Origin: Brevibacillus composti
GTDB taxonomy: Bacteria > Bacillota > Bacilli > Brevibacillales > Brevibacillaceae
Direction: 5' to 3'
Assembly (NCBI RefSeq): GCF_016406105.1
Contig: NZ_CP066308.1
Coordinates: 755,501 to 819,500, forward strand
Length of the DNA stretch: 64,000 nt
Positions within the stretch are counted from its first letter, which is position 1. The number at the start of each line of letters is the position of its first letter. This document shows positions 1-64,000 of the stretch, in pieces. The translations under genes and the position numbers were made by a program. The notes below the pieces were generated by a model that was given only the letters and a program-made list of their open reading frames with translations, did not search any database and was not told where the DNA came from.

Positions 1-4
1 CCAT

Positions 5-760
5 TTATTTTTTCAGCCAATACTGGCTGCCGTCCGCCTTGCGGTCGAGGAAGCCGTATTCGATCAGATAGCGTCTGACGGTGACGTGATCATCGTAGAC
101 AGCCTTCAGGATCTCGTTTACTTCTTTTTCGGTATAGAGGCGCTCGCTGTCAAAGCGCTTGGCGATCTCCCGCAGGACGACCACCCGCTGCTTTTCCTTC
201 AGCGAAAAGGTCTTCAGCGGGCCGTCTGTGCCCTGGGGAAAGTATTTTTGCAAGATGCGCCGGCTTTCTTCCTCCGTCACATTGTAGCGGTCATCCACCA
301 TCCTGGCGGTCTGATGGAGGGGAAGAAAGGCGGGAGCGTGCTTGTCTCTTTCCTTTAACAGCTCCATCAGCGTGAGAAACACCTTCGCTTGCCGCTCTTT
401 TTCCTTCAGCACGAACCGGTGATTGCGGATCGTGGAGGCGCTGCCGATGCCCAGCTCCTTCTGGACCTCCGTATCGCTTTTTCCCTGGTAGAAAAGATGA
501 AGCAGACTGCTTTGATGTTCGGTCAGACCGGTGAACTTCTTGTCCATCTGGATCAGGTAGTCAAAGACGGAGTGGTGGGCCTGCTCGATATGCCGGCGGA
601 TATAGCGTTCCGCCTCGTACAGTACGCCGTCCTCGGGATAGATGATTCCTTGTTCGTAAGTCTTGCCGCAGAGCAGGCAGAGATAATGATCGCCGCCGTG
701 GACATACCCGCGCTTCAACTCTTCTACAGAAGCGTTCCAAAACCGTTCGGATACTGTCAT
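5..760 (-). CDS. DUF2087-type transcriptional regulator
   Basis: A 251-residue protein. An N-terminal CLLC pair (C28, C31) is followed by two histidines (H57, H62), spaced like a small zinc site. A LuxR/sigma-region-4-like helix-turn-helix lies near residues 80-115, with DTEVQKELGIGSASTIRNH at its core. The C-terminal part (about 173-251, ending GFLDRKADGSQYW) matches the DUF2087 domain found in Bacillales regulators. The family suggests a DNA-binding cytoplasmic regulator whose target is unknown. A GAGGAAG motif precedes the ATG. An inverted repeat over its own promoter region (796-820) hints at autoregulation, which is inference. Confidence 0.8.
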   Translation of the reverse strand: MTVSERFWNASVEELKRGYVHGGDHYLCLLCGKTYEQGIIYPEDGVLYEAERYIRRHIEQAHHSVFDYLIQMDKKFTGLTEHQSSLLHLFYQGKSDTEVQKELGIGSASTIRNHRFVLKEKERQAKVFLTLMELLKERDKHAPAFLPLHQTARMVDDRYNVTEEESRRILQKYFPQGTDGPLKTFSLKEKQRVVVLREIAKRFDSERLYTEKEVNEILKAVYDDHVTVRRYLIEYGFLDRKADGSQYWLKK

Positions 761-795
761 GAGATAAACACTTCCTCAATTCTGTTTTTGTTATT

Positions 796-820
796 ATAGA
801 CACATTAACAAAATGTCTAT
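796..820. repeat. Inverted repeat over the promoter of the DUF2087 gene
   Basis: ATAGACA (796-802) and TGTCTAT (814-820) are 7-bp arms with an 11-bp spacer. On the minus strand a TATAAT sits at 793-798, so the repeat overlaps the likely promoter of the gene ending upstream at 760. It could be an operator for that regulator or part of a divergent control region; only the symmetry is seen. Confidence 0.45.
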
Positions 821-945
821 TATTTGTCGAGGGGCACTTCCCGTTTTTGCGGAAAAATGAGATCGGGGGAGAGGTACCATCGATAATTGGTACTAGGTAC
901 GGGCCAGCAGCAGGGATAAAATGGACGAAGCAATACCTAAGACAA

Positions 946-1638
946 ATGATGAGAATGGATGGGATGGGGATGAAGCTGAAGCTGTTGCTCTTGTTGGGCG
1001 GGCCTACAATCATGATTCTGATCGGCCTGCAGGGATTGGGCAGTGTCCCGGTCACTTTTGTCCTGTTTTACGGTTGGCTGCTCGCCGTTCCCCTGTGGGA
1101 CATGCTGGCGCGGCGAAGATACAGCCTGTCCGAGATGCGCAGAGAGCTCGGGCTGCAGGGAAGCGGGAAAAATATCGTCTATGGGGTGCTCACAGGGGGA
1201 GTGTTCTGGGGAACGATCTTTCTCGCGGGGGCCCTGTTTCATCCCTATCTGTTTGAGAGAAGCCTGCTTCAGGAACGGCTGGCGAGCTGGAATTTTACCG
1301 GCGATCACTTGATTTGGCTGGTGTTGGTCCTCTTGGTCGTAAACCCTTGTCTGGAGGAGCTGTACTGGAGAGGGTATATCTTTCAACAGCTGCGGAAGCG
1401 GCAATCACCTGGCAGGGTGATCCTGATGACATCTTGTTTCTACAGCCTGTATCATTTCCTCTCGGTGATTCCTCTGTTTGCCTGGCCGTATGGCGTCTTC
1501 ATGGTACTGCCAGTATTCGCGGCGGGGCTGATCTGGGGATACATGCGGGCGAAGGGCACATCCATCGTCGGGGGAGTGGTCAGTCACATACTGGCGGATG
1601 CCGGTATCATGAGCGTCTATCTCGTATTTTTGGCATGA
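946..1638 (+). CDS. CPBP family intramembrane metalloprotease
   Basis: A hydrophobic protein of about 230 residues with several membrane segments. CLEELYWRGYIF carries the EExxxR motif of CPBP (Abi) proteases, and downstream segments contain FYSLYHFLS and VSHILAD, fitting the later conserved His/Asn-type motifs. Members act in membranes, for example in prenyl-protein-like processing or bacteriocin self-immunity, but the substrate cannot be told. The start is uncertain: several in-frame ATGs (946, 949, 955, 964, 970) lie close together without a clean ribosome binding site. The last one gives MKLKLLLLLGG, directly before the first membrane segment. Confidence 0.75.
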   Translation: MMRMDGMGMKLKLLLLLGGPTIMILIGLQGLGSVPVTFVLFYGWLLAVPLWDMLARRRYSLSEMRRELGLQGSGKNIVYGVLTGGVFWGTIFLAGALFHPYLFERSLLQERLASWNFTGDHLIWLVLVLLVVNPCLEELYWRGYIFQQLRKRQSPGRVILMTSCFYSLYHFLSVIPLFAWPYGVFMVLPVFAAGLIWGYMRAKGTSIVGGVVSHILADAGIMSVYLVFLA

Positions 1639-1649
1639 GGGGAAAGTGC

Positions 1650-1679
1650 TTTACAGGATGAGCCGAATGCCATTATAAT
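1650..1679 (+). promoter_or_regulatory. SigmaA-type promoter of the HlyD-ABC-TetR operon
   Basis: TTTACA at 1650-1655 and TATAAT at 1674-1679 are separated by 18 bp, a near-consensus sigmaA promoter. Transcription would start near 1686, just before the first operator (1695-1708). Confidence 0.7.
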
Positions 1680-1694
1680 GCAGGTAAATACGAA

Positions 1695-1708
1695 AGTGAG
1701 TAATCACT
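1695..1708. promoter_or_regulatory. Probable TetR operator 1
   Basis: AGTGAGTAATCACT has arms AGTGA/TCACT around 4 bp. It lies just downstream of the predicted transcription start, where a bound repressor would block the polymerase. The same arms recur at 1769-1782. The operon encodes a TetR protein at its end, the likely ligand-responsive repressor. Confidence 0.65.
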
Positions 1709-1768
1709 CGCTTTTTCCGGAATGAGGCTTCTTGGGGAAAGGGAGTGATTTTTTTGCCCGCCCATGCC

Positions 1769-1782
1769 AGTGAGCACTCACT
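1769..1782. promoter_or_regulatory. Probable TetR operator 2
   Basis: AGTGAGCACTCACT shares the AGTGA-N4-TCACT frame with operator 1, and here the symmetry extends to 6-bp arms. Its centre is 74 bp from that of operator 1, close to seven helical turns, so two bound repressors would face the same side of the DNA. Confidence 0.65.
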
Positions 1783-1801
1783 TTTATGATGAGGTGATCC
1801 T

Positions 1802-2992
1802 ATGTATCGCGCACGTATTGTACCAGTATTTGCTTTTCTCCTCTTCTTTCTATCCGGTTGTTCGCTGTTGCAGACGGCCGGGCACCCGCTCTCCGGCACG
1901 ATCGAAGCGGAAGAGATTCCGGTTGTCGCAGAGGTGGGCGGGCGAATCGAACACGTCGCAGCCGAGGAGGGGCAGCATGTCAAAAAAGGGCAGCTGCTGG
2001 CCGCCATCGACAAACGCACCTACGAGGCAGCCGTTCGCGAAGCCGAAGCGGTGAAAGCCCAAGCGCAAGCCAAACGGGATGAAGCCAAGGCGGGCAGTCG
2101 AGATCCGTCGATCCAAAAAGGGATTGCTGCGGTCCAGCAGGCGGATGGAGCGATCAGGCTCCAGGATGCCCGGGTCAAACAAGCCCAGGCTGCGCTCAGT
2201 CAGAGTGAGGAGCAGACAGCCCAGGTGGAAAGCCAGTGGGAGGGCGCCAAACAAACGCTGGCCTATCACGAAAAGCGGCTGGCCGAGACGGCCGCCCTGT
2301 ACGAGCGAGGCGCGCTTTCCCAAAAGGACTACGAAGCCCAGCAGGAAGCGGTCAATCAGGCAAAGACGCAGGCAAACCAACTGGCCGCGCAGGTGGAAGC
2401 CGCACGGGCTCGCGTCGATGCGGCCCGCCAGGAGATTGCGGTCGCCCTGGCCCAAAAGGGGACGGCCGAGGCCCAGCGTGCGGCCGCGATGGCCGACCTG
2501 GAGCTGTTGCGGGAAGGAAGCACAGACTATGCGATTCGCGCCCTGCTCGCGGCGGTGGAGCAGGCAGATGCCCGGCTCGATCTGGCCAAATGGCAGTTGG
2601 AAAAAACGGCGATCGCGGCGCCTGCGGACACGGTGGTGCTCCGTTCGTCCGTCGCGGAAGGAGAGGTAGCCAAACAGGGAGCCGTCTTGTTTACGCTGAT
2701 GAAAGCCGATCACCTCAAGCTCAGGGTCTACATCCCGGAAGCGGAGCTGTCTTCCGTCCGGCTGGGCGATCGGGTGGAGATCAAGGTGGATGCCTATCCG
2801 GAGGAAGTCTTTTCGGGCCGGGTTCAAGCCATCGCCGACAAGGCTGAATTCACGCCGAAAAACGTCCAGACGCCAGACGAGCGGACCAAGCTGGTGTTTG
2901 CCGTCACGATCCGGATCACGGAGGGGCTGGATAAGCTGCGGCCCGGCATGCCGGCCGATGTCCGGCTGCTCGCGGAGGGGGAAGAGCGATGA
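1802..2992 (+). CDS. HlyD-family efflux adaptor lipoprotein
   Basis: A 396-residue membrane-fusion protein. The N-terminus has a hydrophobic stretch ending in FLSGC, a lipobox with C20 as lipidation site. A biotinyl/lipoyl-like half (VVAEVGGRIEHV, about 40-75) is followed by a long Ala/Gln/Glu-rich coiled coil (about 75-250), the second lipoyl half (TAIAAPADTVV) and a beta-barrel region. It would link the ABC pump encoded next to the cell envelope. It is the first gene of a four-gene operon and overlaps the ATPase gene by ATGA. Confidence 0.88.
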   Translation: MYRARIVPVFAFLLFFLSGCSLLQTAGHPLSGTIEAEEIPVVAEVGGRIEHVAAEEGQHVKKGQLLAAIDKRTYEAAVREAEAVKAQAQAKRDEAKAGSRDPSIQKGIAAVQQADGAIRLQDARVKQAQAALSQSEEQTAQVESQWEGAKQTLAYHEKRLAETAALYERGALSQKDYEAQQEAVNQAKTQANQLAAQVEAARARVDAARQEIAVALAQKGTAEAQRAAAMADLELLREGSTDYAIRALLAAVEQADARLDLAKWQLEKTAIAAPADTVVLRSSVAEGEVAKQGAVLFTLMKADHLKLRVYIPEAELSSVRLGDRVEIKVDAYPEEVFSGRVQAIADKAEFTPKNVQTPDERTKLVFAVTIRITEGLDKLRPGMPADVRLLAEGEER

Positions 2993-3762
2993 GCGAAAAA
3001 GAGGCCATTCGCTGTGTCCAGCTCACCAAGCGCTTCCAGGAGCGGGTCGCTGTCAACAGTCTCACACTGTCTGTTCCCAAGGGCTCAATCTATGGCTTCC
3101 TCGGCCCCAATGGCTCCGGAAAATCGACGACCATCCGCATGCTCTGCGGCCTTTTGACCCCGACCTCGGGACAGGGGACGGTTCTGGGCTACGATGTGAT
3201 GACCCAGAGCGAGGAGATCAAGCAGCGGATCGGGTATATGTCGCAAAAGTTCAGCCTGTACGAAGATTTGAGCGTGGAAGAAAATCTCGACTTTTACGCC
3301 GGGGTGTATCGGCTGGGACGGGAGGAGCGGAAGGAGCGCAAGGCAGAACTGATCGAGATGGCGGGACTGACCGGGCGGGAAAAGCAGCTCGCCGGCTCGC
3401 TCTCCGGCGGCTGGAAGCAGCGGCTGGCGCTCTCCTGCGCATTGCTGCATCGCCCCGAGGTCTTGATTTTGGATGAGCCGACAGCCGGGGTGGACCCGGT
3501 CTCCCGGCGCATTTTCTGGGATGTGATCCACGAGCTGGCCGGGCAGGGCATGACCGTGCTCGTCACGACGCACTATATGGACGAGGCGCAGACCTGCGAC
3601 TGGATCGGCTTTATCTTTTTCGGAAATCTGCTCGTACAGGGCACGCCGCCTGCCTTGATCGCGCAGCATCAGGCGGCCGATCTGGAGGAGGTCTTTATCA
3701 AGCTGGTGCGAGAGGAAGAGCGCCGCAGCCTCCTTTCGGCGGAAAAGGGGGAGGGGAGATGA
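2989..3762 (+). CDS. ABC transporter ATP-binding protein
   Basis: A 257-residue ABC ATPase that energises the permease encoded next. The Walker A motif is GPNGSGKST (about residues 39-47), the signature LSGGWKQRLALS and the Walker B LILDEPTAGVDP, followed by the H-loop TTHYMDEA. The start ATG overlaps the stop of the adaptor gene and the stop overlaps the permease start, so the three genes are translationally coupled. The pairing with an HlyD adaptor resembles the YbhF/YhiH-type drug-efflux class; the substrate is unknown. Confidence 0.92.
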   Translation: MSEKEAIRCVQLTKRFQERVAVNSLTLSVPKGSIYGFLGPNGSGKSTTIRMLCGLLTPTSGQGTVLGYDVMTQSEEIKQRIGYMSQKFSLYEDLSVEENLDFYAGVYRLGREERKERKAELIEMAGLTGREKQLAGSLSGGWKQRLALSCALLHRPEVLILDEPTAGVDPVSRRIFWDVIHELAGQGMTVLVTTHYMDEAQTCDWIGFIFFGNLLVQGTPPALIAQHQAADLEEVFIKLVREEERRSLLSAEKGEGR

Positions 3763-4898
3763 GGAGCTTTTCCTTGGCCCGCTACTGGTCCATCGTCAAA
3801 AAGGAAATCATCCAGATCAAGCGGGACCGTCCCAGCCTGGCGATCGCCCTGGCGATGCCGCTGATGATGCTCTTTTTATTCGGCTATGCGGTCAATACCG
3901 ACGTCAGCGAGATCAAGACCGCCGTCTGGAACCAGAGCCCCTCCGCCTACAGCCGGGAGCTGGTCAGTCAACTGGAGAACACCCGCATCTTCCAGGTGAT
4001 TGCCTATCCCGGCAGCTACAGCGAGCTGGAAGCCATGCTGGATGACGGGAGCGCCCGTGCCGCACTGGTCATTCCGCCCGACTATACACGGAAGCGGGAT
4101 CGGCAGGAGAGGGCGGAAGTACAGCTGTTGATCGACGGCTCCGACCCCAATATCGCCCGCACTGCCTCGGCCAATGCGCAGCTGATCATCCAGAACAATT
4201 CGATGACGATTCTGGAGGAGCGGATGCAAAAGCAGGGGATGGGGCCGCTGGATCCGGCTGTCGAGCTGGACACCCGCGTCTTGTTCAATCCCAACATGGA
4301 GAGCATTGTGTTTAACATTCCGGGCCTGATCGGTCTGATCATGCAGAATGTGACGATGATCCTGACCGCCTTCTCCCTGGTGCGGGAAAAAGAGCGGGGT
4401 ACCATGGAGCAGCTGATCGTCACGCCGATTCGTCCGCTGGAGCTCTTGCTGGGGAAAATTACGCCCTATGTCTTTATCGGCTTCTTCTCTTTTTGCCTCG
4501 TCCTGCTGCTTGGCAGCACGTGGTTCGGGGTGCCGGTGAAAGGGAGCGTCCCGCTGCTGGTGGCACTCTCCGTCCTCTTTTTGCTGACCACGCTGACGCT
4601 CGGCATCTTCATCTCCACGGTGGCCAAGACGCAGCTTCAGGCGATGCAGATCGCTTTCGCCTTTATCCTGCCCAGCGTCCTGCTCTCGGGATTTATGTTC
4701 CCGCGCGAGACCATGCCGGTCGTGATACAATGGTTAGGCGGGATTGTCCCGCTCACCTACTTTTTGGAAATTCTGCGGGGGATCTTTTTAAAAGGCGTCG
4801 GTCTCGAGGCCTTGTGGAGAGAGTCGATCGGGATGGTTCTCTTTTTCCTGCTGATTATCAGCGTAGCCATCCTGCGCTTCCGCAAAAAAATAGAATGA
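3759..4898 (+). CDS. ABC-2 family export permease
   Basis: A 379-residue permease. One membrane segment near residues 28-46 is followed by a large extracytoplasmic domain (about 47-175) and five C-terminal segments, as in YbhS/YhhJ-type ABC-2 exporters. The motif REKERGTMEQLIVTPIRPLELLLGK marks the conserved cytoplasmic coupling loop of this family (only the class is inferred from it). It lies in an operon with its ATPase and adaptor and overlaps the ATPase stop by 4 bp. Confidence 0.9.
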   Translation: MRSFSLARYWSIVKKEIIQIKRDRPSLAIALAMPLMMLFLFGYAVNTDVSEIKTAVWNQSPSAYSRELVSQLENTRIFQVIAYPGSYSELEAMLDDGSARAALVIPPDYTRKRDRQERAEVQLLIDGSDPNIARTASANAQLIIQNNSMTILEERMQKQGMGPLDPAVELDTRVLFNPNMESIVFNIPGLIGLIMQNVTMILTAFSLVREKERGTMEQLIVTPIRPLELLLGKITPYVFIGFFSFCLVLLLGSTWFGVPVKGSVPLLVALSVLFLLTTLTLGIFISTVAKTQLQAMQIAFAFILPSVLLSGFMFPRETMPVVIQWLGGIVPLTYFLEILRGIFLKGVGLEALWRESIGMVLFFLLIISVAILRFRKKIE

Positions 4899-4942
4899 CA
4901 GGCCCTCGCCGGGCAGTGTAATCAGAGAAGGATGGAGGAGCG

Positions 4943-5656
4943 TTGACGTTGGATAAAAGCAAATTTGACCTGGAGAAGAGTGGAAAGAGCAAGAATATCG
5001 AAGAAAGTCTGCTGCAATTCGTCGAAGAGCTGAAGGATGAGAGCGAGATGACGGAAAAGCAGCGTAGCATTATGCGGGCTTCGATCAAGCTGTTTGCGAC
5101 CAAAGGCTTTCACGCCAGCTCTACGGCGGAAATCGCCAAGGAAGCCGGAGTGGCGGAGGGGACGATTTTTCGCCACTACAAATCGAAAAAAGACATCTTG
5201 CTGGCTGTCGTGGCTCCCGTCCTGGTCAAATTTGCCGCGCCGTTCATCCTCCGCGATATTCGCGAGATCTTCAACAGGGAGGCGGAGCTGTCCGTCGCGC
5301 AGATCGTGACGGAGCTGTACCGGAACCGCCTGGAGCTGATCGAAGCCAACGAGAAGCATGTCCGCATCCTGCTGCAGGAGGCCTTTTTCCACGACGAAAT
5401 CCGCGAGGCCCTCTTGTCCACCGTCTTCCGGGAGACGCGGACGCTCGCCGACCAGCTGATCAACAGCCGAATCGAGGCCGGAGAATTGCGGCCGCTCCCC
5501 TCCGAGGCTGTATTTCGGGCGATTTTATCCTCTCTCATCGGTCTCGTGCTGTTTAAGCATGTGACGGACCGGGACGGTTTCGCCAAGCGAACGGAAGAGG
5601 AGCAGATCGCGATCACGGTGGATATTCTTTTGCACGGCATCGCCAATCGCCCGTAA
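4943..5656 (+). CDS. TetR/AcrR family repressor of the efflux operon
   Basis: A 237-residue regulator. After about 35 charged residues comes a typical TetR helix-turn-helix (STAEIAKEAGVAEGTIFRHYKSKKDILL), then an all-helical ligand-binding domain. The start is TTG at 4943, behind GGAGGAG at 4934-4940. As last gene of the HlyD-ABC operon it probably represses the promoter at 1650 through the two AGTGA-N4-TCACT sites, giving substrate-induced efflux. That link is inference from position and symmetry. Confidence 0.88.
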   Translation: MTLDKSKFDLEKSGKSKNIEESLLQFVEELKDESEMTEKQRSIMRASIKLFATKGFHASSTAEIAKEAGVAEGTIFRHYKSKKDILLAVVAPVLVKFAAPFILRDIREIFNREAELSVAQIVTELYRNRLELIEANEKHVRILLQEAFFHDEIREALLSTVFRETRTLADQLINSRIEAGELRPLPSEAVFRAILSSLIGLVLFKHVTDRDGFAKRTEEEQIAITVDILLHGIANRP

Positions 5657-5794
5657 GCTCGCAATCCTCTGCTTATGCTCCTCCGACATCATCAATCTTT
5701 GCTGCGCGATAAAAAAAGTTAGCTCGGAGTAAACAAAGAGGGACATGGTATAATGACAAAAACATCGCAACAAGCAGTTGGAGGAGTAGAAACC

Positions 5795-6694
5795 ATGCAT
5801 TTGTTATCAGAGAGAGAATGGCTGTCCTACCGGCAAAAGAACAAGGATCGGGCACGCATGCTGATCTCCTGTCCGGACCGGGCGGGAATCGTCGCCGCTG
5901 TCTCCCATTTCCTGTTTGAGCAGGGGGCCAATATCGTGCAGTCGGATCAGTACACGACGGATCCGGAGACGGGCCGCTTTTTCATGCGGATCGAATTCGA
6001 TGTGGTGAATCTTGCCGACCGCTATGAGCGGATCAAGGAGTCTTTCGAACCGATCGCAGCCAGCTATTCCATGGAGTGGTCGCTGGTGGAGGCGAACCGC
6101 CGCAAAAAGATGGCCATCTTTGTGTCCAAGGAAGACCATTGCTTGCTGGAGCTTCTGTGGCTCTGGAAGTCGGGGGCGCTCCACGCGGATATCGAAGTCG
6201 TCATCAGCAATCACCCGGATATGCGGGAGACGGTGGAGTCGTTTGGCATCCCGTACCGTCATATCCCGGTGACCAAAGAGCGAAAAGCGGAAGCGGAAGA
6301 GGAGCAGCTGGCAGCCGTGCCGCAGGGCGTGGATTTGCTCGTGCTGGCTCGCTACATGCAAATCCTGTCCCCCCGCTTTTTGCAGGAGTACCCGATGCAA
6401 ATCATCAATATCCACCACTCGTTCCTGCCCGCCTTCATCGGCGCCAAGCCCTACGAACAGGCGTATCGGCGCGGGGTGAAGCTGATCGGCGCGACAGCTC
6501 ACTACGTGACGGAGGAGCTGGATGCGGGGCCGATCATCGAGCAGGATGTGCAGCGCGTGACCCATCAGGAGGATGTGGAGACGCTCAAGCAGCTGGGCCG
6601 CCAAGTCGAGCGGACCGTACTGGCACGTGCCGTCGGCTGGCATCTGGAGGATCGCGTCCTGGTGTACGGCAACAAAACCATCGTGTTTCCATAA
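5795..6694 (+). CDS. purU: Formyltetrahydrofolate deformylase
   Basis: Hydrolyses 10-formyl-tetrahydrofolate to formate and tetrahydrofolate, balancing one-carbon pools. About 299 residues. An N-terminal ACT domain (SCPDRAGIVAAVSHFLFEQG) is followed by a formyltransferase-like domain with the catalytic stretch NIHHSFLPAF and the later GATAHYVTEELDAGPII motif. The ATG at 5795 follows GGAGGAG (5780-5786) and is preferred over an upstream in-frame start at 5753. A TATAAT at 5749-5754 may be the -10 of its promoter, but no good -35 was found. Confidence 0.93.
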   Translation: MHLLSEREWLSYRQKNKDRARMLISCPDRAGIVAAVSHFLFEQGANIVQSDQYTTDPETGRFFMRIEFDVVNLADRYERIKESFEPIAASYSMEWSLVEANRRKKMAIFVSKEDHCLLELLWLWKSGALHADIEVVISNHPDMRETVESFGIPYRHIPVTKERKAEAEEEQLAAVPQGVDLLVLARYMQILSPRFLQEYPMQIINIHHSFLPAFIGAKPYEQAYRRGVKLIGATAHYVTEELDAGPIIEQDVQRVTHQEDVETLKQLGRQVERTVLARAVGWHLEDRVLVYGNKTIVFP

Positions 6695-6713
6695 GAGATG
6701 TTTCGCTGGCGGC

Positions 6714-6755
6714 AAAAAACCTCCGGCCCCTCATACAGGGGGTGCGGAGGTTTTG
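6714..6755. terminator. Bidirectional terminator between purU and the LysE gene
   Basis: AAAACCTCCG (6716-6725) pairs with CGGAGGTTTT (6745-6754) around a 19-bp loop. A- and T-runs at both sides allow termination of purU and of the convergent exporter gene. Confidence 0.8.
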
Positions 6756-6802
6756 CTATGGTACGCGGCATTCTGGGCGAAAGGGGAAGACCGGCTTTTT
6801 GG

Positions 6803-7426
6803 CTAGGGCTGTTTTTCCAAAGCCAGCTTCACGCCGAAGCCGAGCAGGGCGATTCCCGTCATGCCCTGAATGACTCGCTGGGTGGACGGTTTTTTCATCC
6901 AGGCGCGAATCCAGTTGATGAAGTGGACGTAAAAGAAAAACCAGATCACGGTCAGGACGGTATAGGTCAGACCCAGGGCGAGGAATTGCCAGAAAGTCGC
7001 TTCCCCCGGTTTGACGAATTGGGGCAGGAACGTCAGGAAAAAGACGGCTACCTTGGGATTGAGCAGATTGGTCAAAAAGCCTTGCAAGAAATGCGATTTA
7101 TGCTTGTAGCTGGAAGTAGGGGCCTCATCCTGTGCGTCTGGTTTTTTCCGCATCGACCACAGGGCGCTGATCCCGAGGTAGATGAGGTAAAGGGCGCCGA
7201 CGTATTTAAAGATCGAGAACAGAAAAGCGGATTTCACCAGGATGGAAGACAGGCCGAGGGTGACGGCCAGGGTGTGGATCATCAGTCCGGTGGCACCCCC
7301 CAGTACGGTTTTGAACCCGCCCTTTTTTCCGGCCGCGAGCGTATTTTGTGTCGCCAGTCCCGTGTCAGGCCCCGGCAGAATGATGAGCAAGACCGACATC
7401 AAAATGAAAACGGATGCATTTTGCAT
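6803..7426 (-). CDS. LysE/RhtB family amino-acid exporter
   Basis: About 207 residues with six hydrophobic segments. The LysE/RhtB signature is seen near the N-terminus (LLIILPGPDTGL), and NLLNPKVAVFFLTFLPQFV is the conserved mid-protein motif. It would export an amino acid or related metabolite across the membrane; the substrate cannot be told. The ATG at 7426 follows GGGAGG at a good distance. An in-frame ATG at 7441 would add five residues but sits upstream of that ribosome binding site. Confidence 0.88.
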   Translation of the reverse strand: MQNASVFILMSVLLIILPGPDTGLATQNTLAAGKKGGFKTVLGGATGLMIHTLAVTLGLSSILVKSAFLFSIFKYVGALYLIYLGISALWSMRKKPDAQDEAPTSSYKHKSHFLQGFLTNLLNPKVAVFFLTFLPQFVKPGEATFWQFLALGLTYTVLTVIWFFFYVHFINWIRAWMKKPSTQRVIQGMTGIALLGFGVKLALEKQP

Positions 7427-7499
7427 AGGAACCTCCCGCATGTGTGACTTCTAGTGACTTCTGGCGTTATCATAACACGACAAAGCACCTGTGTTCCAT

Positions 7500-8085
7500 C
7501 TATTCTGAATGATCAAACAGAGGTGGGTTTCGGTCAAAAATCTGGCGGAGAAACTGTGCGGCTACCGGACTGGGCTCGCCGTCCCCAAACCGGGTGCAGA
7601 TGTACACGGGACGTCTAATCTCGACGCCTGTGACGCGGACGCGCGCGATCTCGCCCCGGTCCACCAAATCGCTGACGGCGGGCTTCGGGGCCAGCTGCGG
7701 AGTTGCCCGTGAGGATCTCCACGTCTACCTGCTCATGGCGGCGCTTGAAAGCGGCGATCCAGGAGGGCACCAGATAGTGGGCGGGCAGATAGGTCGACGC
7801 CAATCGGAGCCGGCCGCATCTGCCTGCCTTGACCTCTACCCACTCCCGCTCCAGTTCCCTCTCCCATTCAAAGATGCGGCGCGCTTTGGCAAAGAGAAAT
7901 TGTCCCTCCGCCGTCAGGGCAATCCCTCTGCCTTTCGCTTGCAGCAGCGGTCTGCCCAGTTCCGCCTCCAGCTTGCGGATTTGTGCGGAAACCGCCGGCT
8001 GGCTGATCGACAGCGAGGCCGCCGCATCCGTAACGCTCCCTTTGGCCGCGACTTCGACGAAGATGCGCAGGGCATGAAGATTCAT
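7500..8085 (-). pseudogene. Broken LysR-family regulator
   Basis: The first part (start 8085) gives a full LysR N-terminus: MNLHALRIFVEVAAKG, then the helix-turn-helix SVTDAAASLSISQPAVSAQI and the start of the effector domain up to ILTGNS. The frame then runs into a stop at 7615. The last part of a LysR protein (AVSDLVDRGEIARV ... RRPVYICTRFG ... ending at the stop 7500-7502) reads in another frame directly behind. About 90 residues of the usual effector domain are missing at the join near 7690, so there is a deletion as well as a frameshift. It stands divergent from the MFS gene at 8203, its probable former target. Confidence 0.82.
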
Positions 8086-8202
8086 CCCATTCTCTCCTCA
8101 CTCATAAGAATTCGTTATGAATACCCCCAAAAGATGTATTGGAAGGATCGGCTTCTCCCTCGTAGTCTAATAGACAAGATAGTGGATGCATAGGGGGAGG
8201 AC

Positions 8203-9291
8203 ATGAAACATTTGCCAGAGCGGCCAAACGGAAAAAAAGAAGTAATCATGCTGGCGGCTGTGACGGCGCTCTGCATGCTGGGAGATTCGATGCTGTACGT
8301 GGTCCTCCCTCTGTACTGGCGGGAGGCGGGCCTCAGCTCTCTGTGGGAGGTCGGTGTGCTGCTCTCTGTCAACCGGTTGGTGCGGGTACCCTTGAATCCC
8401 CTGGTAAACCTGTGGTACATGCGCTCCGGCGGACGCTCGGGGCTGATTGCGGCTGTCCTGCTGGCATGTGTCAGTACCGCTTCGTACGCGCTTGAGGGAT
8501 TTTGGCTGTGGCTGGCCATGCGCTGTGCGTGGGGGCTGGCTTGGACTTTTTTGCGCCTGGGAGCGTTCTCGCTGATTGTGGAAGTCTCGGATGACAGCAA
8601 CAGAGGTCAGTTGATGGGATTGTACAACGGCATCTTCCGCCTGGGAAGCCTCATCGGCATGATGCTGGGTGCCGTGCTCGCGGCCTGGGGAGGGCTGCAG
8701 GGGGCCGCGCTGGTCTTTGCCTTTGCCTCGCTGCTTGCTCTCTTTCCCGTGCTGTTTTCGATTCGGCCGCATTTTATTGGCCGGCCGCACGGAGGGTCTG
8801 CGGAGGATGACGGGGGAGAGGGGCGCTGCCATAATCTGCGGAATCGTCAGTGGCGTGCGCGATTGGGGAAGATCATTTTCTGGCGCAGCCGCTCGGCGGA
8901 ATGGCGCATTTGGAGAAACGGCTGGGTCCGGACGATGCTGGCTGGATGGCTTGTGGCGATGTGCTTTCAGGGGATGTTTGCCGCTTCTCTCAGCCGGGTG
9001 ATCGAGGAGTTTCATCCCGTTATGCTGGTAGGGGGATTGGTGCTAGGGCCGGCCGTGATTGCCGGCATCGTACAGGGGGTGCGCTGGCTGTGGGAGCCGT
9101 GGGCGGCCCCCTGGTTCGGCACTCTGTCGGACCGCTGGGGGAGAAACAGACTGTTTGTGCTGACGATGGCGGCTTTTTGGACGGATGAGCGGCACGGCTT
9201 GTCAACGCTGTATGTCGGGATCGCGCTGGTGCTCTCACTCGTCACGGCCGGTTGGGCTCTCGGACAACGTCATGTCGCGGATCGCAGCTAG
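8203..9291 (+). CDS. MFS transporter, probably shortened at the C-terminus
   Basis: A 362-residue major-facilitator protein. The N-terminal six-helix half looks complete (residues about 15-190). The second half is short: a loop after FGTLSDRWGRNRLFVLTMAA jumps to WTDERHGL, and only one clear helix follows. Family members usually have about 400 residues and 12 helices. The last 57 bp overlap the 3-prime end of the convergent hydrolase gene, as if the original end had been lost and the frame now reads into the neighbour. The adjacent LysR gene is also broken, so this locus is probably decaying. Any remaining function is doubtful. Confidence 0.7.
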   Translation: MKHLPERPNGKKEVIMLAAVTALCMLGDSMLYVVLPLYWREAGLSSLWEVGVLLSVNRLVRVPLNPLVNLWYMRSGGRSGLIAAVLLACVSTASYALEGFWLWLAMRCAWGLAWTFLRLGAFSLIVEVSDDSNRGQLMGLYNGIFRLGSLIGMMLGAVLAAWGGLQGAALVFAFASLLALFPVLFSIRPHFIGRPHGGSAEDDGGEGRCHNLRNRQWRARLGKIIFWRSRSAEWRIWRNGWVRTMLAGWLVAMCFQGMFAASLSRVIEEFHPVMLVGGLVLGPAVIAGIVQGVRWLWEPWAAPWFGTLSDRWGRNRLFVLTMAAFWTDERHGLSTLYVGIALVLSLVTAGWALGQRHVADRS

Positions 9292-9939
9292 GATAAGGGC
9301 GATGGCTGCATCCCGATCCGGGTCGCGAAAAATCATGTGGCCGGAATGCTCAAACCAGGCGATTTTCGGTGCTGCTTCCGGCGCTGCGCTGGCAGCGAGC
9401 AGCTCGGCGCTGCGGGCCTGAACGGTGTCGTCCCGGCGAGATTGCAGGAGGAGGTAAGGGAGGGAGACGCGCGGTATCAGCTGCTTTGTCTCCTGCAGCA
9501 GCTTGCGAAATTGCAGCATGCTGACGATCGGGATCGTCGTCAGTCCCTTTACGTAGCGGCGGGAGTGCACCGCAAAATCGCCGCGCAAATTATGGACCGC
9601 CTGTCGAATATCCCAGTAGGCATAGGGGGTGTTGACGGTGATCAAGAGGCGGGCAGGATAGCGGGTGACCAGATGGATGGCCAGCAGGCCGCCCATGGAA
9701 AAGCCGATGACGATGATGTCGTCCGCCCGCATGGACAGCCGTTTGTAGGCTTCGTCCGCGGAGCGAAGCCAGTCCTGCCGCGTACTGGCGGCGAGGCCCG
9801 AGCGGCCGCGGCCATGTCCTTCCAGCGTCGGGCACTCTACGGGGTAGCCTTCTGCCTGGAGAGCTTTGGCGAGCGGCAGCACATCGCCGATATCTCCGGC
9901 AAATCCGTGCAGGACGAGACAACCGACGGTAGGTTTCAC
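9235..9939 (-). CDS. Carboxylesterase, Est30-like alpha/beta hydrolase
   Basis: About 234 residues. LHGFAGDIGDV forms the oxyanion-hole HG motif, IGFSMGG carries the nucleophile serine, RRDDTV the acid and HSGHMIF the histidine. This order and size match the Geobacillus Est30-type esterase/lipase family, cytoplasmic enzymes that hydrolyse short acyl esters. The GTG at 9939 lies 7 bp behind GGAG and is preferred; the ATG at 9945 is only about 1 bp from it. The gene converges on, and overlaps, the MFS frame. Confidence 0.85.
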   Translation of the reverse strand: MKPTVGCLVLHGFAGDIGDVLPLAKALQAEGYPVECPTLEGHGRGRSGLAASTRQDWLRSADEAYKRLSMRADDIIVIGFSMGGLLAIHLVTRYPARLLITVNTPYAYWDIRQAVHNLRGDFAVHSRRYVKGLTTIPIVSMLQFRKLLQETKQLIPRVSLPYLLLQSRRDDTVQARSAELLAASAAPEAAPKIAWFEHSGHMIFRDPDRDAAIALILAAIRDMTLSESPTGRDE

Positions 9940-10127
9940 GGGCATGCTCCTTTCGCTTCATGCGAATCGTTCGTGGCGGTGACGCGGATTTTCTCCGCCT
10001 GTTCTTTCTTCATCATATCCTTTCGTTGTTTATTTTAAAGTGTAGAAGCTGCATTTTGAAGGAGAGGGAGTCAAAAAAAAGCTGCCTGCAATCGTGATAG
10101 GGGCTTTGTTGACTGCTTCCGTTTGCA

Positions 10128-10163
10128 GAAAAAAAGGAACCGCCAGGAAGGGTCCCGGCGGTC
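10128..10163 (-). terminator. Terminator of scoAB
   Basis: On the minus strand, ACCGCC (10162-10157) and GGCGGT (10144-10139) form a stem followed by a run of seven T (10135-10129), directly after the scoB stop. Confidence 0.75.
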
Positions 10164-10169
10164 TTTGGT

Positions 10170-10826
10170 TTACACCTGAATGGTTTTCAATTCGCTGGAG
10201 ACGAGCAGCTTGGGCTCTGTGCAAGCCTGGATGTCTTCGGCCGTGTAGCCTTCCGCTACTTCGACCAACAGCAGTCCTTCCGGCGTTACATCCAGCACGG
10301 CCCGGTCGGTGATGATCCGGTTGACGACGCCTTTTCCGGTCAGCGGCAGCGCGCATTCGTTGAGAATTTTGGGCTCGCCGTGCTTGTTCACATGGTCCAT
10401 GATGACGACGATCTTTTTCGCGCCGTGGACGAGGTCCATGGCACCGCCCATGCCTTTGACCATTTTGCCGGGGATCATCCAGTTGGCGAGATCACCAGCG
10501 GCGGAGACCTCCATCGCCCCGAGAATGGCCAGGTCGATGTGGCCGCCGCGGATCATCGCAAACGACTCGGCGCTGGAGAAGTAGGCGGCTCCCGGGATGG
10601 CGGTCACCGTCTCTTTGCCGGCATTGATCAGGTCGGGGTCCAATTCGTCTTCAGTCGGGTAGGGGCCGATGCCCAGAAGTCCGTTTTCCGACTGCAGCAC
10701 GACCGTCATTCCCTCCGGAATATAGTTGGCTACCAAGGTTGGCATGCCGATGCCCAAATTGACATAAAAACCGTCCTGCAGCTCCTGGGCAGCACGCATT
10801 GCAATCTGTTCACGCGTAAGGGACAT
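10170..10826 (-). CDS. scoB: 3-oxoacid CoA-transferase subunit B
   Basis: The beta subunit of the heteromeric CoA-transferase that moves CoA between succinyl-CoA and acetoacetate (3-oxoacids). About 218 residues. [10 protein letters not shown] contains the catalytic glutamate of the family; [15 protein letters not shown] and the [15 protein letters not shown] stretch are also typical. The start at 10826 follows AAGGAGG; an in-frame ATG at 10847 is less likely. It lies 39 bp behind scoA in the same operon. The reaction feeds ketone-body or short-chain fatty acid use, which fits the cre box on the operon promoter. Confidence 0.93.
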
Positions 10827-10865
10827 AGCGTTGTCCTCCTTCTTCACATACTGAAATGCTTTTGC

Positions 10866-11558
10866 TTATTTTCGCACGGTTTTCCGCTCGATCCGCTTTT
10901 CAAAAGAGGGGGCTTGAATCAAGCGCTGCACGTAGATGCTCGGGGTATGGATCTGATCGGGATCGAGCTCGCCCGTTTCCACGATTTCTTCCACTTCCAC
11001 GATCGTGACCTTGCCGGCGGCAGCCATCATCGGGTTGAAGTTGCGCGCGGTTTTGCGGAAGACGAGGTTGCCCATCTTGTCTGCTTTCCACGCTTTGATC
11101 AGGGCAAAATCCCCTGTGATGCCGTACTCCAGCAGGTACTCCTTGCCGTGGAAAGAACGGGTCTCCCTTCCTTCGGCGATCGGCGTACCTACGCCGGCTG
11201 GCGTGTAGAAGGCGGGGATTCCGGCTCCGCCTGCACGAATGCGCTCCGCCAGTGTGCCTTGCGGCGTGAGTTCGACTTCCAGTTCGCCGGAGAGGAATTG
11301 ACGTTCGAATTCCTTGTTTTCACCGACGTACGAGGATACCATTTTCTTGATCTGTTTTTCCCGGAGCAAAAGTCCGAGGCCCCAATCGTCTACGCCGCAG
11401 TTGTTGGAGACGACTGTCAGGTCCTTTACACCCTTGTCGCGCAGGGCGATGATCAGGTTTTCGGGGATGCCGACCAGACCAAAACCGCCGACCAACAGGG
11501 TGGCTCCGTCGTGGATATCAGCCACGATGTCCGTATAGGACGTGTAGATTTTTGCCAT
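10866..11558 (-). CDS. scoA: 3-oxoacid CoA-transferase subunit A
   Basis: The alpha subunit of the same enzyme, about 230 residues. [13 protein letters not shown] is the conserved CoA-binding glycine motif of the family, followed by [13 protein letters not shown] and an [19 protein letters not shown] segment. The ATG at 11558 ([12 protein letters not shown]) follows GGGAGTGA. The open frame extends 60 codons upstream but those residues do not look like the family. It is the first gene of scoAB, and its promoter region carries a cre box. Confidence 0.93.
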
Positions 11559-11636
11559 GAAGCTCACTCCCACTGAAAAATTTTTTGCATGAAAAGGAAA
11601 AACGTCGAAAGGGAAAGCCCTTTGTGTTGTGAGGAG

Positions 11637-11653
11637 TTGACGTTTTTCGTCAA
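11637..11653. repeat. Short inverted repeat at the scoAB start site
   Basis: TTGACG (11637-11642) and CGTCAA (11648-11653) flank TTTTT. The symmetry covers the -10/+1 region of the scoAB promoter, a suitable place for a second, pathway-specific repressor; no regulator is identified. Confidence 0.4.
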
Positions 11654-11678
11654 TAGCTGCACCTGAAAGCGTTGTCAA
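11650..11678 (-). promoter_or_regulatory. Promoter of scoAB
   Basis: Read on the minus strand: TTGACA (11678-11673), 17 bp, TATTGA (11655-11650). A consensus -35 and a fair -10 at ideal spacing, about 90 bp upstream of the scoA start. Confidence 0.7.
11664..11677. promoter_or_regulatory. cre box (CcpA site) on the scoAB promoter
   Basis: TGAAAGCGTTGTCA fits the Bacillus cre consensus TGWAANCGNTNWCA at every position. It overlaps the -35 element and spacer of the scoAB promoter, the usual position for CcpA repression. Known function: carbon catabolite repression in Firmicutes. Confidence 0.78.
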
Positions 11679-11785
11679 AAAGCGGACTGCTTTGCTGCAC
11701 AGCTGCTTCTCGTGACGAAATAGCAGAAGGATTTCCACTTTTCTCTATCATAGCAGGAAGAGTTACAAACGAGTGACATAAGCAG

Positions 11786-11793
11786 CAAAAAGG
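11786..11793. repeat. Left target duplication of the ISL3-family unit
   Basis: CAAAAAGG sits directly before the left terminal repeat and is repeated exactly at 21147-21154 directly after the right terminal repeat. Eight bp is the usual ISL3-family duplication length. Confidence 0.85.
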
Positions 11794-11820
11794 GGGTAAT
11801 CGGATAATAGTGTGGAAAGA
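11794..11820 (+). repeat. Left terminal inverted repeat of the ISL3-family unit
   Basis: Starts GGGTAATCGGATAATAGTG; pairs with the right end at 21120-21146 with four mismatches in 27. Confidence 0.85.
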
Positions 11821-11823
11821 GGA

Positions 11824-13164
11824 TTAAAAAGAACCCTCCTCCATCACCTTAGTCAGTGTGGAAAAATCAGCACCAAAAATTTCTTCATACACCCATTCAT
11901 AACCAGTTTGTGACCAACCTGGGAATTGATCAGGTAACATTTTTCCAAAAGTAACTTCAACTTCTTTGAACTTCTTTTTCTTTCTAACTTTACGATAGCC
12001 TTGAGTAAATAAAATCTTTGCTCTAAGGGCTTCAAAAGAGTAACCACGTCCAACATGGTTCATTGTCTTAATTAATCGATTAAGGGATTCTGTATAAGCG
12101 TTTGTAATGGGGGAATTGAAATAGTTGAATATTTCTTCTTCCCAATTATTCATGGCCTTAAACAGATCCTCAAAATAAGTTATCAGTTCTTTAGGTACAT
12201 TTGAAACCCAATTTTGATAGAGTTTATAGGCATCGTTAATTGATTCTGCTTCATAGATGTCAAAGAATTGCTCTTTAAGTTCATAAGCCTGTCCGAGTAA
12301 TGGAAAGTTTTGAGTCCATACCTGTAGCTTTATTTGGTCATCAAAGTCTGTTAAGTCTTTACTCCTTGTAAGAAGGACATAACGATCTCTCATAAGTTGT
12401 CTACGTTCTTTGGCTGTAACATTTTGACGGTTAGCTTTTCGGATTTTCTCTAAGGCTTCATTGGCTAATTTAACGACATGGAATTTATCAATTACAATTT
12501 TGGCATGTGGTATCATTGTGTTAACAGCACTCTTATAAGGATTCCACATATCCATTGCTATAAGTTCAATTTTATCAATATCTTGGAGCTTTGAAAGGTA
12601 ACTTATAATAGTATCTTTATTACGTTTTCGTAATATGTCAATTACTGACTTGTTTTCTACATCAGTAATGACACAACGATAGTTTTTGAGTAAATGGACT
12701 TCATCAATACCAAGCCATTTAGGAGTTCTAAAATCAGTTTGAGCTTCCAGCTCATCAACGTAGTCATTAAAGATGTTTCGTACAGTTTTCTCATCAACGC
12801 CAATCTCTTCTGCAACACTGGTAAACGTCTTTTCAAGGCTTGCTTCTTGAATCCAATTAATTAGCCTATTAGTAACAGAACGATTGACAACCATATCTGG
12901 CAGATTTTCAAAGAATGTTTCATCACATTCCCTACATTTATATCGTTGGCGATTGACATAAATACCGACACGTTTTGCATGCATTGGTAAATCGAAAAAT
13001 AACTGTTTCTTTTTACCATGCTTATATAAATTTGCAATAGTACCACACTTTGGACAGTAGGTGGAAGGCGGTAAAGTAGTCTCAACTAAGAATCTATAAT
13101 CAGATTCGCTCTCATGCATATCAATAATTTTAAGGCTTGGTAGGTTAAGCATATTTTGTGTCAT
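11824..13164 (-). CDS. ISL3-family transposase
   Basis: About 446 residues. An N-terminal zinc-binding region (CPKCG ... CREC) is followed by a helix-turn-helix and a DDE catalytic domain; WLGIDEVHLLK holds the first aspartate and AMDMWNPYKSAV the second, with VIDKFHVVKLANEAL behind it, as in ISL3-family transposases. The start MTQNMLNLP at 13164 has AAAGGAAA upstream; TTG or ATG starts up to 13197 are also possible. The gene ends 30 bp inside the left terminal repeat. It appears intact and may still be active. Confidence 0.9.
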   Translation of the reverse strand: MTQNMLNLPSLKIIDMHESESDYRFLVETTLPPSTYCPKCGTIANLYKHGKKKQLFFDLPMHAKRVGIYVNRQRYKCRECDETFFENLPDMVVNRSVTNRLINWIQEASLEKTFTSVAEEIGVDEKTVRNIFNDYVDELEAQTDFRTPKWLGIDEVHLLKNYRCVITDVENKSVIDILRKRNKDTIISYLSKLQDIDKIELIAMDMWNPYKSAVNTMIPHAKIVIDKFHVVKLANEALEKIRKANRQNVTAKERRQLMRDRYVLLTRSKDLTDFDDQIKLQVWTQNFPLLGQAYELKEQFFDIYEAESINDAYKLYQNWVSNVPKELITYFEDLFKAMNNWEEEIFNYFNSPITNAYTESLNRLIKTMNHVGRGYSFEALRAKILFTQGYRKVRKKKKFKEVEVTFGKMLPDQFPGWSQTGYEWVYEEIFGADFSTLTKVMEEGSF

Positions 13165-13202
13165 TTTTTCATTTTCCTTTTGCAACATTTTAGACAATAA
13201 AC

Positions 13203-13239
13203 AAAAAGCATTACTTGATGATTAGAGTAATGCCTTTTT
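13203..13239. terminator. Hairpin between transposase and cargo genes
   Basis: GCATTAC (13208-13214) pairs with GTAATGC (13227-13233), with A-run before and T-run after. It can stop transcripts in both directions and separates the GNAT-TetR cargo from the transposase gene. Confidence 0.7.
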
Positions 13240-13304
13240 CTGTTAAGTATTCAATTTTTCGATCGCTGTCCTCACTATTATGGCGGGACAATTTTATATA
13301 CTTT

Positions 13305-13844
13305 TTACTTGTTTCTCAAGTATTCATTTTGTAGAATTCCCATATGAATGATGTCATGCCATTCACCATTTCTAAATAGACTTTGTCTACTATTTCCTTC
13401 CTCCTGGAAACCAATTTTAGTGTACAAACGAATAGCTCTATCATTGAATGAAAATACTTTAAGGGAAACTCGATGGAGGTTCATTTCGTAAAAAACATAA
13501 TCCAACAGTAATTTCAAACCCTCTGAACCATAGCCTTTTCCCCAATATTCCTTTTCCCCGATATCAATAATACATTCAGCATTTCTATTTTTATAATCTA
13601 TGTTGATTAATGATACAATGCCAATTGGTATTTCTTTCCCTTTTTCAACCATGATATAGCTTTTGGCTGTAGGCGATCCCAAAATAACATGATCAACAAA
13701 TTCTTTAGTTGCTTCCATCGGATAAACATCCAAAGATGGGTTGGTTGAATGCATAACTTCCAAATCATTTCGCCACTTGTTATAAAGTTCTGTATCTTCC
13801 TTTGTCATCTTTCTTAATCTCATTCTTGATGATTCAAACAACAT
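13305..13844 (-). CDS. GNAT acetyltransferase, RimJ/RimL-like (ISL3 cargo)
   Basis: About 179 residues. The fold is recognised by GIVSLINIDYKNRNAE, the acetyl-CoA pocket GKGYGSEGLKLLLDYVF, and HRVSLKVFSFNDRAIRLYTKIGF near the end, as in RimJ/RimL-type N-acetyltransferases. The substrate may be a protein N-terminus, an amine or an antibiotic; the sequence does not say. The ATG at 13844 lies 8 bp behind a GAGGAG that is part of the TetR gene end. A GTG at 13853 overlaps the TetR stop. It is co-transcribed with the TetR gene and is AT-rich. Confidence 0.85.
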   Translation of the reverse strand: MLFESSRMRLRKMTKEDTELYNKWRNDLEVMHSTNPSLDVYPMEATKEFVDHVILGSPTAKSYIMVEKGKEIPIGIVSLINIDYKNRNAECIIDIGEKEYWGKGYGSEGLKLLLDYVFYEMNLHRVSLKVFSFNDRAIRLYTKIGFQEEGNSRQSLFRNGEWHDIIHMGILQNEYLRNK

Positions 13845-13849
13845 AACAA

Positions 13850-14479
13850 TCACTCCTCATTTGCAGATTTTGGATTAATTAATATTTCTAAAGTGAAAAG
13901 TAAAACAGATAATTGCTCCTTTACTTTTGTTTGTTCATGTCCCAGTTGAAACGTGTCTAACATCAAGCCGTCTATAAATGATACAAGATACCGTGCAATA
14001 GAACGAGTAGATTGTTGAGGTCTAAATTCTCCTTTACGTTTGCCTTCATTTAATACTTCTTCTATAGCTTCAATAATTCGATTGTAGCGTTCAGAAATGT
14101 AAGGAAAATTATCTTTATCATTTGCGTAATTAGATGACAAAAAGAATTCCGCTCTTGCATAGAGCAATGTTTGGTCAATTCTCTCAATATATAATCGCTG
14201 TTCTTCAACCCAGTTTTTTAATTGTAGCCATATTGAACCTTCATCAGACGACACAAAATATTGAATGTCTTTTTGGTCATCATATTTTAAGACTTCGAGA
14301 AAAACGTCCTCAATATTATCAAAGTAACTATATAATGCACCTCTTGAGATTCCAGCTTTGTCCATAATGTCTTGCATAGATGTGTGAACAAACCCTTTCT
14401 TAATAAAAACCTTCTTGGCTATTTCTACTAATTCTTTTTTTCTCTCCTTTTTATATTCTTCGCTAACTTTAGGTGCCAT
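13850..14479 (-). CDS. TetR family regulator (ISL3 cargo)
   Basis: About 209 residues. SMQDIMDKAGISRGALYSYFDN is the TetR helix-turn-helix, followed by a helical sensor domain. The start at 14479 (MAPKVSEEYKK) follows GGAGGTGG; an upstream in-frame ATG at 14512 is less likely. It lies upstream of, and coupled to, the GNAT gene. A very long palindrome covers its promoter (14519-14576), so it probably controls its own operon in response to a small molecule. Confidence 0.88.
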   Translation of the reverse strand: MAPKVSEEYKKERKKELVEIAKKVFIKKGFVHTSMQDIMDKAGISRGALYSYFDNIEDVFLEVLKYDDQKDIQYFVSSDEGSIWLQLKNWVEEQRLYIERIDQTLLYARAEFFLSSNYANDKDNFPYISERYNRIIEAIEEVLNEGKRKGEFRPQQSTRSIARYLVSFIDGLMLDTFQLGHEQTKVKEQLSVLLFTLEILINPKSANEE

Positions 14480-14518
14480 AAAGCCACCTCCATAATAATT
14501 GATAAGAGACACAACAAT

Positions 14519-14576
14519 AAACTATACACTAATGTCGTTTTACAGTATAAATTATAACGACATTAGTGTATAGTTT
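14519..14576. repeat. Perfect 21-bp inverted repeat over the cargo promoter
   Basis: The arm at 14519-14539 (starting AAACTATACACTAATG) is repeated in perfect inverse at 14556-14576, with a 16-bp spacer. Each arm holds an ACA-N4-TGT core. One arm covers the -35 and spacer of the TetR promoter and the other lies after its start, a layout expected for a pair of repressor sites. Confidence 0.85.
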
Positions 14577-14579
14577 CAA
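14551..14579 (-). promoter_or_regulatory. Promoter of the TetR-GNAT cargo operon
   Basis: On the minus strand: TTGAAA (14579-14574), 17 bp, TATAAT (14556-14551). A near-consensus sigmaA promoter embedded in the long palindrome. Confidence 0.8.
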
Positions 14580-14940
14580 GAGTTGTGAATATTACTTTGT
14601 AAATAAGGTGGGGAATGTATTTGGCAAGTAGAAAATGTACCGTTTGGCAATTAAAAATGCACACTTGCCAACCAGGGTATCATCGATTCATCAGTGAATC
14701 CTTATGACGAAAACTATCACGATTAAAAACAATCAAATGCGAATAGTGAATGAGACGATCAATGAATGCTTCCGTCAGTATTGGATCGCCAAAAACGTGA
14801 TTCCATTGGCCGAACTGTAAGTTCGTGGTTATGATGACACTACGCTTTTCATAACACAGATTGATCACTTGAAACAGTAATTCTGCTCCTTGCTTGTGAA
14901 GGGGTGTAACCGTCAAGTAGTTTTGAACACTTTTTGCTCA

Positions 14941-15713
14941 TTAAGATTGAACACTTTTTTCTCCGAAAATAGAGCTCCTGTATTTGATTCTGTAGCTGTC
15001 TTCGTTTAGTTGGATCACTTCCACTCTGTGAAGCAATCGATCTAATATAGCCGTCGTAATTCCTTGATCACCTATTAATTCTCCCCACTGTTCGGGTCCT
15101 TTGTTGGATGTTAATATGATTGAACTTCGTTCATACAGGTTGTTTATGAGGTGGAAAAATAGGTTTGCCTCCCTTTGATCCATTGCCATATACATGAGAT
15201 CATCAATAATGACCAAATCGGATTCGTTTATTCTTTTAAGCTGCGTTTGTGATTTTGTGAGGTACTCTTGGGTTTTCAATAGATGGATCAACTCTCCCAT
15301 GGTTGAAAAGGTAACTTGAAAACCCTTTTGTATCGCTTCTAACCCAAGTCCAATTGCAATGTGGGTTTTGCCCACTCCTGGAGGACCAAGAAGGATCAGA
15401 TTGTACTGTTGTTCTAGCCAATTCAGTTCCTTCAACTGTTTGATTTGGCGGGAACTGATTGACTTTTGCTCATCGATCTGAATTCTTCCAAGGTCTTTTG
15501 ATAGGGAAACTTGGCCCATTTCAATCTCCTCTCCGCATTTTTTGCTTCTCTCCGTTTCAATTCATAGGTTAAGAGTTCTTCTAGAAATTCCTGATAGGTC
15601 CAAGAGAATTTTTCAGCTTTACGAAGGAATTCAGGCAGTTCATTGGCTGTCTCCGCCATCCGAAGATGGCGGAAGTAATTTTGCATGGTCTGTACGGTGC
15701 TGTTCAACGTCAA
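14941..15713 (-). pseudogene. istB: istB of IS21 element A, with a one-base frameshift
   Basis: The first 76 or so codons (from 15713, overlapping the istA stop by ATGA) read MTLNSTVQTMQNYFRHL ... KTLEEF. The remainder continues one frame away as IDEQKSISSRQIKQLKELNW, then the Walker A LGPPGVGKTH and IIDDLMYM. Adding one base near 15478-15484 restores a normal IstB of about 257 residues. Without it no full ATPase is made, so the element may not move by itself. A sequencing error or a programmed shift remain possible; no slippery run was seen. Confidence 0.82.
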
Positions 15714-17281
15714 ATGCCCCCTAGTATTTTTAAATATTTATCCATTTCCCTCGTTGGTGAAGTGGCTTGTAATGCGGAGAGGTTGCGGAAGTTGCTTGGT
15801 ATTGCTTGATCGAAACGAGGTTCTGAGGAGGGCTTGGTATCTTTTAGTCGGGAAAGGTGCTGTGCAACATCCCGGAGGTCATTTGCACTCCATAAATGGT
15901 CTTTTACACATACATCCAAGGCTTCCTCAATATCAGGTTGGAAATGGGTGATGGCATATTGAACGATTTGCAAATGATCACGTACATACCTCGGATACCG
16001 AACGCTTATCTCATGAATAAACAGCATTGCTTTTTCTTGATCGTGAAATTGGCGGATAATGGTCTCCTTATAAGCATGAATCCCTTTAGATCGATCACGT
16101 GAGTGCTGTCTACTTTTTATAAGCTCTCCTTTTCCGTGGCAAAGCCGATGTCGTGCAAGAACTTCTCCTTGCGGAGTTGCTCTGACAATCAGTTCCTCTT
16201 CATGAATCTCGATAAATACTTGATTCTCTCCCCTTGGACGGTATGTCCCTAAAGGAAGGGAGTACCGATTGGATTTATATTTAATCACATTGTCCTTATG
16301 GACAGTTCTTGTTATACTGGATCCACGGTTGCTCTCGAAAGAGAGCAGGGGAGAGACTGGCTTCAAGTGTTGCTTTTCGAGGGCGTGCACTTCAACCGGT
16401 CTCTTTTTTGTTGTATGGTGCACATTGTAATTGCCTGTCCGTGATAGCCAGGCCAGAGACCGTTCGTTCCATGCATCGATATTGGAGAAAACCCTGTGTT
16501 TGGCAAAGTTTCTTTTCACGAATTTCACTACGTTTTCTATCTTGCCCTTACTTTGCGGATCTGCCTTGCGGCATAAATAAAGGCGAAATCCACGTTCTTG
16601 CTTATAAGACTGAAATTCACTCGTCAGGATAATGTCTCCTGCATTTTCACTTACGGTGATCAGGTGATCTTGGTCATAAACCAATTCCTCTGGCATTCCT
16701 CCGAAAAATACGAATGCGTTTTCATGGCATCTGATTGCATCCCTTGTGGTAAAGGGTCTGCTTTGCCACTCTACATACTTGAAACGGGAGTGGGAGAGAA
16801 CAAAAGTGATGAAGTATAATCTCACGTCCTTTTTTTCCATATTTTTAACCGTGACTTCTCCCCAATCCACTTGAGCCTGTTGGCCCATTGGCAACTCGTC
16901 CACTGCTTCGTGATCACGAATATGTACAATTTTCGGAATATGGTATATTTCCCTTAGCTCACTAACATAGGATCGAACTGTGCTTCCTCCAATCTTAATG
17001 GAAGGATATTTCTCCTTTAACCAGTCCTCGACCTGAGAAGAAGACAGATCTGGATGTTCATGTAACCAACTGAGAATCCTATCCCGGTAGGGATTCAACT
17101 TTTTGCTTCTGTTACCAAGGGAATTGACCCAATCTGATGCCTCCTCAAAAGTCATATCTAGATATTTATAGACCGTGTTCCTCGACAGATCCAATTTCCT
17201 TGCGATGGCTGCCACCTTAAATCCTTGCTCTTTTAATTGATGAACCTGAAGATACAACAGTAATTTTTCCACCTTTCCCAT
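15710..17281 (-). CDS. istA: IS21-family transposase IstA (element A)
   Basis: 523 residues. The N-terminal helix-turn-helix (FKVAAIARKLDLSRNTVYKYL) is followed by a DDE integrase domain: QVDWGEV holds the first and LVYDQDH the second aspartate, and SKGKIENVVKFVKRNFA the glutamate region. A C-terminal beta-rich domain follows. The frame is complete. It is the DNA-cutting partner of IstB; the start ATG lies just inside the right end of the element. Confidence 0.92.
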   Translation of the reverse strand: MGKVEKLLLYLQVHQLKEQGFKVAAIARKLDLSRNTVYKYLDMTFEEASDWVNSLGNRSKKLNPYRDRILSWLHEHPDLSSSQVEDWLKEKYPSIKIGGSTVRSYVSELREIYHIPKIVHIRDHEAVDELPMGQQAQVDWGEVTVKNMEKKDVRLYFITFVLSHSRFKYVEWQSRPFTTRDAIRCHENAFVFFGGMPEELVYDQDHLITVSENAGDIILTSEFQSYKQERGFRLYLCRKADPQSKGKIENVVKFVKRNFAKHRVFSNIDAWNERSLAWLSRTGNYNVHHTTKKRPVEVHALEKQHLKPVSPLLSFESNRGSSITRTVHKDNVIKYKSNRYSLPLGTYRPRGENQVFIEIHEEELIVRATPQGEVLARHRLCHGKGELIKSRQHSRDRSKGIHAYKETIIRQFHDQEKAMLFIHEISVRYPRYVRDHLQIVQYAITHFQPDIEEALDVCVKDHLWSANDLRDVAQHLSRLKDTKPSSEPRFDQAIPSNFRNLSALQATSPTREMDKYLKILGGI

Positions 17282-18130
17282 CCCCCAGCCAAGCTATGTT
17301 GAACAAGTAATCATAGCTTAACTGGGTTACCAAGTGAAAGAAAAAAGTGTTCATTTCTATTTGGCGGATACTGTTGAATTTAGTTTAGCAGTTACAAGGG
17401 GTACATAGCCTAATTCATCAAGAATTAATAGATCCAGGCTCTCTATTTGTTTAAACAGCCTACCGAGAGTTCCTTTCTCGTTAACCTCTAACAGGCTGTT
17501 CACGAGTTGAGCGACTGTATAGAAGCGCACCCGTTTTTGGCTTTTTTGGATGCAGTTCCAGCCTGCCAAGGCTGCCATAAGCGTTTTCCCGACCCCGACG
17601 CCTCCATATAGGATTAAATTCTCTTTTCTCTCTATGAACCTGCCTTGCAAGATTTCTTCCTTTGTAATGTTTCCATTCATATGAATACCGTGCCATTCTA
17701 GCTGCTTGCCAGATATATCCGGCAAACAGGATTGACTGAGAAGGAGATTGAGCTTCCGTTCCTCTCGTTGCTGTATTTCCCTTTCGAATAAGCAGAGCAG
17801 AAATTCTTCATGTGTTTCAGCTTCCACCGCGTGATAATTCTCCCGTATCCAACTTAATTTCAAACGCTTGGCATGCTCTTCAATGAGGCTTCTCACCGCT
17901 GCTCACCTCCTGGCATAATCATCAACCGATCATAATGAGAGAGGCCTCTGCTTGAATTTCTAGTTGATGGCACTGAAGGCGGAAGCGACAGTGTTTCTCG
18001 AATGCCTCGTCCATTCACAAGCTGATAATAGACGTGCTTGATGGATTCCGTGGTAGGATGTCCATGTTCGGATGCAATCCGTAGGGCTTGTAGAGATATG
18101 TCGAAATCCTGTTCCTTTAATATGACGGAT

Positions 18131-19606
18131 CAATAGCGTTGCATAAACATTGCTTTTCTATCGTTTATAGAATTTTCTGAAAACGGACCTGCCGCCGTAT
18201 AGGCTAAAAAGTTAAGGGGGCTATGCATGCAAGGCAGTCATTGTCCATTTGGTAATATATAGGATTTCAAGGTGCTGATTACCTTTTCTTGCTTTGCGTT
18301 GCCTTAGCTCTTTACGACCTTCTGCCGACCTTTCGAAGTGCGTGCTGGTTTTCGAAATACAGCCGCTTTAAAAACTTCCCACGACTTGGTGAGATTCGAT
18401 TTTAGTAGTCGGCTTAGATCAAGCAGCGACTTAGTTGTCGAGAGCTCCAGTTTCATCAGGAGCAGAAGGCAGTAACTAATCAGGCAAATCAGGATCTGGT
18501 TCCATACGGCGTTTTCATCTTCACCGTAGAATCGCGTCAACTTCAGATGCTGCTTCAACCATCGGAAGAAGGTTTCAATCTTCCAGCGATTGCGGTACAA
18601 GTCGCCGATTTCTTCAGCGGTCAGATCGAATCGGTTCGTTATGATTCGGATGGGATTTCCTTTTAAATCGACGGTTTCGATGAGGCGAAGAACATGCTTC
18701 ATCTGTTTGGCCCCTTTGCCGATCTTCACCATGCGATCCCGAGTCATGACCGAGCCTTCCGCTGTTGGAAATTCATCCATCACTTCGACAATAGCATTGT
18801 CTTTCAACCGAGTAACGAAGAAGACTCCATCCCAGCAGTACTGGTCGTATTTCTCGTAGTCCACGTAGCCGCGGTCAAATACATAAGTAGCGCCGGTTTC
18901 ATCGATGAGCGCATCCATTTGGGTGCGATCTGACGGCTTGGCCGGAGTGAGCACGGCCTTCTCCGGATAGACCGTATCCGGATCACAGAAGGTCACGCGT
19001 AAGTGGAGTTTCACGCCGGCTTTCGTTTTCCGGTACGTTGCCCACTTGTACTTGCTAAGACACAGACTCATGGTCGTGGAATCCAGCAGTTTAACCGTAC
19101 CGACTCGCCCAGCGGCAGGCGTGCGAATGCGAGTGACCTGAGCGACCAGATCGACAAATAGCTGCTGTAAAAGTTCCGGCGACAGCTTGTTGTTCTTCCT
19201 GGAAAGCTGCGAAATACTGATGGAGGTGATGCCGAGTTCTTTCTGGAAGGCTTCGTTATTCTCAATTTCGGTGACAATGTCCCGCAAAGCCTTGCGCTGA
19301 TTCAGCTGAGCGTCCATGAAGATGAGAAGGTACGCTAGAGTGGTAAGCTTCTTCACATACTTGTCTTCGCCGGTTTCTGTGGTCCAGTCGGAAATTATTT
19401 TTGCATTTAAGGGTGCAACCCATTTACCAAATGACGAAAGTAGTGTATCCTTGTCCATGCGTGATCTCCTATGATTAGGGATTTGGACAGGACTACCTGC
19501 TACCCTAATTATGGAGATTTTTTCTTGCAATGGACGTCTTTAATTTAACATTTTTGGCACAATTTAGAATAACAGAGAAGGGTTCGAATTTAATGCAACG
19601 CTATTG
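18131..19606 (-). mobile_element. IS4-family insertion sequence
   Basis: 1,476 bp with terminal inverted repeats beginning CAATAGCGTTGCAT at both ends, flanked by exact 9-bp duplications ATGACGGAT (18122-18130 and 19607-19615). It carries one transposase gene. It lies inside istA of IS21 element B. Confidence 0.92.
18304..19458 (-). CDS. IS4-family transposase
   Basis: About 384 residues. An N-terminal DUF4372-like domain (DKYVKKLTTLAYLLIFMDAQ) precedes the DDE domain: LLDSTTMSLCL gives the first aspartate, YVFDRGYVDYEKYD the second, and YRNRWKIETFFRWLKQHL the Y-R-E-K signature with the glutamate. The ATG at 19458 (MDKDTLLSSFG) follows AGGAGATC; an open frame reaches 19530. The gene is complete, so the element may be active. 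Confidence 0.92.
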   Translation of the reverse strand: MDKDTLLSSFGKWVAPLNAKIISDWTTETGEDKYVKKLTTLAYLLIFMDAQLNQRKALRDIVTEIENNEAFQKELGITSISISQLSRKNNKLSPELLQQLFVDLVAQVTRIRTPAAGRVGTVKLLDSTTMSLCLSKYKWATYRKTKAGVKLHLRVTFCDPDTVYPEKAVLTPAKPSDRTQMDALIDETGATYVFDRGYVDYEKYDQYCWDGVFFVTRLKDNAIVEVMDEFPTAEGSVMTRDRMVKIGKGAKQMKHVLRLIETVDLKGNPIRIITNRFDLTAEEIGDLYRNRWKIETFFRWLKQHLKLTRFYGEDENAVWNQILICLISYCLLLLMKLELSTTKSLLDLSRLLKSNLTKSWEVFKAAVFRKPARTSKGRQKVVKS

Positions 19607-21119
19607 ATGACGGATAAAAGTTGGAGAGCATTCCGTTTCTCCTCGACTGTACATTCACCGAAAAAGGCTTTCCATTCCTCCGGCAATTGATCGTAGAATG
19701 AGCTGTATTTCAAAGCGGTTGGCCTCTTTGCCATCAAGGTCAGATAAGGTTGCCAGTCCATCGACTTCTTTGTCTCCCCATATAATCTGGGGTGGCGTAC
19801 GATCACTTCATTTTCCTCGTTCAGAAGCGAGATCGTATCAAATGAGATCTTCGCCAAGACCGCTTGTCCCGCAAAGCGTGGCGAAGTGGAATATTGCTTT
19901 TGGTCAATACGGACGATTCCGTATTTATCCGCTTTGACCTGCTCGAACCGAACGCATTCGTACGCTTTACCGGGCAGTTGGAGGAAGCGCTCCTTGTCTT
20001 CCAAATATAGTTCGGCAATCAGGGTATCCTTTTCATAGTGGCAACGTTTCCGATCCCCCAGGCTCCAATTCAGGGTCTTCTCATTCAAGACCGACAGGTC
20101 TTCATAGTGGATTTCCGGCAACAGATAGTTGTTTCGTATGTATTTGACCATCGCTTCCACGTGCCCTTTCTCGTTTCCGCTTCCCGGATTGCAGAATTCA
20201 TATTGGAAGCCATAATGGGCAACAAAACGAGCGAATTCCTCTGTTACTTGCCGTTCCCCGTTTGGCAGCACTTTCTTCACCGCAGGTGACAGGTTATCGA
20301 AACGGATCGTATGCGGCACGCCTTCTAGAAAGGCGAACATGTTCGTCAGTCCTTGTAGAAAACACTCCCGGTTTTGGGAAGGGAACACTTGAAACAGGAA
20401 TGAATTGCTGTAAGGGAATGAGAGGACGAGGAAGGGCAAGATGACCTCTTTTCCCCTGTGCTTAAAAGGAGCTTCCCCAAAATCTACCTGTGCTGTGCCG
20501 GCCTTCGCCTCTAACGGTAAGGCAGTGTCATTGCTCTCGTCCAATAAGGCGGCTTTCCTTTTCGCCACATAGGCACGAATCGTACGGTCAGAGCCTTGGA
20601 ATCCATGTTCCGAAACGAGAAGAGTATAGATTCGCTTTGCGGTTCTTCTGAACTTCTTTTTCTTCCCCATATCTTCAAGTAGCCATTGATCAACGATTGG
20701 TTTAACCGGATCCATTACATTGGCTTTCCTTGTCTGTACAGACTTCACCTCCTGATTGAAATCCTCCATCTCCGAATACTTCTTGATTGTCCTGCGATCC
20801 ATATTCATCTGTCTTGCAACAGAAGAGTAGGAGCGACCTTTTGTGTTTGTTTCATGTCTGATATAATTGACTTCAGCCATTGCTAACATCTCCTATATAC
20901 CTCCCATGAACGTTATGCCCAACGGGGAGTGTATGTTTTTTAATAGATGTTGGCAAGTGGCTCTTTTTAATATGAGCATAAATTAGCTGCCATTTAGTAC
21001 ATTTAAATCATGCCATAAACAGTGGGGAATTCATTCATAATCGGTGGGTTAAAATGAGCAAAACAATTGGATTGTTGTAAATGTAAGTTAGTTGTTTTTT
21101 ACTTTCAAAAATTCTATTG

Positions 21120-21146
21120 TGTTTCCACACTAAAATCCGAATACCC
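21120..21146 (-). repeat. Right terminal inverted repeat of the ISL3-family unit
   Basis: Read inward it starts GGGTATTCGGATTTTAGTG. The duplicate CAAAAAGG follows at 21147-21154. The roughly 90 bp between this repeat and the end of IS21 element B are noncoding ISL3 DNA. Confidence 0.85.
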
Positions 21147-21223
21147 CAAAAAGGCAAGTTAAATCCTAAAGAAAAATAAAAAGTGACAGAAAAGTGTTAC
21201 AAATAACGGGAGATTCTGTAAAA

Positions 21224-21229
21224 TATAAT
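21224..21229 (+). promoter_or_regulatory. Possible -10 box of the RND pump operon
   Basis: A TATAAT lies 79 bp upstream of the adaptor start, between it and the ISL3 end, without a clear -35 at 17 bp. It was part of the same intergenic region as the scoAB promoter before the insertion. Confidence 0.35.
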
Positions 21230-21307
21230 TTGGTCGATAAAAATCGAAAATGATTTCTTTTCATGCGAACATACAGGAAATTCGAGTTTTGAGCAGGAGC
21301 TGATGGA

Positions 21308-22546
21308 ATGAAGAAATGGGTCGGTCTCACGCTGGCTGCCCTGCTCCTCGCAGGGTGCGAAAAGCTGGATCAGAATGTGCAACAAATGAAAAAACGGTTT
21401 GAAGAAGAGGCCGTTGTCAAAGTAAAGACCGTGAAAGCCTATACCGTGGAGCAGCAGGAGGGACTTACGCAGGAGATCTCCGGTGTGGTCTCGCCGCTAA
21501 AGGAGCTGTCGCTCTCCTTTGGACGCTCGGGACAAATCTCACGGATTATGGTCCAAAAAGGCAGCGCAGTCAAGCAAGGGCAGGTGCTGGCTGCGCTTGA
21601 TACCTCGCTTTTTCAGCAGGAGGTGACGGCGGCGCAGGGACAGGTGGCCAGTGCCAGCATCCGCCGGGCACAAGCTCTACAGGGACCGGAGCAGCATGAA
21701 TTGGAGACGCAGCGCCTGCAGGTGGAGAAGGCGAGACAGAATGCCGCCAAGGCCGCGGAAGAGCATGCCCAGGCCAAAATCCTCTATGCGAATGGAGCGA
21801 TCTCCAAGGATGAGCTGGATCGGCAGGCATTGGCGGACAAGCAGGCAGCGCTGCAGCTGCAAGAGCAGCAGATCCGCTACGACACTCTGCGACAAGGCGC
21901 CGACAAGCTGGAGGTCGAGGCGGCCAATGCGGCCGTGCAGCAGGCTCATGTCCAGTTGAGCCGTGCCCAGCAGGAAGCGGCCGATGCGCTGTTGAAAGCG
22001 CCTTTTTCCGGCATCGTGGCGTCGATTTCCCAGACGGAGTCCGAGCGGACCGGTCCCGGACAGGAGGTGCTTCGCCTGGTCGATACCTCCGGCTGGCTGG
22101 TGACGCTGCAGGTGGACAGCAGCCAGATCGGCAGCTGGCAGACGGGCAAGAAGGTCATCGTCAAGGCGGCGGACGGCTCCGAGGCCGAGGGGGTCACCAC
22201 CTTCGTCGCTCCGGTTCTGGATACGTCCACAGGCACCTATCCGGTGGAGGTGACCGTTCGCGACAAAGCCGAGCATTGGCGAGGCGGGATGGCCGTCACC
22301 TGCGTATACGAAGTGAAGACGGAAGGCTCTCTCTTGGTCCCGATCTCCAGTGTCGGCGTCGCGGAGGAGTCCTACTATGTGATGAAAATCGATGACAATT
22401 CGATCAAGAAAGCGCCCGTTGTGGTGGGCAATCTGTACGGCACTTTTTACGAAGTCCTGGAGGGCTTGGAGCCGGGCGACCAGATTGTCTCCTCCGGCTT
22501 GTCCTACGTAGTGGATGGCGAGGCGGTGAAGGTGGCCGATGAATAA
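21308..22546 (+). CDS. RND-type efflux adaptor lipoprotein
   Basis: A 412-residue membrane-fusion protein. The signal peptide ends in the lipobox LLAGC (C18). A lipoyl half (GRSGQISRIMVQKGSAVKQGQ), an Ala/Gln-rich coiled-coil hairpin (about 110-220), the second lipoyl half (KAPFSGIVASI) and a barrel domain follow. ATG at 21308 is preceded by GAGCAGGAGC. It overlaps the RND-like gene by 8 bp and would connect that protein to the cell surface. Confidence 0.88.
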   Translation: MKKWVGLTLAALLLAGCEKLDQNVQQMKKRFEEEAVVKVKTVKAYTVEQQEGLTQEISGVVSPLKELSLSFGRSGQISRIMVQKGSAVKQGQVLAALDTSLFQQEVTAAQGQVASASIRRAQALQGPEQHELETQRLQVEKARQNAAKAAEEHAQAKILYANGAISKDELDRQALADKQAALQLQEQQIRYDTLRQGADKLEVEAANAAVQQAHVQLSRAQQEAADALLKAPFSGIVASISQTESERTGPGQEVLRLVDTSGWLVTLQVDSSQIGSWQTGKKVIVKAADGSEAEGVTTFVAPVLDTSTGTYPVEVTVRDKAEHWRGGMAVTCVYEVKTEGSLLVPISSVGVAEESYYVMKIDDNSIKKAPVVVGNLYGTFYEVLEGLEPGDQIVSSGLSYVVDGEAVKVADE

Positions 22547-25500
22547 GGGCTCGTTTGCTTCGACATGGCCGGTGCTGGCCAAGCTGCTGGCTTTGCTGTG
22601 CTGTCTCCTGGCGCTGGGCGCCGCGCTGCGCATGGAAATCAGGCTGTTTCCCGACCGGGTCCTCCCGGAATATACGATCCGGCTGCAAGCCCCCGGCTTG
22701 AGTGCGGACCGGATCGATGAGCGGGTGACCCGCCCTGTGGAAGAGGCGATTCGCGCAAGCGGTCTGGCGCTGAAAATCTCTACGCTTTCGCAGAATCAAA
22801 CGGCTTCTCTCACCGTCAAAACGAAGGTCCGGCTGTTTGGCAGCGACCGGGAAAAGCTGGAGCAAATCATGCGGGAGGTGTCCGGGACGCTGCCTCTGGA
22901 CAGCTGGGAGCTGTCTTCCTCCAATCTGGCGGATGACCGTGTGGGCACCTACATGGTCTACGGTTCCGACATCCAAACCATCGCCGATGCGGCGAACAGA
23001 GACCTGTCGGAAAAATTGTCGGCCATCCCCGGGGTAGCCCGGGTGGAGGTCGACGATGCCAGCCTCAGACAGGAGGTGGAGCTGGTCTTTCATCCCACGA
23101 TGCTGCGGGCGCATGGCCTGACGCCCGGCGATGTGCTCGGTCAGCTGCAGGCCAAGGGTGCCGCGGAGCAGGTCGGCACGATCGGCAAGGGAGCGGACCG
23201 GACGAATTTCCGCTGGGGCCGGGAGTGGACCAGTCCGCAGGAGCTGGCGAGCGAGCTGATCTCCACCGGAAAAGGATACGTCCCGCTGAAAACGCTGGCT
23301 GATATCCGCGACCTGCGGGGAAGCAGGGGAGAGACGGTGCATGTCTATAAAGGCTCACCGGCTGTCGCCGTGACCGTCTATGCGGCAGGAGGTTCCCAGC
23401 TGCCCCAGCTTCGCGCAGAGGTGATCAATGCGGTAGACGAGGTGAAGCAGGCTGCGGACGGCCGCTATCAGATCGACCTGATCCACGATGTCGCGTGGAT
23501 CTTGTCGGCAGCTCTCCGGGATGGGAGCATTTTGGTCATTCTTTTGGCCTCGCTGACGGCGATTGCCGTAGGCCTGCGCTTGCGCAGCGTATCGGCTGGC
23601 ACCCTGTCCTTTCTTTTCTTGCTTTTGTCCACAGGCGCCTTGCTCGGGGGCATGTGGCTCGTCGGGATGCCGCTTACGCTCGTTTCCCTCGGACCGGTGC
23701 TGCTGTTTGCTCTCTTGTATGCCGGTGCGGGAGTCTGGCTCTTTTTGCGGCTGGCGGAAGAGCGGGATCTCTCCGCACAGGGCTGTGTGCGCAGTGTCTG
23801 GGCGCTGATGCGGCCGATCCTGCTGGGCATTGTGATCGTGGCGGCGGTGTTCACGGGCCTTTTGACCACCGATTTCATCAAAGCCTCCGATGCGGCACTT
23901 TTGACCGATGCGCTGCCAATCATCCCCCTCGGCACCGCCGTGATGACGCTCGTCTATGGATGGATCGTCCCGGTGTTGGCTGCAGCGTGGATCCCTGAGG
24001 GTTTTCCTGCCGTCGTCAGGGAAAAGACGAGGAGAGGATGGGCGGTGCGTCTCGCGGCAAGATGGGAGCGTTCTGTCGGCCTGGGCTTTGTGCCGTATGG
24101 GGTTACGCTGGCAGCGTCCCTTTTCGCGATCGTCTTCTTTCACCCGTTTGTGCTGGTCGACCCATACGGCAAAACAGACGGGCAGCAAAAGACCCTCTCT
24201 CTGTCCATGATTCAGGGGAGCAGCATCGATCAGTCGATGCAGGCCGCCCAAGTGGCCGAGGAGCGCTTGCGTAAGCTGGAAGAGGTGCGCGATCTCTACA
24301 CGGCAGCGTCACGGGAAAGCCTCACCTTTTATCTGCATCTGGAGGAAAAAGACAATTGGACGCGCAGCCGGATGGATTTGGAAAAGGAGCTGGACAAAGC
24401 TCTCAGAGAGGTACCCCATACCGATCCATTCGCGATGATCGTCTCCGAGGATCAGAAAACCAGGCTGGAGCTCACGATAAAAGGGCCGTCTCTGCACACG
24501 TCCAAAGAGATCGCCGATCAGCTGGTCACCCTGATGAAAGGGTTGCAGTGGACGGATGAGGATGGCCGCGAGATCATTACCGACGAGAGGATCGGGGCTG
24601 GCACCACAGGCACGTACATCGAGATGACGCCCAAACCGGAGATGCTGGCCCGCTACCAGGTGACGGAGGCAGAAATCAGGCGTCAGCTGGCGAGCTATCT
24701 GGGGAGACAGGCAGCCGGCAGTCTCGCCTGGAATGAGCGCGCGATCCCTGTGACGGCCCGCTTTCCCGACAATTGGATGGAGCATCCGGATCAGGTGAAA
24801 AACATCCTCGTCCGCACCCCTGGCGGAGCTGTCCGCCTGCAGGATCTGGCCGAGTGGAGGCTGGCCGACGAACCGCCTGTATTCCAACGGGAGGACGGTC
24901 AGTATGTGATCAAGGTAAGCAGTGCCGTCTCTCAGCCCGACTGGATTGACGGCTTGGCCTTTTCGATTCCGTTGCAGATGGAACAGAAGATGCCCATACC
25001 GGAGGGGTACCGCATCCTGACGGCCAATGAACTGAAGAAAGAGCAGGAGCAGGAGACGAAAAACACCGACAAGACCGGCCGCTTTCTCGCGGTAAGCGGG
25101 GCCGTCCTGATCGTGCTGGCGGCTGCTCTGGCGCTTCAGCGAAGATTGCGCGACAGCATCATCGCGCTCGCCTTCGTGCCTGTGCTCGCAGGAGGCGTCA
25201 TGTTTGGCCTCTTGCTGCTCGACCGTCCGCTGAATGTGATGGGCTTCTACGGAATGGCCGCCACGTCGGCTTTGCTGGTGCAGCAGACACTGCTTTTCCT
25301 GGACCGCCTGCACCTGTCGGCCAAAGCTGCGGAGACGATCATGGACGGCGTAAAGGCCGCCTCGTCTCGGGCCGTACCTGCCCTCCTGATCGTACTCTCC
25401 TCGGTCATCCTGGCCAGTCTGCCTTTTGGACTGGGCTGGGGAAGCGGGGATGATGTGCACGGCTCCTTCTCGGCAACCTTGCTGCTCGGCACGATTTTGG

Positions 25501-25793
25501 CCGGGTATGCAGCGATCGTCCTGGTACCCGGCGTGCACACGGCTGCGGAGAACCGCCGCTTGTACAGTCAGCCTTGGACGATTCCGCTCATCCGCAAACG
25601 GCTGCGGAACTGGTGGGAAAATGAAAAGGTGCGGCGGCAGGATCGCCGCGAGTTGAAACGAAGCCGATTCTCCCGACAGACGGGGGATGATTCCGGGGAG
25701 CGGGTGCACGAGAGCGCATCGGGCCGGCCCGGGGAGCTGTCCGACGAGGATTTCCTCCCATTGCCCAGAGAAGTGAGAGATGCCAACCTGTGA
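22539..25793 (+). CDS. RND superfamily (AcrB/SwrC-like) protein lacking the proton-relay residues
   Basis: 1,084 residues with the RND plan: one N-terminal helix, a large outer loop, six helices, a second large loop, and five or more C-terminal helices, then a charged tail. RND pumps carry an Asp-Asp pair in helix 4 and a Lys in helix 10. Here the corresponding stretches read SLGPVLLFALLYAGAGVW and AATSALLVQQTLLFLDRL, without these charges. The protein may work without the usual proton coupling, or be a non-pumping relative. It is coupled to the adaptor gene upstream. Confidence 0.85.
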   Translation: MNKGSFASTWPVLAKLLALLCCLLALGAALRMEIRLFPDRVLPEYTIRLQAPGLSADRIDERVTRPVEEAIRASGLALKISTLSQNQTASLTVKTKVRLFGSDREKLEQIMREVSGTLPLDSWELSSSNLADDRVGTYMVYGSDIQTIADAANRDLSEKLSAIPGVARVEVDDASLRQEVELVFHPTMLRAHGLTPGDVLGQLQAKGAAEQVGTIGKGADRTNFRWGREWTSPQELASELISTGKGYVPLKTLADIRDLRGSRGETVHVYKGSPAVAVTVYAAGGSQLPQLRAEVINAVDEVKQAADGRYQIDLIHDVAWILSAALRDGSILVILLASLTAIAVGLRLRSVSAGTLSFLFLLLSTGALLGGMWLVGMPLTLVSLGPVLLFALLYAGAGVWLFLRLAEERDLSAQGCVRSVWALMRPILLGIVIVAAVFTGLLTTDFIKASDAALLTDALPIIPLGTAVMTLVYGWIVPVLAAAWIPEGFPAVVREKTRRGWAVRLAARWERSVGLGFVPYGVTLAASLFAIVFFHPFVLVDPYGKTDGQQKTLSLSMIQGSSIDQSMQAAQVAEERLRKLEEVRDLYTAASRESLTFYLHLEEKDNWTRSRMDLEKELDKALREVPHTDPFAMIVSEDQKTRLELTIKGPSLHTSKEIADQLVTLMKGLQWTDEDGREIITDERIGAGTTGTYIEMTPKPEMLARYQVTEAEIRRQLASYLGRQAAGSLAWNERAIPVTARFPDNWMEHPDQVKNILVRTPGGAVRLQDLAEWRLADEPPVFQREDGQYVIKVSSAVSQPDWIDGLAFSIPLQMEQKMPIPEGYRILTANELKKEQEQETKNTDKTGRFLAVSGAVLIVLAAALALQRRLRDSIIALAFVPVLAGGVMFGLLLLDRPLNVMGFYGMAATSALLVQQTLLFLDRLHLSAKAAETIMDGVKAASSRAVPALLIVLSSVILASLPFGLGWGSGDDVHGSFSATLLLGTILAGYAAIVLVPGVHTAAENRRLYSQPWTIPLIRKRLRNWWENEKVRRQDRRELKRSRFSRQTGDDSGERVHESASGRPGELSDEDFLPLPREVRDANL

Positions 25794-25808
25794 TGGTTGG
25801 CATTTTCT
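25780..25808 (+). terminator. Terminator of the RND operon
   Basis: ATGCCAACC (25780-25788) and GGTTGGCAT (25795-25803) form a 9-bp stem followed by TTTTC. The stop codon of the RND gene lies in the loop. Confidence 0.85.
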
Positions 25809-25965
25809 TTGGGCATGCGCTCGTCTTTTACACGGCCAGGGAGAAAAGTAGCAGGGGAAAAAATACGCATTTCGGTCCAGAGCACACCCGCATTTTTTTG
25901 CTATGATAAAAAGAAGCGGCAAATTTTCACGGCAATGATCGTTTCCGAAGAGAAGGAGGAGCGTA

Positions 25966-26460
25966 GTGGGGAGAATGAAACGGGTGATCGATATCCTCCT
26001 CTTGGTGTGCATTTTGGCTGGGTTGTTCATCTCATCCTCCCAGCCGTACACCAAACAGGATTTGCGAGGGACGATCTCCCAGTACGTAGATGAAAAAACA
26101 GTTTCCGAAAAATGGAAGAATCTCTCTTTTCATTACGGGAAAAAAGAGATCAGCATGGACGACACGGGTGCGGCGGGAATGATCGAATTCTTTCTGCGCA
26201 AAGGGACGCATTTTACGGTCTTTGCCCTTTTGACGGCCGTCCTCTATCGCGTATTGCGGCATCGGCTCAGCGCAGCGGCAGCTCTCCCCTGGAGCGCGTT
26301 TCTCAGTCTGGCCGCCGCCGTTCTGGACGAGTGGCATCAGACGTTCACGCCGGATCGGACCGGACAGGTGGCGGATGTGGTCCTGGACGGCCTCGGGTCA
26401 GGGACGATGCTGTTGATCATCGCTGTGGGCCTGGGCTTGAAAAATAGGAAAAAGAAATGA
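25966..26460 (+). CDS. VanZ-like membrane protein
   Basis: About 164 residues. One N-terminal helix, an outer loop, then three membrane segments. LDEWHQTFTPDRTGQVADVVLDGLG is the core of the VanZ-like family. Family members include the teicoplanin-resistance protein VanZ, but most, like this one, have no known role. The GTG at 25966 lies 5 bp behind AAGGAGGA; the ATG at 25975 would be farther away. It stands alone behind the RND operon terminator. Confidence 0.85.
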   Translation: MGRMKRVIDILLLVCILAGLFISSSQPYTKQDLRGTISQYVDEKTVSEKWKNLSFHYGKKEISMDDTGAAGMIEFFLRKGTHFTVFALLTAVLYRVLRHRLSAAAALPWSAFLSLAAAVLDEWHQTFTPDRTGQVADVVLDGLGSGTMLLIIAVGLGLKNRKKK

Positions 26461-26711
26461 TAAAATCTGAAAATCTCAACCATCCTATGATGGGAAAGCA
26501 AGTGCAGGCAGGGGCAGGAGGGCAGATGAAAAAGCGCGGAGCGGTACGCTATCCGCTCGCGGAAAAAACCGGCGGGGAACCCTCGCGGCAAGTGCGCACC
26601 TAGAAAGAATAGGCTTTTCAGTCGTTGATTATCTCTGCTATACTATTGTAATGAGGCTTCTGGTAGAGGTTCTCACCATTTTTGGGAAATAATAAAAGGA
26701 GTGCAAACTGA
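26461..26711 (+). other. Intergenic region with GC-rich hairpins and a possible promoter
   Basis: No gene is seen. GAGCGG (26540-26545) pairs with CCGCTC (26554-26559), extendable on both sides, and CCATC-CTAT-GATGG forms another small hairpin upstream. A TATACT near 26639 or a TTGATT (26625-26630) with TGTAAT (26647-26652) could be the promoter of the S1-domain gene. The hairpins lie upstream of that promoter and do not match a riboswitch class I know. Confidence 0.35.
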
Positions 26712-27125
26712 ATGGCAGTACAAGTGGGAAGCATCATCGAGGGAAAAGTGACAGCGATTAAACCGTTTGGGATGTTCGTAGCAGTCAGCGAAACCGAGCA
26801 GGGCTTAGTCCACATTTCCCAAGTTGCGAACGGTTTTGTAAAGGATATCAACGAACACTTTTCCGTCGGGGATCAAGTCAAAGTAAAGGTCCTCTCCATT
26901 GATGATGCAGGCAAGATCTCGCTTTCGGTTCGTGCCGCACTGCCTGCTCCCGAGCGTCCGGAGCGCGAGGAGCGTCGTGGCGGTGGATATCGTGGGGGCG
27001 ACCGCGGAGGCAATTCAAGAAGAGACAGCGGGGCTTCCTTCGAAGACAAATTGAAAAAATGGCTGAAGCACAGCGAAGAGAACCTGGCTACCATTAACAA
27101 AAAGAACGCAAAACGTGGCTACTAG
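26712..27125 (+). CDS. S1 domain RNA-binding protein, YabR-like
   Basis: 137 residues. An S1 domain fills residues 3-73 (GSIIEGKVTAIKPFGMFVAV, GLVHISQVANGFVKDINEHF, VGDQVKVKVLSIDD). An Arg/Gly-rich linker and a Lys-rich tail with SFEDKLKKWLKHSEENL follow, the same layout as B. subtilis YabR, a small ribosome- or RNA-associated protein. AAAGGAG precedes the ATG. Unlike B. subtilis, it is not next to divIC. Confidence 0.87.
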   Translation: MAVQVGSIIEGKVTAIKPFGMFVAVSETEQGLVHISQVANGFVKDINEHFSVGDQVKVKVLSIDDAGKISLSVRAALPAPERPEREERRGGGYRGGDRGGNSRRDSGASFEDKLKKWLKHSEENLATINKKNAKRGY

Positions 27126-27219
27126 GCCTTGGCATAATGACGAGAGAAAGAGGGGCGGAACCTAACCGTCCTTTTTTCTTTTTTACATAATAGGCAAAAA
27201 GAGGGAAGGGGGTGTCAAC

Positions 27220-28041
27220 ATGAACAACTGCCAAGAAACCGTGCGAAAACAAATCGAGTCCGTCTTCGCCGATGTCCGGGCGGAAGAATCGGTACAAGAG
27301 GGAGTCTCTCTCTATACGGTCGGCTACCAAAGCGAAGGGCTCCACGTCAAAGCGCTGCTCGCTGTTCCTCAGCACACGGAGGAAATGCTCCCGGCTCTGC
27401 TGTATTGCCGCGGAGGCATTAAGGGCGTCGGCAGGGTGAGGCCGGAGCGGATCAGCCAGATGGCGGCTTTCGGGTATGTGATCCTGGCTCCCCATTACCG
27501 CGGAAATGAAGGTGGGGAGGGCAGAGATGAATTCGGCGGGGCCGACCGGCAGGATGTCTTCTCCGCGTATGAGCGGCTGCGCAGCCTTCCGCTCGTGGAC
27601 AGGGAGAGAATCAGCGTCTACGGCTTTTCGCGCGGGGGAATCATGGCCCTGCTGGCGGCGATCGAGTGTGAGGGTCTCCGGGCCGCTGTCGTCTGGGCTG
27701 GCGTGAGCGATCTGCGGCTGACCTACGAAGAGCGTGTCGATCTGCGGAAAATGCTGCGGCGTGTCGTCGGGCATCCGCGCAAGCAGGAAGAGGCTTACAT
27801 CGAGCGATCCCCTGTGTTTCGGGCTGCGGAAATCAAATGCCCGGTGCTGATCATTCACGGGACCGAAGATGAGAACGTGGGGGTCTTGCATGCACGCCGC
27901 CTGGCTGATGCCCTGCAGGCATGCGGCAAGCCGTATGAGTTGTGGCTGGCCGAGGGAGCCAGCCACCTGTTTAAGGGCGATCAACTGGAGGCATACACCA
28001 GACGCATGTTCGATTGGCTCGATCAGGTGGACAACCCTTAG
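27220..28041 (+). CDS. Alpha/beta hydrolase of the S9/dienelactone-hydrolase type
   Basis: 273 residues. GFSRGG carries the nucleophile serine (about residue 144). IHGTEDENVGV has the acid and GASHLFKG the histidine, as in prolyl-oligopeptidase (S9)-like and acyl-peptide hydrolase-like folds, but the beta-propeller domain is absent. YCRGGIKGVGRV may form the oxyanion hole. It could be a peptidase, esterase or acyl-peptide hydrolase. AAGGGGGTG precedes the ATG. It converges on the histidine kinase gene with a 4-bp overlap. Confidence 0.82.
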   Translation: MNNCQETVRKQIESVFADVRAEESVQEGVSLYTVGYQSEGLHVKALLAVPQHTEEMLPALLYCRGGIKGVGRVRPERISQMAAFGYVILAPHYRGNEGGEGRDEFGGADRQDVFSAYERLRSLPLVDRERISVYGFSRGGIMALLAAIECEGLRAAVVWAGVSDLRLTYEERVDLRKMLRRVVGHPRKQEEAYIERSPVFRAAEIKCPVLIIHGTEDENVGVLHARRLADALQACGKPYELWLAEGASHLFKGDQLEAYTRRMFDWLDQVDNP

Positions 28042-29864
28042 AGACGCCGTTGGGGGTGGAGCGGCAGTGTGATGACGATCTCCGTTCCTACCCCGACCTC
28101 GCTGAAAATCTGCATGCTGCCGCCGTGATTCTCCACCATGCGGCGCGAGATGGGCAAGCCCAAACCGGTTCCTTCTTCTTTCAGCGAGAAGAATGGGTCG
28201 AAAATGCGGATCAAATGCTCGCTTGGGATGCCGCTGCCGTTGTCCGAAACGTAGATGCGCACGTAAGAATCCACCACTTCGCTTTTCAGGAGAAGCGTTC
28301 CTCCGTTTTTCATCGCCTCGATGCTGTTCTTCATCAGGTTGAGCAGAATTTGCTTCAGCTGCTCGACATCCACTTCCAGCCGCGTCTCTTTGTCCAGCAG
28401 GTCGAGAATCTCGATGCCGTGCAGCGCGGCCTCTCCTTTCATCAAAGGAAGGATCGAATCCACCACTTCGCATAGAGAAGTCTCCCGATAATTGGGCTCC
28501 GAAGGTTTGGAGAGCATGAGCAGCTCCGTCACAATGCGGTTGACCCGCTCGATCTCTTCCAGGATCAGCGGGAGGTAGTGGCGATCCCGTTCCTCCTCCG
28601 GGAGCCGCTGCTGAAGCAGCTGGATAAACCCGTAAATCACCGTAAGCGGATTGCGAATTTCATGGGCGGCCCCGGCGGCAAGCTGTCCCACCATCGCCAG
28701 TTTTTCCGATTGATGCAAGTATTCCTGGAATTGCTCCTGTTCGGTAATGTCGGAGAAGGCCACCATCCATCCCGCTTCCTGATCGAACTGGTTGCGCAGA
28801 GGCACATAGGAGACCAGAGCGGTCAATGTGCTGCCGTCCTCCCGATACAGCTGGATCTTCCGGTTCTCAAACCACGGCGTCTGTTCGCCGGGTCCGCCTG
28901 TCCAGAGATCGGGCTCCTTGGTTAGCGGAAAGAAATTGCCATCCAGTTGGACCAGTTCCTTCGCCTTTTGATTGATGTGTACCCACTCCGAACCGAAGTG
29001 GCGGGTGATGATGCCCACCGGAAGCGAGTTCAATATCTGCTCTCGGACGTTTTTCTCTTCCTCCAGCACATGCCTGCGCTCCTCGTCCTTCTGGAAGAGC
29101 TGGTAAATGCTGGTGGACATTTTGTTGAATTCCTGCGCCAGCTCATGAAAATCATCTTTGGTCTTGTAGGTGATCTGCTTGCCAAACGTCCCTTTGGAAA
29201 CCTCGCCTACCTGTTGAATCAGGGACTGGATCGGACGGATCAGCTCCCTGCGGAAGTAAAAGGTGCAAAACAGTCCAAACAGGATGGCCGCCACAGATAC
29301 GCTGTAAGTCAGAATGAGCGATACCTTCAGCGATTCATTTGTCTCCTGAAATTCCTTGTTCGTCTGAAACTCCAGCTGATGGAGGGAGTATGTCACATGC
29401 CGCTCCAGTTGTTTGATGCGCGGCTGCACGTCATGTTCGAGCACGTAGCTGACCGCTGTCACATTGCTGGCCTGAAGCAGCGGATTGATTTTGTTCAGGA
29501 AAATGAAATCAAGCTGCCGGATCAGTTCGATGACGGACAAGAGTTCACTGTTTTCTTCTGTTTTTGGAATGGCCGAAAAGCGAGAGGTATTAAGAAGATT
29601 TGTGTAATACTGATCCAAATAAGACGGCTCCCGCGTCAGTGTGTACATATTGAGCGCATAGGTTTTCAGGTACAACTGGTTTTTGACGTCCAGGAGGGCG
29701 CTTGCCTGCGGCAGGACGTTTTGGGTCAGATGCATCTCGTCGGCGGTCACCTTGGTCATCTGGAAACTGAAGATGGTTGTGACAAAACCGATGAGGAGCA
29801 TCATGACCAGGTAGCTGAGCATGATCTTCTTCTGAAAACCTAAGCTGCGAAACGGAGACATCAT
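28038..29864 (-). CDS. Sensor histidine kinase with HAMP and PAS domains
   Basis: 608 residues. Two membrane segments (about 13-33 and 181-204) enclose an extracellular helical sensor. A HAMP domain, a PAS-like domain (about 275-395), the HisKA box AAHEIRNPLTVIYGF and the HATPase motifs NLMKNSIEAM, DNGSGIP and GTGLGLPISRRMVENHGG follow. The layout resembles KinA/KinB-like kinases that feed the Spo0A phosphorelay, and no response regulator is adjacent. The start follows GGAGGAG. It is 17 bp behind the Med/BMP-like gene, suggesting one signalling unit. Confidence 0.9.
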   Translation of the reverse strand: MMSPFRSLGFQKKIMLSYLVMMLLIGFVTTIFSFQMTKVTADEMHLTQNVLPQASALLDVKNQLYLKTYALNMYTLTREPSYLDQYYTNLLNTSRFSAIPKTEENSELLSVIELIRQLDFIFLNKINPLLQASNVTAVSYVLEHDVQPRIKQLERHVTYSLHQLEFQTNKEFQETNESLKVSLILTYSVSVAAILFGLFCTFYFRRELIRPIQSLIQQVGEVSKGTFGKQITYKTKDDFHELAQEFNKMSTSIYQLFQKDEERRHVLEEEKNVREQILNSLPVGIITRHFGSEWVHINQKAKELVQLDGNFFPLTKEPDLWTGGPGEQTPWFENRKIQLYREDGSTLTALVSYVPLRNQFDQEAGWMVAFSDITEQEQFQEYLHQSEKLAMVGQLAAGAAHEIRNPLTVIYGFIQLLQQRLPEEERDRHYLPLILEEIERVNRIVTELLMLSKPSEPNYRETSLCEVVDSILPLMKGEAALHGIEILDLLDKETRLEVDVEQLKQILLNLMKNSIEAMKNGGTLLLKSEVVDSYVRIYVSDNGSGIPSEHLIRIFDPFFSLKEEGTGLGLPISRRMVENHGGSMQIFSEVGVGTEIVITLPLHPQRRL

Positions 29865-29881
29865 CTAACTCCTCCATATAA

Positions 29882-30874
29882 CTAGCGTTGGTTTATGAGC
29901 CTTTCCAGATCCCTTTTGATCTCGTCTCGTACCGCCTGGGGCACCATCGGCCCGAATCCGCTGAGACGATTGACTCCCTCTTTTAAGCCATAGGTAACCG
30001 TCCCCGCAGGCAAGTCGCCGGACGTAAACTGCTGGACTACGGTCCGGTAGCATTGCTGAACGTCCTGAATCATCGAGGCGAGCACGTGATCCGGCGCGAT
30101 GTAGCGCTGGTCGGCAATGTAGCCGATGGCATAGATGTCGGCTCGCTGGGCCTCCGTGATAACGGCCAGATTCAGGCTGTCACCGGTCGTATAGATGACG
30201 TCAACGCCTTTGGCAATCATGTCCCTGGCCGCCGCAGTGGCACCCGTGATATCGTTGAAATCCTGGATTTTGCCGACGATCACCTCCGCGCTTGGCGAGG
30301 TCTCCTTGACGGCTTTCGTAAATCCGGAAAGTTGGTCATATTCCGTTGGTTTATCGATAATAATATAGCCTACTTTGTTGGAATTGGACATACGGGCTGC
30401 CAGCCGCCCTACCAGATAACCGGCCGGCCACATGTCATAGCGGATCGTCGTCTGGTTGAGATGGGGGGCTTCGCCGTTAAATGATACGAAACGAGTCTCG
30501 GGATAGTAGGGAGCAACTTCAGAGAAGGGCTGGGAAAAGATGACGCCGTGTCCGAAGATGAGGTCGTAGCCGCTCGAAGCGTAATCCTTGGCGACGTTGG
30601 CGATCTGATCGGGGTCCAAATTGCTGGCGATGTCCAGCAAAAAGCTGTGCGTTTTTTGCAGTTCGATCAAACTCTCCAAAGCGCTGCTGTTCCATCCTTG
30701 ATCATAGGTGGGGCCTTCCAGCATGAGGGCGATTTTGATCTGACGGTCAGGCATGCCGGTAGCGTCTATTCTCTTCAAATGTTGCAAGCTGGTCAGGAAC
30801 TGGCTGGTATTGAGCACCAACAGCGCGATCACCAGGCAGAGAAACAAGACGGGAATGGGCTGGAGCTTGGGCAT
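29882..30874 (-). CDS. BMP/Med-like substrate-binding family protein
   Basis: About 330 residues. The start at 30874 (MPKLQPIPVLFLC) follows GGAGGT and gives one N-terminal membrane segment without a lipobox cysteine close behind. The rest is a Bmp-family binding fold: ALMLEGPTYDQGWNS, SGYDLIFGHGVIFSQPFSEV, GYIADQRYIAPDHVLASMIQD. These segments resemble B. subtilis Med (a BMP-family activator of comK) more than classic nucleoside-binding lipoproteins. No ABC permease is nearby; the partner is a histidine kinase gene. It may sense a ligand outside the cell and pass this to the kinase (inference). Confidence 0.8.
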   Translation of the reverse strand: MPKLQPIPVLFLCLVIALLVLNTSQFLTSLQHLKRIDATGMPDRQIKIALMLEGPTYDQGWNSSALESLIELQKTHSFLLDIASNLDPDQIANVAKDYASSGYDLIFGHGVIFSQPFSEVAPYYPETRFVSFNGEAPHLNQTTIRYDMWPAGYLVGRLAARMSNSNKVGYIIIDKPTEYDQLSGFTKAVKETSPSAEVIVGKIQDFNDITGATAAARDMIAKGVDVIYTTGDSLNLAVITEAQRADIYAIGYIADQRYIAPDHVLASMIQDVQQCYRTVVQQFTSGDLPAGTVTYGLKEGVNRLSGFGPMVPQAVRDEIKRDLERLINQR

Positions 30875-30946
30875 GACTGTTACTACCTCCAAACTAAGAA
30901 ACGTAATTGAACACATTTCTACAATTTCGGACAAAATCCTCCCTGT

Positions 30947-30986
30947 AAAAAAGAGGAGGCCGATGCTCCACGAAAGCATCGGCCTC
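30947..30986 (-). terminator. Terminator of the His/Gln-rich protein gene
   Basis: Perfect 12-bp stem: GAGGCCGATGCT on the minus strand (30986-30975) with AGCATCGGCCTC (30967-30956 region), 8-9 nt loop, then CTCTTTTTT. It separates this gene from the Med-like gene that follows. Confidence 0.85.
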
Positions 30987-31009
30987 AAAAGGAATTCATC
31001 GGACCCGGG

Positions 31010-31405
31010 TCAGAAACGGTAGCCGCTGCGCAAAGCGCGCTGATTTTCGGTCGCATGCGCAGCGTGCTGGGAGAGGTGCGAATTAGCCGGATTGGAAGGA
31101 TGTGCATAGGGATTGTGGTACTGGTTAAGCGATTGAATCGCTTCGGGAGAGATTTGCCCCCTGAAAACGAGTGCGACGGGGGAAACCTGATCGTTATACG
31201 CTGTCATTTTTTCGTTGTAGGCGTTCAGGTACTGGCTCTGCCCCTGACCCCCCTGCGGGTTGTAGGCCTGGGCGCTGCGATGGTGCAGGTCAGCCTGCTC
31301 CTGATGATACATCGCTTGCTGCTGGTAGGCTTGCGCATGGCGTCGGTGCAGATCGGCATACTGCTGATGGATGTGGCCGGGATGTTGCTCGTTACGCTGG
31401 TACAT
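31010..31405 (-). CDS. His/Gln/Tyr-rich protein of unknown function
   Basis: About 131 residues, unusually rich in His, Gln, Tyr, Asn and Ala. The first half has near-repeats of the type ADLHRRHAQAYQQQ and ADLHHRSAQAYNPQ. No signal peptide or membrane segment is seen. The composition resembles small spore-coat or exosporium-type proteins of Bacillales, but I do not recognise a family. Start ATG at 31405 behind GGGAGG; it has its own strong terminator. Confidence 0.65.
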   Translation of the reverse strand: MYQRNEQHPGHIHQQYADLHRRHAQAYQQQAMYHQEQADLHHRSAQAYNPQGGQGQSQYLNAYNEKMTAYNDQVSPVALVFRGQISPEAIQSLNQYHNPYAHPSNPANSHLSQHAAHATENQRALRSGYRF

Positions 31406-31567
31406 GTGTGCCTCCCCTTTCGATGCGTGGTTTTGTGCAGGGCAAAACGGTGGCAGGTTCGCCACTCAAAGTATGTCCAACTAGGGGTCCTGATCATGCG
31501 AGCAAGGAATGGGAACAGAAGGCTCAGGGCATGATAACCCTGACGGAACATACAGGAGGTGGAGCCG

Positions 31568-31729
31568 GTGAAAAAGGATCTGATTGAAATTCCCCCCATC
31601 CATATCCCCGACGAAGTCAGACAGGTGGATTTGCCGGAAATAGGGGAAACCACGCCTCACCCCGAGCCGGATAGTCCCGCGGTCCATACAGAAGAAACGG
31701 ACCGTTCGATCGGATTTACAGCCGAGTGA
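31568..31729 (+). CDS. Small acidic protein of unknown function (53 residues)
   Basis: GTG start at 31568 behind AGGAGGTGG. The product begins MKKDLIEIPPIHIPDEV and is rich in Pro, Glu and Asp, ending in IGFTAE. The good ribosome binding site and the absence of a better frame support it. It is divergent from the His/Gln-rich protein gene and upstream of the CheY-like gene. No family is recognised. Confidence 0.55.
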   Translation: MKKDLIEIPPIHIPDEVRQVDLPEIGETTPHPEPDSPAVHTEETDRSIGFTAE

Positions 31730-31855
31730 GCAGGCCGGAGCCGAAAGCTGACGGGCAAACTGCAATTTCGACAAAAACTGCTATTTTCTCTCGTGGACAA
31801 GTCTCTCATTTTCTGTAAAAGTAAGGAGATGAGACATTTCAGGGGGGAAAGCTAC

Positions 31856-32209
31856 GTGGCCCGTTTGTTGATTGTAGACGATGCGGCGTTCATGAGAAAA
31901 CTCCTGACCGAGATGGTTGCCGGGAAGCACGAGGTATGTGGAGAGGCGACCACCGGACTGGAGGCAATCGAGAAGTACAAGGAATTGAGGCCCGACATCG
32001 TCACGATGGACATCACCATGCCAGGCATGCAAGGAATCGAAGCGATGAGAGAAATCCTGACGATCGATGAAGAGGCCAAGGTCCTCATCTGTTCGGCGAT
32101 CGGTCACAGGCAAAAAGTGCTGGAAGCCATGAAAAACGGAGCTCGCGACTTTGTGGTCAAACCCTTTCAAAAAGAACAAATCCTGGACGCCATCTCTCGT
32201 CTGGTGTAA
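31856..32209 (+). CDS. CheY-like single-domain response regulator
   Basis: 117 residues, only a receiver domain. LLIVDDAAFMRKLL gives the acidic pocket (D8, D9), D52 in VTMDITMPGM is the phosphorylation site, ICSAIG the Thr/Ser switch and VVKPF the conserved lysine. The GTG at 31856 follows GGGGGGAAA. The sequence is very CheY-like, but no chemotaxis genes are near. It could serve the orphan kinase at 28038 or a phosphorelay; that is speculation. Confidence 0.88.
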   Translation: MARLLIVDDAAFMRKLLTEMVAGKHEVCGEATTGLEAIEKYKELRPDIVTMDITMPGMQGIEAMREILTIDEEAKVLICSAIGHRQKVLEAMKNGARDFVVKPFQKEQILDAISRLV

Positions 32210-32222
32210 CGATAGGAGAAAC

Positions 32223-32249
32223 GCCGCCTCACCGTCAGGGCGGCTTTTT
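32223..32249 (+). terminator. Terminator of the CheY-like gene
   Basis: GCCGCC (32223-32228) pairs with GGCGGC (32239-32244) and TTTTT follows. Confidence 0.8.
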
Positions 32250-32331
32250 CACGTTTTTTGCGAGAACGTCACGCCATCTTTCCGGTATAATGGAGTCATA
32301 GCCTCACACGAGTGGCAAAGAGGGTGGAGCT

Positions 32332-33567
32332 GTGTCCAATCAAATGAATTATTTCCAAAATTATCAGCATGCCGATATTGATGAGCTGGCCGATGTCATC
32401 GGGGAGCTTTTGCAAAATCCGATCACGATCGAGGACGCCGACCACAAGCTGATCGCGTACAGCACTCATGGCGAGAGCACCGACCAGGCCAGGTGGTCCA
32501 CCATCATGAGCAGGCGGGTGCCGGAAAAGGTCCTGACCCGGCTGTGGAAGGACGGCGTCTTCCAGGAGCTTCTGACGAAGGATGAGCCTGTCCACATCCC
32601 TGCCAAAGATGAGGTAGGGCTGGGAAAACGGGTCGCCATCGCGATTCGCAAAGGAAGCGATGTGCTCGGGTACATCTGGGCCATCGAGGTCAACCGTCCG
32701 ATTACCGAGGAAGACGACGAAATTTTGCGCCAGGCAGCCCGGTCTGCCGTCTCCCGGCTCATCCAGCGGCAGGGCAAGCGGAAAGCGGAGGAGCAGCGGC
32801 GCAAAGAGTTTTTATGGGAGCTGCTGCTGGGCAACCACTCCAGCGACACCCTGATCCGCCAGAAGGCGGAGAGCCTGCAGTTGAATCTGACCGCTCCCTA
32901 CCTGATCTGCGTGATCGAGGCCGCCGGGATGCGGCTGGAGCAGTACCTCTATCCCTTGCTGATGCGGGACAAGCTGCTCTGGGTCGTAGACGGGAGTCAA
33001 ATCATCCTGTTGATCGGACAGCAGGGGACGAGCAGAAAAGTGGAGGAGGCCCTGATCCGCAAAGTGCAGCAATTCCTCGCCGACTCTCTCGGTAAGCTGC
33101 AGTCGCATGAGAGCCAGGGACAGGTGACGGCAGGCTACGGGCGCAGCTACAAGGCGTACGCCGATATCGTCAAAAGCTATCACGAGGCCCTGCACGCCCT
33201 GAAGATCAAGCGGCTGTTTCCGCGGGAAACCGAGGGCATTCACGGCTATCACGAGCTGGGAATCTACCGCTATCTGATCAAGCTGAAGCAGTGGGACGAA
33301 GAACAGGGGTACGAAAATGAAAGACTGGCAAAACTAAAGCGATATGACGCGGAAAACCAGACCGCGATGACCGAAACCCTGGAGACCTATCTGGATGCCG
33401 CCGGCAAGGTAAACGTCACGGCCAATCGGCTTCATATTCACATCAATACACTCAGCTACCGATTGAAGCGAATCGAGGAAATCATGCAGGTGGATCTGGA
33501 AGACATGAATCAACGCGTCTCCCTCTATCTGGAGTTGAAACTGGACAAATTAAACAGGGAACAATAG
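32332..33567 (+). CDS. adeR: PucR-family activator, AdeR-like
   Basis: 411 residues. An N-terminal GAF-like sensor region (about 15-155), a GGDEF-like central part typical of the CdaR/PucR class, and the C-terminal PucR helix-turn-helix (AAGKVNVTANRLHIHINTLSYRLKRIEEIM) are seen. B. subtilis AdeR, of the same family, activates the alanine dehydrogenase gene; here ald follows 128 bp downstream on the same strand. GTG at 32332 behind AGGGTGGAG. A TATAAT at 32286-32291 may be its -10. Confidence 0.82.
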   Translation: MSNQMNYFQNYQHADIDELADVIGELLQNPITIEDADHKLIAYSTHGESTDQARWSTIMSRRVPEKVLTRLWKDGVFQELLTKDEPVHIPAKDEVGLGKRVAIAIRKGSDVLGYIWAIEVNRPITEEDDEILRQAARSAVSRLIQRQGKRKAEEQRRKEFLWELLLGNHSSDTLIRQKAESLQLNLTAPYLICVIEAAGMRLEQYLYPLLMRDKLLWVVDGSQIILLIGQQGTSRKVEEALIRKVQQFLADSLGKLQSHESQGQVTAGYGRSYKAYADIVKSYHEALHALKIKRLFPRETEGIHGYHELGIYRYLIKLKQWDEEQGYENERLAKLKRYDAENQTAMTETLETYLDAAGKVNVTANRLHIHINTLSYRLKRIEEIMQVDLEDMNQRVSLYLELKLDKLNREQ

Positions 33568-33571
33568 TTCT

Positions 33572-33589
33572 TTTGTGGATTTTCACAAA
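33572..33589. promoter_or_regulatory. Inverted repeat upstream of ald
   Basis: TTTGTG-N6-CACAAA, a perfect 6-bp-arm palindrome about 60 bp upstream of the probable ald -10 (33645-33650). The position suits an activator, and the neighbour encodes an AdeR-like activator. The pairing is inferred. Confidence 0.45.
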
Positions 33590-33633
33590 TAGGAGGAACG
33601 CAAGATTAAGGGAATCCCCAAGGAAACTCGGTC

Positions 33634-33650
33634 TGTAAACGCTGTACAAT
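33634..33650 (+). promoter_or_regulatory. ald -10 box with an overlapping cre-like sequence
   Basis: TACAAT at 33645-33650 is a plausible -10 with no good -35, as expected for an activated promoter. TGTAAACGCTGTAC (33634-33647) resembles a cre box apart from the last two positions, so CcpA control is possible but weakly supported. Confidence 0.35.
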
Positions 33651-33695
33651 GTAGGTAATCTCGTTATTCGGCATTTGCAAAGGAGGACTTGTTCG

Positions 33696-34820
33696 ATGAT
33701 TGTAGGGATTCCCAAAGAGATTAAGAACAACGAAAATCGCGTAGCCATTACGCCAGCAGGTGTTGCGGCTCTGGTCCAGAATGGACATACGGTCCGCATC
33801 GAAAACAGCGCAGGTTTGGGAAGCGGTTTCACCAATGAAGATTACACAGCCGTCGGCGCCGAAATCGTAGCGACCGCTGCGGAAGCGTGGAATGCTGACA
33901 TGGTGATGAAAGTAAAAGAACCGCTGCCCAGTGAATACGGCTTTTTCCGTGAGGGACAAATCCTCTTCACGTACCTGCACCTGGCTCCGGAAGCGGAACT
34001 GACTCGTGCATTGGTAGAGAAAAAAGTGGTAGCTATCGCTTATGAAACCATCCAACTGGACAATGGCGCTCTGCCGCTCCTCATGCCAATGTCCGAAGTG
34101 GCAGGACGCATGTCCGTGCAAATCGGCGCGCAATTCCTGGAAAAGCCGTATGGCGGAAAGGGTGTGCTCCTCGGGGGCGTACCAGGTGTGCAGAAGGGTG
34201 AAGTCGTCGTCATCGGCGGTGGGATCGTCGGTACCAACGCGGCGAAAATGGCGCTGGGCCTCGGTGCCAATGTAACCATCATCGACGTGAACGCGGACCG
34301 TCTGCGCCAGCTCGACGACCTGTTCCAAGGCCGCGTGCAAACGCTGATGTCCAACTCCTTCAACATCGCCAATGCCGTGAAAAAAGCGGACCTGCTCATC
34401 GGTGCCGTACTGATCCCGGGTGCTCGTGCGCCTCGTCTGGTTACAGAGGATATGGTGAAAACCATGGCTCCTGGCTCCGTCATCGTCGACGTGGCCATCG
34501 ACCAAGGCGGCTCCATCGAAACCTGTGACCGCGTATCGACCCATGACAATCCGACCTATGAAAGACACGGCGTCATCCACTACTCCGTAGCCAACATGCC
34601 GGGTGCGGTAGCGCGCACGTCCACGCTGGCCCTGACCAACGTGACCTTGCCATACGCAGTGCTGCTGGCCAACAAGGGATACCGCCAAGCCATCGCCGAA
34701 AACCGTCCGCTGTCCAAAGGCGTAAACGTGATCGACGGCAAAGTGACCTACAAAGCGGTAGCCGATGCGCAAAACCTGCCGTACACACCGCTCGACGAAG
34801 CGCTGATGGTGAAAAACTAA
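33696..34820 (+). CDS. ald: Alanine dehydrogenase
   Basis: Converts L-alanine and NAD+ to pyruvate, ammonia and NADH. 374 residues, the usual length. The N-terminus [17 protein letters not shown] and the NAD-binding glycine motif [22 protein letters not shown] are diagnostic; [11 protein letters not shown] and [16 protein letters not shown] follow. Start ATG at 33696 behind AAAGGAGG. The upstream adeR-like gene and palindrome suggest alanine-responsive activation, useful for growth on amino acids and for sporulation. Confidence 0.96.
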
Positions 34821-34853
34821 GCAGGCACCAACCGGATATACCAAGACAAGACA

Positions 34854-34884
34854 ACAGCCCTGCTGATCGGGGCGGGCTGTTTTT
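34854..34884 (+). terminator. Terminator of ald
   Basis: ACAGCCC (34854-34860) pairs with GGGCTGT (34874-34880), followed by TTTT. Confidence 0.82.
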
Positions 34885-34967
34885 GCGTGCCAAACAGATC
34901 GCATGTACACGCTCCTCAAAAATATGTTATGCTACTAGGCAGAATAAACGGAGTGAGGAGTGCAACG

Positions 34968-36056
34968 ATGTATCCTTTAGTGCGGAAATTCCTGTTTCAG
35001 ATGGACGCGGAAGAAGCGCATGAAAAAACCGTCCATCTCCTCAAGACGGCAGAGAATTCCCCTGCCGCCAAGAGCTTGCTGAAAATGATGTACCAGGTGC
35101 GCGACAAGCGGCTGGAAAACAAGCTGTGGGGAATTTCCTTTCCCAATCCGGTAGGGCTTGCCGCCGGCTTTGACAAAAATGCAGAGGTCTATCATGCCCT
35201 GGCCGCGATCGGCTTTGGTTTCGTGGAGGTAGGTACGATCACGCCCCAAGGGCAGCCGGGGAATCCCAAGCCTCGCCTGTTTCGCTTGGTAGAGCATGAG
35301 GCGATTATCAACCGGATGGGCTTTAATAACCTGGGAGCGTATCTGGCCTCCCAGAACCTGATCGATTACGCCTATGCAGATGTGCCGATCGGGATCAATA
35401 TCGGCAAAAACAAGATGACGCCTAATGAAGAGGCCGCGAGCGACTACAGCAAATGTCTGGACATGCTGTACAACTACGGCCATTACTTTGTGATCAACGT
35501 CAGCTCGCCGAACACGCCCAATCTCCGCGATTTGCAGGAGACCGAGAGTTTGCGCGCCTTGATCCGCGCAGTGCGGGAGAAGACTGCAGAGCTGGAGGCG
35601 CGCGGCACGAGTGCCAAGCCGATTTTGCTCAAAGTGGCACCCGACATGGCGGACGAGCAGATGCGGGATGTGGTCCGGGCGGCGGTGGAGGAAGGACTGT
35701 CCGGAATTATCGCCACCAACACGACGCTCTCCCGCGAGCCTGTGCACAACCATCCCCGCGCCGGCGAAGCAGGCGGGCTGAGCGGCAAGCCGCTGGAAGC
35801 CAGAGCCACCGCCTGGGTGAAAGAGATCTTTCAGGAAGTGGGGGACCGCGTGCCGATCATCGGCGTCGGCGGCATCTTTACCGGCGAGGACGCGTACCGG
35901 AAGATTCGCGCGGGAGCCAGTCTGGTCCAGGTGTACTCCGGCATGGCCTACCAAGGGCCGGGCATCGCCAAGATGATCAACAAGCAGCTGCTTCGCCTGC
36001 TGGAGCAGGACGGCTTTACTCACATCAGCGAAGCGATCGGAGCAGATGCCCGGTAG
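34968..36056 (+). CDS. pyrD: Dihydroorotate dehydrogenase (quinone), class 2
   Basis: Fourth step of pyrimidine synthesis, oxidising dihydroorotate to orotate with transfer to membrane quinone. 362 residues. FPNPVGLAAGFDKNAE, NVSSPNTPNLRDLQ (with the class-2 catalytic serine), and IIGVGGIFTGEDAY are family motifs. The extra N-terminal helices (LVRKFLFQMDAEEAHEKTVHLL) are those of the membrane-bound class 2, in contrast to the class 1B enzyme of B. subtilis. ATG at 34968 behind GAGGAGTG. Confidence 0.95.
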   Translation: MYPLVRKFLFQMDAEEAHEKTVHLLKTAENSPAAKSLLKMMYQVRDKRLENKLWGISFPNPVGLAAGFDKNAEVYHALAAIGFGFVEVGTITPQGQPGNPKPRLFRLVEHEAIINRMGFNNLGAYLASQNLIDYAYADVPIGINIGKNKMTPNEEAASDYSKCLDMLYNYGHYFVINVSSPNTPNLRDLQETESLRALIRAVREKTAELEARGTSAKPILLKVAPDMADEQMRDVVRAAVEEGLSGIIATNTTLSREPVHNHPRAGEAGGLSGKPLEARATAWVKEIFQEVGDRVPIIGVGGIFTGEDAYRKIRAGASLVQVYSGMAYQGPGIAKMINKQLLRLLEQDGFTHISEAIGADAR

Positions 36057-36114
36057 TTGGGCCGGCGCAAAGCAGGCCCCTGCGGTAAACCGGTTCGTTG
36101 ACAATCAAATACTG

Positions 36115-36285
36115 TGCAGCCAGGTGCCCTTATGAGAAGTAAGGGGTAACAGGGAATCGGGTGAAAATCCCGAGCGGTCCCGCCACTGTAACCGGGGAAT
36201 GCTCTTTTCGCATGAAGCCACTCATTTCAGGATGGGGAAGGCAAAAAGAGTGTGATGATTCGGAAGCCAGGAGACCTACCTCGCT
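36115..36285 (+). promoter_or_regulatory. Cobalamin riboswitch
   Basis: Conserved blocks in order: AGGTGCCC, GGGTAACAGGGAATCGGGTG, GAAAATCCCGAGCGGTCCCG, CCACTGTAACCG and GCCAGGAGACCTACC (36266-36280). This is the B12-box class of adenosylcobalamin riboswitch. It precedes the cobalt-transport genes cbiMNQO, so cobalamin excess would turn off cobalt uptake through the terminator at 36402. Confidence 0.95.
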
Positions 36286-36401
36286 GCTACACCCATCAGC
36301 CTTCGAGGAAAGGAGAGGTGAGCCAAGACGAACACGACGGTCTCGCAAGCGTTTTTCGCAGCGTGTGCTGCACGCTGCCGCGTCGTGGGGCTGCTTTTTG
36401 C

Positions 36402-36437
36402 CAAGCTCATCCGCTCAGGGTGAGCTTGTTTTATTTT
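36402..36437 (+). terminator. Riboswitch-controlled terminator before cbiM
   Basis: CAAGCTCA (36402-36409) pairs with TGAGCTTG (36421-36428), followed by TTTTATTTTT. It lies between the riboswitch and the cbiM start and is the likely off-switch. Confidence 0.85.
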
Positions 36438-36460
36438 TGCTCTCCAAAAGGAGCAAGGGA

Positions 36461-37231
36461 GTGATTGCTGTGAACAACAGAAGACGCACGGCGGCCAGTG
36501 GCCTTCTGATCGCCGGGTTTGTGCTGTACTTTTTGCTGAATGAGCCGGAGACCGGCCATGCCATGCACATTATGGAGGGGTATTTGCCCGTTGGCTGGTC
36601 GCTCTTCTGGTGGGCCGTCTTTTTGCCGTTCTTTTTCCTCGGGCTGCGGTCGATCAACCGGATTGTCAAGGATCACCCCGAATTTAAACTGCTCTTGGGG
36701 GTAGCGGGAGCGTTTGCCTTTGTGCTGTCCGCGTTGAAAATCCCCTCTGTCACGGGAAGCAGCTCGCATCCGACAGGGACGGGGCTGGGCGCGATCCTGT
36801 TCGGCCCGCTGGTGATGGCTGTGCTGGGCAGCCTGGTGCTGCTATTCCAAGCGCTGCTGCTGGCCCATGGGGGATTGACCACGCTGGGAGCCAATGCGTT
36901 TTCGATGGCGGTTGTCGGCCCCGTCGTGGCATACGCCGTCTATCGGCTCGTGGCTGGCAGGAGAGGCAATCAGAAAATCGGGATTTTTCTCGCGGCGTCC
37001 TTGGCCGACCTGAGCACCTATCTGGTCACCTCGGTACAGTTGGCTTTGGCGTTTCCGGCCGAATCGGGAGGCATTCTCGCTTCTTTGGCCAAGTTTGCAG
37101 GCATATTCGGGCTGACGCAGGTGCCGCTGGCGATCAGTGAGGGACTGTTGACCGTGCTCGTGTGGAACTGGCTTCAAACCTACAACGGACAAGAACTGTC
37201 GCAACTGCGGCTGCTGAAAAAGGAGGGCTGA
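36461..37231 (+). CDS. cbiM: Cobalt ECF transporter substrate-specific component CbiM
   Basis: About 257 residues with an N-terminal signal-like helix and several membrane segments. [14 protein letters not shown] is the metal-binding N-terminal motif of Cbi[21 protein letters not shown] and [14 protein letters not shown] follow. GTG at 36461 behind AAGGAG; a GTG at 36470 is also possible. First gene of cbiMNQO under the cobalamin riboswitch. Confidence 0.95.
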
Positions 37232-37234
37232 GGA

Positions 37235-37519
37235 GTGAAGCGTTGGACGAATGGACTATTGCTGCTGATGGTCGCCGCCTTGGCTGTCCTCCCCTTGCTG
37301 ATGATAAACGATTCGGAATTCCCTGGAGCCGATGGCGTGGCGGAGGAAGCGATTGCGGAATTGGCCCCCGATTATCAGCCGTGGTTTCAGCCTGTGCTGG
37401 AGCCGCCCGGCGGAGAAACGGAAAGCCTCTTGTTTGCCCTCCAGGCGGCTTTGGGAGCGGGAGTCATCGGATACGCGCTCGGCCTGTATCGCGGCCGGAT
37501 GAAGAAGAAGAGCGAATGA
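37235..37519 (+). CDS. cbiN: Cobalt transport protein CbiN
   Basis: 94 residues with two membrane helices around an outer loop (GADGVAEEAIAELAPDYQPWF). This size, plan and position between cbiM and cbiQ identify CbiN, the small subunit that helps load cobalt into CbiM. GTG start behind GAGG, 3 bp after cbiM; ends in an ATGA overlap with cbiQ. Confidence 0.92.
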   Translation: MKRWTNGLLLLMVAALAVLPLLMINDSEFPGADGVAEEAIAELAPDYQPWFQPVLEPPGGETESLLFALQAALGAGVIGYALGLYRGRMKKKSE

Positions 37520-38310
37520 TCAGGCGGATCGACGCGCTTGCCTACGAGAGCGGACTCCGCCGTCTTCCCGCCGCACATAAGCTGCTGTTTTCCCTTGCGG
37601 CCTTGACCCTCGCCCTGATCAGCCATCCGCCGGTCCAGGCGCTGCTGTTCGTCTGGATGAGCGTCTGGATCCTGGTGTATGCGCGGACCCCTTGGCGGGT
37701 ATATGTAGCGGCTGTCGGGGCTTCTCTCGTCTTTTTGCTCGCGGGGATGCCCGCGCTTCTGCTGGAGGCAGCCCGGCTGGAGACGGCAGGGCCGGCAGCG
37801 GGAGTTCTGGCGAGCCGGGAGCTGGGCGGCTGGGTGGTCTACGTGACGGAAGAGGGATTTCGCAGGGGATGGGCCTTAGCCGTTCGTTCACAGGCGGCCT
37901 TTGTCTGCTTCGCTTTCCTGTTCTTCACGGTTCCGTTCGCAGAACTGCTGCAGGTGTTCCGGAGGCTGGGCGTCCCTGCCGTGCTGACGGATCTTCTGAT
38001 GATTATGTACCGCTTTATTTTCGTCCTGCTGGAGACAGCTCAGCAGATGTGGATCGCACAGCGGGCGAGGGGCGGGCACGCGGGCATGACAGCTGCGCTG
38101 AAAGATGCGGCCAGGCTGGTCTTTCAGTTGTTTGCCCGGGCGATGCTGCGCTACCGGCAGATGTACATCAGCATGACAGCGAGGGGATTTGCCGATGATT
38201 TTCAGGTGATCGGGACCGTCGCATCTGCCGCCCCGTCCAAGCGGTATCAGCGGGAGGCGGCGGCGGGGCTGATTGTTCTCGCGATACTGGAATGGTGGAT
38301 GAGAGGATGA
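37516..38310 (+). CDS. cbiQ: Cobalt ECF transporter transmembrane protein CbiQ
   Basis: 264 residues with several helices. The EcfT coupling motifs are visible as QRARGGHAG and SMTARGFADD (the ARG motifs that dock to the ATPases). The start ATG at 37516 overlaps the cbiN stop; the end overlaps the cbiO start. Confidence 0.93.
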   Translation: MIRRIDALAYESGLRRLPAAHKLLFSLAALTLALISHPPVQALLFVWMSVWILVYARTPWRVYVAAVGASLVFLLAGMPALLLEAARLETAGPAAGVLASRELGGWVVYVTEEGFRRGWALAVRSQAAFVCFAFLFFTVPFAELLQVFRRLGVPAVLTDLLMIMYRFIFVLLETAQQMWIAQRARGGHAGMTAALKDAARLVFQLFARAMLRYRQMYISMTARGFADDFQVIGTVASAAPSKRYQREAAAGLIVLAILEWWMRG

Positions 38311-39167
38311 GAAAAGTGACGGCAGAAGGAAACCGAGACATACTTCGATTTGCTGGCATCCGCTACACCTACCCCGGTGCCGGGCAATCGGCGCTGCAGG
38401 GCCTGACCATGCGGGTCCCGGAGGGGAAAAGATGCGTTCTTCTGGGACACAACGGCTGCGGCAAGTCGACGCTGTTCTTGCATGCAAACGGCATTCTGCG
38501 TCCGGAGGAGGGCCAAGTTTTCTGGAAGGGTAAGACGCTGCCCCGCGATCGCGCCGGGCTGCTCGCGCTCAAGCAAAAAATCGGCCTTGTCTTTCAGGAC
38601 CCGGAACAGCAGTTGATTGCCGCTACGGTAGCGGAGGATCTCTCCTACGGCTTATGCAATCAAAAGCTGCCGGCGGAAGTCATACGGGATAGAGTGCGGC
38701 GGGTGATGGAGAGCTTCGGGATGCTGGACTGGGCGGAGAGGCCCATTCATCAGCTGAGCCTCGGACAGAAGCGGCGCGTAGCCTTGGCCGGAGTGATGGT
38801 GCTGGAGCCGGAGCTGCTTCTCCTGGACGAGCCGACCGCCTATCTGGACCAGGGGCAGACGAAGAGCTTCATGCAGGAGCTGGAGCGGATTCACGCGGCG
38901 GGCACCACGATATTGATGGCGACGCACGATGTCGACCTCGCTTACGCCTGGGCGGATTGGGTACTGGTCATGGAAAAGGGAAAGCTGGTGCTGGAAGGAG
39001 AGCCGGCAGAGGTATTCTCACAGCGGGACTGCCTGGAGCGTCTCCACCTGCGGATCCCGGCTGTTCTGGCGGTGTGGGAAGCGCTGCCTGCCGCCTTTCG
39101 CGAAATGAGCGCAGATGGCTGCATCCCCCGGAGCGTAGAGGAGCTAACCGCGATGTTGCGCCGCTGA
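38307..39167 (+). CDS. cbiO: Cobalt ECF transporter ATPase CbiO
   Basis: 286 residues. Walker A GHNGCGKST, Q-loop VFQDPEQQ, signature LSLGQKRRVALAG, Walker B LLLLDEPTAYLD and H-loop ATHDVDLAYAWAD. It powers cobalt uptake through CbiMNQ. The ATG at 38307 overlaps the cbiQ stop; an earlier ATG at 38292 is in frame but inside cbiQ. Confidence 0.95.
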   Translation: MRKVTAEGNRDILRFAGIRYTYPGAGQSALQGLTMRVPEGKRCVLLGHNGCGKSTLFLHANGILRPEEGQVFWKGKTLPRDRAGLLALKQKIGLVFQDPEQQLIAATVAEDLSYGLCNQKLPAEVIRDRVRRVMESFGMLDWAERPIHQLSLGQKRRVALAGVMVLEPELLLLDEPTAYLDQGQTKSFMQELERIHAAGTTILMATHDVDLAYAWADWVLVMEKGKLVLEGEPAEVFSQRDCLERLHLRIPAVLAVWEALPAAFREMSADGCIPRSVEELTAMLRR

Positions 39168-39209
39168 CAGCTTGTTGTCTCCGATGATCCTGTCCGCCAT
39201 GCAGGAGGA

Positions 39210-39371
39210 TCAAAAAAACCAAAAAACCCTCATGTAGCGCGGCTTTCGCGGCTCCATGAGGGTTTTTTGCAAAATGCCGGGAAGGGAGTCTGCCGGTGTG
39301 ACGTCATAGCCGATCCAGTTTCCTACCAGGACAATCGCGCCGATGATGAAGAGTGTCAGGATTTGATTCAT
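39210..39371 (-). pseudogene. 5-prime remnant of a membrane-protein gene
   Basis: Starts ATG at 39371, overlapping the stop of the upstream DUF3100-like gene by ATGA. The first 33 or so residues (MNQILTLFIIGAIVLVGNWIGY, then DVTPADSLPG) look like the N-terminus of a multi-helix transporter. From about 39275 the frame runs into the cbi operon terminator hairpin and stops at 39210. The rest of the gene has been lost. Confidence 0.65.
39221..39268. terminator. Bidirectional terminator after cbiMNQO
   Basis: A 14-bp stem (39221-39234 and 39255-39268), CCCTCATG against CATGAGGG flanked by six A and six T, around a 20-nt loop. It serves cbiO from one side and any minus-strand transcript from the other. 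Confidence 0.88.
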
Positions 39372-39836
39372 GCGCTTTTTTCCTCCCCGTTTGTGCTGCT
39401 AGGATATCTGCGTCCGAGAATCGGCTCCAGCCATTTGTACAGGCGCTGCGTGAGCGGCAACGAGAAGAAAATGCAGATATACGTGCCGATGATACTCATC
39501 ACCAGGTTCGCAGCCCCGGAGTAGAAGGCGATATCCTTCGCCGCTTCCGGGAACAGGACGGTCAAGGAGCCGGTGGCTGCCGCCATCATGCTGCCGGAAC
39601 CGACGGCTGCGCCCATGGCGAGCGAGATCGGATGGAACCACCCAGTGCTGCCGAGAATGCTGGCCAGAATCGACATGTAGATGGCGCCGAACAGCGTTCC
39701 GCAGATGTAGACGCCCAGCGCGCCGCGCGCCTCTCCGGAGTTGGGGCCGAACTTGTCCACGATAATCGCCAGATTGGGCTCGCGGTCCAGCGAATAGGTG
39801 GCCCCGATCGCCTCGCGCTTCATCCCGATCGGCCTA
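39368..39836 (-). pseudogene. 3-prime part of a DUF3100-like membrane protein gene
   Basis: About 155 residues, probably the C-terminal half of a DUF3100-type membrane protein: RPIGMKREAIGATYSLDREP, YICGTLFGAIYMSI, FHPISLAMGAAVGSGSMMA. No start or ribosome binding site suits it; the frame runs back into the end of glnA (stop at 39843). The N-terminal half was therefore removed when this DNA was joined to glnA. It was the first gene of a coupled pair with the remnant at 39210-39371. Confidence 0.7.
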
Positions 39837-39842
39837 TTTCTC

Positions 39843-41261
39843 TTACAGATCGTAATACAGCTCATATTCTTTCGGATTGACAGTGCGCTCTACTTGCTCG
39901 AGCTCGCCTCTCTTCAGGTCGATCCAGGCTGCGATCACTTCCGGGGTAAACACGTCGCCCGCCATCAGGAAGTCGCAGTCGCGCTCCAAGGCAGCCAGAG
40001 CTTCCGCAAGTGAGCCTGGCGCGCTCATGATGTCCGCTTTTTCTGCCGGGGACATATCGTAGATATTTTTGTCGATCGGGCCAAAGCCCAGCTCGCGCGG
40101 GTCCAGCTTTCGCCGGATGCCGTCGAGTCCGGCCATCAGCATCGCCGTAAAAGCCAGATACGGGTTGGCGGTCGAGTCCGGCGTACGGAATTCGATCCGG
40201 CAGGCTTTGGGAGTAACCGCGGCGACGGGAATCCGGATGGCAGCGGAGCGGTTTCCTTTGGAAAAGACCAGATTAACCGGAGCTTCATAGCCGGGCACCA
40301 GACGCTTGTAGGAGTTGGTGCTGGGATTGGTCAGGGCGATCAGGGCAGGAGCGTGGTGCAGAATGCCGCCGATGTAGAAGAGAGCCATTTCGCTCAGGTT
40401 GCCGTAGCCGCCTTTTTCATAGAACAGCGGAGTGTCGCCGTCAAAGAGGCTTTGGTGGACGTGCATGCCGCTGCCGTTGTCGCCGACGATCGGCTTTGGC
40501 ATAAAGGTAGCGGTCTTGCCGTGCTTGGCCGCGACATTGCGCACGATGTATTTGAACAGGAGCAGATGATCCGCCGTCCGTGTCAAGGTGTCAAAGCGGA
40601 AGTTGATCTCGCCCTGACCGGCGGTGGCCACTTCGTGATGATGCCGCTCTACCTTCAGCCCAGCTTCAGACAGCAGCGTGCACATTTCATTGCGGATGTC
40701 TGCTTGCGAATCGGTGGGCTGCACGGGAAAATAGCCGCCTTTGTTAGGCACTTTATAGCCCAGGTTTTTTTCTTCCTTGCCGGTATTCCAGTAGGCTTCT
40801 TCAGAATCGATGTGGAAAAAGGAGCCGGACGGGCCGGAGGCGTAACGGACGTGGTCAAAGAGGAAGAATTCGGATTCAGGGCCGAAGTAGGCGTCAGTAG
40901 CAATCCCCAGCTTTTGCAGATAGGCTTCGGCTCGCAAGGCGATTCCGCGCGGGTCGCGGGCGTAGGGGGTGCCGTCGGGATTGTGGATATTGCAGACGAT
41001 ATTGAGGGTTTTGGCTGCCACGAAAGGGTCGATATAGGCGCTGGCCAAATCAGGGATCGCCACCATGTCGCTTTCTTCGATGCCTTTGTAGCCGACCAGG
41101 CTGGAGCCGTCAAACGCAATGCCATTCGCGAAGGTATCCTCGTCTACTGCAAATGCGGGAACGGTCACATGGTGTTGCCGGCCGAGCAGATCGACGATGC
41201 GGAAGTCCACAAATTCGATGTTTTCTGTGTTAATACGCGACAATACTGCCTTCGAATCCAT
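39843..41261 (-). CDS. glnA: Glutamine synthetase, type I
   Basis: Makes glutamine from glutamate, ammonia and ATP. 472 residues, longer than the 444 of B. subtilis GlnA and closer to the longer GSI-beta-like enzymes. NGIAFDGSSLVGYKGIEESD, FGPESEFFLFD, GDNGSGMHVHQS, and NRSAAIRIP are family motifs. DKNIYDMSPAEK lies where GSI-beta enzymes carry the adenylylated tyrosine. ATG at 41261 behind GGAGTGG. The upstream region has a strong promoter and a GlnR/TnrA box; it may be a second glutamine synthetase of this genome. Confidence 0.93.
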   Translation of the reverse strand: MDSKAVLSRINTENIEFVDFRIVDLLGRQHHVTVPAFAVDEDTFANGIAFDGSSLVGYKGIEESDMVAIPDLASAYIDPFVAAKTLNIVCNIHNPDGTPYARDPRGIALRAEAYLQKLGIATDAYFGPESEFFLFDHVRYASGPSGSFFHIDSEEAYWNTGKEEKNLGYKVPNKGGYFPVQPTDSQADIRNEMCTLLSEAGLKVERHHHEVATAGQGEINFRFDTLTRTADHLLLFKYIVRNVAAKHGKTATFMPKPIVGDNGSGMHVHQSLFDGDTPLFYEKGGYGNLSEMALFYIGGILHHAPALIALTNPSTNSYKRLVPGYEAPVNLVFSKGNRSAAIRIPVAAVTPKACRIEFRTPDSTANPYLAFTAMLMAGLDGIRRKLDPRELGFGPIDKNIYDMSPAEKADIMSAPGSLAEALAALERDCDFLMAGDVFTPEVIAAWIDLKRGELEQVERTVNPKEYELYYDL

Positions 41262-41339
41262 TAAAACCACTCCATTCACGAATGTTTTTCTGCGATGAAA
41301 CGTTTATCGTTCGAAAATGCTTTGTTTTTTCTAATGGAG

Positions 41340-41369
41340 ATTATAGAAGCAGAGACAAACATCTGTCAA
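41340..41369 (-). promoter_or_regulatory. Promoter of glnA
   Basis: On the minus strand: TTGACA (41369-41364), 18 bp, TATAAT (41345-41340), both perfect sigmaA hexamers. The leader to the ATG is about 70 bp. Confidence 0.85.
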
Positions 41370-41388
41370 GAGTTTTCCTGACATTATA

Positions 41389-41405
41389 TGTTAGTATTTC
41401 TGACA
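41389..41405. promoter_or_regulatory. GlnR/TnrA box upstream of glnA
   Basis: TGTTAGTATTTCTGACA matches the Bacillus consensus TGTNA-N7-TNACA at every fixed position. It is centred about 64 bp upstream of the glnA start. A second, looser pair (TGTCA-N10-TGACA, 41364-41383) overlaps the -35. This fits nitrogen control of glnA and perhaps of the divergent panE gene. Confidence 0.82.
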
Positions 41406-41489
41406 TCATATTGGAGACTGTTGTGTCCGGTTCCTTTTTTGTAAAATATAGACGAGTGATGCAAAGCAAATGGAGTGGAGGGGTTATCG

Positions 41490-42419
41490 GTGAAGGTATT
41501 GATCCTGGGAGCGGGAGCGGTTGGCGGGTATTTTGGCGCGCGATTGGCCGAGGCTGGAGCAGATGTGACGTTTCTTGTCAGGGAGAGAAGGCGGAAACAA
41601 TTGCGGCAGAACGGATTGCGGGTAAACAGTATCCACGGGGATATCCACGTCCGCGAGCCGCAGCTGGTCGCCGCAGGGGAGGCGGCAAGCCCTTTTGACG
41701 TGGTGCTTTTGTCCAACAAAGCGTACCACTTGGCCGACAGCATGGCGGCGATCGCGCCGTATGTAGGAGAAAACACGATGGTCCTGCCGCTGTTAAACGG
41801 CATCGCCCATATGGAGCCGCTGTTCGAGCGGTTTGGCCGGGAGCGCGTATTGGGCGGCTTGTGCTTCATCGAGACGACCCTGAATGCAGACGGCGAGGTG
41901 GTCCAGACCAGCCCGATTCACGAGCTCGTTTTCGGAGAATGGGACGGGGGAGAAAGCGAGCGGATCGACAAGCTGAAGCAGGCCTTCTCCGGGACGAAGG
42001 CGTCTTTTCGAGCCAGCACCCAGATTCAGCGCGACATGTGGCATAAGTATCTGTTTATCACGACGCTCTCCGGCATCACCACGCTGATGAACGCATCGGT
42101 GGGTCCGATCCGCGAAGCGGTCTACGGCCTGGAGTTGACTCGTCAGCTGTCCGAAGAGAGCGCCTCGGTCATGCGGAAGATCGGAGCGCCGATCGATGCG
42201 GATATCGTGGACAAGCAGATGCAGACGTTTCTCAACCAGAGCTATGGCATGAAAGCTTCCATGCTGCGCGATATGGAAAAAGGATTGCCCGTAGAGGCAG
42301 ATCAGCTGCAGGGCTATCTGATCCAAAAAGCGGAGCAGTTCGGCGTGTCTGTTCCGCTGCTCAAAGTCGTTTACAATAATTTAAAGGTGTATGAATTGAA
42401 GCGGGCTGCAGACAAATAA
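41490..42419 (+). CDS. panE: 2-dehydropantoate 2-reductase (ketopantoate reductase)
   Basis: NADPH-dependent reduction of ketopantoate in pantothenate and CoA synthesis. About 309 residues. The N-terminal dinucleotide motif is VLILGAGAVGGYFGARL, followed by LLSNKAYHL; WHKYLFITTLSGITTL holds the catalytic lysine region. The GTG at 41490 lies 6 bp behind GGAGGGG. ApbA/PanE relatives can have other ketoacid substrates, so the exact role is probable rather than certain. It is divergent from glnA. Confidence 0.88.
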   Translation: MKVLILGAGAVGGYFGARLAEAGADVTFLVRERRRKQLRQNGLRVNSIHGDIHVREPQLVAAGEAASPFDVVLLSNKAYHLADSMAAIAPYVGENTMVLPLLNGIAHMEPLFERFGRERVLGGLCFIETTLNADGEVVQTSPIHELVFGEWDGGESERIDKLKQAFSGTKASFRASTQIQRDMWHKYLFITTLSGITTLMNASVGPIREAVYGLELTRQLSEESASVMRKIGAPIDADIVDKQMQTFLNQSYGMKASMLRDMEKGLPVEADQLQGYLIQKAEQFGVSVPLLKVVYNNLKVYELKRAADK

Positions 42420-42463
42420 GGTATAATGAGGGCAGTATGCTTATTCGGTAAGGAGGGGTACAC

Positions 42464-43399
42464 GTGGAAGTCATTAAAATTTCCCCCCGCGGCTATTGCT
42501 ACGGTGTCGTCGATGCCATGGTGCTCGCGCTCAAAACTGCCCAAAACTTTGATTTGCCTCGTCCCATTCACATTTTGGGAATGATCGTCCACAACGCGCA
42601 TGTTGTGGAATCGTTTGAGAAAATGGGTGTGAAAACGCTTGACGGGGAAGACCGGCTCGCCCTGTTGGATCAGATAGACGAAGGAACCGTCATTTTTACG
42701 GCTCACGGCGTCTCGCCGGAAGTGCGGAAAAAGGCGCGGGAGAAAGGGTTGACGGTCGTGGACGCGACCTGCCCGGACGTGACCAAGACGCATGATTTGA
42801 TCCGGGAAAAGACAGCGGATGGCTACCATGTCATCTACATCGGCAAAAAGGGACATCCGGAGCCGGAGGGAGCGGTCGGCATCGCTCCCGACCGGGTGCA
42901 TCTCGTCCAGTCCGTCGAAGAGATTGAAAAACTGTCGATCCCGACGGATAGGCTGATCGTCACCAACCAGACGACGATGAGCCAATGGGATGTCAAGCAC
43001 TTGATGGATGCGATTTTGAAGCGGTATCCGCAAGTGGAGATTCACAATGAGATCTGCCTTGCCACCCAGGTGCGGCAGGAGGCGGTTGCCGAGCAGGCGG
43101 GAGAAGCGGACCTCACGATTGTCGTCGGCGACCCGCGCAGCAATAACTCCAACCGTCTGGCACAAGTGGCTACCGAAATCGCCCATGTGCCCGCCTATCG
43201 CATCGCGGACCTGTCCGAACTGGATCTGGCCTGGCTGAAAGGCAAGAAAAAAGTCGCCGTCACATCCGGGGCTTCTACCCCGACTCCGCTGACCAAGGAA
43301 GTGATCCAGTTTCTCGAGCAGTACGATGAGAACAAGCCGGAGACGTGGGAAAAGAAGCGGACCGTCAATATGGAGAAGATTCTCCCCTCGGTGAAGTAA
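42464..43399 (+). CDS. ispH: 4-hydroxy-3-methylbut-2-enyl diphosphate reductase
   Basis: Last step of the MEP pathway, giving isopentenyl and dimethylallyl diphosphate. 311 residues. The three cysteines of the iron-sulphur cluster are in GYCYG (C12), DATCPDV and [15 protein letters not shown] and VTSGASTPT are also typical. GTG at 42464, 5 bp behind AAGGAGGGG. A TATAAT at 42422-42427 suggests its own promoter at the end of panE. Confidence 0.95.
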
Positions 43400-43458
43400 G
43401 GATGGGTGGCACGCAGCAGACATAGACGTGCTGTCGTTGTTCACAGACTCATGGAAGA

Positions 43459-43485
43459 AAGACGAGCAATCGGTGCTCGTCTTTC
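43459..43485 (+). terminator. Terminator of ispH
   Basis: AAAGACGAGCA (43459-43469) pairs perfectly with TGCTCGTCTTT (43475-43485); more T-rich DNA follows. Confidence 0.82.
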
Positions 43486-43572
43486 CGTCTTTTTCGTCCT
43501 GTTGGCATTTTATCTAGCGATGTACCAAACTGACCAAACTGTACCACGAGTTTCTGGAGGCGGAAGAAAGAA

Positions 43573-44760
43573 ATGAAAGACACCGTTTGGCGTCATGGGA
43601 GATTATGCTCGCTCTATCTGTTTATCTACTACGGGTACGGCTCGTTTTATCCGCTGATTTCTCAGTATTATCAATCGATTCAGCTGACAGGCACGCAAAT
43701 CGGGATCATCAGTGCGATTACCCCCGTGGTGTCCATGATTACGCAGCCCGTCTGGGGGATGATCTGCGATCGCTTTCAGGTGCGCAAACCGGTCCTGATG
43801 ATGGCCCTGCTTCTAGCCGGATTGCTGGGACTGCTCTTTCCGGCCGTTTCCACGTTTGCCTTCGTCTTTCTCTTGTTTGTCATTCTGTCTATTTTTCAAA
43901 GCGCGCTGGTGCCGATCTCGGACAGCATGGCGCTTGGCTACGCCAAAGAGAATCACCTCCAATTCGGCGACATTCGCCTGTGGGGAGCGGTGGGATTTGC
44001 GCTGGCCGCGCTGCTGACGGGAATTGCGCTGGAGAATTGGGGGACGAATAGCATTTTCATTTCTTATTGCGCGGCTTTGCTTCTGGCTGGATTGATCTTA
44101 CGGAAAATTCCCGATCATGCGGAATCGGTGCCCCGCATCGGCGCCGGTATGCTGCAGGGCGTGAAAGAACTGTTCAAGCTCCCTCGATTTGTCCTGTTTC
44201 TGATCGCTTCGTTTTTTATCTACGGGGCGATCAATGCGCACAATATCTGGTTTTCCCTGTACTACCAGCAGATTGGCGGTTCGATCGCGGGTGTAGGGCT
44301 GGCCTTCATGCTGTTTGCCGGCAGCGAGGCGCCTTTTATGAAAATGGCCGGCTACTTCGTCAGAAGGTACGGCCTGGAGCTGACGATTCTCTTGGCTGCG
44401 GCTGTTTCCGCTGCGAGATGGCTGTGGTACAGCACCTCCCCGAATACGACCCTGGTGATTGCGCTCTTTTTCATGCAGGGGCTGTCTGTCGGATTCTACC
44501 TCGCAACGGCTGCGCAGTTCGTCAGGGATGACACGCCGGCCTCCTTGCAGGTGACAGCCTTGTCCCTGTTTGCCTCGATCGGCAATGGACTCGGATCGAT
44601 GGCGTGCAATCTGGCAGGGGGCTGGATCAAAGACATGTGGTCCGTCCTCGAGACGTACCTCTTCTTTGGCATTGCAACGGGAATCGGGCTGATCCCGCTG
44701 CTCCTGATCCGCTTTGGGCCGTGGAAACAGCCGGCCGCAGCCAGCGGCAGCGAGTCATAG
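43573..44760 (+). CDS. MFS transporter (LacY/NupG-like)
   Basis: 395 residues with about 12 helices. The N-terminus (LFIYYGYGSFYPLISQYY) and TQIGIISAITPVVSMITQP followed by WGMICDRFQVRKP are typical of the MFS_1_like group that includes nucleoside and oligosaccharide symporters. The substrate is unknown. ATG at 43573 behind GGAGGCGGAAG. It stands alone; short direct repeats begin at its stop codon. Confidence 0.85.
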   Translation: MKDTVWRHGRLCSLYLFIYYGYGSFYPLISQYYQSIQLTGTQIGIISAITPVVSMITQPVWGMICDRFQVRKPVLMMALLLAGLLGLLFPAVSTFAFVFLLFVILSIFQSALVPISDSMALGYAKENHLQFGDIRLWGAVGFALAALLTGIALENWGTNSIFISYCAALLLAGLILRKIPDHAESVPRIGAGMLQGVKELFKLPRFVLFLIASFFIYGAINAHNIWFSLYYQQIGGSIAGVGLAFMLFAGSEAPFMKMAGYFVRRYGLELTILLAAAVSAARWLWYSTSPNTTLVIALFFMQGLSVGFYLATAAQFVRDDTPASLQVTALSLFASIGNGLGSMACNLAGGWIKDMWSVLETYLFFGIATGIGLIPLLLIRFGPWKQPAAASGSES

Positions 44761-44837
44761 CCCGAGCGGCGAGTGGTCGCCTTGGCTGGAAGCGATAGCC
44801 CGAGCGGCAAGACGCGGCCCGAGTGATAGCCCGAGCT
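44757..44837 (+). repeat. Three copies of ATAGCCCGAGC after the MFS gene
   Basis: ATAGCCCGAGCGGC at 44757-44770 (covering the MFS stop) and at 44795-44808, and a shorter ATAGCCCGAGCT near 44826-44837, at the end of the cupredoxin-like gene. Spacings are 38 and 31 bp. Possibly the trace of local duplication. Confidence 0.55.
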
Positions 44838-45225
44838 AATTTACGATCAAGACACCCTGATAGCCCGTCTCAGGATAACCGGGCGTGTCAGACACAAACG
44901 GAAACTGCCCTTCCTGATCGACGGTGAACTGCAGAGTGGTGGATTGGCTGGGTTTTAAATCGATCGAAGACACCTGCAAGTCGCGGATTACCAGATTATG
45001 GGGGCGAATATCCGTATTGATGACGGTCAGCGAGATGACTTCGCCTTTGCGGGCCGTCAGCTTGTTCGGCAAAAATCCGGCATTGGAAATGGTGATCGTC
45101 TGCACTCGTTGGACAGCTGCCGGGGAAGCTGTGATCCGGTACTGGTGATGGATGCCCAGCAGCCCCAAAATCAGCGAGAGCGCGATCAACGGATAGCGCC
45201 ACTGTCTCAACCGTTGACGGGTCAT
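44836..45225 (-). CDS. Cupredoxin-like membrane-anchored protein without copper ligands
   Basis: 129 residues. One N-terminal membrane anchor (YPLIALSLILGLLG), then a cupredoxin beta-sandwich (ITISNAGFLPNKLTARKGEV, VINTDIRPHNLVI). The usual second ligand cluster, Cys, His and Met in a PGH-type loop, is replaced by FPFVSDTPGYPETGYQG. Only the His of RPHN remains, so a type-1 copper site is unlikely. It may be a structural or partner protein of the outer membrane face. Confidence 0.75.
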   Translation of the reverse strand: MTRQRLRQWRYPLIALSLILGLLGIHHQYRITASPAAVQRVQTITISNAGFLPNKLTARKGEVISLTVINTDIRPHNLVIRDLQVSSIDLKPSQSTTLQFTVDQEGQFPFVSDTPGYPETGYQGVLIVN

Positions 45226-45321
45226 GTCCCTTTCAGCTCCTTTTCCGAGCAGGTTATTCGCATGGATGCTACTTATATCCTGCCCTGGACCTGTTTGGGA
45301 TAAACAGGCAGATCGATCCAG

Positions 45322-45945
45322 TTACCAGGCCGCATCGCGAAGCAGAGCGATTGCCATATAGAGGGCGATTGCCCATATGATCAGGGCGGAAATGATGTTC
45401 AAACTCCGCATTAGCCTGCCTGACGGGTCCAGCTTGCCTGCGGTGCGGCCCGCGATGGCAAGTGACAGGAACCAGAGCCACGAGACCAGGATGCAGGAGA
45501 GGGCAAAGCCCCATTTGAGCGTACCTGCATACTGGAGCGAGCTGGTGCCGATCACACCGATCGTGTCCAGAATCGCGTGAGGATTCAGCAGGGAGACGGA
45601 TGCGGCGAAGATGATCTGCCGCTTGGGCGTAAACCGTTCCGCCTGCTGTTTGTCTACCCCGGGACGGCTTCGCCAGGTCAGGATGCCCATGTAGGTCAAA
45701 AAGCAGACCCCTACGGCGAACAGGATCGTCTTCAGCCAGGCAAAAGTAAGGACGACCAGGGAAACGCCCAGCACCGCCAGCAAGATAAGCAGGGTATCGC
45801 AGAGCGCCGCCGTTATCACCACAGGCAGCGCTCGCCAGAGGGTCGGCTGCAGCGCCCCCTGATTAAAGACAAACACGTTTTGCACACCCAGCGGCAAAAT
45901 CAGCCCCAGCGCGAGCACAAAACCGTGCAGAATGGCTTCCAACAT
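45322..45945 (-). CDS. LysE/ArgO-like amino-acid exporter
   Basis: About 207 residues with six helices. LILPLGVQNVFVFNQGA and SLLNPHAILDTIGVIG are the ArgO/LysE signatures for basic amino-acid export. The ATG at 45945 lies 8 bp behind AAGGAGG; an in-frame start at 45963 overlaps that site. It is divergent from a MocR-type regulator, which probably controls it. Confidence 0.88.
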   Translation of the reverse strand: MLEAILHGFVLALGLILPLGVQNVFVFNQGALQPTLWRALPVVITAALCDTLLILLAVLGVSLVVLTFAWLKTILFAVGVCFLTYMGILTWRSRPGVDKQQAERFTPKRQIIFAASVSLLNPHAILDTIGVIGTSSLQYAGTLKWGFALSCILVSWLWFLSLAIAGRTAGKLDPSGRLMRSLNIISALIIWAIALYMAIALLRDAAW

Positions 45946-46034
45946 CGAGGGAACCTCCTTCACTTCATTCGCATTCCATCAGCGTTGCTTCATAAATTTC
46001 AGCTTACGTGAAAAAGAATGTCATGTCTCCAGCC

Positions 46035-46062
46035 AATTGGTTCGCTCGCGGACCAACCAATT
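46035..46062. promoter_or_regulatory. Inverted repeat between the exporter and MocR genes
   Basis: AATTGGTT (46035-46042) and AACCAATT (46055-46062) with a 12-bp spacer, the second arm being followed by TACAAT at 46088-46093 on the plus strand. A likely operator for the MocR protein controlling one or both divergent genes. Confidence 0.5.
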
Positions 46063-46251
46063 TGTAGAATCCTTCACCGGCTCCCTGTACAATGGTCCTA
46101 TACCGCATGGAAACGGATGGACAGCCAGCCTGAAACAGCCGGGAGCCAGTAGGCGCAGCGGAGAACGATTGGATGAGCCGGGAAGCAGCCAAGCAAAAAC
46201 AACGCAAAGGCCGACTGAACAGGTCCACAAACGGGGGGAGAGGCGAATCGA

Positions 46252-47730
46252 ATGGGAGGAGAGGCGAATCGCGTGAAACTGGGTCTGCCGACGGACTGGA
46301 AGCCGGACAAACAGGCGGATCAGCCCGTTTATCTGCAAATTGTCGCCTATATCAAAGAGAAGATCGCCAGCGGGGATTGGCCCGTGCACAGAAGCCTGCC
46401 GCCGCAGCGGGCGATGGCCGAAGCGTGGGGGATAAACCGGAGCACGCTGATCACGGCCCTCGATGAGCTAAAAGCTGAGGGCTTGATCGAGTCGGTGGTC
46501 GGCAGCGGGACGGTCGTGAGCAATAACACCTGGTCGCTGCTCTCTTCGGGAGAGCCGCCTGATTGGCCCAGCTACGTGCGTTTGGGGGAGCATCCGTCCA
46601 ATACGGAGACGGTGCAGGACATCAATCGATTTGAGAGCGACCCGGCGATCATTCGTCTGGGGACAGGCGAGCTGTCGCCGCGTCTCTTGCCGTACCGCGA
46701 AACGGAAGACATCCTGGCCGCGCTGCGGGGCAAATTGTCCAATCTCGGCTACTCGGAGCCAAAAGGTTGGCTGCCGCTGCGTGAAGCGGTCAGTGCCTAC
46801 CTGAAAACGAGGGGCATCGAGGCTTCGCCCGGGCAGATTCTCGTGGTGTCGGGGGCGCTGCAGGCCTTGCAGCTGGTCTCGCAGGGGATATTGCGGCAGG
46901 GCTCCGGCATTCTGTTGGAGCGTCCTTCCTACCTGTACTCTCTGTCCGTCTTCCAATCAGCCCGGATGCGCCTTCTGGGAGTGTCGATGGATGAGCAGGG
47001 CATCCGCCCGGAAGCGCTGGCCAGACAGAAGCAACTGCGTGAAGCGGCGCTGCTCTACACGATCCCGTCTTTTCACAATCCCACCGGCATCCTGATGTCC
47101 GCCGAGCGCAGGCGTCAGGTGATGGCCATCTGCGAGCGGGAGCGATTGCCCATCCTGGAGGATGACGCATATGGGGAGCTGTGGCTGGACGAGCCGGGCC
47201 CTCCGCCGCTCAAAGCGCTGGATCAGAAAGGCCTCGTCCTGTATGCGGGCAGCTTGTCCAAGACATTGAGCCCGGGACTGCGGATCGGCTGGATCGTCGG
47301 GCCGGAGCCGGTCATCGAGCGGCTGGCCGATGTAAAGATGCAGACAGATTACGGAGCCAGCGCCCTGTCGCAGATAGCGGCCAAGGAATGGCTGGAGCAT
47401 GACCGCTATCTGCGCCATTTGGCCATGATCAGGGCATCGCTGAGAGAGCGCAGAGCGATCGCCTGCCAAGCCTTGGAACGCTGGTTTTTCGATCTGGCCG
47501 AGTGGCAGGTGCCGCAGGGGGGCTTTTACATTTGGCTGCGGCTCAAGCGGGCCACCTCCGCCAGATCGCTTTTTTCCCGGGCGTTGGCAAAGGGCATCCT
47601 GCTGAACCCCGGGTATATCTACGATCACACAGATGCCCGTCATCTGCGGATTTCTTATTCGTATGCGGCAGAGGAGGAGCTGGAAGAGGCTTTATTCGTC
47701 CTCTCGCAATTGCTGCGCGACTCTTTGTAA
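46252..47730 (+). CDS. MocR-type regulator (GntR domain fused to PLP aminotransferase fold)
   Basis: 492 residues. A winged GntR helix-turn-helix (RAMAEAWGINRSTLITALDEL) is followed by a class-I aminotransferase-like domain with HNPTGILM, DDAYGELW and AGSLSKTLSPGLRIGW, whose lysine would bind PLP. Such proteins sense PLP with an amino acid and regulate transport or vitamin B6 genes. The start is uncertain: ATG at 46252 or GTG at 46273, each behind a copy of the repeated motif GGAGAGGCGAATCG. The divergent LysE-type exporter is the probable target. Confidence 0.9.
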   Translation: MGGEANRVKLGLPTDWKPDKQADQPVYLQIVAYIKEKIASGDWPVHRSLPPQRAMAEAWGINRSTLITALDELKAEGLIESVVGSGTVVSNNTWSLLSSGEPPDWPSYVRLGEHPSNTETVQDINRFESDPAIIRLGTGELSPRLLPYRETEDILAALRGKLSNLGYSEPKGWLPLREAVSAYLKTRGIEASPGQILVVSGALQALQLVSQGILRQGSGILLERPSYLYSLSVFQSARMRLLGVSMDEQGIRPEALARQKQLREAALLYTIPSFHNPTGILMSAERRRQVMAICERERLPILEDDAYGELWLDEPGPPPLKALDQKGLVLYAGSLSKTLSPGLRIGWIVGPEPVIERLADVKMQTDYGASALSQIAAKEWLEHDRYLRHLAMIRASLRERRAIACQALERWFFDLAEWQVPQGGFYIWLRLKRATSARSLFSRALAKGILLNPGYIYDHTDARHLRISYSYAAEEELEEALFVLSQLLRDSL

Positions 47731-47808
47731 GAATGATTCTTCGAAAAAGGGAGGACTCTCCGAAAGAGAGACGCGATTGAAGGGACGGGACATTCCGTAA
47801 AAGAGAAG

Positions 47809-47841
47809 AGGGACACCCAGCGCTTGCCGGATGTCCCTTTT
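47809..47841. terminator. Bidirectional terminator
   Basis: AGGGACA (47809-47815) pairs with TGTCCCT (47832-47838), with TTTT on one side and A-rich DNA on the other, between the MocR gene and the convergent coat protein gene. Confidence 0.72.
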
Positions 47842-47853
47842 GTGTACAGCCCA

Positions 47854-48186
47854 TCAGTGATAAGGAAACTGCGAGGAGTAATTGCTGAACTGCTGATGCG
47901 CCTGCTGCAGCTTTTGCTGCTCCTCTGCCTCCAGTTTGTACCAGCCCTTTTGAAACATCAGGTTGTACATCTCGCGAGCGCTCTGGTGCGTCTCCGACAG
48001 GATCTTTAGCAGATCGTCGAACAACTGCTGATGACTTGCCTCCCGTACCGCAACATTAAAGCTGTCCGTCAGGTATTTGCATGTGGCCAGGCCATCATTG
48101 ATAAAGTCCCGGTCGTTCATCTGCGGACTTTTTACCTGAGGGAGCTGTCCCGTTTGAGGATTGGCAATCTGATTTTGATTGGACAT
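47854..48186 (-). CDS. CotF-like spore coat protein
   Basis: 110 residues. The helical region MNDRDFINDGLATCKYLTDSFNVAVREA and LFDDLLKILSETHQSAREMYNLMFQKGWY is typical of the Coat F family (ferritin-like helices) of sporulating Bacillales. Gln-rich tail. AGGGAAA precedes the ATG. Cotranscribed with the gene at 48202, 15 bp upstream. Confidence 0.87.
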   Translation of the reverse strand: MSNQNQIANPQTGQLPQVKSPQMNDRDFINDGLATCKYLTDSFNVAVREASHQQLFDDLLKILSETHQSAREMYNLMFQKGWYKLEAEEQQKLQQAHQQFSNYSSQFPYH

Positions 48187-48201
48187 CAGGTTTCCCTCCC
48201 T

Positions 48202-48519
48202 TTACCGAGCCTGGTTTTGTTGCTGCTGCGACTGAGCTTGCATCGTCTGCTGGATCGAAGCCATGACGGCGGCGTTGTTCACCTGCAGGTGCCCAAGCAG
48301 CTTCTGATAGTGCCGCTGGTGCATCTGTCCGGCTTTTTCCAGCGCCTGCTTCACCTCGGGATCTGTCGCTTGCTGGGCGAAGAAGTGAAACTTCTTGAAA
48401 GCGAGCATTTCCCAGGAGAGAGCGTCCTTCAAGTAGTTCAAATCCTTGGTGGTGATGGCGCGGGGAGGCTCAGGGATCGGCGCTTTCGTCTGCGTAGGGG
48501 CAGTCATGGTCGCTGGCAT
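48202..48519 (-). CDS. CotF-related helical protein
   Basis: 105 residues. After a Pro/Thr-rich start, DLNYLKDALSWEMLAFKKFHFFAQQATD and LEKAGQMHQRHYQKLLGHL form a ferritin-like helix pair resembling CotF-associated small proteins of Bacillales. A Gln-rich tail. Probably a spore coat component with its downstream neighbour; expressed in the mother cell if so (inference). Confidence 0.75.
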   Translation of the reverse strand: MPATMTAPTQTKAPIPEPPRAITTKDLNYLKDALSWEMLAFKKFHFFAQQATDPEVKQALEKAGQMHQRHYQKLLGHLQVNNAAVMASIQQTMQAQSQQQQNQAR

Positions 48520-48586
48520 CGGCGTAGCTCCTTTCGTCCTCAGGATGATGGGTATACATCGTTAGCATGAGGCAGGAGAAAAAGGA

Positions 48587-49396
48587 TTATGCTGTGATGT
48601 TGATGCCATTGATCTTCACATCGATGCTCGCGGGAGCAATATTCAGGCAGTATGTGGCTTCTTCGTGAAGCGCCTCTTGAATCTGCTCGATCAGCTTCGG
48701 CAGATTTGTGCCAAAGGCCACCGCCAGCGTAAGGGAAACAGACAGCCGCGGCAAATCTTCAAACGTATAGGACGTTTTGTGAATCTGGCTGACCGCGGGA
48801 AACCGGCCGCATGTCAGCTGGACGATCTTCTTCAGTACCTGCGGGTGGATCAAAATCCGTCCCCCGGTGAAAGGCGGATGGACGACGGTCGTCTCTCCGA
48901 TCACTTCTTTTTTGGGCGAAAAAATCTGCTGGGCCGAGGCGATCAGCCGCTGCAGCGCATCCTTTTCCACTTCGACCCGGGGAATCGGGATGACGTGTTT
49001 TCCCTGCGTCTCCCGAATATAGCGAGCCGCTTCGATCTCCTGCTGCGGCTTGATCGATTCGATCGGGATGTACCGCACCGGATGGGGCAGGGAGAGGGCT
49101 TCCACGATCCGCGAAATCATCCGCCGCGACGTCCCGAGAACCAGGATCCGCTGAGGGCCGGTCAGTTCGATCATGCGCCGCACCTCGTCGGCATGGTCCT
49201 GATAGTGGAAGATGGCGCGCTTGACCGCCTGGATTTTTGTTTTCTCATACTTGGCGGAGGTTCCGGCCAGCTTTCTTCCCTGGTGGATGAAGATGCCGTC
49301 ATCGATAATCGCGTCGATCTCCAGCCGATGAGCGAGCTGCAGGGCACTGGTGCTTTTGCCGGTTCCGCTTGTTCCGTATAAGGCGTAAATCTCCAT
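48587..49396 (-). CDS. P-loop NTPase fused to an Asp23/Gls24-like domain
   Basis: About 269 residues. The N-terminal part carries the Walker A GTSGTGKST (residues about 8-16), then an Asp-rich segment AIIDDGIF. The C-terminal part (about 180-265; GRILIHPQVLKKIVQL, SVSLTLAVAFGTNLPKLI, ASIDVKINGI) looks like an Asp23/Gls24 envelope-stress domain. ATG at 49396 behind AAGGAGA. A regulator or assembly factor at the envelope is possible; no precise function can be given. Confidence 0.75.
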   Translation of the reverse strand: MEIYALYGTSGTGKSTSALQLAHRLEIDAIIDDGIFIHQGRKLAGTSAKYEKTKIQAVKRAIFHYQDHADEVRRMIELTGPQRILVLGTSRRMISRIVEALSLPHPVRYIPIESIKPQQEIEAARYIRETQGKHVIPIPRVEVEKDALQRLIASAQQIFSPKKEVIGETTVVHPPFTGGRILIHPQVLKKIVQLTCGRFPAVSQIHKTSYTFEDLPRLSVSLTLAVAFGTNLPKLIEQIQEALHEEATYCLNIAPASIDVKINGINITA

Positions 49397-49471
49397 CGGC
49401 ACTCTCCTTGGTTTGGCTTGTTCCTACCAGTATACACGATTGGCGGGTGCGAGGGAGAGGGGCAGCTTTGA

Positions 49472-50314
49472 CTAGCGGTACTGGGCGCCCAGCTCCCGGG
49501 CCCGTTCCGCAGCACGCAGGACAGCGGAGGTAATCGCCTCATGGAAGCGGTACGATTCCAAAACTTCCAGGCCTGCCTGCGTCGTGCCTCCCGGGCTCGT
49601 TACCTTTTTCCGCAAGAGAGACGGCTCATCTGTGGTATGAAGCAGCATCTGCGCCGCACCCAACAGCGTCTGGACCGTCAGCTGCCGGGCCATCTCACGA
49701 GAAAGTCCCGCCTCTGCGCCGGCACCCTCCATCGCTTCGACCAGGTAATAAATATACGCAGGTCCGCTTCCGGACAGACCCGTGATGATGTCCAGCTCTT
49801 CTTCGGCCACGGTGTAGACAGAGCCAATCGCTTCAAAAAGGCGGGTGGCCGTCTGCAGCTGCTCCTCGGTCACATACGCGTTGGCAGCCAGACCGGTTAC
49901 GGAAAGCCCGATCGCGGAAGAGGTGTTGGGCATGGTTCGAACGATGGGGCAGGCGGTTCCCAGCCATTCTTCGATGCACGATGTGCTGACGCCGGCGATG
50001 ACGGAGATAATCAGCTGGTCTTCTCTGACCATGCCTCTCATGGCGAGACAGGCCTCCGCAGCGTCTTTTGGTTTCATCGCCAAAATCAAGACGTCGGAGC
50101 CTGAGATCACGCTGTCTTTTTCTGCGCAAGCGATGACGCCGAATTTCGACGCGAGAGAGCGGAGCCGATCTTGGTTGCAACGATTGGTGATCTTTACCTG
50201 ATCCGGCGAAAGCAAGCGTTTTTTTTCGATGCCGGAGAGCATGGCTTCTACGATGGAGCCAGCACCGAGAAAACCGATTCGTACGGTCTGAAGATTGATG
50301 GAGCGGCTGCTCAT
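49472..50314 (-). CDS. proC: Pyrroline-5-carboxylate reductase
   Basis: Last step of proline synthesis: NAD(P)H reduction of pyrroline-5-carboxylate. 280 residues. IGFLGAGSIVEAMLSGI is the nucleotide motif; RTMPNTSSAIGLS, GLSGSGPAYIYYLVEAM and VTSPGGTTQAGLEVLE are the conserved P5C reductase motifs. ATG at 50314 behind AAGGAGG. Third gene of proB-proA-proC, 77 bp behind proA. Confidence 0.96.
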   Translation of the reverse strand: MSSRSINLQTVRIGFLGAGSIVEAMLSGIEKKRLLSPDQVKITNRCNQDRLRSLASKFGVIACAEKDSVISGSDVLILAMKPKDAAEACLAMRGMVREDQLIISVIAGVSTSCIEEWLGTACPIVRTMPNTSSAIGLSVTGLAANAYVTEEQLQTATRLFEAIGSVYTVAEEELDIITGLSGSGPAYIYYLVEAMEGAGAEAGLSREMARQLTVQTLLGAAQMLLHTTDEPSLLRKKVTSPGGTTQAGLEVLESYRFHEAITSAVLRAAERARELGAQYR

Positions 50315-50391
50315 GCTGAATCCTCCTTTTATGTGGACGAGCCCCCGGAACTTCCGTGCGGGGAGGGGACCCGTAATCCGGTGTAGGTCTG

Positions 50392-51663
50392 TCAGCGGAT
50401 TTGTCCGGACCCGCTGACGATGTACTTGCTGGTGGTAAGGGCGGTCAGGCCCATGGGGCCGCGGGCATGCAGCTTCTGCGTGCTGATCCCGATCTCGGCG
50501 CCGAATCCGAACTCGCCGCCGTCCGTGAAGCGGGTGGACGCATTGTGATAGACGCAAGCGGCATCGACGGCGGAGAGAAAGCGCTCGGCTCGCTCCGCGT
50601 CCTCCGCTACAATCGCTTCGGAATGCCCTGTGCCGTGAAGGCTGATATGATGGAGAGCATCCTCCAAGCTGTCCACGGTGCCGACAGCCAGCGTCAACCC
50701 GAGGTATTCGGTATCCCAATCGGCAGGGGCTGCCGCAATCAGGCGATCCGCCAGCTCCGGATGGCGGGCCCGCGTCTTTTCGCAAGCGCGCAGCTCGATT
50801 CCGGCCGACAGCAGGCGGGCGAGCAGATCATGCTGCTGCTGTTTGGGCCAATCCTGGTGGAGAAGCAGGCTCTCTGCCGCATTGCAGACGCCCGGGCGGC
50901 TTGTTTTGGCATTGAGCAAGATCGCCTCGGCCATGCTGTACTCCGCCGTTTTGTCGATGTAGACATGGCAATTGCCGACGCCGGTCTCCAGGACGGGAAC
51001 CGTCGATTTTTGCAGGACGCGCTGGATCAGCGCTGCTCCGCCGCGGGGGATGATGACATCGATCAGCCCGTTTGCTGTACACAACAGATCGACCACCGCA
51101 TGGTCGGGAGCAGCGAGGTATTGCACGGCTTCCTCGGGCAGGCCGGTCAGTGCCAGTGCCTTGCGGATGCTGTCTACGAGGGCCAGATTGCTGGCTTGCG
51201 CACTGCGGCTCCCTCTGAGGACGATGGCGTTGCCTGTTTTCAGAGCGATGGCCGCAGCGTCCACCGTCACATTAGGGCGGGCCTCGTAGACCATGCCGAT
51301 CACGCCCAGCGGCACGCGCACCTGACGAATCAAGAGACCGTTGGGACGAGTCCAGCTGGCGATGCTCTCCCCGACAGGATCGGTCTGCTCGGCCAGCTGA
51401 TGCAGGCTGCGGGCCAGATCCTGGATGCGCTCAGGTGTCAGCCGGAGCCGATCGAGGTAGGCGGCGGGCTGGCGATCCTGCTCCGCTTTGAGCAAGTCTT
51501 GTTCATTTGCCGCCAGGATCGCTTCCTGATCGAGCAGCAGCTGTCTGCCGATTTCCGTGAGTGCGGCGTCTTTCTCGCGCCGCTTCAACAAAGCAAGCGA
51601 GCGGGACGCTGTTTTTGCCTGCTTGATTTGCAAATAGACCTGTTCTTCGATAATTTTGTCCAT
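50392..51663 (-). CDS. proA: Gamma-glutamyl phosphate reductase
   Basis: Second step of proline synthesis: NADPH reduction of glutamyl-5-phosphate. 423 residues. GVIGMVYEARPNVTVDAAAI, VLRGSRSAQASNL, and SRPGVCNAAESLLLHQ with the catalytic cysteine are typical of ProA. ATG at 51663 behind AAGGAAGAGG. Between proB and proC on the same strand. Confidence 0.96.
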   Translation of the reverse strand: MDKIIEEQVYLQIKQAKTASRSLALLKRREKDAALTEIGRQLLLDQEAILAANEQDLLKAEQDRQPAAYLDRLRLTPERIQDLARSLHQLAEQTDPVGESIASWTRPNGLLIRQVRVPLGVIGMVYEARPNVTVDAAAIALKTGNAIVLRGSRSAQASNLALVDSIRKALALTGLPEEAVQYLAAPDHAVVDLLCTANGLIDVIIPRGGAALIQRVLQKSTVPVLETGVGNCHVYIDKTAEYSMAEAILLNAKTSRPGVCNAAESLLLHQDWPKQQQHDLLARLLSAGIELRACEKTRARHPELADRLIAAAPADWDTEYLGLTLAVGTVDSLEDALHHISLHGTGHSEAIVAEDAERAERFLSAVDAACVYHNASTRFTDGGEFGFGAEIGISTQKLHARGPMGLTALTTSKYIVSGSGQIR

Positions 51664-51722
51664 GGAATTCCTCTTCCTTTCTAACCGGTTTTCCTCTATC
51701 CGTCTATGTCGTCTATATGCGG

Positions 51723-52832
51723 TTACGCTAGATAGCTGGCCTCTGTCCATTGATCCCGGTGAATCACCGTGGCGCTGGGCTTTGAAGAGCGGCGGGGAGA
51801 GAGCAGGGCATGCAGCTCAGTCGCGTCATACCGGCTGACACCCCGGCCGATCAGCCGTCCATCGCAAAACACATCGATGACCTCTCCTTGCCGAAAAGAG
51901 CCGTCTACCTCCAGCACACCGGCGACGAGCAGGCTCCGTCTGTTTTTCAAAACGGCTTCAGCCGCCCCCGCATCTACCGTAATCCGGCCTCTGACCGGGG
52001 AGTGCAGAGCGATCCATTGCTTTCGCGTCGGCAGTGTGTGGCCGACCTGGTCGTCAGCCTGACAGCCGACGTAGGTGCCTTTGCCCATCCCGCGAAGAAC
52101 GGCGGTCAAATCGTCCGGTTCTCCCAAATGTCCGATGAAGGTGGGCACGCCGAGTTGCTGCGCCGTCTTGGCCGCAATCAGCTTGGAGCGCATGCCGCCC
52201 GTTCCCAGCTGGGAAGCGCCGCCGGCCAGCTCCTCCACCTCTTCGGTAATCGAGGAGAGAGAGGAGATGCGGGTAGCGTCCGGGTGATGGCGCGGGTCTT
52301 TGTCGTAGAGGCCGTCTGTATCAGTCAGGATCATATAAAGGTCGGCGTGCACCAGTCCGGCCACCAGCGCACCCAGCATGTCATTGTCGCCAAAGGTGAG
52401 TTCTTCGACCGATACGGTGTCATTCTCATTGATGACCGGCAGCACTCCTTTTTCCAGCAGCAGCGAGAGCGTCTGGAAGGCATGCTGATACCGGCCCCGG
52501 TGGGAAAAATCACTCCGTGTCAATAATATTTGGGCAATGGTAAGCCCATGCCCACCAAAAAGCTGTGTATATGTTTGCATGAGCAGGCTTTGTCCGATTG
52601 CGGCAGCCGCTTGTCTTGCCGCCAGTGTGCGGGGGCGCTGCTGATAACCAAGTCCCCGGTAGCCGCTCGCGACCGCTCCCGAAGAGACGAGCACGACTTG
52701 ATGGCCTGCTTTTCGCAGCCGGCTCACCGCCTCCACCAGCAGGGACATCTTGCCGGGATCGCAGCCGCCTCCCATCGCAGCGAGCGAACTGCTGCCCACT
52801 TTTACGACCAGCCGCATTTTTCTCTTTTTCAT
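51723..52832 (-). CDS. proB: Glutamate 5-kinase
   Basis: First, feedback-regulated step of proline synthesis: glutamate phosphorylation. 369 residues. The kinase domain shows VVKVGSSSLAA, VSSGAVASGYRGLGY, INENDTVSVEELTFGDND and DTDGLYDKDPR; a C-terminal PUA domain follows (about 280-369). ATG at 52832 behind GGGAGG. First gene behind the T-box leader at 52863-53118, so the operon responds to uncharged tRNA. Confidence 0.96.
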   Translation of the reverse strand: MKKRKMRLVVKVGSSSLAAMGGGCDPGKMSLLVEAVSRLRKAGHQVVLVSSGAVASGYRGLGYQQRPRTLAARQAAAAIGQSLLMQTYTQLFGGHGLTIAQILLTRSDFSHRGRYQHAFQTLSLLLEKGVLPVINENDTVSVEELTFGDNDMLGALVAGLVHADLYMILTDTDGLYDKDPRHHPDATRISSLSSITEEVEELAGGASQLGTGGMRSKLIAAKTAQQLGVPTFIGHLGEPDDLTAVLRGMGKGTYVGCQADDQVGHTLPTRKQWIALHSPVRGRITVDAGAAEAVLKNRRSLLVAGVLEVDGSFRQGEVIDVFCDGRLIGRGVSRYDATELHALLSPRRSSKPSATVIHRDQWTEASYLA

Positions 52833-52862
52833 CCGTATGGCCTCCCTCGTCCGTATAAAAAT

Positions 52863-53118
52863 AAAAAACCCTTTCGTTCCTTGGACATAAGGACGAAAGG
52901 GTATGATTTACCTTCGCGGTACCACCTTACTTGACGACACGGGCAAACAAACGGCTCCGGTATCGTCCAGCTCTCTTTCTTTGTTAACAGGTGAAAGAAA
53001 CCTGTCCAGGTCATCCCTGGCCGCTCAGGGGTGGGTTTCAAACCTTGCTCACGGGCGAAATCTCTCAGCCGCTGAATTTCGCTCTCTGGTCCGCACAACA
53101 GTTTTACTGGTCCCCGTC
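52863..53118 (-). promoter_or_regulatory. T-box leader of proBAC, probably proline-specific
   Basis: Read on the minus strand. The T-box sequence GGTGGTACCGCG is at 52926-52915; it is followed by the terminator hairpin ACCCTTTCGT (52902-52893)/ACGAAAGGGT (52877-52868) and TTTTTT. Upstream, GGACCAGAGAGCGAAA and GGCTGAGAGATTTCGC are typical Stem I motifs. A GAAACCCACCCCTGAG segment gives proline-type CCC/CCU candidates for the specifier. Uncharged tRNA-Pro would favour antitermination and proline synthesis; the specifier is not proven. Confidence 0.9.
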
Positions 53119-53152
53119 AAAGCATTTTGGGTTATGCGCTTATTAATTCATA

Positions 53153-53182
53153 ATTATTCGCATGGCGGGATAAAAATGTCAA
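53153..53182 (-). promoter_or_regulatory. Promoter of the T-box proBAC transcript
   Basis: On the minus strand: TTGACA (53182-53177), 18 bp, AATAAT (53158-53153). It begins directly after the stop of the upstream lipoprotein gene (53188) and ahead of the leader. Confidence 0.7.
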
Positions 53183-53187
53183 GGGGG

Positions 53188-53790
53188 TTAGTCAAATTGT
53201 TCCATGCCGTAGGCGCCGGTTCTCGATTTGATCTCATACCGCTTGGTCTTTTGATCGCGAACGAGCAGATAGCGCACCGTGCGGTCGGAGGCAAAAGAAG
53301 GGGAGGTCGCCTCTGTTACCGTGACGACCAAGCCATCCGCCGTTTTTTTCATGGTCGTGTTGTTGTTTGCGATCAGCACCGGGTACGTAGCGGTCGGCTC
53401 GGCCAGGTAGACCTTTCCGTTGACGACTTTTGTCCGCAAGTTGTCGTACATGCGCTCCGCCATCGGCCGAGACCAAAAGCGGGCAAAATGCGAGACGATC
53501 TTCTCCCGGCTGTCATAGCGGGCGGGAAGCGGCCGATAGGTCAACCCATCGTCGCGTATCGGTTTCCCTTTGGTGTTGTTCATCGCGGCATAGTACAAGT
53601 CATCCCAGACACGCTCCGCCCGATTGAGGAAGAGAACGGCATCGCTTTTCCGCTCGTCGAGCTTCTGGACTGCAACCGTCTGCTGCTTCTTTTTCGTTTG
53701 CTGGGTTTTGGCTTTTTCATCCTTTTGATCCTTGTTTCCGCATCCCGCAAAGAGTGCGGCCACCATCACTAGCACCAACCACTTTTTCAT
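53188..53790 (-). CDS. Lipoprotein with an IseA-like domain
   Basis: About 200 residues. Signal peptide with lipobox LFAGC (C16), a Lys/Gln-rich linker, then a domain with LFLNRAERVWDDLYYAAMNN, LPARYDSREKIVSHFARFWS and NGKVYLAEP. The order of helices and strands resembles IseA-type inhibitors of cell-wall DL-endopeptidases. The match is moderate, so the role (control of peptidoglycan hydrolysis on the cell surface) is tentative. Start ATG at 53790. It lies upstream of the proBAC promoter on the same strand. Confidence 0.65.
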   Translation of the reverse strand: MKKWLVLVMVAALFAGCGNKDQKDEKAKTQQTKKKQQTVAVQKLDERKSDAVLFLNRAERVWDDLYYAAMNNTKGKPIRDDGLTYRPLPARYDSREKIVSHFARFWSRPMAERMYDNLRTKVVNGKVYLAEPTATYPVLIANNNTTMKKTADGLVVTVTEATSPSFASDRTVRYLLVRDQKTKRYEIKSRTGAYGMEQFD

Positions 53791-53985
53791 AGGGGCACCT
53801 CGATTCGCGTACATTCTCCCCCTAGGATGCGATGGAAGAGGGCCGGACAATCGCGTTAACTTTTTCCTCCATCCCCTGGCTCGGCTTGCAATCGGCCAGC
53901 AGGAAACAGATAGGGGTTGTTTCTTTCCGCCAATTGCGGCTATCATGGAGGGAGTGATTGCAGTACGAATTCGAGGTGGATAACA

Positions 53986-54402
53986 ATGTTTGGTTTTGGA
54001 AAAAAGGCGAAGAAGCCGGAAGGCATCGATGTGCTGATCATTAAAACGGATGAGGGAGCCAACCGTCATTTTTACCAGGTGGCTTTCCCCACGGTGTACG
54101 CGAACGATATCGTCAGCATGCTGCAAAAACTGGAGCGCTCCAAAGTAAACAAGCAGGAATTCCTGGGAGAGCTGGGCGGTTTCCGCATGGTGACGCATCT
54201 GGAGGCATTGACAGAAATTACGATTTTGGACGACGCCGATATGGAAGGGCAGCCGATCCAGATTCAGGACTTTGCCAATATTCTGCTGCGCAGATTGGAA
54301 GCCCTGGAGGAGAAAGGCCTGCTCGACGACAATGAAGATTTGGCCTTTATCATGGGGGAACTGACGATGCTGCGGGACGGCAGCTTTGTGCCGCAAACCT
54401 AA
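53986..54402 (+). CDS. Conserved-looking protein of unknown function
   Basis: 138 residues, mixed charged, without signal peptide or membrane segments. MFGFGKKAKKPEGIDVLII leads into strand/helix-rich segments; DFANILLRRLEALEEKGL and NEDLAFIMGELTMLRDG are helical near the end. I do not recognise a family. ATG at 53986 behind GAGGTGG, own terminator downstream. Divergent from the IseA-like lipoprotein. Confidence 0.7.
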   Translation: MFGFGKKAKKPEGIDVLIIKTDEGANRHFYQVAFPTVYANDIVSMLQKLERSKVNKQEFLGELGGFRMVTHLEALTEITILDDADMEGQPIQIQDFANILLRRLEALEEKGLLDDNEDLAFIMGELTMLRDGSFVPQT

Positions 54403-54427
54403 AAAAGCTGTGCCATACGTAGTTCAG

Positions 54428-54462
54428 AAAAAAGGGAGGGTGGATGACGCCGCTCCCTTTTT
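54428..54462. terminator. Terminator behind the 138-residue protein gene
   Basis: AAAAAGGGAG (54429-54438) pairs with CTCCCTTTTT (54453-54462) around a GC-rich loop. Confidence 0.8.
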
Positions 54463-54607
54463 GGCGTTTTGAAATTTATTTCGCCGCATGCAGGAAATCG
54501 CAGTTACCACGATTGGTCCCGCAAACTCGTCCTGCAACCAAATCCCTCGGCCAAACGTATGTAAAAAGGGACCTTCCTTTCCCACCGCACCCAGAAGGAG
54601 GAAAGAG

Positions 54608-55333
54608 ATGATTGATATACAAGGAGTCACCAAAAGCTTCAATGGACAGACAAAAGCCGTGGACAACCTGCATTTGCGCATTCCAAGCGGAGAGATCTTC
54701 GGCTTCTTGGGGCCGAATGGAGCAGGTAAAACCACGACCATCAAAATGATGACCGGGATCACCCGGCCCGACCAGGGAACGGTGCTGATCAACGGCAAGG
54801 ATATTCTCCTCGATACACTAGAGGCGAAGCGGCAATTCGGCTTTGTTCCGGACAGTCCGGATCTGTTTCTGCGTCTGAAAGGACTCGAGTACATCAATTT
54901 TATGGCCGATATGTACGAAGTGCCGCAAGAGCTGCGCCAGGAGCGGATCAACAAGCTGGCCGCACGCTTTGACATGACCGACGCCCTGACGGATTCGATC
55001 CAGAGCTATTCGCATGGGATGAGGCAAAAAATCGTCATCATGGGCGTATTGGTTCACGATCCCGAAGTCTGGATTCTCGATGAACCGCTGACGGGCCTGG
55101 ATCCGAAATCATCCTTTACGCTGAAAGAAATGATGCGCGAGCATGCCGACGCGGGACGGACGGTCTTCTTTTCCACGCACGTCCTGGAGGTGGCGGAAAA
55201 GCTCTGCGATCGCGTCGCTATTATCAACAAAGGGGTCCTGCAATTCTGCGGCACGTTCCGCGAAATGCAGGAGCACTTCCAGTCCAATGAGTCCCTGGAG
55301 CGCTTGTTCCTGGAGATGACGGATCATGAGTAA
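54608..55333 (+). CDS. ABC exporter ATP-binding protein
   Basis: 241 residues. Walker A GPNGAGKTT, signature QSYSHGMRQKIVIMG, Walker B WILDEPLTGLDPK and the H-loop STHVLEVAEK. It belongs to the multidrug/bacteriocin-immunity type of ABC-2 exporter ATPases (EcsA/YthP-like). ATG at 54608 behind AGGAGG. It overlaps the permease gene by 8 bp. Confidence 0.93.
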   Translation: MIDIQGVTKSFNGQTKAVDNLHLRIPSGEIFGFLGPNGAGKTTTIKMMTGITRPDQGTVLINGKDILLDTLEAKRQFGFVPDSPDLFLRLKGLEYINFMADMYEVPQELRQERINKLAARFDMTDALTDSIQSYSHGMRQKIVIMGVLVHDPEVWILDEPLTGLDPKSSFTLKEMMREHADAGRTVFFSTHVLEVAEKLCDRVAIINKGVLQFCGTFREMQEHFQSNESLERLFLEMTDHE

Positions 55334-56990
55334 GACCTGGAAGCTAGCCATAGTGCTGGCGAGAAACGGTGGGAATCTTTGGGGGGGCAGGGGAAAAGAG
55401 GGATGGAGAAAGGCTCTGTTGCTTCTCCTGGTAGCGATCGGCCTGTTCCCGATGATGTCGGGCTATGTGGTCTTTTTATCTGCCCTGTACGACGGTCTTC
55501 AGGCTTATGGGCAGGAAGCCGTTCTCTTGGGGCTGGGGCTGGCGATCGCTTCTCTGGCTATCTTTCTCCTCGGCATTTTTTACGTGCTGTCGGTCTTTTA
55601 CTATTCACAGGACATCCAGCATCTGCTTCCCTTGCCGCTGAAGCCGAGCCAGATCATCGGAGCCAAATTCGCGGTGACGCTCTTGTACGAATACATCACG
55701 GAGGTTTTTCTGCTGGCGCCTCTATTGATCACGTACGGCGTCAAGAGCGGCGGGGGCTTTTTCTATTACCTCCACGCGCTGATCATCTTCCTGGTCTTGC
55801 CCGTCATCCCGCTGGCTCTCGCGTCCATCGTCGCGATGCTGTTCATGCGCTTCACCAATATCGGCAAAAGCAAGGACCGCTTCCGGCTCGCCGCCGGCCT
55901 GATCGGGATCCTGATCGCAGTGGGCGCACAGGTAGTCTTGCAGCGTGGTGTCCATCAACTGGAGCGGGCGGATCAAATCGAGCGGCTCTTTCTCGCGGGA
56001 AACAACAGTCTGCTGGGAATCGTCACACAGATGTTTCCCTCCAGCCGCCTGGGAGCAGTCGCCCTCACAGAAGGGGGAACCTGGGCTGGACTCGGCAATC
56101 TGGGCCTCTTTTTGCTCCTCTCCGCCGCTTTTGGTGCGGTCTTCCTCTACGCGGGAGAGCGCCTGTATCTGAAAGGGGTACTGGGCGTCACCGAAATCGC
56201 CGCGAGACGAAAACGGGCGACCGCGGCGGAGTTTACCCGCATGACGGCCAGGCAATCCGCCTTTCGAGCGTATGTGGCGAAGGAGTGGAAACTGCTTTTC
56301 CGAACGCCTGCCTTTTTGCTGAATTGCGTGCTCTCCGCCTTCCTCATGCCGCTCTTTCTGTTCATTCCCCTGGCCGCCAACTCCAAGGGGGTCTCAGGGA
56401 TGGCTGAGCTGGGGGTCATGCTGCAAGCGGATCAGGCAGCCGGCATTGGCGTGGCGATCCTCTTTGCCGGTTCGCTGTTTATTGCGTCGACCAGCAGTAT
56501 CTCGTCTACCGCGATCTCGCGGGAGGGACAGGGCTTTTTCGTCAACAAATTCCTGCCCGTGCGGCCATCCGTCATCATCCTGGCCAAGACCGTTCCGGGC
56601 ATCAGTCTCAGTTTGATGAGCCTCTTGATCCTGCTGGCCATGCTGGCGTTCACGGTGAAACCGCCCGTAACCTTTCTGCTCTTCTCATTGGCCGCATCGG
56701 TCCCCGGTGTTCTGTTCGTCAATCTCATCGGCATCTGCATCGATCTAAACATGCCCAAGCTGAACTGGGACGCGGAACAAAAAGCGGTAAAGCAGAACAT
56801 GAATACTCTTTATTCGCTGATCCCTGCACTGGTGTCAGCCGGTCTGAGCGTGCTCGCGGCTGTCTGGAGCGGGGCTGGTGGAGGAGTCGTGGCCGGAGTG
56901 ATTTTTGCGTTGTTTTTGCTGGCAGATGCTATGCTCTTGCAAATGCTGCTGAAAAAAGGTCCAGTCTGGCTGGACAAAATTGGCGGGTAA
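55326..56990 (+). CDS. ABC exporter permease (about 550-residue ABC_tran_2-like type)
   Basis: 554 residues with about 12 hydrophobic segments in two halves. HLLPLPLKPSQIIGAKF and FVNKFLPVRPSVIILAKTVPG are repeated coupling-helix-like segments, and AYVAKEWKLLFRTPAFLLNC precedes the second half. This size and layout fit the large permeases paired with EcsA/YthP-like ATPases in Bacillales. Substrate unknown. The ATG overlaps the ATPase gene; a terminator follows. Confidence 0.88.
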   Translation: MSKTWKLAIVLARNGGNLWGGRGKEGWRKALLLLLVAIGLFPMMSGYVVFLSALYDGLQAYGQEAVLLGLGLAIASLAIFLLGIFYVLSVFYYSQDIQHLLPLPLKPSQIIGAKFAVTLLYEYITEVFLLAPLLITYGVKSGGGFFYYLHALIIFLVLPVIPLALASIVAMLFMRFTNIGKSKDRFRLAAGLIGILIAVGAQVVLQRGVHQLERADQIERLFLAGNNSLLGIVTQMFPSSRLGAVALTEGGTWAGLGNLGLFLLLSAAFGAVFLYAGERLYLKGVLGVTEIAARRKRATAAEFTRMTARQSAFRAYVAKEWKLLFRTPAFLLNCVLSAFLMPLFLFIPLAANSKGVSGMAELGVMLQADQAAGIGVAILFAGSLFIASTSSISSTAISREGQGFFVNKFLPVRPSVIILAKTVPGISLSLMSLLILLAMLAFTVKPPVTFLLFSLAASVPGVLFVNLIGICIDLNMPKLNWDAEQKAVKQNMNTLYSLIPALVSAGLSVLAAVWSGAGGGVVAGVIFALFLLADAMLLQMLLKKGPVWLDKIGG

Positions 56991-57027
56991 CCCAATCGAC
57001 GAACGTCAGAGCTCACTCGCCAAACGT

Positions 57028-57057
57028 CGGAGGCAAAGGCGCCTCCGGCTTTTTTTA
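57028..57057 (+). terminator. Terminator of the ABC exporter operon
   Basis: CGGAGGC (57028-57034) pairs with GCCTCCG (57041-57047), followed by GC and seven T. Confidence 0.85.
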
Positions 57058-57072
57058 TCATCTAACAGCGAG

Positions 57073-57100
57073 AAGACCCCTACCTCAACGGGTCTTTTTT
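57073..57100 (+). terminator. Second hairpin with T-run, upstream of the TnpB remnant
   Basis: AAGACCC (57073-57079) pairs with GGGTCTT (57090-57096) and T-run follows. It may be a second terminator or the end structure of a lost IS200/IS605-type element. Confidence 0.6.
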
Positions 57101-57137
57101 CGTAGGTGGGGGATGAATCGCCCTCTTGGTTTCCAGG

Positions 57138-57420
57138 ATGTTCACAAAGATCCCGCTTCGATTAACACTAAAGCAACGAGAACTCGTGGATCGACTGCGA
57201 CGAGAATCCGCTCGGTTGTGGAACGACATCTTGGATCATCACTGGTGGCTGTGGCAAACATGGCGGGTATGGACAAACGAAGCGGAGCTGAAGAAATGGT
57301 TCAATGCCAAGGATTATGCCCTGCACTCGCAGACCATCCAAGCCGTCATTGAGCTTCACCAGGAAACGTGCCAGCGTACCTATGAGCAACGGCCAAGGGC
57401 ATGTTCGCCGCAGAGCGAAT
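57138..57420 (+). pseudogene. N-terminal remnant of an IS200/IS605 TnpB gene
   Basis: About 94 residues starting MFTKIPLRLTLKQRELVDRL, then ARLWNDILDHHWWLWQ and YALHSQTIQAVIELHQETCQ. This is the N-terminal pattern of TnpB. The rest, including the RuvC-like catalytic domain, is missing; the frame continues without similarity to 57566. No TnpA and no clear right end were seen, so it is a fragment. Confidence 0.75.
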
Positions 57421-57680
57421 CGGACGCTTCCTTCCTGCTGCCGAGACATAAGTCTTTTGGACCAATCCTGCATTTTTGGGGCGGAGTACATTTTTCCTGT
57501 TTTTGGGATGGAGGTACTAGTCGTAGTCTCAAAATCCTACTTCTAACTGTTCAATTTTTCCTGTAATCTTTACAATTGTAGGAATGATTGGTATTTTTGT
57601 CTCGGGTCAAATTATGCAAAACATGCAGGACACGGGCCGCGCATGGATCTACATAGAAAAAAAGAGGAGAGGAGTATGAC
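57421..57680 (+). other. AT-rich DNA without a recognised gene
   Basis: No clear gene. One short frame (about 57539-57671) encodes a single hydrophobic stretch (IFPVIFTIVGMIGIFVSG) and ends just before the SLH gene, perhaps the end of a lost membrane-protein gene. GCATGGATCTAC (57641-57652) recurs at 57759-57770, 118 bp farther, inside the SLH gene, so short-repeat recombination may have shaped this join. Confidence 0.35.
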
Positions 57681-58799
57681 ATGGGTAAACGGTATTTCTT
57701 GATGCTGTTGGTCGCTGTCCTTTGGCTGCAGTCACTCTTTGCGGGTCAGGCCAGCGCGGCATGGATCTACGATGATATTGACGGGCACTGGGCTGAAAAG
57801 GAAATCCGTTTTCTGGCTGAGCGCGGCATTTATAAAAGTGGGGGAAATCGGCACTTTCAACCGGACAAGACGGTGTCGCGCGGGGAAGCACTCGCACTGG
57901 TCAACCGGGTGCTGGAAGACGTCTTTGGCAGACTGGCAGAGCCCCAGACCAAGCCGTACATTGATTACCGTTATCCGCTCCGGGGGGAAATCGACAGCCT
58001 GACCACCAACATGCAGGCCATGCTCGATGTGCACACGGGGTTTGTCAATCCGTTTCGGCCGGGCGACCAAATGATATATAATCTGCACCTGGCATCCAAT
58101 GGCTTTCTGATGAAAAAACCGCAGAAAGACAACCCGCAGTGGTGGATGTCCACCCCTTATCTGCAGTATCCGCTCTCGCGCGAGGAGGCGAGCATGATTC
58201 TCTTTTACGTGCTGGCTCCCTATAAGCTCCGCGTTCTGGAGCCGAAGGTGGAAGAGGTGCAGCCTTTTTATGAAGGATACTACCAGTGGAAACAAAAGAG
58301 CATGTACGTCGATACCGTTTCTCCTTATGCGGAGGGCATCCGGGAGTTTGGGCTCTTCCATGTAACGAGAAATTTTGATCCGTATACCAATGTGACGAGA
58401 GGTCAATTCGCGGTAGTGCTCGCACGCCTGCATCAATACCTGCAGACGGATGCCGGCAAGCAGTTCAAAGAAGGGCCAAAGCGGCAGCAGATTGCAGCCA
58501 ATTTATTCCTGACCGCCGCCAATCAGGCCTTCCAGGATCGCAACCAGAAGCGGCTTTTCACCTACGTCAGCGAATCGGCGATGGAGAGTCTGACGAAGCT
58601 GGAGGTTAAGCTGCCGTTGCACAGCATCCAGTCCGTGCTGAAGATCCAGAAGGATGAGGGCACGAGCGAGAAGTTGTGGGTGGTTGGACAGTACGAGCAC
58701 CGCCAGGTCGGTCCGTACGAACTGGAATTCCTCTTTGAGAAAAGCAATGCCAACCCCTTCGGCAAAAAAATCACGTCCATTACCTTTCGAGAAAGATAA
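57681..58799 (+). CDS. Secreted SLH-domain protein
   Basis: 372 residues. Signal peptide (to about GQASA-AW, residue 27). One clear S-layer homology domain near the N-terminus (DDIDGHWAEKEIRFLAERGI and FQPDKTVSRGEALALVNRVL), with weaker SLH-like units at about 140-180 (LQYPLSREEASMILFYVL) and 215-255 (FDPYTNVTRGQFAVVLARL). SLH domains bind secondary cell-wall polymers, so the protein should sit on the cell surface. The C-terminal 110 residues are unknown. ATG at 57681 behind AGGAG. Confidence 0.87.
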   Translation: MGKRYFLMLLVAVLWLQSLFAGQASAAWIYDDIDGHWAEKEIRFLAERGIYKSGGNRHFQPDKTVSRGEALALVNRVLEDVFGRLAEPQTKPYIDYRYPLRGEIDSLTTNMQAMLDVHTGFVNPFRPGDQMIYNLHLASNGFLMKKPQKDNPQWWMSTPYLQYPLSREEASMILFYVLAPYKLRVLEPKVEEVQPFYEGYYQWKQKSMYVDTVSPYAEGIREFGLFHVTRNFDPYTNVTRGQFAVVLARLHQYLQTDAGKQFKEGPKRQQIAANLFLTAANQAFQDRNQKRLFTYVSESAMESLTKLEVKLPLHSIQSVLKIQKDEGTSEKLWVVGQYEHRQVGPYELEFLFEKSNANPFGKKITSITFRER

Positions 58800-58815
58800 G
58801 AAGAAAGTGCAGGAG

Positions 58816-58840
58816 TGCCCGGTCGATCCGGGCATTTTCC
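58816..58840 (+). terminator. Terminator of the SLH protein gene
   Basis: TGCCCGG (58816-58822) pairs with CCGGGCA (58828-58834), followed by TTTT. Confidence 0.8.
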
Positions 58841-58868
58841 TTTGGTTACAAAAACCGGCAAATGGAGA

Positions 58869-58897
58869 TTGCAACGGCTTCCTATTTCGATTAAAAT
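58869..58897 (+). promoter_or_regulatory. Promoter of fadNAE
   Basis: TTGCAA (58869-58874), 17 bp, TAAAAT (58892-58897). Transcription would begin near 58904, at the left border of the FadR box. Confidence 0.7.
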
Positions 58898-58911
58898 AAA
58901 AAAGGAGAAAA

Positions 58912-58929
58912 TGAATGAGCATTCATTCA
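58912..58929. promoter_or_regulatory. FadR (YsiA) operator of the beta-oxidation operon
   Basis: TGAATGAGCATTCATTCA, arms TGAATGA/TCATTCA around 4 bp, matches the Bacillus FadR box TGAATGA-N4-TCATTCA. It lies just after the start site. In B. subtilis FadR represses fad genes until long-chain acyl-CoA releases it. Confidence 0.88.
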
Positions 58930-59038
58930 AAACATGTTTCGCTGCATTCAGGAATATGGCTGAATACAGGAATCGTTTCGAACGAGTAGAAATCAATGTA
59001 AAGGGTTTCATTTCATCTTGTTTGAGGGAGGGTATTGG

Positions 59039-61447
59039 ATGGAACGCAAAATTCGCAAAGCGGCCGTACTCGGGTCCGGCGTGATGGGGGCAGGGATCGC
59101 TGCTCATCTGGCCAACGTCGGCATACCGGTCTATCTGCTCGACATCGTGCCGCGGGAATTGACGGAAGAAGAGAGGAAGAGAGGCAAGACGCTGGCAGAC
59201 CCTGAGGTCAGAAATCGCATCGCCCAATCCGGCAAGGAGCGATTGCTGAAGGAAAAGCCCGCTCCGCTCTATACAAAGAAAAACATCGACCTGATCACGG
59301 TGGGCAATCTGGAGGATCACCTCTCCTATCTGGGAGAAGTGGACTGGATTATCGAAGTCGTGGTGGAAAATCTGCAAGTCAAAAAGCAAGTATTTGAAAC
59401 GGTCGAGGCCCACAGAAAGGCTGGCACGATCGTCTCCTCCAATACTTCTGGCGTATCCATCAATGAAATGGCGGAGGGGCGCTCCGAGGATTTCCGCAAG
59501 CATTTTCTCGGCACCCACTTTTTTAACCCTCCCCGTTATCTGAAGCTTCTGGAGATTATCCCCGGCCAGGACACTGATCCGGCCATCGTAGATTTTATGA
59601 TGCATTTCGGTGAGTTTATCCTCGGCAAAGGAACCGTACTCTGTAAAGATACCCCGAATTTTATCGCCAACCGCATCGGCACCTACGGCCTGCAGGTCTC
59701 GATACAGGAGATGGTGCGGCTCGGCCTCGGTGTGGATGAGGTTGACGCGCTGACGGGCCCTGTGATCGGCCGCCCGAAAAGCGCCACCTTCCGCACGCTG
59801 GATGTCGTCGGACTGGACACCTACGTGCACGTCGCTGCCAACGTCCGAGACAAGAGCAGCGATGAAGCAGAGCGATCTGTTTTTGAGATCCCCGCGTTTG
59901 TACACAGCATGGTGGAAAAACGCTGGATCGGGCAAAAGGCCGGACAGGGCTTTTTCAAACAGGTCAAAACAGCGGAAGGCAAGGAGATCCTCGCGCTCGA
60001 CTACCAGACGCTGGAGTACCGTCCGCGCGCAAAGGCCAAGTACCCGTCCCTGGAAGCGGCCAAAGCGGCCAAAACCCTGCCGGAGAAGCTGAAGGCGATC
60101 GTCTACGGAAAAGACAAGGGCAGCGAATTCGTCTGGAGCGTCTTTAAAAAGGTGCTGCTCTACGCAGCGGAGAAGGCCCATGAGATCGCCGATGACATCG
60201 TCGCGGTCGACCAGGCGATGAAATGGGGCTTTGGTTGGGAGCTGGGGCCGTTTGAGACCTGGGATGCCATCGGCGTAGAGAAGTCCGTAGCGCGGATGCG
60301 CGAGGAAGGCGAGACAATCCCGGCCCTGGTCGAGGAGCTGCTGGCCAGCGGCAAGACCTCTTTCTATCAAAAGCAGGAGGGCAGACGGGCGGCATTTGCC
60401 ATCGGCAGGATTTATCGGGACCTGGAAGAACCAAAAGAACGAATCAACCTGGCCGCGCTCAAGGAGCAAGGCAAGCTGATCAAGAAAAATGCGGGAGCAG
60501 CCCTGATCGATCTCGGCGATGGAGTGGCATGCCTGGAGTTCACCTCGCCGCACAACGCGCTGGGCATGGATGTGCTGCAAATGACCAGCTTTGCCGTCGA
60601 AGAGGTGCAGCGCAATTTCCGCGGGCTGGTGATCGGCAACCAGGGCAAGAACTTCTGTGTCGGGATGAACCTCGGCTTCGCGCTGATGGAGGCACAGGAT
60701 GAGAACTGGTTCGAGCTGGACATGTTGGTCAGCCGTTTCCATAAAGTGGGAAAAGCCCTGAGAACCATGCATCGTCCGGTCGTAGCGGCCCCGTTTGGCA
60801 TGACGCTGGGCGGCGGTGTGGAGGTCGCCTTCCTCGCTGACCGCGTGCAGGCTTCGGCGGAGACGTACATGGGACTGGTAGAGGTAGGAGTCGGGCTGCT
60901 TCCGGGAGGCGGCGGCACCAAGGAAATGCTGTTCCGGGCGATGGAGCAGGTGCCGGAGGGGGGGAGCGTTCCCGTCGATCCGTTCCCGTTTGTCGCGCGT
61001 GCTTTTGAAACCATCGCCATGGCCAAGGTATCGACGAGCGGCCAGGAGGCATTTGACTTGGGGTATTTGCGCCCGGGCGACCGCATCAGCGTCAATCCCG
61101 ACCATCTGCTCTACGATGCCAAGCAATTGGTGCTGACGATGGACCGCGAAGGGTACACGCCGGCCGGTCCGCGGAAAATCAGGGTAATCGGCGAGAGCGG
61201 CTACGCCACGCTGCGTCAGAATATTTACGCGATGAAAAAGAGCGGCTACATCAGCGATCACGACGAGCTGATCGCCAGCAAAATTGCCTATGTGATGGCA
61301 GGGGGCAGTGTCCCGGCAGGCACCGAAGTGTCGGAAGAATACATCCTGGAGTTGGAGAAGCAGGCGTTCCTGGAGTTGATCAAGACGCCGAAGACCCAGC
61401 AGCGGATGCAGCATATGCTGACCAAAAACAAGCCTTTGCGCAACTAA
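59039..61447 (+). CDS. fadN: 3-hydroxyacyl-CoA dehydrogenase / enoyl-CoA hydratase
   Basis: Bifunctional beta-oxidation enzyme, 802 residues. The NAD-binding N-terminus ([19 protein letters not shown]), [10 protein letters not shown] and [14 protein letters not shown] belong to the dehydrogenase. The hydratase part follows at about 490-640, with [29 protein letters not shown], and [14 protein letters not shown]. This order (dehydrogenase first, hydratase last) is that of Bacillus FadN (YusL). ATG at 59039 behind GGGAGGG. First gene of fadN-fadA-fadE. Confidence 0.95.
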
Positions 61448-61475
61448 CTTAAGCGCCAGAAAGAGGGGAAGATCC

Positions 61476-62660
<1,185 letters not shown>

Positions 62661-62716
62661 TGGATAGCGGTGACTCGCGTTTTTCCGATATGAAAAACTG
62701 AAAGGTGAGGGATGGC

Positions 62717-64000
62717 AATGGCTGATACCAAAGAATTGATCCGCGGAGGAAGCTTTCTGATTGACGCTGGTTCCGCCGAGGCGATGTTTGTCCCGGAAGA
62801 ATATACCGAAGAGCAGAAGATGATCGCCAAGACGACGGAAGATTTCGTCGTGGGCGAGGTCAGGCCGCATCTGGAGGAAATCGAAAACCACAATTTTGAC
62901 ATCTCGGTTCGTCTTTTGAAGGAGGCAGGGGAACTGGGCCTGCTCGGCGGAGACGTGCCGGAAAAATACGATGGACTGGGCCTGGATAAGGTAAGCACAG
63001 CACTGGTGACGGAAAAGTTCTCCCTGGCCCGCGGCTTTGCGCTCAGCTACGGAGCGCATGTGGGAATCGGCTCCCTGCCGATCGTCTACTTTGGAAATGA
63101 GGATCAAAAGCGCCGCTACTTGCCGGATCTCGCGTCGGGCAAACGGCTCGCTGCCTACTGCCTGACAGAGCCCGGCTCCGGTTCGGATGCGCTCGGAGCG
63201 AAAACGACGGCAAAGCTGTCCGAAGACGGGAAGCACTACATCCTGAACGGCGAGAAGCAGTGGATCACCAATGCGGGCTTTGCCGACGTCTTCATCGTCT
63301 ATGCCAAAATCGACGGCGAGCAGTTCACCGCCTTTATCGTGGAGCGGGACTACCCGGGCGTCTCGTTTGGACCGGAGGAGAAAAAGATGGGCATCAAGGG
63401 CTCCTCGACGCGCACGGTCATCCTGGAGGATGTGCCGGTGCCTGTGGAAAATCTCTTGGGCGAGCCGGGACGCGGCCATGTCATCGCCTTTAACATCCTG
63501 AACGTCGGCCGCTACAAGCTGGCTGTCGGCGCGGTCGGCTCCGCGAAGCGGGCCTTGCAGCTGGCCACGGAATACGCCAAGGAAAGAAAGCAATTTAAAA
63601 CGCCGATCGCCAATTTTGGACTGATCAAAAACAAGCTGGCCAACATGGCGCTGAAAACCTATGCGGCGGAGAGCTCTGTCTACCGCACCGTCGGCCTGTT
63701 CGATACGGCTCTCTCCAGCCTTGGAGAAAAAGCGGATGACGGACGGGAAGTGGCGAAGGCCATTGCCGAGTACGCCATCGAGTGCTCCATCAACAAGGTG
63801 TTTGCCACCGAAGTGCTGGACTACTGCGTGGACGAAGGGGTGCAAATCCACGGGGGCTACGGCTTTATGTCCGAATACGAGATCGAGAACATGTACCGCG
63901 ATTCCCGGATCAACCGGATTTTTGAGGGAACCAATGAGATCAACCGCCTGCTGATTCCGGATATGCTGGTCAAAAAGGCGATGAAGGGCGAGCTGCCTTT
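62717..64000 (+). CDS. fadE: Acyl-CoA dehydrogenase, cut by the window end
   Basis: First step of beta-oxidation: FAD-dependent desaturation of acyl-CoA. 428 codons are present, the frame open at the window end; the Bacillus FadE (YusJ) family has about 590 residues. [36 protein letters not shown] and [14 protein letters not shown] are family motifs; the later helical domain begins near residue 245. ATG at 62717 (or 62711) behind AAGGTGAGGG. Third gene of fadNAE. Confidence 0.94.

Follow-up and report, generated by a model that had tools for sequence, protein, structure and literature searches.

A Med-like binding protein encoded beside a sensor histidine kinase in Brevibacillus: a candidate binding-protein-dependent receptor

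Introduction

What does a membrane-anchored binding protein of the BMP/PnrA family do when its neighbor is a sensor histidine kinase? This question is raised by a gene pair in a stretch of 64,000 nucleotides of Brevibacillus composti DNA (positions 755,501 to 819,500 of contig NZ_CP066308.1), hereafter called the window. An earlier note, made from the letters of this stretch, had likened the binding protein to Bacillus subtilis Med and proposed that the two proteins form a ligand-sensing input to sporulation or competence. To our knowledge, the signals of most sporulation-type kinases have yet to be described, and so has the mode in which Med acts on comK. Here, we analyzed the conservation of the pair, the binding pocket, the kinase sensor, the relationship to Med, and the possible output.

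Organization of the gene pair

The features of the locus are summarized in Table 1. The binding protein scored 161 bits against the Pfam Bmp model PF02608, whose gathering cut-off is 24.1, indicating that it belongs to the BMP/PnrA-like family. Its structure model (pLDDT 92) showed a type I binding protein following an anchor helix that spans residues 6-38, and the sequence contained no lipobox cysteine, in keeping with the anchoring that the earlier note had assumed. The short spacing to the kinase gene and the lack of an adjacent ABC partner, both pointed out in the same note, were also recovered. No ABC genes were present among the reading frames at 24000-38000 of the window, so that the protein could not be classed by its neighbors as an ABC substrate-binding protein. 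The window genome encodes three PF02608 proteins, and the other two each have ABC ATPase and permease genes downstream. In the kinase, Pfam detected HAMP, HisKA, and HATPase_c domains, and no PAS domain was matched at 0.001.

Upstream of the pair, the window also encodes a small Tyr/Gln/His-rich protein with repeated short motifs (31010-31465, reverse strand). Homologues with 45-73% identity were found in six family loci, and the protein gave no Pfam match at 0.01.

Table 1. Positions of the features of the BMP-kinase locus in the window
Feature	Position	Strand	Remark
BMP/PnrA-type (PBP type I) ligand-binding protein with N-terminal membrane anchor	29882..30874	-	330 aa; ATG at 30874
Sensor histidine kinase	28038..29864	-	608 aa; no adjacent same-strand response regulator
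Kinase N-terminal region: TM1, helical extracytoplasmic sensor, TM2, HAMP	29058..29864	-	homologous among paired kinases
HisKA phospho-acceptor domain with HEIRNPLT box	28503..28688	-	Pfam
HATPase_c domain	28056..28370	-	Pfam
Intergenic gap of 17 bp with ribosome site for kinase	29865..29881	-	GGAGG before kinase start
Sigma-H-like promoter motif AGGATTTT-spacer-RNNGAA	30917..30940	-	64-85 nt before start in 13/32 family pairs
Strong terminator-like hairpin	30956..30986	-	between pair and upstream gene
CheY-like single-domain response regulator, divergent neighbor	31793..32209	+	genus-conserved; may be a partner

Conservation of the BMP-kinase linkage

Orthologues of the binding protein were searched for in 60 relatives with a threshold of E≤5e-93. 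An orthologue linked to the kinase was found in all 25 other genomes of the genus and in 6/10 other genomes of the family; the pair was absent from the four remaining ones (G031, G033, G034, and G035), which contained distant BMP proteins only. At all of the 31 family orthologue loci, the kinase orthologue lay directly downstream, with identities of 47-78% for the binding protein and 57-87% for the kinase. Unlinking of the two genes in close relatives, which the earlier note had regarded as decisive against its proposal, was thus not observed.

The survey of Med-like neighborhoods for linked kinases that the same note had suggested was conducted with a BMP profile over 398 genomes of the class. 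Every match to E 1.8e-64 was taken together with the loci of the relatives, giving 83 loci besides the window; this "Med-like" cut of E 1e-64 was set after viewing the match list, and the next match, a partial one in G296 at 1.8e-56, was excluded. At 52 of the 83 loci, a same-strand kinase was located directly downstream without FabH. FabH followed at the other 31 (71 to 1354 nt downstream), with no kinase match in the stretch. None of the 83 loci carried both, and three genomes (G353, G198, and G288) contained one locus of each kind. The sensor and the catalytic part were encoded in one frame at 51/52 paired loci. At L100, the kinase was split in two frames and the sensor frame was visible in the sensor-profile search only, and this locus was kept as kinase-linked; at L107, the binding protein was split in two frames. 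Either sequencing error or decay could account for these splits.

No match to a BMP-type permease was found at any of the 52 paired loci, and the same permease test was positive at all four ABC-linked control loci of the class set. A weak ABC ATPase match on the opposite strand was observed at four paired loci (L055 and L108-L110). In a wider profile search, 22 of 80 loci were of the paired kind, and these came from Brevibacillus, Aneurinibacillus, one Paenibacillaceae MAG, and one record titled Anoxybacillus sediminis. The last of these (L154) carries a Brevibacillus-type pair at 69% identity and is probably a misnamed record.

More distant BMP loci served as controls. All 58 of them, mostly from other phyla, were without a kinase match, and 49/58 showed an ABC ATPase match, although in some cases the sequence breaks off shortly behind the BMP gene. 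Similarly, 20 regions outside the class (22 BMPs), which are a selection among the better matches, gave no kinase match with a profile that is blind to YesM-type kinases, and most of them show ABC genes. Taken together, the conserved linkage of the binding protein with one kind of sensor kinase suggests that the pair works as one receptor, and it supports well the earlier idea of a ligand-sensing pair.

Several other arrangements were seen during this survey. A YesM/YesN-type pair lies upstream of a BMP-ABC set at L295, outside the class. In Bacillota outside the class (L276-L286), at least five BMP matches per genome were found in 6/7 genomes, and many of these have an ABC set and a flavodoxin-like gene as neighbors. 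At L054, the Aneurinibacillus regulator-BMP-kinase set is preceded by an FAD oxidoreductase gene; in the window genome (L146), a homologue with 76% identity precedes a BMP-ABC set.

The ligand-binding pocket

The nearest solved structures of the binding protein were 2hqb and guanosine-bound Lbp, and its fold also matched PnrA, BmpD, and AtzT. According to an excerpt of the report on BmpA, the base is sandwiched by Phe27 and Phe176, and Asp225 and Lys242 are among the polar contacts (PMC13325309). These residues were mapped by alignment onto 51 paired rows (L107 was left out), 31 Med rows, and 13 ABC-linked rows. Phe27 corresponds to W61 of the window protein, a position occupied by Trp in 50/51 paired rows, and Phe176 corresponds to F206, which is aromatic in 48/51. 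Asp225 is replaced with I253 (Ile, Leu, or Val in 51/51 rows) and Lys242 with Q270 (Lys in 0/51). Furthermore, the pocket residues D58 and Q59 were conserved in all 51 paired rows.

The two ribose anchors were therefore absent from 51/51 paired and 31/31 Med rows, and the window protein was not classed as a nucleoside-binding one. Among the ABC-linked rows, the anchors were present in four and missing in nine of 13, indicating that their loss alone does not distinguish the pair from BMPs of transporters; the change marks a wider branch of the family, not pairing with a kinase. From the retained aromatic residues and the replaced anchors, the ligand is probably a flat heterocycle bound without the usual ribose contacts.

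These data bear on the reading in which the binding protein belongs to a transporter, sharing a permease encoded elsewhere, and the kinase has only a regulatory role in the same pathway. Proteins of the BMP family are mostly ABC binding proteins, the window genome has two BMP-ABC systems, and the pocket changes of the binding protein are common to nine of the 13 ABC-linked rows; orphan binding proteins that possibly share transporters are reported as well, in the excerpted part of one study (PMC13068155). Nevertheless, a kinase adjoins 52/52 such BMPs, no BMP-type permease was matched at these loci, where the weak opposite-strand ATPase match stands alone in four, and the sensor family adjoins a BMP in 51/52 cases among the candidates scored. 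We consequently regard the transporter reading as improbable. An ordinary ABC binding protein was likewise disfavored as a candidate by the lack of a BMP-type permease beside the pair, and the loss of the ribose anchors is a poor argument in this respect.

The kinase sensor

A sensor profile made from the N-terminal part of the kinase was run over the same 398 genomes, with at most six candidates scored per genome. Among these candidates, 52 reached E≤1.3e-69 and the next was at 4e-44; of these 52 strong matches, 51 adjoin a BMP of the Med-like group. Most of the weaker matches were frames 560 to 600 aa long, and the one examined, from the window genome (4.6e-28), was a chemoreceptor. The exception among the strong matches is L149 in G216, where an oxidoreductase, a response regulator, and the kinase follow one another as they do at the Aneurinibacillus loci, with the BMP missing. 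The same genome also has an intact BMP-kinase locus (L106). Thus, the sensor kinase can occur alone.

The catalytic part was more variable than the sensor. The phospho-acceptor box was HEIRNPL at 37/52 paired loci (34 of family f1 and three of f41/f57) and HELRTPL or HEVRTPL at 15/52. By Pfam, no PAS domain was found in the three kinases scanned of these 15, and one was present in two scanned f41/f57 kinases, weakly in L128. Since the sensor is homologous while the catalytic part varies, the constant unit consists of the binding protein and the sensor.

The structure model of the sensor was all-helical, with moderate confidence (pLDDT 74, pTM 0.42). With VIA-align, LytSN from the XylFII complex ranked first (Z 12.8; 2.5 A over 117 residues), level with chemoreceptor domains, and further matches were NarQ, TorS (3i9w, Z 11.0; 3o1i, Z 10.1), and QseE. 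Z values near 13 are frequent among helical bundles and can come about by chance, so the likeness of the modeled fold to LytSN and TorS is no more than suggestive. The sensor tree was weakly resolved, with a chemoreceptor outgroup on a very long branch, and it does not contradict the BMP tree described below.

The fold likeness to ligand-binding four-helix sensors would also suit a kinase that senses alone through its helical domain, as a chemoreceptor- or NarX-type sensor, with the binding protein tuning or inhibiting it without a ligand. The BMP-less copy in G216 agrees with such a kinase, and a study on CuaD suggests that CuaSR without CuaD still perceives cellobiose (PMC10384115). However, the pocket of the binding protein is strongly conserved (D58, Q59, and W61, as given above), and a mere adaptor would not need such conservation. 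Sensing by the kinase alone is accordingly given a low probability.

Relationship to Med

The best solved-structure match of the binding protein, 2hqb, is the "transcriptional activator of comK gene" of Bacillus halodurans. In B. subtilis, Med adjoins fabH, and the FabH loci represent the Med locus. Two BMP trees were constructed, both without L107. The first tree omitted 16 close Brevibacillus-family rows; in the second, 41 of 96 rows were dropped and the outgroup was made closer by including the 22 BMPs found outside the class.

With transporter BMPs as the outgroup, the kinase-paired BMPs and Med formed one clade (100/99) apart from the transporter proteins. This common clade and the similar pocket bear out the resemblance to Med that the earlier note had described. 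Within it, Med formed a clade of its own (100/100) that excludes the window protein. In the second tree, Med was sister to the f12, f2, and f25 pairs (94/89) and was thus placed inside the paired group, and the paired rows formed a single clade in 0/200 bootstrap trees. This single clade was recovered at 15% in the first tree, which lacked the closer outgroup, and an AU test did not reject it beside Med (p 0.31). Among the BMPs compared, the window protein is the closest kin of Med with an identifiable partner. A true Med orthologue was ruled out as its identity by the kinase locus, the lack of FabH at 52/52 paired loci, and the separate Med clade.

The nesting in the second tree would fit a scheme in which Med descends from the binding subunit of the receptor: an ancestral kinase-paired BMP would have lost its kinase and moved to fabH, B. 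subtilis Med would be an orphaned co-receptor acting on competence through another kinase, and the intact Brevibacillus pair would feed an extracellular, probably heterocyclic signal into the phosphorelay. Because of the 15% in the first tree and the outcome of the AU test, we hold this scheme only as a minor and rather doubtful possibility, despite the second tree. That the window protein is a Med orthologue acting on competence beside an incidental kinase is very improbable. In favor of this reading, the best solved relative is the Med-type 2hqb and the pocket changes are common to Med. Against it, Med has its own clade at fabH, three genomes (G353, G198, and G288) carry both Med and the pair, and the kinase linkage of the pair has been retained across families.

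Candidate output of the kinase

A response regulator gene was located directly upstream at 10/11 Aneurinibacillus-type loci (f12), and the one regulator scanned was of the Fis-type helix-turn-helix kind. No response regulator gene adjoins the pair on its strand in the Brevibacillus loci. A divergent CheY-like regulator was present about 1 kb away at 24/25 genus loci, and the 25th (L038) ends at a contig edge.

The catalytic core of the window kinase matched the KinD model in part, with 213 bits and thus far short of the cut-off of 775, and scored 274 bits against the AtoS model (cut-off 646). Its closest relative, with 45% identity, was another kinase of the same genome without a regulator gene in the stretch examined (L233/L296). 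The term KinA/KinB-like used in the earlier note can apply loosely and to the catalytic part only; the sensor consists of a helical domain with two TM segments. The window genome also contains a 231-aa frame with a SPOB_a (Spo0B-type) domain. After the HEIRNPLT box, the window kinase has Tyr, whereas five of six other boxes compared from its genome have Lys or Arg. With Tyr instead of Lys or Arg beside the phosphorylation site, the target could be other than Spo0F.

The promoter comparison, in which start codons were assigned by alignment for the more distant members of the family, showed the sigma-H-like motif at 13/32 family loci, compared to 26 of 2742 background stretches. The pattern, based on the sigma-H consensus, was chosen after inspecting the alignment, and the family loci, being related, are not independent cases. 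In the other family promoters, TATAAT occurred at about the same place in 15/32, and neither motif was found in 4/32. Across the window, the pattern was found three times against 1.8 expected, no rarer than by chance, and therefore it counts only by its position upstream of the pair.

The partly KinD-like core, together with the sigma-H-like promoter in some species, favours a link to sporulation but does not establish it. Given that the pair is a receptor, the sporulation phosphorelay is the likeliest candidate output in Brevibacillus, which we propose tentatively. For sporulation and competence alike, this assignment is drawn from the catalytic type and the promoter motif only.

Discussion

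The observations at hand are an operon-like layout, a linkage kept in several families, homologous sensors that, in the genomes searched and with one exception, occur beside a BMP, and a conserved pocket. On these grounds, we consider it likely that the binding protein and the kinase constitute one binding-protein-dependent receptor of the three-component type, resembling XylFII-LytS and TorT-TorS, with a predicted complex and ligand. The physical complex, the ligand class, and the output are the parts of this reading that we infer. In the proposed mechanism, the anchored BMP would bind a small ligand, probably a flat heterocycle, outside the membrane and dock on the four-helix sensor of the neighboring kinase. 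By analogy with the action of XylFII on LytS and of TorT on TorS, the docked protein would then act via the TM helices and HAMP to set how active the kinase is. In Brevibacillus, the likeliest recipient of the signal would be the sporulation phosphorelay, and in the Aneurinibacillus type, the signal would pass to the upstream-encoded response regulator with the Fis-type helix-turn-helix. A conserved receptor in which a Med-like protein is combined with a kinase would provide a defined candidate both for the signal of a sporulation kinase and for the action of Med.

In open-licence PMC literature, searched by titles and abstract openings, we found no description of a BMP or Med protein paired with a kinase. 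As far as this literature shows, the window pair would be the first case of a BMP-family binding protein linked to a sensor kinase. Like the xylose sensor XylFII-LytS of Clostridium beijerinckii, it combines a PBP type I protein with a helical kinase sensor, and as in that system, the gene of the binding protein has kept its place next to that of a kinase whose sensor is extracytoplasmic. Unlike XylFII-LytS, the window has a BMP-family protein instead of a xylose-binding one and a HAMP kinase, and in Brevibacillus there is no adjacent same-strand regulator. In TMAO sensing, TorT is similarly a periplasmic binding protein that acts on a helical kinase sensor, and TorS was among the fold matches. 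TorT is not of the BMP family, and its partner TorS is a hybrid kinase of larger size.

The CuaD-CuaS-CuaR system of Ruminiclostridium cellulolyticum also has a solute-binding lipoprotein encoded beside a kinase, and CuaD binds the extracellular part of CuaS in a two-hybrid test; by the same partial account, it differs in its sugar-binding protein of another family, in a sensor that is not a plain helical bundle, and in its own adjacent regulator (PMC10384115). The nucleoside-binding proteins PnrA, BmpA, and NupN share the fold and the aromatic sandwich with the window protein, but these proteins are ABC-linked and, in the excerpt on BmpA, have the ribose-binding Asp and Lys (Asp225 and Lys242; PMC13325309). 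Finally, Med is a sister or descendant clade with the same ribose-anchor changes and with 2hqb as the best solved structure; unlike the window protein, it resides at fabH with no kinase match in 31/31 loci and forms its own clade. The pair provides an experimentally accessible lead to the function of Med.
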